Source of the DNA: a virus | IMG/VR virus record: IMGVR_UViG_3300021197_001049 | Coordinates: 1-32,192 of that record | Strand: one strand, 5' to 3' | Length of the DNA stretch: 32,192 nt | In this document: positions 1 to 32,192 of the stretch, one piece after another | How the letters are laid out: the number at the start of each line of letters is the position of its first letter | Numbering within the stretch: the first letter of the stretch is position 1 | The notes under the pieces: model-generated | Databases searched by the model: none | The model's input: only the letters and a program-made list of their open reading frames with translations | What the model was told of the DNA's origin: nothing | Made by a program: the position numbers and the translations under genes

Positions 1-1
1 A

Positions 2-334
2 TTATTAATTTATTTAGATTGTAAAGGAAGATTTACACGTAAGGATTTTATTGACGGAGTTTATACTATGAGTTGGGATAAAAACCGTTGGGAAAGACTT
101 AAAAGAGATGGGTGGATAGAAACGTGGCGACACCGTAACAGAACGACTATTATGTATAGCATATTTAAGACCTCGTTTAAATGTTCACAAGTAATAAGTA
201 GGGTGTATAGAATTCTACTAGGCGAGGAAGACTTACCCACTTCAGAAAGAAGTGTATTTTACAATAACAAGTCATATACAGATAAAGTTTACAACAAAGC
301 TATAGATGATATGATAAAAGATAAAGATAGATAA
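2..334 (+). CDS. Partial winged-helix-like small protein (5' end outside window)
   Basis: The reading frame is open from base 2 to the stop at 332-334, so the gene probably begins upstream; the first in-window ATG is at 68, but the 22 codons before it read like ordinary protein. The visible part (110 residues) has a layout suggestive of a MarR-like winged helix: a helix around FTRKDFIDG, then RLKRDGWIE, a basic WRHRNR wing, and a TTIMYSIF strand, followed by a C-terminal helical tail. Function is not established; a DNA-binding regulator or a packaging accessory are both possible. It joins the next gene through a TAATG overlap, so it is translated with the lysis/structural genes. The fold assignment is inference from pattern only. 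Confidence 0.6.
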   Translation, partial: LLIYLDCKGRFTRKDFIDGVYTMSWDKNRWERLKRDGWIETWRHRNRTTIMYSIFKTSFKCSQVISRVYRILLGEEDLPTSERSVFYNNKSYTDKVYNKAIDDMIKDKDR

Positions 335-633
335 TGCCAAACTTTAAAAAAAATACAAGCCCAGCAATGAAAAGAAGTTGCTATAAAATGAAAGGTTTTT
401 CAGGATTTGGAAACTCACCTGTAACTAAAATGGATCCAATGCACAATGGTAAGCCTGGTGTACAGAAAGAAGATTTTGCTCAATTTAAAAGTTCACCTGC
501 CACATTCAAAGGTGCTAACTCAAAAAACTCTAAGTGTTGGAAAGGTTGTAAGAAGGTAGGTACAAAAATTTCAAGCCGTACAGGAAGAAGAGTTAATGAT
601 TGTGACTGTGGTAGTAAATATAGTAAAAAATAA
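334..633 (+). CDS. Small basic Cys-containing protein of unknown function
   Basis: A 99-residue, strongly basic protein. Its start overlaps the previous stop in a TAATG junction, and its stop abuts the next ATG directly (TAAATG). The N-terminal half is rich in Lys, Ser, Pro, Gly and Met, with two related SPA-containing stretches (residues 9-11 and 54-56). The C-terminal third carries a CxxxC pair and a CDC cluster (CWKGC near residue 69, DCDC near 91), which could bind a metal such as zinc. There is no signal peptide or membrane segment. I do not recognise a named family. Its position suggests a virion or nucleic-acid-associated accessory protein, but that is only context. Confidence 0.7.
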   Translation: MPNFKKNTSPAMKRSCYKMKGFSGFGNSPVTKMDPMHNGKPGVQKEDFAQFKSSPATFKGANSKNSKCWKGCKKVGTKISSRTGRRVNDCDCGSKYSKK

Positions 634-1065
634 ATGGGATTTAAACTAGGATCAGAAAGAGGTAACTATGCTGTCAGTGGTGAAATCAAAACAAAAATGC
701 GTTTTGGTAAACAAGCTGGTGGCCCAACATCTGTGCCTGGAACACCTATTGTACCAATGCCATTAGAAGAGGGTATTTTAGGTGAGGCTAATATGGATGG
801 TACTATATATGTTAATGAAAACCTAGATTCTAATAGTTATGAGTACAGACAAGTTATAAACCATGAGATGAGGCATGCTACTGATATGAAAGTAGGAAAG
901 TTAGCTTACGATGACAATTACGTGATGTACAATGGAGAGAAATTTGAAAGAAAAGATATTAATGGAGTTGACTCAATACTAGTTGATGGCAAGTGGAAAG
1001 AAGCTGGAGACACTGGCTTTCCTTGGGAAGACGACGCGAATAACGGTGGAAATGGAGATATTTAA
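634..1065 (+). CDS. Small zincin-like metallopeptidase (HExxH)
   Basis: A 143-residue protein with a zinc-peptidase signature: a strand (GTIYVNE) followed by a helix carrying HEMRH at residues 77-81, then ATDM. About 50 residues further, FPWEDDAN places Glu132 as a plausible third zinc ligand, as in gluzincin-type peptidases. The Gly/Pro-rich N-terminus (residues 1-50) is probably flexible. There is no signal peptide. The next two genes encode membrane proteins, one a holin-family match, so a peptidoglycan endopeptidase acting in lysis is possible. A prohead-maturation or virion-borne protease is an alternative. The HExxH motif is read directly; activity and role are inferred. The stop overlaps the next gene's start by 14 bases. 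Confidence 0.75.
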   Translation: MGFKLGSERGNYAVSGEIKTKMRFGKQAGGPTSVPGTPIVPMPLEEGILGEANMDGTIYVNENLDSNSYEYRQVINHEMRHATDMKVGKLAYDDNYVMYNGEKFERKDINGVDSILVDGKWKEAGDTGFPWEDDANNGGNGDI

Positions 1066-1264
1066 AGATAATAACAACTGGAACGAGAAATCTATTATAG
1101 GTTTCATTGCATTTTCAATAATGTGTGTGATAATGATAGTAGACCTTGTAACTGGTTATGTAGGTAAAGATTTAATAATAAACGAGTTTGTATACGACTC
1201 ATTTGTATTTGTAGTGTTAGGATGCTTCGGTATAAGTGGTGTAGAGAAATTCGCAAAAAAATAA
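1052..1264 (+). CDS. Small two-TM membrane protein, holin-like
   Basis: A 70-residue protein with two hydrophobic segments (about residues 13-35 and 43-62), a short polar loop between them and a Lys-rich C-terminal end (EKFAKK). I place the start at ATG 1052, overlapping the zincin gene by 14 bases. The longer frame from ATG 983 would add residues read out of frame from the conserved-looking end of the upstream gene. Size, topology and position directly before a holin-family protein suggest a holin or antiholin partner, but small phage membrane proteins are hard to assign and no family is recognised. Confidence 0.7.
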   Translation: MEIFKDNNNWNEKSIIGFIAFSIMCVIMIVDLVTGYVGKDLIINEFVYDSFVFVVLGCFGISGVEKFAKK

Positions 1265-1267
1265 ACT

Positions 1268-1654
1268 ATGTTAAGTAAACTATTTTCAGGTGGAGCAACA
1301 GAGCTTATAAAAGGTGTTGGTGGAGTAATAGATAACTTACATACTTCTGGTGAGGAAAAGCTAGAAGCAGAAAGAAAAATAAAAGAATTAATTGCTAACT
1401 ACGAGATAGAGATGGAAAAGAATATAACATCTCGCTGGGAAGCAGACTTAAAATCAGACTCTTGGCTAAGTAAAAATGTTAGACCAATGGTATTGATTTT
1501 TTTAATAGTATGCACCATGCTATTGATATTTATAGATGCAGGTGCAATAAAATTTAACGTGAAAGATTCTTATATAGATCTTTTACAATTAGTATTAATA
1601 ACTGTGATCGGTGCTTATTTTGGCGGACGATCATTAGAAAAAGTAAAAAAATAA
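1268..1654 (+). CDS. Holin, GTA-type 3-TM family
   Basis: A 128-residue protein. It begins with an amphipathic, charged helical region (residues 1-65), followed by the linker SDSWLSKNVRPM (about residues 63-74). A long hydrophobic segment comes next (about 74-92) and then a second one (about 103-118), ending IGAYFGGRSLEK. The W-L-S-x-N-x-R-P entry to the first membrane segment and the GAYFGGRSxEK end are what I know from the 'holin of 3TMs, for gene-transfer release' family, first described in gene transfer agents and common in phages. The product would sit in the inner membrane and let the muralytic enzyme reach the cell wall. The upstream zincin may be that enzyme. Start is the only ATG consistent with the spacing (3 bases after the previous stop). 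Confidence 0.8.
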   Translation: MLSKLFSGGATELIKGVGGVIDNLHTSGEEKLEAERKIKELIANYEIEMEKNITSRWEADLKSDSWLSKNVRPMVLIFLIVCTMLLIFIDAGAIKFNVKDSYIDLLQLVLITVIGAYFGGRSLEKVKK

Positions 1655-1658
1655 AATT

Positions 1659-2453
1659 ATGGCAAATCAATATTTTCAAAAAACATTTAGACCAGACATA
1701 ATAAATGGTGATGTATCAACAGTAATACAATCTGACAAATCTGACTCACCTTTTGCGGCAAAAGATATAATTTTTGATTGGACAGCTGTAGATATTCCAC
1801 TAGGAACAGACGCTATAGTAGATGGACTAGTACACATGTATGGGGAAGACGGTGGAGTCCAACACTCAACTGATTTTTTCTTGTTAATAGCTAAAACTAA
1901 TAATGGTGCAGCTCCAACAAGTTTAGGAAATGTAAACTCATCTCCAGCAAATAGTGCGTGCTACGAGTTACCAGATGTGTTAATGGGCGTGATGAGTTTT
2001 GAAGGCGACAGTACAAGAGCTGGTATGATAGAGCTAGGTGGACCAGCTGGTTCTGTTTATCATTTTAATACAACAACAGCAGGAGGGCAAACTGCGCCGG
2101 TGGTTATACAGCCGGAAAAAAATTCATTAGGAGGTCAAACAACAAACAGAATATATGTAGCGGCTATAGCCGGTGGGGTTTTTGATTTTTCAACGGGTGT
2201 TTTAGCTAATGGCGCTGTAACAGACAACGACACTACAAGTATTACAGTAAAAACTGTTGATCCAAGAAAATCTTTTAGAGTAGGTGACACTGTTTATTTA
2301 CACGATGTTGACACTGCTTTAGGAACTATTGCATCTATGACTGCTACAAATATTACTTTAAACGCCGCTATTGGAAGCACAGACATAGCTGACGAAGATG
2401 AATTTGTTAATGCTAAGCCTATTACAGTGACTCTAGGATTTAGAGGAAGATAA
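1659..2453 (+). CDS. Putative virion structural protein (decoration or tail candidate)
   Basis: A 264-residue protein rich in Gly, Thr, Ala and Val, with the beta-strand texture of phage surface or tail proteins and no membrane segment. Residues about 193-252 form a compact module: a strand (SITVKTV), then FRVGDTVYLHD, then a strand pair (TNITLNAAI) and a closing acidic strand. It resembles modules in the capsid and tail proteins of this window. I do not recognise a named family. The neighbourhood (holin upstream, packaging and head genes downstream) fits a head decoration or tail protein. It starts 4 bases after the holin stop, and a 36-base A/T-rich leader separates it from the following gene. 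Confidence 0.65.
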   Translation: MANQYFQKTFRPDIINGDVSTVIQSDKSDSPFAAKDIIFDWTAVDIPLGTDAIVDGLVHMYGEDGGVQHSTDFFLLIAKTNNGAAPTSLGNVNSSPANSACYELPDVLMGVMSFEGDSTRAGMIELGGPAGSVYHFNTTTAGGQTAPVVIQPEKNSLGGQTTNRIYVAAIAGGVFDFSTGVLANGAVTDNDTTSITVKTVDPRKSFRVGDTVYLHDVDTALGTIASMTATNITLNAAIGSTDIADEDEFVNAKPITVTLGFRGR

Positions 2454-2489
2454 AATAAAAACAAATTAAATTAACTTAAATTAAATAAA

Positions 2490-2765
2490 ATGGCAACAAA
2501 AGAAAAGGTGGTAGACCTTAAACCTACATCAATTACTGACGAGCAATTAAAAAAAGTTCAAACAACGGTAAGTAATATAAATAGAGCTCAGCTGGAGATA
2601 GGCTCTATTGAAGTTAAGAAACACAACTTGATGCACCAAGTAAACAGTTCACAAGAAGAGCTAGTAAAAATACAGGCTGAGCTTGAAAAAGAGTATGGTA
2701 CTGTAGATATTAATATCCAAGATGGAACAATCAACTATGATGTCGAAGCTAATAAGAAAGATTAG
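2490..2765 (+). CDS. Small coiled-coil protein, unknown function
   Basis: A 91-residue, highly charged, helix-forming protein. Residues about 15-70 have heptad-like spacing of hydrophobic residues (QLKKVQTTVSNINRAQLEIG and following), consistent with a coiled coil. The C-terminal end (GTVDINIQDGTINY) reads as a short beta hairpin. The start ATG follows an A/T-rich leader without a Shine-Dalgarno sequence. The 3' end overlaps the next gene. It looks like a conserved small phage protein placed ahead of packaging genes, but I cannot assign a function. Confidence 0.7.
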   Translation: MATKEKVVDLKPTSITDEQLKKVQTTVSNINRAQLEIGSIEVKKHNLMHQVNSSQEELVKIQAELEKEYGTVDINIQDGTINYDVEANKKD

Positions 2766-2961
2766 TATTGGTAAAGATTATAAGAATGACGCTATGCACT
2801 ATGCCGTGGGGCAAGAAGTGTATGGTGGTCATACTATCTGCGATATTATAGAGGAGGACGATAAGTTTTCTATATACATTAAAAAAGGTAAAGATGTTTT
2901 ACCTTGGAAAGACTTTAATAAAAACATGGCTGTATCTGTGGAATATAACTTACAATATTAA
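2737..2961 (+). CDS. Small conserved-looking protein, unknown function
   Basis: About 74 residues, with a mixed alpha/beta pattern: ISIGKDYKNDAMHYAVGQ, GGHTICDI, then DKFSIYIKKGKDVLPWKDFN and MAVSVEYNL. This suggests a small beta-barrel or sheet. ATG 2737 or 2740 is the likely start; the frame reaches ATG 2722 but those extra codons only re-read the tail of the upstream gene. It overlaps that gene by about 29 bases and couples to the next through TAATG (stop and start share base 2961). No family recognised; a role in capsid morphogenesis is only suggested by the neighbours. Confidence 0.7.
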   Translation: MMSKLIRKISIGKDYKNDAMHYAVGQEVYGGHTICDIIEEDDKFSIYIKKGKDVLPWKDFNKNMAVSVEYNLQY

Positions 2962-3551
2962 TGAAGAGTGTTTACAACTTTGTTGTAACGCCAAAAGGAA
3001 AAAGATATAACAATACTAAGAAGCTAGATGGTGGAGAGTTAATCCTTAACACGGAAATGTTTAACCATCAGTATGTAAACAGGGAAGCAGAGGTTATATC
3101 AACACCCATTATTGGTGATACAGATATAAAACCAGGTGATACAGTTATTATACATCACAATGTATTTAGAAGGTGGTATGATGTTAAGGGTAAAGAAAAA
3201 AATAGTAGAAGTTATTTTGACGACTCTACTTATTTTATAACACAAGATCAAATCTTTTTATATAAAAGAGATGACAAGTGGATAGCTCCAAAGGGATATT
3301 GCTTTGTAATACCTTTGAAGGCTACAGATCAGTTTAACACTGAGTCTGAAAAACCTTTGCAAGGTATTGTCAAGTATTCTGACGGTACGGTTAAGGTTGG
3401 AGATCTAGTTGGCTATAGACCAAATAGTGAATATGAGTTTATCGTTGATGGCGAGAGACTTTTTAGAGTTTTATCAAATTTAATTACAATCAAATATGAA
3501 CATCAAGGAAACGAAGAAACGTATAATCCAAGCTGGGCACAAAGCAGTTGA
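2961..3551 (+). CDS. Tandem GroES-like co-chaperonin
   Basis: A 196-residue protein that reads as two GroES-fold (Cpn10) units. The C-terminal unit is the clearer: KGYCFVIPLK at about 111-120, EKPLQGIVKY, VKVGDLVGY at about 144-152, then VDGERLFRVLSNLITIKYE at about 162-180. These match in order the DRVxVK strand, the G-x-V strand, the VKxGDxVxF strand and the E-E-x-L/I-x-x-x-D-I-x-A-I-x-E end of GroES. The N-terminal unit repeats the order: VYNFVVTPKGK, LDGGELIL, REAEVIS, IKPGDTVII at about 56-64, and YFITQDQIFLYK at about 92-103. Phage co-chaperonins such as T4 gp31 work with host GroEL to fold the capsid protein, which fits its place upstream of the terminase and head genes. The last 18 codons overlap the next gene. 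Family call is by eye. Confidence 0.65.
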   Translation: MKSVYNFVVTPKGKRYNNTKKLDGGELILNTEMFNHQYVNREAEVISTPIIGDTDIKPGDTVIIHHNVFRRWYDVKGKEKNSRSYFDDSTYFITQDQIFLYKRDDKWIAPKGYCFVIPLKATDQFNTESEKPLQGIVKYSDGTVKVGDLVGYRPNSEYEFIVDGERLFRVLSNLITIKYEHQGNEETYNPSWAQSS

Positions 3552-3774
3552 AGAACTTATCAAGGTAGGTGAAGAAGCTATTGTCACTGACTCTGAAGAC
3601 GATTTAACAGCTGATAAATTAAAAAACGCCGCAGCTTCTAAAAAGCTAGCTATTTTTGACGCATTTGAGATACTTAACAGAATTGAAGAAGAAGAAAACT
3701 TGCTTGAGGGTAAAACACCTGAAGAGGCAAAGGAAAAAACTTTTAAGGGATTCGCTGAAAGTAGATCTAAATAA
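3496..3774 (+). CDS. Candidate small terminase subunit
   Basis: A 92-residue, all-helical, acidic protein directly upstream of the large terminase and coupled to it by TAATG (shared base 3774). The N-terminal part (KETKKRIIQAGHKAVEELIKV) could be a DNA-binding helical region; residues about 36-65 (DDLTADKLKNAAASKKLAIFDAFEILNRIEEEE) form a long helix suited to oligomerisation. The small terminase recognises phage DNA and loads the large subunit, and it usually sits just before terL; that placement and size are the main evidence. The only usable ATG (3496) lies within the previous gene, giving a 56-base overlap. No specific family motif is visible, so the assignment is tentative. Confidence 0.5.
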   Translation: MNIKETKKRIIQAGHKAVEELIKVGEEAIVTDSEDDLTADKLKNAAASKKLAIFDAFEILNRIEEEENLLEGKTPEEAKEKTFKGFAESRSK

Positions 3775-5987
3775 TGTACGAGCAAAGTTTAGTTAATACA
3801 GTTGAACCTGTAAAAAAGACTACTATCAGTAGACTTAACAAAGGTAAGAAGTGGAAATACGGTTACAATAAAGAACACGACATTATAGTGTTGTCTCAAA
3901 GTGGACAAATAGGTGAGATAATAGAAATACAAGGACTAGTTATTGCGCTACCAAAAGCTCCTAAAGAAATATACAAAGATCCGAAGAACAAATGGGTGAA
4001 ATTCGAGTATCCCAAGGAGTTGCAAAGAATTAAGAATATATTCGATTGGAGGAATTATCCGGAAAGCAGTAAAGAAAAATGGTACGATTATATAGATCAA
4101 GAATTCACAAGAAGGGAGGAGGGTTTTTGGTTCACGAATAATGGTAAACCAACCTGGATAACAGGTACGCAATACATGTACTTGCAGTGGAGTAAAATTG
4201 ATGTAGGTGCTCCAGATTTTAGAGAGGCAAACAGATTGTTTTATATATTCTGGGAAGCTTGCAAGGCGGACAAAAGATGTTATGGTATGTGTTACCTTAA
4301 AAACAGACGATCTGGATTTTCTTTCATGTCATCAGCTGAAACGGTTAATTTAGCCACTCTTGCAAGTGATAGTAGATTTGGTATACTATCTAAAACTGGA
4401 TCAGATGCAAAGAAAATGTTTACAGACAAAGTGGTTCCTATATCAATTAATTATCCTTTCTTTTTTAAACCTATCCAAGATGGTATGGACCGTCCTAAAT
4501 CTGAACTTGCTTATAGAGTACCTGCTAGTAAGTTTACAAGAAAGAAAATGTCAGCTACAGATGGTATGGAGGAAATTGAAGGTCTGGATACAACAATTGA
4601 CTGGAAAAATACTGGAGACAATAGTTATGATGGTGAGAAACTAGCTTTACTAGTTCATGATGAGAGTGGTAAATGGGAGAGACCCGATAATATTTTAAAC
4701 AACTGGAGGGTTACAAAAACATGTTTACGATTAGGTAGTAGAATTATTGGTAAATGTATGATGGGCTCAACTTCAAATGCTTTAGATAAAGGTGGAGAAA
4801 ACTTTAAAAAACTATACAATGCCTCAGATGTCACGAGAAGAAATAGAAACGGTCAGACAAAGTCTGGATTATACTCTCTTTTTATCCCAATGGAGTGGAA
4901 CTACGAAGGATTTATTGATGAGTATGGAATTCCAGTCTTTACTACTCCTGATATCGACAGACTTACACCAGACGGTGAATTAATAGATGTTGGTGTAATA
5001 GATAACTGGCAAAATGAGGTTGATGGTTTAAAAGATGATCAAGACGCTTTAAACGAATTTTACCGTCAGTTCCCAAGAACTACAGAGCATGCATTTAGAG
5101 ATGAAACAAAAAACAGTATATTTAACTTAGTAAAAATATACGAGCAGATAGATTACAATGAAGAACTATCTAGAACACTAGGTGTAACTAAAGGTAATTT
5201 TCAGTGGGTAAATGGTGTAAAAGACTCGCAAGTCATATTTTACCCAGATTCAAAAGGTAGATTTAAAGTTAGTTGGGTACCACCGTCAAAAATACAAAAT
5301 AGAGTAATACTTAAAAACGGTATTAAATATCCTGGCAATGAGCACATGGGAGCCTTTGGTTGTGATAGTTACGATATATCAGGTACAGTAGATGGAGTTG
5401 GATCGAAAGGAGCTTTACACGGGCTAACTAGGTTCAGTATGGAAGACGCTCCTGCTAACAGTTTCTTTTTGGAATACTTATCAAGACCGCCAACAGCCGA
5501 GATGTTCTTTGAGGACGTTCTAATGGCTTTAGTATTTTACGGGATGCCTATACTCGCAGAGAACAATAAACCCCGTCTCTTGTATTACCTGAGACGTAGA
5601 GGATATAGAGGTTTTAGTATGAATAGACCTGATAAGATATGGAACAAATTATCTGTTGCAGAAAAAGAGGTAGGCGGAATACCCAACTCCTCAGAAGATA
5701 TTAAACAAGCACATGCCGCTGCAATCGAGATGTATATACAAGATCACGTTGGAATGAAGCGAGATGGAACGTTTGGTGACCTGTATTTTAATGAGCTACT
5801 AAATGATTGGGCAAAGTTTGATATAAACAAAAGAACAAAGCATGATGCGTCTATAAGTTCTGGATTAGCCATTATGGCTAACAACAGGCATTTATACGCG
5901 CCAAACGCTAAGGTTGAAAAACAACCACTAAACATAAACATTTCTAAGTATAGTAATACTGGAAGCAATTCACAAATAATCAAATAA
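3774..5987 (+). CDS. terL: Terminase large subunit (packaging ATPase/nuclease)
   Basis: A 737-residue protein with the two domains expected of TerL. ATPase: the segment KNRRSGFS at residues 176-183 is a deviant Walker A, close in layout to lambda gpA, where the lysine also sits at the start of the loop. A hydrophobic strand ending in HDE (LALLVHDE, residues 290-297) is Walker B with catalytic Glu297. The segment GSTSNALDKGGENF after it fits the coupling motif. Nuclease (RNase H fold): GCDSYD has Asp531 and Asp534, an acidic ILAENNKP at about 594-601 has Glu596, and KHDASISSG has Asp691. The enzyme translocates DNA into the prohead at the portal and cuts it. It couples to the upstream small gene by TAATG and lies 5 bases before the portal gene. 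Confidence 0.92.
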   Translation: MYEQSLVNTVEPVKKTTISRLNKGKKWKYGYNKEHDIIVLSQSGQIGEIIEIQGLVIALPKAPKEIYKDPKNKWVKFEYPKELQRIKNIFDWRNYPESSKEKWYDYIDQEFTRREEGFWFTNNGKPTWITGTQYMYLQWSKIDVGAPDFREANRLFYIFWEACKADKRCYGMCYLKNRRSGFSFMSSAETVNLATLASDSRFGILSKTGSDAKKMFTDKVVPISINYPFFFKPIQDGMDRPKSELAYRVPASKFTRKKMSATDGMEEIEGLDTTIDWKNTGDNSYDGEKLALLVHDESGKWERPDNILNNWRVTKTCLRLGSRIIGKCMMGSTSNALDKGGENFKKLYNASDVTRRNRNGQTKSGLYSLFIPMEWNYEGFIDEYGIPVFTTPDIDRLTPDGELIDVGVIDNWQNEVDGLKDDQDALNEFYRQFPRTTEHAFRDETKNSIFNLVKIYEQIDYNEELSRTLGVTKGNFQWVNGVKDSQVIFYPDSKGRFKVSWVPPSKIQNRVILKNGIKYPGNEHMGAFGCDSYDISGTVDGVGSKGALHGLTRFSMEDAPANSFFLEYLSRPPTAEMFFEDVLMALVFYGMPILAENNKPRLLYYLRRRGYRGFSMNRPDKIWNKLSVAEKEVGGIPNSSEDIKQAHAAAIEMYIQDHVGMKRDGTFGDLYFNELLNDWAKFDINKRTKHDASISSGLAIMANNRHLYAPNAKVEKQPLNINISKYSNTGSNSQIIK

Positions 5988-5992
5988 TAAAT

Positions 5993-8413
5993 ATGGCAGA
6001 GTCTGGCATTAAAAGTTATTTCCCGAGTCAAACAGTTAGCGACGCTGAAAAGCTAAGCTACGATTATGGTTTGAAAGTAGGTAAAGCAATAGAGCAAGAG
6101 TGGTTTAACAACGATAATAGTTCTAATAGATATAGAACTAATAAAAATGATTTTCACAACTTAAGGTTATACGCGAGAGGAGAGCAATCGATACAAAAGT
6201 ATAAAGATGAATTATCTATAAACGGTGATTTGTCGTATCTTAATTTAGACTGGAAGCCAGTTCCTATTATATCTAAGTTTGTGGATATAGTTGTTAACGG
6301 TATTGCCGAAAGAACTTATGATGTTATAGCTTACTCTCAAGATCCTTTTGGTGTGGCTAAAAGAACAGAGTATATAGAAGGAATACAAAAAGATATGAGG
6401 TTAAAATCTTTTAATGAAAAAATATCTCAATCTTTAAAGCTTAACGTTAGAGAAAGCCAAGTGGAAGAGCTTCCGGAAACAAAAGAAGAGTTAGACTTAC
6501 ACATGCAGCTTTCTTACAAGCAGTCTATAGAGGTAGCGGAAGAGCAAGCGATAAACACTCTATTGGAAGGTAATAAATACGAGCTTATTAAAAAACAGTT
6601 TTATTACGATTTAACAGTTCTAGGAATTGGAGCGGTAAAAACTTGTTTTAACACATCTGAAGGGGTTACTATAGATTATGTTGATCCAGCTAACCTTGTT
6701 TATTCTTATACTGAGTCTCCGTATTTTGACGATATATATTACGTTGGTGAAGTAAAAACTATACCTGTTAATGAGTTGGCTAAACAATTTCCACATTTAG
6801 ATGAGGCAGCTCTTGAAGATATAATGAAAAATAAGTCTAGCGTTAGGTCTAACTATAACTCAAGGCATACTCACGAAAAAGAAGACAGCAACACTATTCA
6901 GGTTTTATATTTTAACTATAAAACTTACATGAACGAAGTGTATAAGATGAAAGAAACTGCTACTGGTGCTGATAAAATTATAGATAAAGACGACTCTTTT
7001 AACCCACCGCAAGACAAGGAGGGTGGTTATGGTAGGATGTTGAGGTCTATAGAGTGCTTATACGATGGTGCTATGATAGTTGGTACAAAAAAACTACTTA
7101 AATGGGAAATGGCTAAAAATATGATGCGACCAAAAAGCGATTTTACTAAAGTTAAGATGAACTACAATATTGTAGCTCCTAGAATGTACGATGGTAGAAT
7201 AGACTCGCTTGTTAAAAAAATCACTGGTTTTGCTGACATGATTCAACTAACACACTTAAAGCTACAGCAAGTATTGTCTAGAATGGTTCCAGATGGTGTA
7301 TATTTAGATGCTGATGGTTTAGCTGAAGTTGATTTAGGTAATGGAACAAACTATAATCCACAAGAAGCTTTAAACATGTTCTTCCAAACTGGTAGTGTTA
7401 TCGGTAGATCATTTACAAGCGAAGGTGATATGAATCCAGGTAAAGTACCTATTCAAGAAATTACATCAGGATCTGGTGGTAACAAAATGCAAGCTCTTAT
7501 TGGTAATTACAACTACTATTTACAAATGATAAGAGATGTAACCGGGCTTAATGAAGCTAGAGACGGTAGTATGCCAGATAAAAATGCTTTAGTTGGTGTG
7601 CAGAAGTTAGCGGCTGCAAATAGTAATACAGCAACAAGACATATATTACAATCTGGTTTGTTTTTAACAACTGAAGTTTGTGAATCTTTGTCTCTTAGAA
7701 TATCTGATATTATAGAGTACTCTCCAACTAAAGACGCTTTCATACAGGCTATAGGTGTTCATAATGTTGAAGTTTTAAAAGAAATAGGAGACTTACATCT
7801 TTATGATTTTGGTATATTTATAAACCTACAGCCTGATGAAGAGCAGAAAATGATGTTAGAGAACAATATTCAAATGGCTTTACAACAACAAGTTATAGAG
7901 TTAGCTGACGCTATAGATGTTAGAGAGATAAAAAATATAAAGTTAGCAAACCAACTTCTTAAGATACGTAGAAAAAAGAAGTTAGATAGAGACCAAGCGT
8001 TACAACAACAAAACATGGAACAACAAGCACAGTTAAACCAGCAGTCAGCGCAAATGGCTGCTCAAGCTGAAGTTCAAAAGAATCAAGCTGTAACCCAAAG
8101 TCAAGCGCAATTAGAACAAATAAAAGGTCAAATAGAATCTCAACGCATGATGCAGGAGGTTCAAATGAAAAAAGAACTCATGGGGTTAGAGTTTCAATAC
8201 AACATGCAACTAAAAAGTATGGAGTCTTCTGTTAAAAAGCAAGGTGAAAAAGAAAAAGAAGATCGTAAAGACGAAAGAACAAAAATACAAGCTACACAAC
8301 AATCAGAAATGATTGACCAAAGAAATAGTGGAAAACCACCTAAAAACTTTGAATCCGCAGGTAATGATATACTAGGTGGAGGATTTGATTTAGGTTCGTT
8401 TGACCCTAGATAA
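5993..8413 (+). CDS. Portal protein
   Basis: An 806-residue portal. After an N-terminal helical region, the segment at residues 80-105 (VPIISKFVDIVVNGIAERTYD) is the clip/wing entry typical of large portals. The central region includes a long helix and the conserved-looking stretch DVTGLNEARDGSMPDKNA at about residue 515, followed by ATRHI, as in portals of crAss-like and related Bacteroidetes podoviruses. Residues about 660-765 are extremely Gln-rich and coiled-coil forming (barrel/crown helix with extension). The C-terminal tail is Gly/Asp-rich. The product is the dodecameric ring at one capsid vertex through which DNA enters and leaves. Position between terL and the scaffold and capsid genes supports this. 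The start follows a 5-base spacer after terL. Confidence 0.9.
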   Translation: MAESGIKSYFPSQTVSDAEKLSYDYGLKVGKAIEQEWFNNDNSSNRYRTNKNDFHNLRLYARGEQSIQKYKDELSINGDLSYLNLDWKPVPIISKFVDIVVNGIAERTYDVIAYSQDPFGVAKRTEYIEGIQKDMRLKSFNEKISQSLKLNVRESQVEELPETKEELDLHMQLSYKQSIEVAEEQAINTLLEGNKYELIKKQFYYDLTVLGIGAVKTCFNTSEGVTIDYVDPANLVYSYTESPYFDDIYYVGEVKTIPVNELAKQFPHLDEAALEDIMKNKSSVRSNYNSRHTHEKEDSNTIQVLYFNYKTYMNEVYKMKETATGADKIIDKDDSFNPPQDKEGGYGRMLRSIECLYDGAMIVGTKKLLKWEMAKNMMRPKSDFTKVKMNYNIVAPRMYDGRIDSLVKKITGFADMIQLTHLKLQQVLSRMVPDGVYLDADGLAEVDLGNGTNYNPQEALNMFFQTGSVIGRSFTSEGDMNPGKVPIQEITSGSGGNKMQALIGNYNYYLQMIRDVTGLNEARDGSMPDKNALVGVQKLAAANSNTATRHILQSGLFLTTEVCESLSLRISDIIEYSPTKDAFIQAIGVHNVEVLKEIGDLHLYDFGIFINLQPDEEQKMMLENNIQMALQQQVIELADAIDVREIKNIKLANQLLKIRRKKKLDRDQALQQQNMEQQAQLNQQSAQMAAQAEVQKNQAVTQSQAQLEQIKGQIESQRMMQEVQMKKELMGLEFQYNMQLKSMESSVKKQGEKEKEDRKDERTKIQATQQSEMIDQRNSGKPPKNFESAGNDILGGGFDLGSFDPR

Positions 8414-8440
8414 ATTTATTAACTATTATTATATTATATT
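8414..8440 (+). promoter_or_regulatory. A/T-only translation leader of the scaffold gene
   Basis: Between the portal stop and the scaffold ATG, 26 of 27 bases are A or T, ending in repeated ATTAT pentamers (TATTATATTATATT). There is no Shine-Dalgarno sequence. Such leaders are what Bacteroidetes-type initiation uses. The pentamer periodicity recurs at other starts in this window. Confidence 0.4.
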
Positions 8441-9691
8441 ATGGCAGAAAAAGAAGAGCCAATCGCAAACGACGATACTGGCAAGATTAAAGTAAAAGCA
8501 AAAAAAGAAAAACAACCTGATAGCACTGAGACGAAAGGAAATGTTACTAAGGTTAAAGACAAAATGAAAATGAAAACTGTAGTTGCAGAAGAAACGCTTA
8601 CTAAGGTTGATTTAAACAAACCAAACAAACCAGAAGAAAATGAAGTTAAAGAAGATAACCCTGTCAACGAGGGAGTGGTTGGAGTCGATGAAAATGCCGA
8701 TGCCCCACAAGAACAAGAAGAAGTACAGCCGGAAGCAGAAACACAAGAAACTGCAGTATTAGAAGAAATCACTGAGGATTCTACAGAAGAAGAGGTTGCT
8801 GAGGTTGAAGAGCAAATTGAAGAAGCTGTTGCTGAAGCGGAGGCTACAGGAAAACCTTTACCAGAAAACATTCAAAAGTTAATGGAGTTTATGGAAGAAA
8901 CTGGTGGTGACCTAAACGACTACGTTCAGTTGAACAAAGACTATAGCAAATTAGAAAACGAAGACTTGCTGTACGAGTACTACAAACAAACAAAGCCTCA
9001 CTTAAACAACGAAGAAATAAACTTCATGATGGACGATCAGTTCGCTTATGATGAAGATGAAGACGAGGAAATAGATATAAAAAGAAAAAGACTAGCGTTA
9101 AAAGAGCAAGTTGCGAACGCTAAAAGCCACTTGGACGGGCAAAAGTCCAAATACTATGAAGACATCAAAGCTGGAAGCAAGCTCACTAATGAGCAGCAAA
9201 AAGCAGTTGATTTCTTTAATAGATACAACAAGGAGTCAGAAGCAACTAAAAAAACAGTTAAAAAGAACTCTGATATTTTTACTCAAAAAACAAATAATGT
9301 TTTTAACGACAAGTTCAAAGGTTTTGAATATAACGTCGGTGACAAAAAATACAGGTTTAATGTAAACAATGCTGAAGAGGTTAAAACAACACAGAGCGAT
9401 ATAAATAATTTTACTAAAAAGTTTTTAGATAAAAATAATACATTATCAGATGCTAAAGGTTATCATAAATCTCTATACACAGCGATGAACGCGGACGCTG
9501 TTGCAAGACACTTTTATGAACAAGGAAAAGCTGACGCTATAAAAAATAGTGTTGCTAAAGCTAAAAATGTAGACATGGAGCCAAGACAAAGTCATGGCAC
9601 TGTTGAAGCTGGAGGCGTGAAAGTAAGAGTGTTAGGTGATGATTCTTCTGATTTTAAGTTTAAAATTAAAAACAATAAATTTAAAAATTAA
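8441..9691 (+). CDS. Probable capsid scaffolding protein
   Basis: A 416-residue protein between portal and major capsid protein, the usual place of the scaffold. Residues 1-60 are Lys-rich, 60-145 are very rich in Glu, Ala and Val (low complexity, disordered), and residues about 145-300 are helical and charged (NIQKLMEFMEETG, DLLYEYYKQ, IKRKRLALKEQVANAK). The C-terminal part is basic (last residues FKFKIKNNKFKN), which is how scaffolds contact the inner face of the capsid shell. No protease motif was found in it. A reverse-strand open frame over the Glu-rich stretch is a shadow. Function is inferred from position and composition; no family motif. Confidence 0.7.
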   Translation: MAEKEEPIANDDTGKIKVKAKKEKQPDSTETKGNVTKVKDKMKMKTVVAEETLTKVDLNKPNKPEENEVKEDNPVNEGVVGVDENADAPQEQEEVQPEAETQETAVLEEITEDSTEEEVAEVEEQIEEAVAEAEATGKPLPENIQKLMEFMEETGGDLNDYVQLNKDYSKLENEDLLYEYYKQTKPHLNNEEINFMMDDQFAYDEDEDEEIDIKRKRLALKEQVANAKSHLDGQKSKYYEDIKAGSKLTNEQQKAVDFFNRYNKESEATKKTVKKNSDIFTQKTNNVFNDKFKGFEYNVGDKKYRFNVNNAEEVKTTQSDINNFTKKFLDKNNTLSDAKGYHKSLYTAMNADAVARHFYEQGKADAIKNSVAKAKNVDMEPRQSHGTVEAGGVKVRVLGDDSSDFKFKIKNNKFKN

Positions 9692-9710
9692 TAATTAAAA
9701 ATTAAAAATT
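9692..9710 (+). promoter_or_regulatory. A/T-only leader of the major capsid gene
   Basis: All 19 bases between the scaffold stop and the capsid ATG are A or T, in a near-perfect AATTAAAA pattern repeated twice. No Shine-Dalgarno sequence. This is the leader of what is likely the most highly translated gene in the window. Confidence 0.4.
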
Positions 9711-11216
9711 ATGGCAATTACTGCAGGAGATAATTTGAATAGTGTTCCAGCTTCAAGAAAGCAAACACTAGCTTCAAATTACCTAGACCTTTCATCAGCT
9801 GCAAACGCAGGGTGGGGTCAACAATACGTACCAGATCTAATGGAAAAAGAAGCTGAGGTTTTCGGACCTAGAACAATATCAGGTTTCTTATCACAAGTTG
9901 GAGCTGAAGAAGCGATGAGCGCTGATCAAGTTATTTGGTCTGAGCAAGGTCGTTTACACTTATCTTACAAAGGTTTAGTAACTAACTCTACTGGTGCAAA
10001 TGCTGGAACTGGTGCTTCAAACACTATTACAGTTACTACTGATATAGATGGTTTAACACCTACAAAGCACGGTGTTAGAGTTAACGATATGGTTATTATT
10101 GCAAACTCAAATGGAGTTCATAAATGTTTAGTAACAGCTGTTACTGGTGATTTAGCTTTTGAAGTTTACGCTTATGACTTAGGTGCTGGTGGTTTAGCTG
10201 ATACAACTGATACTACTGGAACAACTATACTAGTTTATGGTTCTGAATTTGGAAAAGCTGCTAGCTACCCAACTGGTGGTACTGCTACTACTTCTAGTGA
10301 TTCAAGAGGTGCTAACGAGCCTGTTTTCAAAACTTTCACTAACAAACCAATCATCATGAAAGATTACTACGAAGTGTCTGGATCTGATGTTTCTAAAATT
10401 GGTTGGGTAGAGATAGCGTCTGAAAATGGACAATCAGGTTATTTATGGTACTTAAAAGCTGAGTCTGACACTAGAGCTCGTTTTAACGATTACATTGAAA
10501 TGGCAATGCTTGAGTCTGAAAAAGCTGTTACAGGTACTAGTATAATAGATGGTTCAAATAACATAAACGGGACTGCTGCTGGTGATCAAGTAGGAACTGA
10601 AGGTTTATTTGCTGCTATTGAAGATAGAGGTAACTTAACTTCTGGTATCACTGGGGTTAACGCTGCAACTGATTTAGCTGAATTTGATGCTATCTTAGCT
10701 GAGTTTGACAAGCAAGGTGCTATTGAAGAAAACATGATGTTTGTAAACAGAGCTACTTCGTTAGCAATGGATGATATGTTAGCTGCAATGAATTCTTACG
10801 GAGCTGGTGGTACTTCTTACGGAGTATTCGATAACTCAGAAGATATGGCATTGAACTTAGGTTTCTCTGGTTTCAGAAGAGGTTCTTATGACTTCTACAA
10901 GTCTGACTTTAGATACTTAAATGATTTAGCAACAAGAGGTGGTATTAATGCTGCTGCTGGATCTTCTGCTATCAGAGGTTTAATGGTTCCTGCTGGAACT
11001 TCTACTGTTTATGACCAACAATTAGGTCAGAACCTTAAACGTCCTTTCTTACACGTACGTTACAGAGCTTCTCAAACTGATGACAGAAGAATGAAGTCTT
11101 GGACAACTGGTTCTGTTGGAGCTGCTACAGCTGCTTTAGATGCAATGCAAATCCACATGTTAACTGAAAGATGTTTAATTACTCAAGGTGCTAACAATTT
11201 CATGTTATTGAAATAA
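9711..11216 (+). CDS. Major capsid protein
   Basis: A 501-residue protein after the scaffold gene, with the texture of an HK97-fold capsid protein. There is an N-terminal arm (residues 1-45), a helix (YVPDLMEKEAEVFGPRTISGF), an E-loop-like strand region (ADQVIWSEQGRLHL), a central domain and a C-terminal axial-type segment (LHVRYRASQTDDRRMKSW and following). Residues about 102-181 form a Thr/Gly-rich beta insertion (ITVTTDIDGL..VRVNDMVIIAN..FEVYAYD) that probably projects from the capsid surface. Codon usage is cleaner than in neighbours, with many GCT/GGT/TCT codons, consistent with very high expression. An intrinsic terminator follows within 20 bases. No signal peptide. Family not matched by search. 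Confidence 0.85.
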   Translation: MAITAGDNLNSVPASRKQTLASNYLDLSSAANAGWGQQYVPDLMEKEAEVFGPRTISGFLSQVGAEEAMSADQVIWSEQGRLHLSYKGLVTNSTGANAGTGASNTITVTTDIDGLTPTKHGVRVNDMVIIANSNGVHKCLVTAVTGDLAFEVYAYDLGAGGLADTTDTTGTTILVYGSEFGKAASYPTGGTATTSSDSRGANEPVFKTFTNKPIIMKDYYEVSGSDVSKIGWVEIASENGQSGYLWYLKAESDTRARFNDYIEMAMLESEKAVTGTSIIDGSNNINGTAAGDQVGTEGLFAAIEDRGNLTSGITGVNAATDLAEFDAILAEFDKQGAIEENMMFVNRATSLAMDDMLAAMNSYGAGGTSYGVFDNSEDMALNLGFSGFRRGSYDFYKSDFRYLNDLATRGGINAAAGSSAIRGLMVPAGTSTVYDQQLGQNLKRPFLHVRYRASQTDDRRMKSWTTGSVGAATAALDAMQIHMLTERCLITQGANNFMLLK

Positions 11217-11233
11217 GCATTTATATTTAAAGA

Positions 11234-11262
11234 ACCGGGGCTTCGGCCTCGGTCCTTTTATT
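11234..11262 (+). terminator. Intrinsic terminator after the capsid gene
   Basis: An 8-bp stem (ACCGGGGC at 11234-11241 with GCCTCGGT at 11246-11253, one G-T pair) closes on the very stable tetraloop TTCG, followed by CCTTTTATTTTATT. Classic hairpin plus T-rich run, and the only GC-rich hairpin with a T-tract found between genes in this window. It ends the packaging/head transcript or lowers downstream transcription. Confidence 0.85.
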
Positions 11263-11287
11263 TTATTAATTTATATTATATTATATT
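11263..11287 (+). promoter_or_regulatory. A/T-only periodic leader
   Basis: All 25 bases before the ATG at 11288 are A or T, ending in the repeat TTATATTATATTATATT with 5-base periodicity. No Shine-Dalgarno sequence is present. Same type of leader as at the scaffold gene. Confidence 0.4.
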
Positions 11288-12133
11288 ATGGCAAAAAAAC
11301 AAAAAACAGAAAAGGTTGTAGAACCTTTAATAGAAAAAGACTTCGAAGAAGTTATGGTGGAAACACCGGGAGTTGAAGAACCAAAAGCAAGAGAACGAAT
11401 AAAACCTACTAACGAGTGGGAAATTAAAGATAGAGTTTATTACTTAAAAGGAGATAAAAAACCTTTATCTAGATCTATTAAATCTGCTGGTATTTATTAT
11501 TTTGACAAAGAGTTAGGCTACGAAAGAGAAATGAAATACTGTCAAAACCAAAAAACACCTTTTGTAGACGAAATGAAAGGCGATCAAAGATTAGAGCATA
11601 TTATATTTAGATCAGGAAGTTTATACGTTCCAAAAGAAAAAACAGTTTTACAAAAACTACTAAGCTTGTACCACCCTGGTAAAAACAAAATTTTTTATGA
11701 ATACAAACCAGCTGTTCTAGCTGAAGAAGAAATAGAAGTTTTAGACTTACAAGTTGATGCTTTAGTTGCGGCTAGAAATCTAGACATAGATACAGCAGAA
11801 GCTATCATGCGTGTAGAGAAGGGATCTGGAGTCTCAGACTTAAGTTCTAAGGAGCTAAAAAGAGATTTATTAGTATTTGCTCGTAACAACCCTAAATTAT
11901 TCTTAGAGTTAGCGGACGATGAAAATGTAATGCTAAGAAACTTTGGTATTAAAGCTGTTGAAGCTGGAGTACTAAGATTATCCTCTGATCAAAGAAACTT
12001 TTTGTGGGGTAGTAATGGAAGAAAGTTAATGGTTATACCGTTTGACGAACACCCATACACTGCTTTAGCACACTGGTTTAAAACTGACGAAGGTATGGAG
12101 ATTTACTCCAATATTGAAAAAAGATTAAATTAA
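11288..12133 (+). CDS. Capsid-proximal protein of unknown function
   Basis: A 281-residue soluble protein. Residues 1-45 are charged and probably disordered. Residues about 55-150 have alternating strands and helices (EIKDRVYYLKGDKKPL, SAGIYYFDKELGYERE, RSGSLYVPKEKTVLQKLL). A second half, about 160-260, is helical and ends with LAHWFKTDEGMEIYSNIEKRL. It follows the capsid gene across a terminator, so its own expression depends on read-through or a separate promoter. Position suggests a head-associated protein. I do not recognise the family and there is no catalytic motif. Confidence 0.7.
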   Translation: MAKKQKTEKVVEPLIEKDFEEVMVETPGVEEPKARERIKPTNEWEIKDRVYYLKGDKKPLSRSIKSAGIYYFDKELGYEREMKYCQNQKTPFVDEMKGDQRLEHIIFRSGSLYVPKEKTVLQKLLSLYHPGKNKIFYEYKPAVLAEEEIEVLDLQVDALVAARNLDIDTAEAIMRVEKGSGVSDLSSKELKRDLLVFARNNPKLFLELADDENVMLRNFGIKAVEAGVLRLSSDQRNFLWGSNGRKLMVIPFDEHPYTALAHWFKTDEGMEIYSNIEKRLN

Positions 12134-12140
12134 TCTAACT

Positions 12141-12177
12141 GTAGATGCAGTCGCTCTACGGAGCGATTGCAAACTAC
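12141..12177 (+). promoter_or_regulatory. Strong RNA hairpin with UACG tetraloop between genes
   Basis: Bases 12146-12156 pair with 12161-12171 (11 base pairs, one G-T) around the tetraloop TACG closed by C-G, a member of the very stable UNCG class. GTAG at 12141-12144 also pairs with CTAC at 12174-12177 across a small internal loop, giving 15 pairs in total. No T-run follows, so it does not look like an intrinsic terminator; an RNA-processing, stability or translation-control element is more likely. The ATG at 12145 lies inside this structure, which supports placing the next start at 12190. Confidence 0.65.
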
Positions 12178-12189
12178 AAATTATATTAT

Positions 12190-12354
12190 ATGGAAAAAAA
12201 TAAATCAAAAGGATTAGGCGACACTGTCGCTAAAATAACAAAAGCAACTGGAATTAAAAAAGTTGTAGACAAAGTTAGTGAAGCTGTAGGTAAAGACTGT
12301 GGTTGCGCTAAACGTCAAGACACTTTAAACAGATTGTTTCCTTATAATAACTAA
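12190..12354 (+). CDS. Small CGC-containing protein, unknown function
   Basis: A 54-residue basic protein: a Lys-rich start (MEKNKSKGLGDTVAKITKATG), a helix (IKKVVDKVSEAVG) and a short Cys pair (KDCGCAKRQD) before LNRLFPYNN. The start at 12190 follows the A/T leader ATTATATTAT; the longer frame from ATG 12145 would begin inside a strong hairpin. The DCGC motif may bind metal or form a disulfide. Of similar size and Cys content to the basic protein at 334-633. No known family; possible minor virion or regulatory protein. Confidence 0.6.
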   Translation: MEKNKSKGLGDTVAKITKATGIKKVVDKVSEAVGKDCGCAKRQDTLNRLFPYNN

Positions 12355-12363
12355 AAAGAAATT

Positions 12364-13086
12364 ATGATTAGCATAGATACAGTTTACCAAAAGGTTTTAG
12401 CTTTTGCTAATAAAGAGCAGAGAGGATATATAACTCCACAAGAGTTCAACTTGTTTGCAAACCAAGCTCAAGAAGAGATATTTGAACAATATTTTTACGA
12501 CAAAACTCAAGAGGGTAAAAAACCAACAAATTCACATGTTTTTTTAGATGTTGATCAAACGCTGGAAGAAAAAATAAGACTATTTGAAAGAGTTTACGGT
12601 GTTGCTGCTATAACTGCTCTACCTGACACTGGTAATATTAACATTAAAGTTTTTGACCCTAGAGTTGTATACAGAATAAATAAAATAGAGTTTAACAATA
12701 ATGATTGCGAGCTAGTAAATACAAATGATTTTAACGAATTTAGGTTTGGAGGCCCGTTAGTTAGACCAACTAACCTAAGACCTATAGCTAACATAAGAGC
12801 TAACCAAATAAGAGTTGTTGGTGACAGCGGCTCTTTAATTGTTCCCACTGGAATATTTTACTTTCAAAAACCAGCTAAAGTCTCCTGGGGATACTTTGTT
12901 ATTGGTGGCAAAGCACTACACGACAGTGACGCTGCTAAAACTACAGATTTTGAGTTGCACCCATCAGAAGAATCTGAATTAGTTTATAAAATATTAAAGT
13001 TTGCTGGTTTATCGATGAAGCAGGTTGACCTTTTACAAGCTGGTCAAGGCATGGAAACAGTACAAACTACACAAGAAAAAAGATAA
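12364..13086 (+). CDS. Candidate head-tail connector (adaptor/ring) protein
   Basis: A 240-residue soluble protein. The N-terminal part is helical (YQKVLAFANKEQRGYITPQEFNLFANQAQEEIFEQYF), as in connector proteins that pack against the portal; the middle carries a beta-rich domain (RVVYRINKIEFN, ANQIRVVGDSGSLIV, KVSWGYFVIG). The C-terminus is helical (EESELVYKILKFAGLSMKQ). Its order after capsid genes and directly before another connector-like gene matches ring proteins of crAss-like podoviruses. This is a placement argument; no signature motif. Nine bases separate it from the previous stop. Confidence 0.6.
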   Translation: MISIDTVYQKVLAFANKEQRGYITPQEFNLFANQAQEEIFEQYFYDKTQEGKKPTNSHVFLDVDQTLEEKIRLFERVYGVAAITALPDTGNINIKVFDPRVVYRINKIEFNNNDCELVNTNDFNEFRFGGPLVRPTNLRPIANIRANQIRVVGDSGSLIVPTGIFYFQKPAKVSWGYFVIGGKALHDSDAAKTTDFELHPSEESELVYKILKFAGLSMKQVDLLQAGQGMETVQTTQEKR

Positions 13087-13090
13087 ATAA

Positions 13091-14455
13091 ATGGGATTAT
13101 TAAACGAGACAGCAAGACAATACTACGATAACAGCAATGGTTTTGGCGGATACCAATTTATATCTTTACATGATATAATAAGTCAGTTTAAAGTGGCTTA
13201 CGTTGGCGAAGATAAAATAATATCAAAAATAAGCAGAACAGATGTAGCTTTTCACGCCCAAAGAGCATTACAAGAACTATCTTTTGACACTTTAAAATCT
13301 ATTAAAGGTTTAGAAGTAAAAATACCACCTAGTCTTCAAGTTATATTACCTCAAGACTACGTTAATTATACTAAAATATCTTGTGTTGATAATAATGGTA
13401 TAAAAAGATTACTCTACAGAACTAACCAAACATCAAACCCTGTTGCTTATCACCAAAATGAAGACGGTGATTTTAAAATCAATCCTGTTGGAACTTTAAT
13501 TTTAAATTCAAACGTCATTGTTTTAGATGGTGACTATAGCGACGTGTTAGTTAATGGTATGAGAGTGTTAGGCCCTAATATACAACCAGCTTCCCACATA
13601 CATAACATCACCACTACATCTGGTATAACATCAATAACACTACAAAACAAACAAGGTACTATCGATAAAGACGCTTTAGCATCAACAAATGAAAGGCTAG
13701 AAATTGTTAGGTTTAACTATTTAGGTGGTGGTTTAAAATCAGGCAACAACAACCTAACAGAAACAACTACTACAGCAGCCGCGATTATAGGCGATACGTC
13801 TTTAAACTTAACAAGTGTTAATGGTATAAAAGAAGGTATGTTTATAAATCACCCTGCGTTTGTAAATGATAACACCGTAGATAATGGTAGTAGTGCTATA
13901 AAAGTTATTGGAGTTGGCACTACAACAATAGAACTTTCTCACGCCGCGGTTAAAGCTGTAGCTCTAGGAGATACGGTTGGATTTATATCTAACGAAAAAA
14001 ATTCTAAAACTTGGGATAACTACAAATCAAGTGGTAACACAGAAAACAACAACGACTACTATGGTAATGGGGATTACTGGCCTGATAGTAACAGTGCTTA
14101 TGGTCTTGACCCACAGTATTCGCAAGTAAATGGATCTTTCTATATAGATGAGAATAATGGATTAATTCATTTTAGTTCTAATATTGCTGGGAAAACTGTG
14201 ATCTTAGATTACATAAGTGATAGTCTTGGTACCGACGAGGAGATGCAGGTTCACAAATTCGCAGAAGAAGCTATGTACAAGTGTATAGCATACGCTATTT
14301 TGTCTACAAAAACAAACATACAAGAATACATAGTGCAAAGATTTAAAAAAGAAAGATTTGCAGCTGTAAGGACAGCTAAATTAAGATTATCTAATATTAA
14401 ATTAGAAGAGTTAACTCAAACGCTTAGAGGTAAATCTAAGCAAATAAAACACTAG
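13091..14455 (+). CDS. Candidate head-tail connector/tail ring protein with beta insertion
   Basis: A 454-residue protein starting 4 bases after the previous gene. Residues about 20-120 are helical with a conserved-looking core (VGEDKIISKISRTDVAFHAQRALQELSFDTL, then VKIPPSLQVILPQDYVNYTK), a pattern I associate with connector or ring proteins in crAss-like and related phages. Residues about 231-300 are an inserted beta module (DTSLNLTSVNGIKEGMFINH, IELSHAAVKAVALGDTVGF). The C-terminus is helical and basic (KKERFAAVRTAKLRLSNI). Likely part of the ring stack between portal and tail. Confidence rests on gene order and pattern. Confidence 0.6.
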   Translation: MGLLNETARQYYDNSNGFGGYQFISLHDIISQFKVAYVGEDKIISKISRTDVAFHAQRALQELSFDTLKSIKGLEVKIPPSLQVILPQDYVNYTKISCVDNNGIKRLLYRTNQTSNPVAYHQNEDGDFKINPVGTLILNSNVIVLDGDYSDVLVNGMRVLGPNIQPASHIHNITTTSGITSITLQNKQGTIDKDALASTNERLEIVRFNYLGGGLKSGNNNLTETTTTAAAIIGDTSLNLTSVNGIKEGMFINHPAFVNDNTVDNGSSAIKVIGVGTTTIELSHAAVKAVALGDTVGFISNEKNSKTWDNYKSSGNTENNNDYYGNGDYWPDSNSAYGLDPQYSQVNGSFYIDENNGLIHFSSNIAGKTVILDYISDSLGTDEEMQVHKFAEEAMYKCIAYAILSTKTNIQEYIVQRFKKERFAAVRTAKLRLSNIKLEELTQTLRGKSKQIKH

Positions 14456-14458
14456 TAC

Positions 14459-17400
14459 ATGCCAGAGATAAAGAATCAGTTTACCGGTGGTAAGATGAAC
14501 AAGGATGTTGACGAAAGACTTGTTCCCAAAGGTGAATATAGAGACGCGATGAACATACAAGTGTCAACTTCAGAAGGTTCTGATGTTGGTACTATTCAAA
14601 ATATACTTGGTAATTCTATAGTAGAAAATAGCAGTATAATACCATCTGGATCTATTTGTATAGGTTCTATTTCTGATGAAAAAAACGACAACTTCTATTG
14701 GTTAACAACTCAAGATAATTTTAAAAGCGCTTTTGAGGGTGGTAATCCAGATGTATATCCCGTTCAAGCAGGTAATTATCAAGGTCAAACAACCTGGGGA
14801 GCGAACTTACAAGGAATAGGCGGTGAAGATCAAACTATACTTTCTTGTAACTTCTTAACTAAAAATACTAAAAGTGGTATATACAGGTTGAAAGAAGAGA
14901 AGGTTGAGCCAGTGTTGATAGACGATGCTGATCAAATAACTACTATTTGGAGTGGTGTAGAAAACTCTACAGGTTTGTCACAGGTAGCTATAGCTGAAAG
15001 CTCTAGAGACCAAAACCTAGGCTCACCACTGGTAGTTGGAGTAGGATTTTTGACACAAGGCTTAGGTTATGATATTAGTGGAGATCCTATACACGAAATA
15101 TACGATGGAGCTAATATAAACGTTGGAGATACTTTAGAAATGTGGGGCTACAACCCTTGGGCTAAAGAAGAGCAAAACTTTCTAGCTAATTATCACGATA
15201 TTAAAGTTGTAGGTAAAAAATTAATACAGACATGGGTCGATGTTGATGGTAATACAAAAGAACACTATATAATTACTTTTAGCGAGCCAATTTACGGTTT
15301 TTGGTGGGATCAATTATTAGAAAAATTATTTTATTCAGTTGGGTGGACTTCTGGTTGGTCTATACCATTGTCTAACATAGTAACTCATTTTGTTTTTAAG
15401 TCTGGTATTTTAAATTTTTCTCCTAAAAACTTAGTAACAGGTATTAATATTGTTGACAATCTTTTGTTTTGGACAGACAATGCTAATGAGCCTAAAAAAA
15501 TAAATATAGATAGAAGTATAAAAGGTACTGACCCTAGTGGTTTGATAGCTACCACTCTTGTAAACGAAGAAACTGGAGTAACAAGTAAACTTGAAGAAAA
15601 ACATATAACTGTTATAAAGAAAGGTCCTGAATCAACTTTAGGTATGGATTTGAAAACTAGCAGAGATGATGATAAAGGTTACACTGGTGTTGTGAGAATT
15701 TGTGACACAATACAGTTGTTAGTTGATAACGAAAACTCTGACCTTTGGGACCAAAGAACAACCTCAAATACTTCTCTTCCTTATGACTTTTCCACATTTA
15801 CAACGGAAGAAGGTAAAAATATAGTTAAATTTCAAATTAGAACTGATATATCTGGGTCTTCAAACTTTAAGTTGGACGGCATGCTAGACTCTATCAACAA
15901 CCCTACTATGGTTGGTACGAAGGTTGTTTTAAAAGAGTTTACAAATGGCATTCCACCAAGTATACCTATAACCGATTATACTATAAAAGGCGTTGTAGTA
16001 GACTGGATATGGCAAGGGGATGATTCTAACGCACATGACAGTAGTTCTCCTTTTTGGGGCGCTAAAATGGCCGTTAAAATAAATAGTATATCAAGACCGC
16101 CGCTACCTGCAGACCCTATTACAGGTTTTTTAGATTACGCTGTTGACTTTTTTGATGAAACAGAAAATCTTTACGAATTTAAGTTTCCAAGGTTTTCTTA
16201 TAGGTACAAATATTTAGACGGAGAGTACTCAACTTTTGCCCCTTGGACAAGAGTTGCTTTTGTGCCTGGTGGGTTTGATTATCATCCAAAAAAAGGTTAT
16301 AACTTAGGTATGACAAACAACTTGTCTAAAGTTAACTTAAAAGGCTTTAGTACAAATGTACCAAAAGATGTTGTAGAGATTGATATATTATACAAAGAAG
16401 AAGATTCACCTAGCATATACGTTGTAGAAACGCTAAACGCTAACGCTGAAAAAACTATAGAAAAAATTACAAGTAGTGGGATTCCAGCTATGATAAATGA
16501 GTTTCAGAATAACGAGCTTGAGATATCAGAAGAAAACATCAAATCAATACTACCTTCTAACCAGTTTTTAAGACCCTGGGATAACGTTCCTAAAAAAGCT
16601 TTAGCACAAGATGTTACTGGTAGTAGAATTGTTTATGCTAACTACGAACAAAACTACGATTTAAAAAGTGGTAACTCTAAATACATACCTTCTTTTAAAA
16701 TAGCGCTTCAAGCTAATGAAACAGGTATAGCTTCAATAAAATCTTTAAGGGAATACCAATTAGGAGTTGTTTTTACAGATAAATATGGTAGAGAAACTCC
16801 TGTTGTGTCAAACTCTTCGGGTTCCTTTAAAGTTGAAAAAGCACAGTCAGTAAACAGGAATTCATTGGAGGTTGGTATAGGTAAAAAGGATATTCCTGAA
16901 AACATGGAGTATTTTAAGTTTTATATTAAAGAAACATCTGGAGAGTATTACAATATGGCTATGGATAGATATTGGGATGCTGAAGATGGCAACGTTTGGA
17001 TATCCTTCCCTTCTACAGATAGAAATAAAATAGATATTGATTCTTTTTTAATTTTAAAAAAAGGTGTAGACTCTGACGAGGGCGTTGATGAACCTGCTAG
17101 ATTTAAAGTTATAGCTATAGAAAACGAAGCTCCTGATTTTATTAAAACAAATAAAACTATAATATCATCTATAATATATGATGATAACATAGACGCTCAA
17201 AATATGTTTCACTCAGGTGCAAACGCACCTACTGAAGGTAAAAAAGATTTTTTACTAAAATATCACTGGGATGGAACTGGAGGAGATGGACCTGTTTATG
17301 CTAATACTTCAATAAAAAAGCTTCACGAAGAAAAAGGCCAAGATGGAGATATATATTTTCAGATTACAAACGGACTTGGTACTTCCTCTATAAAACCCAT

Positions 17401-20400
17401 TAGAGTTGCGGCTATAGATTTAGTTAATGTGGATGAGCATGATGCTGCCGCGGGTGAAGACTTTGAATTAGGTGCAGACTGGAAAATACAATTAGAAGAA
17501 CCATTTGACTCTACGTTAAATCAGTTTACAAACGATATATTAGGTAATAACTCAGACGAGATACTAACTCAAAGTAGAGCTATTTTTTGGAAGTATAAAA
17601 TTGAAAATTCACTAGAGTTTGATGGTAGGTTTTTTGTTAAAGTTTTTGTTGATACTATTTTTACAGAAAACATAATCAACAACACGCTATTAAATTCAGA
17701 TCAAGAGTTTAACACTGTATACCAGCAAAAAATATATTCTTTTAACAAAACTAAGCACAATGGTATAGCTTGGAATAGCCCTGGCGCAAAAGGAAACATA
17801 CTAACAGGCTCAACATCTTGGGCTGCGTCGAAAAGCAATAGTGGTAACAACCCGCAATGGGATGATTATATAGATATTACGAACTGGGTTTCTAATAACT
17901 ACGGTACTGGAATGTCAAGTACTTTTGACTGGAAAGATGAGGCTGCTTTTTTTAGAGGTATAAATATATACAAGGCAGTAGATAGTACACCAACTGGCTA
18001 TGGTAAACATGGTATAGATAAAAGAAAGGGTTTTGGAGGATTAGATTATCACGATACCGATGCTTCAAACTGGGCTTTTGAAGACGTTTGGTTTGTAGAC
18101 AATAACACCCTTCAGGCTAAGTTTGGAAGCAAGTGGGGAGTAAGTAAAAATAATACTAACATATCGCAAAGTGGAACCACAACAAGTAGTATTAACCTTT
18201 CTTTTGGAGGCTTACAGCCAAAATCTAGCTCCCAAACTTTTGCTTGGAATACAGAGTGGGATGGCGACAATGGATATAACGTATATAGTGAAGACAATAC
18301 TGTTTATGATTTTGACTCTAATGGGTATTACCAAGATAATAACGACGCTAGCGGTTTAGCAAATAGACTTGTTCCCGGTACTTATTTTAGATGGAGAGAA
18401 GATCCTTTAAAAAATGTTTACCAAATAACAAACCAAAACAGTATAAACGCTATTAGATACGAGCAGATGGAAGATGATGGTGAATCACAAAATAATATGT
18501 TGGACGGAGCTAGAGGTTATCCAAATACAAATGCTGATTTTATAGTTAATGACGTTATGTATCAAACCTCAACTTTTTATAGGCCAGAAAACTTTTCAAA
18601 AAACTACAACTTACAATTCGAAAACGTAATCAACCAAGGCGCTGGCTTTGCTTGGGATCCTTTTAGTGGTGGTGCAAATGCACCTATAACTAACGGTTTA
18701 AAACTAGTTTTAACCACAGCGGCTGCGTTTATTGCTAACAGTAACACAATGACTTTAAATTCAACAGTAGCCACCGGCTCTGTAGCTGGTAACAGCGTTG
18801 GGCTAAAAGGCTTGGAGGTTGGTATGGTATACGTGGCAGCTTCAGGTAATAACGCTATGGTCTCAAAAATAGATGGTAATACTATTTATTTTAAAAACCA
18901 CTTAGCAAATGTCAGTTGTAGTTTAGATGGTGTTTCAAGCGGTGTAGACGTGACATTTAAGCAGTACCCTATGAATGGATACAGTGTTAATTCTGCTAAA
19001 AATATTAATTGGTTTAACAATAGTTATGGTTTTGGTAACGCGTCTACTAAAATGGGTGTTGATGCTATTGGTTATACATTAGAAATAGTAGAACCAGCGT
19101 TACCAGAGGCAAAGTTCCCAAGGTTTCCAGCTGTTTGGGAGACTGAACCTAAAGAATCTACTGATTTAGATATATACTACGAGATAAGTCAAAACATACC
19201 AACTAGGATAAACGCAAACTCTGTAAGTAGGTTTTTCCCATACGCATCAGTAGGACCATATAACATACCTTCTCAATCATCGTTTGTAGTCGTTGCTGAT
19301 GACTCTTCTGTTGGAAATGGTGGTTTACTACCGGTAAACGTTGTAGCTAACATTGCTGATTTCCCAACTAGTTACGATGACGCAGGAATTACAAATCCAG
19401 CGGAGATAGTTGTAGACTTTATGGGGTCTCAAAATATTGTTGATGGAGACAAGGTTTTTATAACTCTTGAAGACGGCACTGTGTTATACTTTGAGATACT
19501 TCAGTATAACCCTAGTATAAACTACAACTCTTTACAACACTCTTCTTTTGTTTTTAAACCAGAAATACACAAAAATAGCTTCAACTTAGCTTGGCACAAT
19601 TGTTATTCTTTTGGAAATGGAGTTGAATCAAACAGAGTTAGAGACAACTACAATTTAACTTATATAAACCAAGGTGTAAAAGCGTCCTCAACTTTATCTA
19701 ACGATTATAAGAAAGAAAGAAGAAAACATGGTTTAATATTTTCAGGTTTATACAATTCTGTTAGTGGTGTCAATGATTTAAACCAATTTATACAAGCTGA
19801 AAAAATAACTAAAGATTTAAACCCTACGTATGGTAGCATACAGAAGCTTCACTCTAGAGATTCTGATTTAATAGCTCTGTGCGAAGACAAAATACTAAGA
19901 ATACTAGCCAACAAAGATGCTGTGTTTAATGCTGATGGAAACCCTCAGTTAACAGCTAACGAAAGAGTTTTAGGTCAAACTGTTCCTTTTGTTGGTGAGT
20001 ATGGTATATCAACAAACCCAGAATCATTTGCATCGGAATCTTATAGAGCTTATTTTACAGACAAGGTTAGAGGAGCTGTGATAAGACTTTCTAAAGACGG
20101 TTTAACACCTATATCTAATCATGGTATGAAAGATTATTTTAGAGATAAACTTAAAGAAAATGATACTATAATTGGTAGCTATGATGACAAAAAAGACGAA
20201 TATAATGTCACGTTGTCTGACACTACAAAAACAGTTTCGTTTAAAGAAAACGTTAAAGGTTGGGTGAGCTTTAAATCTTTTGTTCCTGAAAACGCTATTA
20301 GTTGTGCTAACGAGTACTACACTATAAAACAAGGTAAACCTTGGAGGCATCATGTTGAATTATTTGATAGCATTGGAAAGGAAACAAATAGAAATACTTT

Positions 20401-23185
20401 TTACGGTATACACAATAGTAACACTAACTCTACTTTTACAGCTGTACTTAATGACTCGCCATCAGTAGTAAAATCTTTTAAAACAATAAACTATGAAGGT
20501 AGTCAATCCAGAATACATCAATTTGTGACAGACGCGAGTACAGGGCTAACAGATGGGGAGTATTACAACTTAACCCCTAAAGATGGTTGGTATGTTGATT
20601 CTATAAAAACAGATAAAGAATCTGGATCTGTACATGAGTTTATTGAAAAAGAAGGCAAGTGGTTTAACTATATAAAAGGTAGAGATATTATTTTACAAGG
20701 GTCAAACGTTGATATAACAGCTAATGGCTCTTCTTTTGATCAATCTAGTTTTGCTATTCAAGGTTTAGGAAGGTTGCCAGCAGCTCCAGTCCCAACAAGT
20801 GTACCTGGTTGTATGGATGTTACCGCAACTAATTATAATCCTAATGCAACTACTGACGATGGTTCTTGTATTATTGGTCCCCTGCAAGTGTTTGGTTGCA
20901 TGGATCCTAACGCATCAAATTATAATGCCGCTGTTAACACAGACGACCTTTCGTGTGTTTGGTTTGGCTGTGCAGATCCACTAGCGTTTAACTACGATGC
21001 AAGTGTGTTTGTAGGTGCAAGTACTTACGTTACATATCCTGCTAACATTGTTGACGCTGGGTGTATAGCAGTTACGCTTGGTTGTACTGATAACACAGCT
21101 AGCAATTACAATCCACTAGCAAACACTGATGATGGATCGTGTATTATTATAATTACTGGGTGTTCTGTTTCTACTGCTTCTAACTACGACACTTTAGTAA
21201 ACAATGATGATGGAAGTTGTACTTGGTACGGTTGTACTAATTCGCTAGCTTCAAACTACACTTCTTTTCCTTTAGCCACAAACTACCCTGCAATTGTAGG
21301 CGCTGGAGTCATTGATGACGGAAGTTGTTTAGATGGTGGTTGTACTGATAACACTATGTATAACTACGATCCATTAGCACTTTGGGACGATGGAACTTGT
21401 CAGTCATGCGATTTCACAACTGGAAGCAGTGGCTACTCAGGAGTACCGTTTACTAGCTTAACGCTAAACACTACCGCACCTAGTCTTCTTAATGGCCAAA
21501 TAGCAATTACGCCAGATTTACAAGCACCTTATTTACCTCATACTTATCAGCTTTTAGATGGTGCTGGTAATGTTGTTTCAAACTCACCGATAGCTGGTCA
21601 AACATTAGGTGGTTTCGGTGATCCTAACAGTTTCTTGTTTGCAAATTTAGCAGCAGACACATATGTACTACAGATAACAAGTAGTAATGGGGTTTGCGTT
21701 GAGGCTTTTGTAAATATACCTATTGTTGTTGGGTCAATACCACAGCAGCTTGGCTGTACAGATGCTACAGCATGTAACTTTGACTTTCCAGCAGATGCGT
21801 TTCACGCTGATGATGGCTCTTGTGAACACACCACCTGTGCTGGATGTACTGATCCTACAGCTACTAACTATGGATTACAAATTAATAGCTCCGCAACGCC
21901 TTTACCACCTTGTACTATTGGTGGTACTGGTGTGAGTGGCCCCTGTACTATTCCTTGTGGAGATGGTAATACTTCCACTAGTTTTGCAAACTTTTGTTGT
22001 GAATACCCTGTTTTTCCTGGTTGTACAGACCCTGCTGCGATTAACTACGACGCTACTGCGACTATAGATGATGGCACATGCATCACAGCTGTATACGGTT
22101 GTACTGATGCTGCGGCAACTAATTATGATCCTTTAGCAAATAGTGATGACGGTAGTTGTAATTACCCAGCTCCAGTAGTAGGTTGTATGGACCCAACAGC
22201 TTGTAATTATAACGCACTTGCAGTTGTACCAGGACAACTTAACACTCATGACGCGTGCTTTTTTAAACACCTAAGTATAACTGTTGGGGGTACAGATCCT
22301 AATTACGGTTTAGTAGGTCCAATTTATTATCAACCTGGTGTTTTTGATCCACTACTCGCTAATACTAGTAAAAAAATTAAACACTACGTTTTAGGACCAA
22401 TTTGGCCTTTGACTTCAAACGCTCAAAGAGACATGGGTTTTTCTATGACAAAAGGTTATGGTAGTATACTTCCTTATAACACCAATGGTAATCCTGCTGC
22501 TACAAAAAATAGAATTTATTTATATAAAAAATCAGATCCAACAGACCCGCTTTCTAGCTGGACTCTTGTTGATAGTCATACAAGTATTCTAGATGCCTTC
22601 TTTACGTCAAACGGTGTTTACGGTGAAAGACAATATACTGGGATAGTTCAAGGCGCACAGGGCACAATACCTTATCCTTTTGGTGGTAATCAAACGAGTC
22701 CTAGTAATTACGAGTTTGATGTTTATTATAATAGTACTGAAAAAAATCAATATAAAATAGAGCAATACTTTTCTTCAAATGATGGAACGACTACTCAGGT
22801 TCATGGATATGGAAACGGTGCGCTAAATGGTGACGGTACAACTTGTGGTAGTAGTTATCAATTCGAAATTACTGAAGCTTCTTGTATTGACCATGTAGGC
22901 GCTGTTTTAGGTTGTACTGACGTTAACGCTTGTAATTATGATTTAAACGCAACATGTGATGATGGTTCTTGTTACTACACTACAGCTCAGTATTTCACTC
23001 CTGATCCAACTGGAACTAGTGGTTGTTTTGCGTGTGAAAACCCGGGCTCTGGATGCACTCAAGCTCTTCCTAACTGCCCAACACTTCCAAATGGAAATCT
23101 TGATTTTTGGAATCAAAATAGTAATCCTAATGGAAATATATTTACGAACGAACAGGATTGTAATGCTACTAGTGGTGCTAATTAA
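14459..23185 (+). CDS. Giant tail/stabilisation protein with C-terminal cysteine repeats and SprB-like module
   Basis: A 2,908-residue protein. The N-terminus (residues about 6-52: QFTGGKMNKDVDERLVP, GEYRDAMNIQVSTSEGSD, NILGN) and the region about 1757-1965 (GLIFSGLYNSVSG, ASESYRAYFTDKVRGAVIRL, MKDYFRDKL, IIGSYDDKKDEYN, KGWVSFKSFVPENAISCAN) look like the tail-stabilisation or tail-tubular protein of crAss-like and related Bacteroidetes podoviruses. A beta module lies at about 1428-1503. From residue 2117 to 2838 it carries 13 Cys-Asp repeats, interrupted by a SprB-like domain (about 2325-2428) and by a non-repeat domain (about 2600-2817). Those outer repeats are probably exposed and used in host binding. 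One continuous frame; no frameshift seen. It starts 3 bases after the ring gene. Confidence 0.75.
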   Translation: MPEIKNQFTGGKMNKDVDERLVPKGEYRDAMNIQVSTSEGSDVGTIQNILGNSIVENSSIIPSGSICIGSISDEKNDNFYWLTTQDNFKSAFEGGNPDVYPVQAGNYQGQTTWGANLQGIGGEDQTILSCNFLTKNTKSGIYRLKEEKVEPVLIDDADQITTIWSGVENSTGLSQVAIAESSRDQNLGSPLVVGVGFLTQGLGYDISGDPIHEIYDGANINVGDTLEMWGYNPWAKEEQNFLANYHDIKVVGKKLIQTWVDVDGNTKEHYIITFSEPIYGFWWDQLLEKLFYSVGWTSGWSIPLSNIVTHFVFKSGILNFSPKNLVTGINIVDNLLFWTDNANEPKKINIDRSIKGTDPSGLIATTLVNEETGVTSKLEEKHITVIKKGPESTLGMDLKTSRDDDKGYTGVVRICDTIQLLVDNENSDLWDQRTTSNTSLPYDFSTFTTEEGKNIVKFQIRTDISGSSNFKLDGMLDSINNPTMVGTKVVLKEFTNGIPPSIPITDYTIKGVVVDWIWQGDDSNAHDSSSPFWGAKMAVKINSISRPPLPADPITGFLDYAVDFFDETENLYEFKFPRFSYRYKYLDGEYSTFAPWTRVAFVPGGFDYHPKKGYNLGMTNNLSKVNLKGFSTNVPKDVVEIDILYKEEDSPSIYVVETLNANAEKTIEKITSSGIPAMINEFQNNELEISEENIKSILPSNQFLRPWDNVPKKALAQDVTGSRIVYANYEQNYDLKSGNSKYIPSFKIALQANETGIASIKSLREYQLGVVFTDKYGRETPVVSNSSGSFKVEKAQSVNRNSLEVGIGKKDIPENMEYFKFYIKETSGEYYNMAMDRYWDAEDGNVWISFPSTDRNKIDIDSFLILKKGVDSDEGVDEPARFKVIAIENEAPDFIKTNKTIISSIIYDDNIDAQNMFHSGANAPTEGKKDFLLKYHWDGTGGDGPVYANTSIKKLHEEKGQDGDIYFQITNGLGTSSIKPIRVAAIDLVNVDEHDAAAGEDFELGADWKIQLEEPFDSTLNQFTNDILGNNSDEILTQSRAIFWKYKIENSLEFDGRFFVKVFVDTIFTENIINNTLLNSDQEFNTVYQQKIYSFNKTKHNGIAWNSPGAKGNILTGSTSWAASKSNSGNNPQWDDYIDITNWVSNNYGTGMSSTFDWKDEAAFFRGINIYKAVDSTPTGYGKHGIDKRKGFGGLDYHDTDASNWAFEDVWFVDNNTLQAKFGSKWGVSKNNTNISQSGTTTSSINLSFGGLQPKSSSQTFAWNTEWDGDNGYNVYSEDNTVYDFDSNGYYQDNNDASGLANRLVPGTYFRWREDPLKNVYQITNQNSINAIRYEQMEDDGESQNNMLDGARGYPNTNADFIVNDVMYQTSTFYRPENFSKNYNLQFENVINQGAGFAWDPFSGGANAPITNGLKLVLTTAAAFIANSNTMTLNSTVATGSVAGNSVGLKGLEVGMVYVAASGNNAMVSKIDGNTIYFKNHLANVSCSLDGVSSGVDVTFKQYPMNGYSVNSAKNINWFNNSYGFGNASTKMGVDAIGYTLEIVEPALPEAKFPRFPAVWETEPKESTDLDIYYEISQNIPTRINANSVSRFFPYASVGPYNIPSQSSFVVVADDSSVGNGGLLPVNVVANIADFPTSYDDAGITNPAEIVVDFMGSQNIVDGDKVFITLEDGTVLYFEILQYNPSINYNSLQHSSFVFKPEIHKNSFNLAWHNCYSFGNGVESNRVRDNYNLTYINQGVKASSTLSNDYKKERRKHGLIFSGLYNSVSGVNDLNQFIQAEKITKDLNPTYGSIQKLHSRDSDLIALCEDKILRILANKDAVFNADGNPQLTANERVLGQTVPFVGEYGISTNPESFASESYRAYFTDKVRGAVIRLSKDGLTPISNHGMKDYFRDKLKENDTIIGSYDDKKDEYNVTLSDTTKTVSFKENVKGWVSFKSFVPENAISCANEYYTIKQGKPWRHHVELFDSIGKETNRNTFYGIHNSNTNSTFTAVLNDSPSVVKSFKTINYEGSQSRIHQFVTDASTGLTDGEYYNLTPKDGWYVDSIKTDKESGSVHEFIEKEGKWFNYIKGRDIILQGSNVDITANGSSFDQSSFAIQGLGRLPAAPVPTSVPGCMDVTATNYNPNATTDDGSCIIGPLQVFGCMDPNASNYNAAVNTDDLSCVWFGCADPLAFNYDASVFVGASTYVTYPANIVDAGCIAVTLGCTDNTASNYNPLANTDDGSCIIIITGCSVSTASNYDTLVNNDDGSCTWYGCTNSLASNYTSFPLATNYPAIVGAGVIDDGSCLDGGCTDNTMYNYDPLALWDDGTCQSCDFTTGSSGYSGVPFTSLTLNTTAPSLLNGQIAITPDLQAPYLPHTYQLLDGAGNVVSNSPIAGQTLGGFGDPNSFLFANLAADTYVLQITSSNGVCVEAFVNIPIVVGSIPQQLGCTDATACNFDFPADAFHADDGSCEHTTCAGCTDPTATNYGLQINSSATPLPPCTIGGTGVSGPCTIPCGDGNTSTSFANFCCEYPVFPGCTDPAAINYDATATIDDGTCITAVYGCTDAAATNYDPLANSDDGSCNYPAPVVGCMDPTACNYNALAVVPGQLNTHDACFFKHLSITVGGTDPNYGLVGPIYYQPGVFDPLLANTSKKIKHYVLGPIWPLTSNAQRDMGFSMTKGYGSILPYNTNGNPAATKNRIYLYKKSDPTDPLSSWTLVDSHTSILDAFFTSNGVYGERQYTGIVQGAQGTIPYPFGGNQTSPSNYEFDVYYNSTEKNQYKIEQYFSSNDGTTTQVHGYGNGALNGDGTTCGSSYQFEITEASCIDHVGAVLGCTDVNACNYDLNATCDDGSCYYTTAQYFTPDPTGTSGCFACENPGSGCTQALPNCPTLPNGNLDFWNQNSNPNGNIFTNEQDCNATSGAN
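20807..22972 (+). repeat. Thirteen-copy Cys-Asp repeat region within the giant tail protein
   Basis: Protein repeats, typically 21 residues, with Cys at positions 2 and 21, Asp4, Ala7, Asn9-Tyr10 and the end Asp17-Asp18-Gly19-Ser20. Starts: 20807, 20894, 20966, 21080, 21158, 21230, 21338, 21752, 21842, 22019, 22097, 22181, 22910. Copies starting at 20966, 21230, 21752, 21842 and 22181 are longer, with extra residues before the final Cys. The Asp/Asn pattern suggests calcium binding plus one disulfide per unit. The DNA copies are diverged, so this is an old protein repeat and not a recent DNA duplication. Similar repeats are common in secreted proteins of marine Bacteroidetes (from memory, not searched). 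Confidence 0.85.
21431..21742 (+). other. SprB-like beta domain inside the repeat region
   Basis: Residues about 2325-2428 of the giant tail protein, between repeats 7 and 8. The order is a strand pair (SLTLNTTAPSLLNGQIAITP), a central LPHTYQLLDGAGNVV and a closing LAADTYVLQITSSNGVCVEAF. It follows the SprB-repeat pattern of flavobacterial gliding adhesins: NG-x-I-x-[IV], then Y-T/Q-L-x-D/G, then a L-A-x-x-T-Y-x-L/V-x-[IV] strand and NG-x-C. It is a single degenerate copy; the match is by eye. Confidence 0.5.
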
Positions 23186-23196
23186 AACAACATAAA

Positions 23197-23559
23197 ATGC
23201 CTATATTAAATATAACCTTAACGTTTAACAGTGTAAATACGTCTGCCCAGGTAGGTGACGTTATTTATTACACTCCACCTCCACCTACTCCTACAGGTGG
23301 CTTTGACAGCGCGTCGTTAGTTGGTACTCAATTTTTAGGTTCAATTGTAGCTATTAATGGCAACGATATAGTTGTAGAGTACAATAGCCCAGCGCAAACA
23401 GCTCCACCAGCAGGTGCTTATATTTCTTTTGTGAAAGACAAAAGAGTAAACACTTCTAGTTTACTAGGCTACTATGCTGATGTAAAATTTATAAACAATT
23501 CAACTGATAAAGCAGAGCTTTTTAGTATTGGCTCTGAGGTTTCACAAAGTAGTAAATAA
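23197..23559 (+). CDS. Small beta-rich virion protein
   Basis: A 120-residue protein directly after the giant tail gene (11-base spacer). It consists of a single small beta module: strand TLTFNSV, QVGDVIYYTPPPPTP with a proline run, GSIVAINGNDIVVEYN, GAYISFVKD, then VNTSSLLGYYADVKFINNS. The C-terminus is AELFSIGSEVSQSSK. The same V-G-D-x-h pattern appears in other virion proteins here. The gene position between two tail proteins suggests a tail or fibre accessory protein. No named family identified; the ORF is well supported by context and composition. Confidence 0.7.
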   Translation: MPILNITLTFNSVNTSAQVGDVIYYTPPPPTPTGGFDSASLVGTQFLGSIVAINGNDIVVEYNSPAQTAPPAGAYISFVKDKRVNTSSLLGYYADVKFINNSTDKAELFSIGSEVSQSSK

Positions 23560-23570
23560 AAAAAATAAAA

Positions 23571-25304
23571 ATGGCAAACGGATACGGATCATCAAGCTCT
23601 TCAAGTTCTTCAAGAATGTCAAGCTCTCCAAGTAGTACTAGGCAGAGCGCTACAAATGCGCAAGGCGAAGCGGCTCCAGCTGGTTTTCACTACATGCCAG
23701 ATGGTAGTTTAATGTCGGACTTAGAACATGCTAGACTGTATGGAGAAAAAACTATTTATTCTTTAAGTATGGATTTTTCTGATTTGCAAGCTGAAAGTTC
23801 AGCTAGAAATTTTAGTGTAATAGGAGATAAAGGATCTAAGTTTAGCTTAGAAGTTTTAAATGAAGACAACCATTACTATAATTTTACCACAGAACGTTTT
23901 AGCTCTACAAAATACACTTTAAATGGTGAGTTAACATCCGGTTTATACGTAAGTAGCATTGTTTTTCCAACTGTAACCGATAATGATGAGTATAATATAA
24001 GTTTGATGGCTGGAGAAAACACTAAGCACTCTAATTATAGAGAGAAAAGATTTGAAGATAACTCTTTAGATGTAAACTCTAGCATAGGTTCTAACTCTTT
24101 TTTGTTAAAGAAAGTAATATACCAATATACAGATATAACTCTTACTATAGCTAATATATCTTCTACTTCAGCTATAAGTTTAACTAACACAAGTGATACC
24201 TTTACTTTACAAAGAAACAAAACTGGCTACAAAACGGCCTTTAGTATATCATGTAGTTCTGCGTCTACAGAGTCTTTTAGAATATTAAAACAACCATTTG
24301 TAGACGATATACTTTCTTTTGTTTCTTTAACAGTAGGTAGCGCTCCAGAGCTATTAAGTGGTGAGAACGAGTTTCCAGCGGTAACGGTTTCTGGTAAAAT
24401 AAACGGGGCCGTGAATAGTACTACTGTTACTTTAGACGGTTTAAGTGGAACTCCTTTAGTTGGAGATAAATTTTTTATTACTGATGGCGTGAACTCCGTG
24501 TCACCACAAATAGTAGACGCTGTTTCTGTTACAGAAGGAGCTGGAAATATAACTTCTTCTGTATCTGTTAATATTTCTAATGATAAAAGTATTCAGTTTA
24601 GTAATAGAAAAAACTACCAATGGCCGGTTAATAGTATATTAAAAATAAAACCAGGCATGATTGTTTTTGGGAACACAAACCTAATAGCAAACACAGTAGT
24701 TTCTGAATATGAAGATTCTACAACGCTTTTTGCAGATACTTCTTTAGAAAAAATTATTGTAAATAACAGGTCTGAAGCCACAAACACTAAAAACCAAATG
24801 CCAACAATTGTAAATGGGGTTGCAACTGTTCAACTTGGTAACGTTGTGTTTGACAAACAGCAACCTTTTGCGTTAGCTGGGCAAACTATAAAAATAGGTG
24901 GTTATGGTTTAAATAATGTTTTGAACATAACTGGTTACGAAATTAAGTTTAGCGACCTTAAAATAGCTTTAACTCCTATAACAACAACTACTACGGCTTC
25001 TTCTTCCGCGAGCACTAGCGTTGCTGTATCGGCTAGAGACGGTATAATAAACGGTGTCAGCACCGTTAGTGGTATAGGTATAGATTGCTTTACAGCAGTA
25101 CCAACAGTTGATAGTGGCGCAAACGCAACTGGCGCGGGCACAATAGTTCTTAGTGCCGCTCAAACTTTAGAAAGTGGTATAACTTTAGCTTTTGGCGAAG
25201 GTGGTAAGGTAGCTACTATAACTGGTAATATTGAAATTATTAAAGCTGGAGACTCTAATGCTACTGTTTATTTTGATGTAGAGAGATTCCTATCAGCTAC
25301 TTAA
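23571..25304 (+). CDS. Virion structural protein, probable tail or fibre component
   Basis: A 577-residue protein. The first about 30 residues are a Ser-rich, disordered leader (eight Ser in a row), followed by FHYMPDGSLMSDLEHARLYGE, which looks like a short docking motif. The rest is beta-rich with low charge. Two stretches (about 282-345 and 357-397) have the compact beta module seen elsewhere in the window (TVTLDGLSGTPLVGDKFFITD and SILKIKPGMIVFGN). A Thr/Ser-rich linker follows at about 468-486 (ITTTTTASSSASTSVAVSA), then a C-terminal beta domain. No membrane segment. Probably a surface-exposed virion protein. Function not known. Confidence 0.7.
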   Translation: MANGYGSSSSSSSSRMSSSPSSTRQSATNAQGEAAPAGFHYMPDGSLMSDLEHARLYGEKTIYSLSMDFSDLQAESSARNFSVIGDKGSKFSLEVLNEDNHYYNFTTERFSSTKYTLNGELTSGLYVSSIVFPTVTDNDEYNISLMAGENTKHSNYREKRFEDNSLDVNSSIGSNSFLLKKVIYQYTDITLTIANISSTSAISLTNTSDTFTLQRNKTGYKTAFSISCSSASTESFRILKQPFVDDILSFVSLTVGSAPELLSGENEFPAVTVSGKINGAVNSTTVTLDGLSGTPLVGDKFFITDGVNSVSPQIVDAVSVTEGAGNITSSVSVNISNDKSIQFSNRKNYQWPVNSILKIKPGMIVFGNTNLIANTVVSEYEDSTTLFADTSLEKIIVNNRSEATNTKNQMPTIVNGVATVQLGNVVFDKQQPFALAGQTIKIGGYGLNNVLNITGYEIKFSDLKIALTPITTTTTASSSASTSVAVSARDGIINGVSTVSGIGIDCFTAVPTVDSGANATGAGTIVLSAAQTLESGITLAFGEGGKVATITGNIEIIKAGDSNATVYFDVERFLSAT

Positions 25305-25323
25305 TAGTAAAAAAACACCTACA

Positions 25324-25358
25324 ACTGTGACTATATTATATATAAATTAAATTAAATT
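25324..25358 (+). promoter_or_regulatory. A/T-rich periodic leader of the cupin gene
   Basis: The last 27 bases before the ATG at 25359 are A or T only, with two 5-base-periodic tracts: TATTATATATA followed by AATTAAATTAAATT. Gap 25305-25358 holds no hairpin with a T-run that I can see, and no clear promoter motif. Confidence 0.35.
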
Positions 25359-25850
25359 ATGTCTAAAAACGAGTTGCAAAAAATCTTTGACAATACGCCT
25401 GCTGAATCCTATAAAGAAAAAGTAAAAAAAATTGAAGATTATTTTATTAGTATTGCCGACGGAGAAACAGTTGTTGGTGATAATACTAAGCTGGTTTATC
25501 CAGACTTTTGGAAATACAAGCATTCGTTTGCTGATGGGATTTACATAAGAGAAATGGGTATGAAGAAAGGTCAGTTAGGGTTTTCAGCAATACATAAGCA
25601 TAGTTATGGTTTCTTTTTGCTATCAGGTGTACTAGCGTCTTCAAAAGAAGACGGTGTTGAAGAGTTTATCGCTCCATGTTATATAATATCACCTAGAGGA
25701 GCTAAAAGAATAGTTTACGCAGTAGAAGACTGTGTTATAACAACAGTACATGCAAATCCAACAAACACACAGGATTTAAAAGAAATAGAAACAGCAAACG
25801 TTGTGTTCAACTGGGATGATTACGATGAATATTTAAGATCAAAAAAATGA
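25359..25850 (+). CDS. Cupin-fold protein
   Basis: A 163-residue soluble protein with a single cupin barrel. Motif 1 is at residues about 74-90 (GFSAIHKHSYGFFLLSG), with metal ligands His79 and His81 but Phe where the usual Glu lies. Motif 2 is at about 108-133 (YIISPRGAKRIVYAVED, then TTVHAN), where the P-x-G turn is present (Pro112, Gly114), and His131 could be the remaining ligand. Cupins bind metal or small ligands; here the job could be structural or enzymatic (for example sugar or metabolite modification). It lies between tail and ejection genes, which is typical of phage-borne cupins in Bacteroidetes phages. The stop overlaps a mini ORF by ATGA. Function remains unknown. Confidence 0.7.
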   Translation: MSKNELQKIFDNTPAESYKEKVKKIEDYFISIADGETVVGDNTKLVYPDFWKYKHSFADGIYIREMGMKKGQLGFSAIHKHSYGFFLLSGVLASSKEDGVEEFIAPCYIISPRGAKRIVYAVEDCVITTVHANPTNTQDLKEIETANVVFNWDDYDEYLRSKK

Positions 25851-25879
25851 AAAAAACAATTAAAATATATAAGATATGA
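25847..25879 (+). other. Ten-codon mini ORF linking cupin and ejection genes
   Basis: ATG at 25847 opens a 10-codon frame (MKKTIKIYKI) ending TGA at 25877-25879. It shares an ATGA with the cupin stop (25848-25850) and another ATGA with the next gene's ATG (25876-25878), so both ends are positioned for translational coupling. It may simply be a re-initiation bridge; no evidence for a functional peptide. Confidence 0.3.
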
Positions 25880-26568
25880 GTTTTGGTGCGATAGGAGTAG
25901 CTGCAATAGGTGGTGCCGTTTCGTTAATAAAAAACAACGCGCAACAAAACGCGGCGGAAGGAATCTATAATGATGCTGACAAGGAGAGGGAAAAACAAGA
26001 AAAACTTTTAAAAGCTCAAAAAAGAGAATATAAAGCGTTTAATTTTACAAACCCATTTGCCAACATGGAAAACACGTTTGAAGATCTAACTGTAAACCAA
26101 CAACAAGCTAACTTTCAAGCCCAACAAGGCAACCAACAAAGATCAAACATAATGAACAGTATGAGAGGTGCTGCTGGAGGATCTGGTATTGCTGGTTTAG
26201 CACAAGCTATGGCTAACCAAGGTCAAATACAAACACAAAGAATATCTGCTTCTATAGGTCAACAAGAATCTAGAAACCAAGCTTTAGCAGCCAAAGGAGC
26301 TGCAAGCATACAGCAGTTGGAAAGACAGGGCGATGAAAAAGTGCAGAACTTTAATGCCGATAGACAAGCAACTCTTTTAGGTATGCAGATGAACGAAACA
26401 GCGGGTGCTAACGCTGCTGTTCAACAAGCTCAAGCAAACCAAATGAACGCGGATATTGCTGGACAACAAATATTTGCAGATATGATGGGTACATTCGCTT
26501 CTGGTCTCGCGTCTAACCCTGAGGCGGTGGGCGGAGAAGATAAAAATATATTTACACCTAACAAATAA
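25876..26568 (+). CDS. Internal virion/ejection protein, Gln-rich
   Basis: A 230-residue protein starting with a hydrophobic Gly-Ala segment (MSFGAIGVAAIGGAVSLI, about residues 1-18). It continues with a charged helix, then FNFTNPFANMENTFEDLTVN and a long Gln/Ala-rich helical region (QANFQAQQGNQQRSNIM, IAGLAQAMANQG, RISASIGQQESRNQALAAKG). This composition (hydrophobic start, then long Gln/Ala helix) is typical of podovirus proteins ejected into the host with the genome, such as P22 gp7 or T7 gp14 by analogy. It is followed after 3 bases by the 557-aa gene. Function inferred from composition and position. Confidence 0.65.
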   Translation: MSFGAIGVAAIGGAVSLIKNNAQQNAAEGIYNDADKEREKQEKLLKAQKREYKAFNFTNPFANMENTFEDLTVNQQQANFQAQQGNQQRSNIMNSMRGAAGGSGIAGLAQAMANQGQIQTQRISASIGQQESRNQALAAKGAASIQQLERQGDEKVQNFNADRQATLLGMQMNETAGANAAVQQAQANQMNADIAGQQIFADMMGTFASGLASNPEAVGGEDKNIFTPNK

Positions 26569-26571
26569 AAC

Positions 26572-28245
26572 ATGGCATCAGATAAAAACTTAATAAATGC
26601 ATCTAAATTACTTGCTGAATCAAAAGTAGGTGTTAATGTCCCAGACATGTCTAATCAATATAAACAGACTGTTGGTATTAATAAGGGCTATATGGATATT
26701 ATTTCTAATATTGGTAAAAATATGATGCTTGAAAGAAAAAAACTAAAAGCAGGTAAGGAAAAGCAAATTGAGCAGCTAAACAAAACTATAGAAACCAACT
26801 ATAAAAACATGTATTTAAAAGGTGCTCCTCAGTCACAAGAAGTTATATTGGCAACTAGACAAGCTATAAAAAAAATACAAGCTGAGTACGAAACGCACAA
26901 TACTTATGGCGACAATGATACTCAAGAAAACGAAATAGCTAGAGTTAGACTTGAGGCTATGGCAGCAAAAGTTATACAACAAGCAACAAACTCTAGGGAG
27001 GTTATTACTTCTATAGGCAAAAGACAAAAGCTTATAAGAACCAACGATTTAGTGGATTTAGAAAGTTCTGGTTTTATTGGGTCTCTAAACAAAATGTTAG
27101 ACATGAAAAACATGGATGCTGACGACTTGGTGACAGCGACTTATAATGATAACTACGATTTAGTAATGAGCACTATAGATGAGAACGGTGCGCCTTTGTA
27201 TTCTATGACTTTTGATGAGATTAATGATAAACTACCATCTTATGATGCTGATTTACATCAGCTGTTATTAGATGATAATAAGAATGCTGGTGTTTTGGGG
27301 GCTCAAGATGGTGATAGGGAAAACCCTGTAAATGTTTACCAAGGAGATGGTTATGTAGAGAAAAGAAAACTAAATTTTTTAAGATTAATAGATGATGAAA
27401 AATCATTTAATGACTTTGCAGGTGCTAGATTAGTTGGTAGAGACTTTAGAGAAGCTATAATGTCTGATGTGAACATAACGTTTTCTACTATTGAAACTAT
27501 GGCTGCTCAATTAAACATGGACCCTACGAAGCTATTAAAAATATTAGACGCAGATGGAAGTGGTGATATAAATTATCAAAAAGATCTTGTTTCTGCAGAA
27601 GCTAAAGAAGTTTTTAAAGAAAACTTTAACAAGATATACACTGCGATAGTAAAGCCTGGCGCAGATGGTTTTAACCTTGAAACCTCAAAGGATCTACTTG
27701 CTGATTACTACGTTGATATGGAGAAGCAAAATTACGAAGTTAATTTTAACAAGGTTATAGATGAAAAAGAAGCTAAAAGAGTTGCTGACTATAAAGCAAG
27801 CCTAGGAAATACAATGCGTGGTAATCGATTGTTAAACCCTCAGGATATGGAACTCAACTATGGTGAAAATAGTGAGTTTGAAAAATCACTTAGAGGTGAG
27901 GGCGAAGCCAAAGGTAAAGACGGAATAATAACAACACCTGCAACGCTTACGTACTTTAGAATAAATGGTGAGTTTTTTGCACTAGATGCCGAAGGAAGTT
28001 ATTCAATACCAATTTCACTTGGCGAGATAAGAGCAAGGGAAGGACAAGTTGGTAGTACTGAGAAAGAAGCAGATATAGTTGTGCGTGAAGGTACTTCTGA
28101 AGACCCTAGACCTTTCGTTAGCTATGAAGCCCTAACTAAAGATGACGTAGCTAAAATATTCTCTGGTGTGCCGGGTTGGTCAGAAGGAGTATTATTGAAA
28201 TGGAATGGAAAGCAAATGATTGAGGTTAATAAAAAGAAAAAATAG
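26572..28245 (+). CDS. Internal virion protein, unknown function, with EF-hand-like loop
   Basis: A 557-residue, mainly helical, highly charged protein in the ejection gene cluster. Residues about 50-170 are predicted long helices (MMLERKKLKAGKEKQIEQLN, ARVRLEAMAAKVIQQATN). A short Asp-rich loop at residues 326-338 (DADGSGDINYQKD) resembles a calcium-binding EF-hand loop, except that position 12 is Lys rather than Glu. A C-terminal beta segment follows (TYFRINGEFFALDAEGSYSI). No membrane segment or signal peptide. By place and composition it is likely to be packaged in the virion and ejected. No named family recognised. The next gene starts 6 bases after its stop. Confidence 0.65.
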   Translation: MASDKNLINASKLLAESKVGVNVPDMSNQYKQTVGINKGYMDIISNIGKNMMLERKKLKAGKEKQIEQLNKTIETNYKNMYLKGAPQSQEVILATRQAIKKIQAEYETHNTYGDNDTQENEIARVRLEAMAAKVIQQATNSREVITSIGKRQKLIRTNDLVDLESSGFIGSLNKMLDMKNMDADDLVTATYNDNYDLVMSTIDENGAPLYSMTFDEINDKLPSYDADLHQLLLDDNKNAGVLGAQDGDRENPVNVYQGDGYVEKRKLNFLRLIDDEKSFNDFAGARLVGRDFREAIMSDVNITFSTIETMAAQLNMDPTKLLKILDADGSGDINYQKDLVSAEAKEVFKENFNKIYTAIVKPGADGFNLETSKDLLADYYVDMEKQNYEVNFNKVIDEKEAKRVADYKASLGNTMRGNRLLNPQDMELNYGENSEFEKSLRGEGEAKGKDGIITTPATLTYFRINGEFFALDAEGSYSIPISLGEIRAREGQVGSTEKEADIVVREGTSEDPRPFVSYEALTKDDVAKIFSGVPGWSEGVLLKWNGKQMIEVNKKKK

Positions 28246-28251
28246 TTCTAA

Positions 28252-31200
28252 ATGGAAAGATTCTTATACGAAGGTAAAACATATAGTGTCTCTTCAGGGT
28301 ATGCTGTTGAGTGGTTGGAAAAACATCCTGGTGCTATAAAAATATCTGCGCAAGCCAAATCTAAACCACAAAGACAAACAAGCTGGTGGAGAGGTGAAGA
28401 AGGTTGGCTTCCAGATGAGTTTCAAGCTGGCGTGCAGAGAAGTAATATAGATTTAGACACTAGCATTAAAGATAAGAATTATACAGATCAAACTGGTATT
28501 TTAAAACAAAACGCTAGTCTTTTTAGTCCTAAAGAAAAAAGCTTTGTAGATAACACTTTGGACTGGTGGCGTATAGACGCTAACGAAACTCAAGAAAAAA
28601 ATACTTTTGTTGAAGACTGGTTTGGTAAAAACCAACTTACAGATTTACTTGGAGATCAAGGTAGAATTGTTGAGAACAGTTGGAATGGATCAAAAGATAT
28701 ACAAGAATTTTTAGAAGTATACGGAAAAGATAAAGCTAGTGATTTGACAGAGGACGAGATGGCTAAGCTTTTTTTAGCTATGGAAGAACAGTCAAAAACT
28801 GGTGTTTCTGATGAAATGCTAGAGTTTACTAGAAAATTAAATAGAGATGAAAACAGTAAAACATTTAACTGGATAGACTCTTTAACAGATGGAACTTTAG
28901 CTGAAAATCCTACTTTAGCGTGGGAAGTTGCGGTATCTTCTTTTTTAGGAATGGGTACTGCACTTTGGAACAGCGAAGACGTTAGAGCTTACACGGCTAA
29001 AACTACTTTAGCAACCACTTTAGCTGGTGGAGCGATTGGTACTGCAGCTGGCTCTGTTATCCCAGGGTTGGGAAATGTTGCTGGTGGAGTTATTGGATTA
29101 AAAAGAGGTTTTTTCTCAGGTATATTCAGTGGTGTTGGTGGTTCTATAGAAACAGCAAACACTTTTGGAGAGCAGTTACGAAAGGAACTCAAAGATGCTA
29201 ACTTAGAGTGGAACGAAGAGAACGTTAAAAAGATTTTAAAAGACGAAGAAACCTTCAAAAGAATAAAACATAAAGCTTTTACAAAAGGAGCTACTGTTCA
29301 AGGTATCGACATGATAGCAAATGCTATCGCGCCTGGAATTGGTAGGCTTGGAGGTAAGGTAGTCAAAGGTTTAGGCAAGTCAACATCTACTGCTAACAGA
29401 ATCGCTGGTGCTAGTGCTGCTACTGTTGACATGGCTGGTGGTGCTGGAGGTGAGTACTTAAGTCAAAGAGCAATTGGAGAGCAAGCAACAGGCAAATCAC
29501 TTATACTTGAAGCTGTTGGTGAAATTGGTACGTCTGGACCTGCTAGTATAATTCAAGCTATAAGAAACCCAAAGAAGTATAGTTTAAACGGTAAGGACGC
29601 GTCCAAAGAAGATGTTAAATCATTTTTAAATGACGCAAACATTACAGACGAAGAGCTTATGAGTGCTGATGTGGATATACAAAATGACGTAGATTTACAA
29701 GAGCTTCTTCAAGAGCGGGAGCAAAACGCTATTATAAAAGCTCAAATTGATCCTAGAGTAAACGAGCAGGCTGATATTGATAAGATAATAGATTTACAAA
29801 AAAAATACAATAAGGTTAAAGGTGGTAAAACAGAGTCAGCTAAAAATCAGGCTTCTGAAATAAAACAACAGATAAAAGATATAGAAAACCAATACAAACC
29901 AGAAGGCGAGAAGTTTAGCTCTACATCAACTCCAGACGCTATAAAAAAACTAGAGTCTAATAAAAAAGTTATAGGCGTTTATGCTGAAAAAGTTTTTAAA
30001 GCTAAGTTAGATTTTGCTAAAAAGCATAGTAAACTCTACAATATGACTCTAGACGATAATATGTCTAAAGAACAAATAATAGCTAAATATGGAAAGGCAG
30101 CTGGAGAGTCTAACGGATTTGTAGACCCTAAGACTAATACTATAATTATAAATACTGATGTCGCTAAGACAAAGGGTATAGAAGGAGGTAATGTTGGTAA
30201 TCACGAGCTATTACACGGTATAATAAAAGCTAGTAATATTGAAATAAAACAAGAAACTATTAATTCTTTTTTAAAAAATATAGGTTCTGCTAATGCTGCT
30301 GTTATTCAAAAAAGAATAGACGAAAACCAAGACGTGTACACGGAACAGTATATGAATGACAATCGAGACGAGTACTTTACTATTTTTTCTGATGCTATAG
30401 AAAACGGAGATATAAAGTTTGACGAGGGCGTTTTTACTCTAGTTAAGGATTCTATTAGAAGACTATTTGCTCAGTTAGGTTATTCAAACGTTAATTTTGA
30501 CAATGCTGAAAGCGCTTATAATTTTTTAAAGGATTACAATAGAAGTATTCACAAAGGGGCTTTAAGCCGAGGCGCAATAAAAGCAACAAAAGGTGATGCT
30601 AATTTTAGCAATACAGTGTCTTCACAATCAAAATCTCAAGCTGCTGAATCTGTAAACGAAATAGAACAAGGTTTAAAAGATAAATTAAAAGCAGATAACC
30701 AAGAATACACTAAAGATCAGTTTTTATATAGCGAAGAATTTGATGATATATATAGATCTATAAAAGAAAGTAATGGAGCTATAAACAACTACATTTTAAG
30801 TCTTGGCTTAGGAGATAAAAAAACAAAAAAAGTTATACAATACGCTTCTGATAGATTAAAAGGTTATAACCCACAAGAAAAAAGAAAAACTGATAGCAAA
30901 GAAGCTGTAACAGTTGGCGAACGTGTTATGTCTGATATAATGTATGCTAAATTAGACGCAGATAAATCTTTAGCTATAGAAAGTAAAAAAGAAGGTAAAA
31001 CACTAAGGATAGACGCCGCTAAACGAACTCAAGAAGGTGAATCAACCTTTGACCTAGAAGACACTGGGGTTGATGCTAGGTTAGAGGCTCTTGAAACAGA
31101 AAACCTGTCTCCAGCTGCTCGTGCGAAAAAGAGAGCTGATAAAGCTAAAGGAAAACAAGTAAAAGAATCTGAGTTTAGAAACAAAGTTGGTTTCAAAACT

Positions 31201-32192
31201 GGTAGTAAAATATACAACGAAATTATTGATGCAGCTAAAAAAAGTTTAATAAGAGCTTATGGAAAAACATTAAACATTAAAGGTGTAGCAGCTAGAGAAA
31301 GAGCTGTAGTTGCAGAAATACAAAAAGAACACAACAGTCTTACTAGTCCTTTGTTTAAACAAATAAAAAACTGGTTGTCATACGGTTTAGCCCAAGAGTT
31401 TGTACCACAGTCCCTTAGGAAAGACATTTATTTTTCAAATTTGAAGGAGTTTAGAGAAGAAATAACAAAACTCGTGTCAACTGCTGATTTAGTTCAAGTA
31501 GAAAGAATGGTTAGTGAGGTTGATAGAATTTTTACTATTTATAAAGAAACTCTTACTAGAAAGGGTGATGTGGAAAAAGCAGTGGATAATCTTGAGTTAC
31601 CTCCAGACGCTATAAGAAAATATGATAAAGATAAAAAAGTAAGTGTATACGATAAGACTATACCTAGTGAAACTCAAATTGTAGCCTTTGCTAATCAACC
31701 AGCGAAAATACCAGCTAGAGACAAAAGTGGTAACGTAATGAGAAACCCAGATACTGGAGATGTTATGATGGTTAGAAGCGGGTTAAAAGGAACTAGAAAA
31801 GACGGTATAACTAAAAACATAGTTAACGGTTTAGTTTTTGACGCGGCAATGGAAGCTAGACAAAGTAAAGAAGTTCAAGATAAATTAAAACAACTTGATG
31901 TAGATGTTACAAGTGTGCAAGAGTTGAGCGCGGCGACGGGTAGACCAGTTGATCTTAAGTTTTCAAAATCAGTTGTTATTGATGAAAAAACTTTTAGTGA
32001 AGAAAGACTACAAGATATGTTTAATAAAGAAATTAAACATACTTCTTTAATGGGTGATAATCAAAAACAAAAATCAATTAAATTTATCGATAGTACTATA
32101 AGAAATCTAGATCCAGTTGTATATAGCACTGTTGTTTACCAACTTGAAGTTTTAAAAGAGCAAATATCAAAAGACCTTACTATTAAAGAGAT
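28252..32192 (+). CDS. Giant ejection-type protein with zincin site (3' end outside window)
   Basis: The frame is open from ATG 28252 to the window end (at least 1,313 codons), so the gene is truncated by the window. Residues 1-245 are charged and helical, with YSVSSGYAVEWLEKHPG near the start. Residues about 249-295 form a Gly/Ala-rich hydrophobic stretch (TLATTLAGGAIGTAAGSV, LGNVAGGVIGL) that could enter a membrane. Residues about 310-440 hold further Gly-rich segments. A zincin-type peptidase site follows: a strand (NTIIINTDV), HELLH at 651-655 and, 52 residues on, EYFTIFSDAIENG with Glu707 as the candidate third ligand. The rest is Lys/Glu-rich helix. This fits a virion-packaged protein injected with DNA; in crAss-like phages very large injected proteins occupy this region. 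The protease call is by motif. Confidence 0.7.
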   Translation, partial: MERFLYEGKTYSVSSGYAVEWLEKHPGAIKISAQAKSKPQRQTSWWRGEEGWLPDEFQAGVQRSNIDLDTSIKDKNYTDQTGILKQNASLFSPKEKSFVDNTLDWWRIDANETQEKNTFVEDWFGKNQLTDLLGDQGRIVENSWNGSKDIQEFLEVYGKDKASDLTEDEMAKLFLAMEEQSKTGVSDEMLEFTRKLNRDENSKTFNWIDSLTDGTLAENPTLAWEVAVSSFLGMGTALWNSEDVRAYTAKTTLATTLAGGAIGTAAGSVIPGLGNVAGGVIGLKRGFFSGIFSGVGGSIETANTFGEQLRKELKDANLEWNEENVKKILKDEETFKRIKHKAFTKGATVQGIDMIANAIAPGIGRLGGKVVKGLGKSTSTANRIAGASAATVDMAGGAGGEYLSQRAIGEQATGKSLILEAVGEIGTSGPASIIQAIRNPKKYSLNGKDASKEDVKSFLNDANITDEELMSADVDIQNDVDLQELLQEREQNAIIKAQIDPRVNEQADIDKIIDLQKKYNKVKGGKTESAKNQASEIKQQIKDIENQYKPEGEKFSSTSTPDAIKKLESNKKVIGVYAEKVFKAKLDFAKKHSKLYNMTLDDNMSKEQIIAKYGKAAGESNGFVDPKTNTIIINTDVAKTKGIEGGNVGNHELLHGIIKASNIEIKQETINSFLKNIGSANAAVIQKRIDENQDVYTEQYMNDNRDEYFTIFSDAIENGDIKFDEGVFTLVKDSIRRLFAQLGYSNVNFDNAESAYNFLKDYNRSIHKGALSRGAIKATKGDANFSNTVSSQSKSQAAESVNEIEQGLKDKLKADNQEYTKDQFLYSEEFDDIYRSIKESNGAINNYILSLGLGDKKTKKVIQYASDRLKGYNPQEKRKTDSKEAVTVGERVMSDIMYAKLDADKSLAIESKKEGKTLRIDAAKRTQEGESTFDLEDTGVDARLEALETENLSPAARAKKRADKAKGKQVKESEFRNKVGFKTGSKIYNEIIDAAKKSLIRAYGKTLNIKGVAARERAVVAEIQKEHNSLTSPLFKQIKNWLSYGLAQEFVPQSLRKDIYFSNLKEFREEITKLVSTADLVQVERMVSEVDRIFTIYKETLTRKGDVEKAVDNLELPPDAIRKYDKDKKVSVYDKTIPSETQIVAFANQPAKIPARDKSGNVMRNPDTGDVMMVRSGLKGTRKDGITKNIVNGLVFDAAMEARQSKEVQDKLKQLDVDVTSVQELSAATGRPVDLKFSKSVVIDEKTFSEERLQDMFNKEIKHTSLMGDNQKQKSIKFIDSTIRNLDPVVYSTVVYQLEVLKEQISKDLTIKE

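Follow-up and report, generated by a model that had tools for sequence, protein, structure and literature searches.

The window analysed here is the whole 32,192-base stretch of one IMG/VR virus record, whose terminase and capsid genes match those of flavobacterial podoviruses, namely the elemo phages, Cellulophaga phages, Maribacter phage Panino and the uncultured ctfjg026. Its final open reading frame encodes a giant polyvalent-type protein that carries a candidate zinc-metallopeptidase (zincin) domain, and a small zincin-like gene lies near the start of the window (Table 1). The 1313 aa of the giant are a lower bound because the frame runs off the contig end, and in the closest clade of related loci (L100-L118) complete giant frames measure 2138-2514 aa. 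The structural module upstream of it also includes a 2908-aa protein (14459-23185, plus strand) with many Cys repeats of the type GCTDxxAxNYnpxAnxDDGSC near its C-terminus, and a 163-aa protein that looks cupin-like by eye (25359-25850, plus strand) is located between the tail-region and the ejection genes.

Table 1. Position of the genes and protein features considered in this work, in window coordinates.
Feature	Position	Strand	Remarks
Small zincin-like gene, 143 aa	634..1065	+	HEMRH, then W131-E132
230-aa small ejection-type protein	25876..26568	+	Homologous to phi40:1 gp99 and elemoF gp20
557-aa protein	26572..28245	+	Directly upstream of the giant; by position only, a putative fast-evolving medium ejection protein
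Giant polyvalent-type protein	28252..32190	+	Final window ORF; at least 1313 aa, open at contig end
N-terminal region of the giant, residues 113-551	28588..29904	+	Matches phrog_32588, E 3.1e-32
Zincin domain, residues 575-790	29974..30621	+	Alignment A1 and predicted model
Edge strand NTIIINTDV, residues 629-637	30136..30162	+	Strand in the model, 630-633
HELLH, residues 651-655	30202..30216	+	Inside predicted helix 648-660
Glu707, putative third zinc ligand	30370..30372	+	First residue of predicted helix 707-717; 45 of 45 rows

At the level of gene order, the window shows a 230-aa frame, a 557-aa frame and then the giant, the same small-medium-giant succession that is seen in related loci, since nearly all of the 39 loci L100-L138 display a frame of ~200-400 aa followed by one of ~380-650 aa and by the giant. 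The same order is found in Cellulophaga phage phi40:1 (Callevirus), where gp99-gp101 measure 200, 549 and 1691 aa and the record notes MS/MS virion evidence for all three. The 230-aa family matches phi40:1 gp99 (hmmsearch, E 6.4e-9), elemoF gp20 (8.6e-9) and phi19:3 gp126 (2.9e-6); no homology was detectable between the medium protein and phi40:1 gp100 or N4 gp51, and phi40:1 gp101, unlike the window giant, lacks HExxH, with similarity between these two giants being undetectable. The late-module position that the first-pass annotation had assigned to the giant thus agrees with that of virion proteins recorded by MS/MS. As the final product of the structural module, with a small neighbour that is a gp99 homologue, the giant is very probably a virion protein carried in the particle, and gene order and neighbour homology suggest that it is probably delivered into the bacterium together with the DNA. 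The presence of the zincin in an ejection-protein module would fit an enzyme that breaches the wall or envelope of the cell to let the DNA through, acting as an amidase or endopeptidase on peptidoglycan or on envelope proteins, and wall-opening enzymes are borne by T7-type and other ejection proteins. Nevertheless, we consider this role highly improbable, given that searches of the giant and of its close relatives L102 and L126 revealed no lytic or peptidoglycan-binding domain, and that HExxH zincins are not known as the usual fold of wall hydrolases.

Searches by tblastn against 50,697 phage records returned no match for the giant, the 557-aa neighbour or the 230-aa neighbour, and a first scan of viral contigs with the whole giant as query recovered no relative. 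Scanning viral contigs with six peptide patterns from residues 584-783, all of them free of HELLH and of the DEYFT stretch bearing Glu707, yielded 44 loci related to the window giant, which are designated by L numbers. A prophage or host-gene origin of the giant was found to be unsupported, the collection of bacterial and archaeal genomes contributing a single MAG contig. This relative (L242, contig NZMJ01000172.1, labelled Maricaulis), the only one there, is probably phage DNA binned with the MAG.

It had been proposed that the strand NTIIINTDV, HELLH and Glu707 make up a complete candidate metallopeptidase core, and the residue numbers given for the three elements are all correct in the translated frame. 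The alignment of the window with the 44 loci (A1) upholds this proposal, as all elements are present and every one of the 45 rows has H651, E652, L654, H655 and E707, in an alignment where row identity to the window zincin falls as low as 18%. Each row was anchored on its own HExxH, so that the identity of H, E and H is partly there by construction; the anchoring does not explain the identity of Glu707 or the presence of the motif in the open frames of all 44 loci. A chance origin of HExxH in the giant is ruled out by shuffling, the motif being expected 0.004 times for the composition of the protein and present in 20 of 5000 shuffles. The arrangement that characterizes gluzincins, HExxH plus a downstream Glu as third ligand, is found in all 45 rows. 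None of the Pfam, NCBIfam and named PHROG families covers the domain; its best PHROG is phrog_1233, of unknown function (E 2.9e-4), and PF07737 (peptidase family M34) matches two of the 45 members, with a best E of 0.027. When the zincin profile was compared with the sequences of solved structures, it gave sub-threshold rows from non-zincin proteins only.

The predicted model of residues 575-790 (mean pLDDT 82.8, pTM 0.78) contains strands at 599-601, 622-625 and 630-633 and follows the order of elements of a zincin: an N-terminal helix, strands, the HExxH helix and the Glu-bearing helix. The structure prediction that had been suggested as a check on the proposed core therefore places HELLH within a helix and Glu707 at the opening of a later one. 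In VIA-align the leading rows are chiefly zincins. A family M34 toxin comes first through its catalytic domain (Z 6.0, 147 residues, 4.4 A), and PPEP-3 (Z 4.8), IrrE (4.1), minigluzincins of the selecase type and clostridial collagenases are further rows; every Z is at most 6.0, a range that the tool calls common, some rows align to the non-catalytic domain of the same M34 toxin, and transcription regulators are intermixed lower. Foldseek found no match for this model in the PDB at E <= 0.001. Lethal factor was also reached by Iyer et al. in a profile search that started from the N4 domain, according to the accessible text of their paper (PMC5512222). Taking alignment and model together, residues ~575-790 of the giant look like an intact zincin-protease domain, which would bind zinc and be active.

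As regards the 143-aa product encoded near the start of the window, the residues of HEMRH and W131-E132 are invariant in the best 80 of 418 related loci, two of the six scan patterns used for this frame overlapping them. The protein shows weak, sub-cut-off Pfam matches to M91 and lipoprotein models, and tblastn against the 50,697 phage records gave no match. When both window zincins were compared by hhalign, 41 columns only could be aligned (probability 51%), and from their profiles the two are different families, in agreement with the previous opinion that they are not recent duplicates. Their occurrence in one late module had also been deemed notable; both are present and unrelated, but Iyer et al. 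(2017, PMC5512222) find no domain more widespread than zincin peptidases in the polyvalent proteins of phages and plasmids, which takes much of the surprise away from finding two.

Judged by homology, the giant is a mosaic in which separate parts resemble different phage giants. Its N-terminal part, which by hydropathy contains weakly hydrophobic Gly/Ala-rich stretches at residues 252-283, shares homology with the corresponding end of the ctfjg026 giant (E 9e-21). The zincin has a homologue in elemoF gp18 (E 1.4e-9), and in complete relatives of the giant the C-terminal part is homologous to Gundel gp74, a product annotated as structural (E 1.5e-10). Between the zincin and the C-terminal domain, 24 of the 44 frames display a HAD-like motif (DFDDTL/DFDETL) with sub-cut-off Pfam support, located at residues ~1400-1550 in L102 and at the counterparts of these in the others; the window copy ends before this position. 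The C-terminal domain of the relatives has a mean column identity of 47% over 26 sequences (L119, L139-L143 and loci with incomplete frames are omitted from C-terminal comparisons, and the near copies L127 and L131 from alignment A2 as well). In L102, the last 700 residues (L102:11460-13559) are predicted to be all-helical (pLDDT 74.4), and in BFVD this model finds four close homologues plus many phage giants, some of them annotated as large polyvalent or ART-PolyVal proteins (for instance, E 1.5e-8 and TMq 0.52, for a region outside the window). Foldseek with the same model against the PDB gave no match at E <= 0.001, and the Pfam LPD models do not match the close relatives L102 and L126. L139 and L141, whose zincins are the most remote, are proteins with LPD39 and DarB-like matches; as both belong to A1, their matches to its profile are self-matches and were left uncounted.

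These relatives place the giant, in kind, among the phage-type polyvalent proteins, as far as homology and predicted structure go, and the window protein is itself a very large multidomain product encoded beside late genes. The likeness extends to the metallopeptidase (MPTase) of polyvalent proteins defined by Iyer, Burroughs and Aravind (2017, PMC5512222), which they divide into 12 clades and which has an HExxH helix with a Glu on the next helix and a three-strand core with an N-terminal helix, and sits in giant multidomain proteins beside late genes; moreover, the predicted C-terminal fold of the window relatives is common to annotated polyvalent proteins. Protein-cutting domains of this general kind are therefore already known in such giants. 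A search of open-licence papers found no earlier description of the window-type zincin domain in these phages and, in the portions of those papers that were accessible, no mention of elemo phages or of the phi38:1 giant.

Among named systems, the C1 domain of the N4 virion RNA polymerase (vRNAP) gp50 offers a parallel in organization. Its giant gene comes after two smaller ejection-protein genes, in an order (gp52-gp51-gp50) that equals the small-medium-giant order of the window, and in both cases an HExxH domain is followed by a large helical domain. According to Iyer et al. (PMC5512222), a zincin is fused to every N4-like virion RNA polymerase. The window zincin profile scored 40.2 by hhalign against the gp50 core, compared with a maximum of 17.2 in 20 column shuffles, in a match that spans 62 columns only with a probability of 62%, falling to 22% once the distant rows L139-L143 are removed; the profile of the C-terminal half does not match gp50. 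Unlike gp50, no RNA polymerase match (phrog_2206, Pfam) was obtained in the incomplete window protein, L102 or L126. An RNA polymerase identity of the giant was considered, given that four of the 45 zincin members, L139 included, match phrog_2206, and was dropped, as those matches are confined to the zincin region and no polymerase family turned up in complete relatives.

Closer to the window, the cultured Flavobacterium phage elemoF (Elemovirus), with Flavobacterium sp. BAL314 as its laboratory strain, ends its structural genes with gp18, a 3694-aa product annotated as 'structural protein' that carries its zincin at residues 1509-1644. Its N- and C-terminal parts, in contrast, have no detectable homology to the window giant and its relatives. 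HExxH was also looked for in the giants of phi40:1, phi19:3 and Panino and is absent in all three, which indicates that the wider group can dispense with the zincin. The Panino giant (L003:18229-23718), an 1829-aa protein that closes the structural module, matches a methyltransferase family at residues 381-599 (phrog_4752, E 1.7e-16), and its annotation as 'tRNA methyltransferase' fits just this part of it. The ctfjg026 frame at L001:741-12320, annotated 'reticulocyte binding/rhoptry protein', has two HExxH sites of other zincin types (1615 and 2500).

The constancy of the zincin was assessed in a sample chosen independently of it, consisting of 32 records recruited through the capsid protein from 80 kept loci, mainly longer ones. 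The small gene is seen in 29 of the 32 and the zincin profile matches 15. Among the 17 records without a profile match, nine have sequence past the small gene and were examined (the other eight end early or have no small gene); seven of these nine giants contain exactly one HExxH, and the remaining two break off at 912 and 1108 aa. Over the 24 records of this sample that extend beyond the small gene, 15 have a window-type zincin, seven a more divergent HExxH, and two end early. In those seven giants, where the zincin has diverged beyond the reach of the record search, sequence resembling the window clade starts after the zincin, 116-167 residues past HExxH in L153, L154, L156, L158 and L161 and ~280 residues past it in L155 and L157; searched alone, L155 does match the zincin profile (E 5.5e-7). 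On alignment of the seven divergent zincins with four of the first type, H, E, H and a later Glu appear in 11 of 11 rows, although the seven are 12-17% identical to the window and the assignment of their Glu depends on the alignment.

Pairwise comparisons point in the same direction. L102 and L103 share 60% identity in the C-terminal part and 57% in the zincin. In the pair L102/L156 the C-terminal identity is again 60%, with 24% in the zincin, and the corresponding values are 67% and 21% for L138/L153 and 67% and 26% for L154/L158; the background given by shuffled zincins has a mean of 21.7% and a maximum of 29%. At equal C-terminal relatedness, therefore, zincin identity is either close or at background. 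The zincin slot of the giant thus looks obligatory yet exchangeable, and the simplest reading of the sequences is that N-terminal modules ending in a zincin may be replaced as units; alternatively, the background identity would reflect very fast divergence instead of module replacement. A further reading, less likely than not, is that this marine phage group swaps unrelated zincin-ended N-terminal modules before a conserved C-terminal half of ~1500 residues; the zincin would then be a self-releasing joint in a delivery chassis whose cargo can be exchanged.

Regarding function, it seems about as probable as a coin toss that residues ~575-790 form an intact gluzincin within a giant, virion-packaged polyvalent protein, where it would most likely process the giant itself. 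Under this proposal, a marine flavophage-like podovirus would package the giant in its virion, with the zincin at the junction of a variable N-terminal and a conserved C-terminal half. The two His of HELLH and Glu707 would bind zinc, Glu652 would serve as general base, and the enzyme would cut either its own chain or that of an adjacent copy of the giant, at the time of packaging or once inside the cell, so that the parts could be released to their own work sites. This role is favored because of the fixed place of the domain at a module boundary, the apparent need for some zincin and the precedent suggested by P1 DdrB, whose processing is taken as a clue by Iyer et al. in proposing, in the text available, that zincins process multidomain polypeptides (PMC5512222). 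Processing by a zincin is not needed in the wider group, given the giants of phi40:1, phi19:3 and Panino that lack HExxH. In addition, the zincin-bearing N4 vRNAP is packaged unprocessed (PMC5512222, accessible text), implying that processing before packaging is not general and that cutting after entry is at least as likely; the available part of a cryo-EM preprint on the N4 vRNAP reports just the HExxH motif for the zincin domain.

The N4 case also bears on a mainly structural role, in packaging or in folding during passage with little or no proteolysis, as encapsidation of the N4 protein depends on the region that contains the zincin, and the protein is left uncut (PMC5512222). Such a role is unlikely for the window domain, because it leaves unexplained the strict conservation of the two His, Glu652 and Glu707 in sequences that otherwise retain just 12-17% identity. 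Somewhat stronger, and still doubtful, is the possibility raised in the first-pass annotation, that an ejected zincin would cut host proteins in trans, such as those of defence, the envelope or transcription. Changing host targets would fit both the exchangeable slot and the near-background divergence outside the active site, enzyme-like parts such as the HAD-type motif lie downstream in the window clade, and polyvalent proteins have been proposed as carriers of conflict effectors in the accessible text of Iyer et al. (PMC5512222). However, a host-directed enzyme would not need a single fixed place beside the conserved C-terminal half, and no homologous toxin-type Pfam family reaches cut-off in the window domain.

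Self-processing is the reading favored here. Giant multi-enzyme proteins injected by phages are widespread, and the role of the recurrent zincin in them has, in the literature accessible here, remained a prediction since 2017. The many relatives with a fixed active site and a varied remainder, together with a cultured phage, elemoF, that bears a homologous zincin, make the self-processing idea directly testable.
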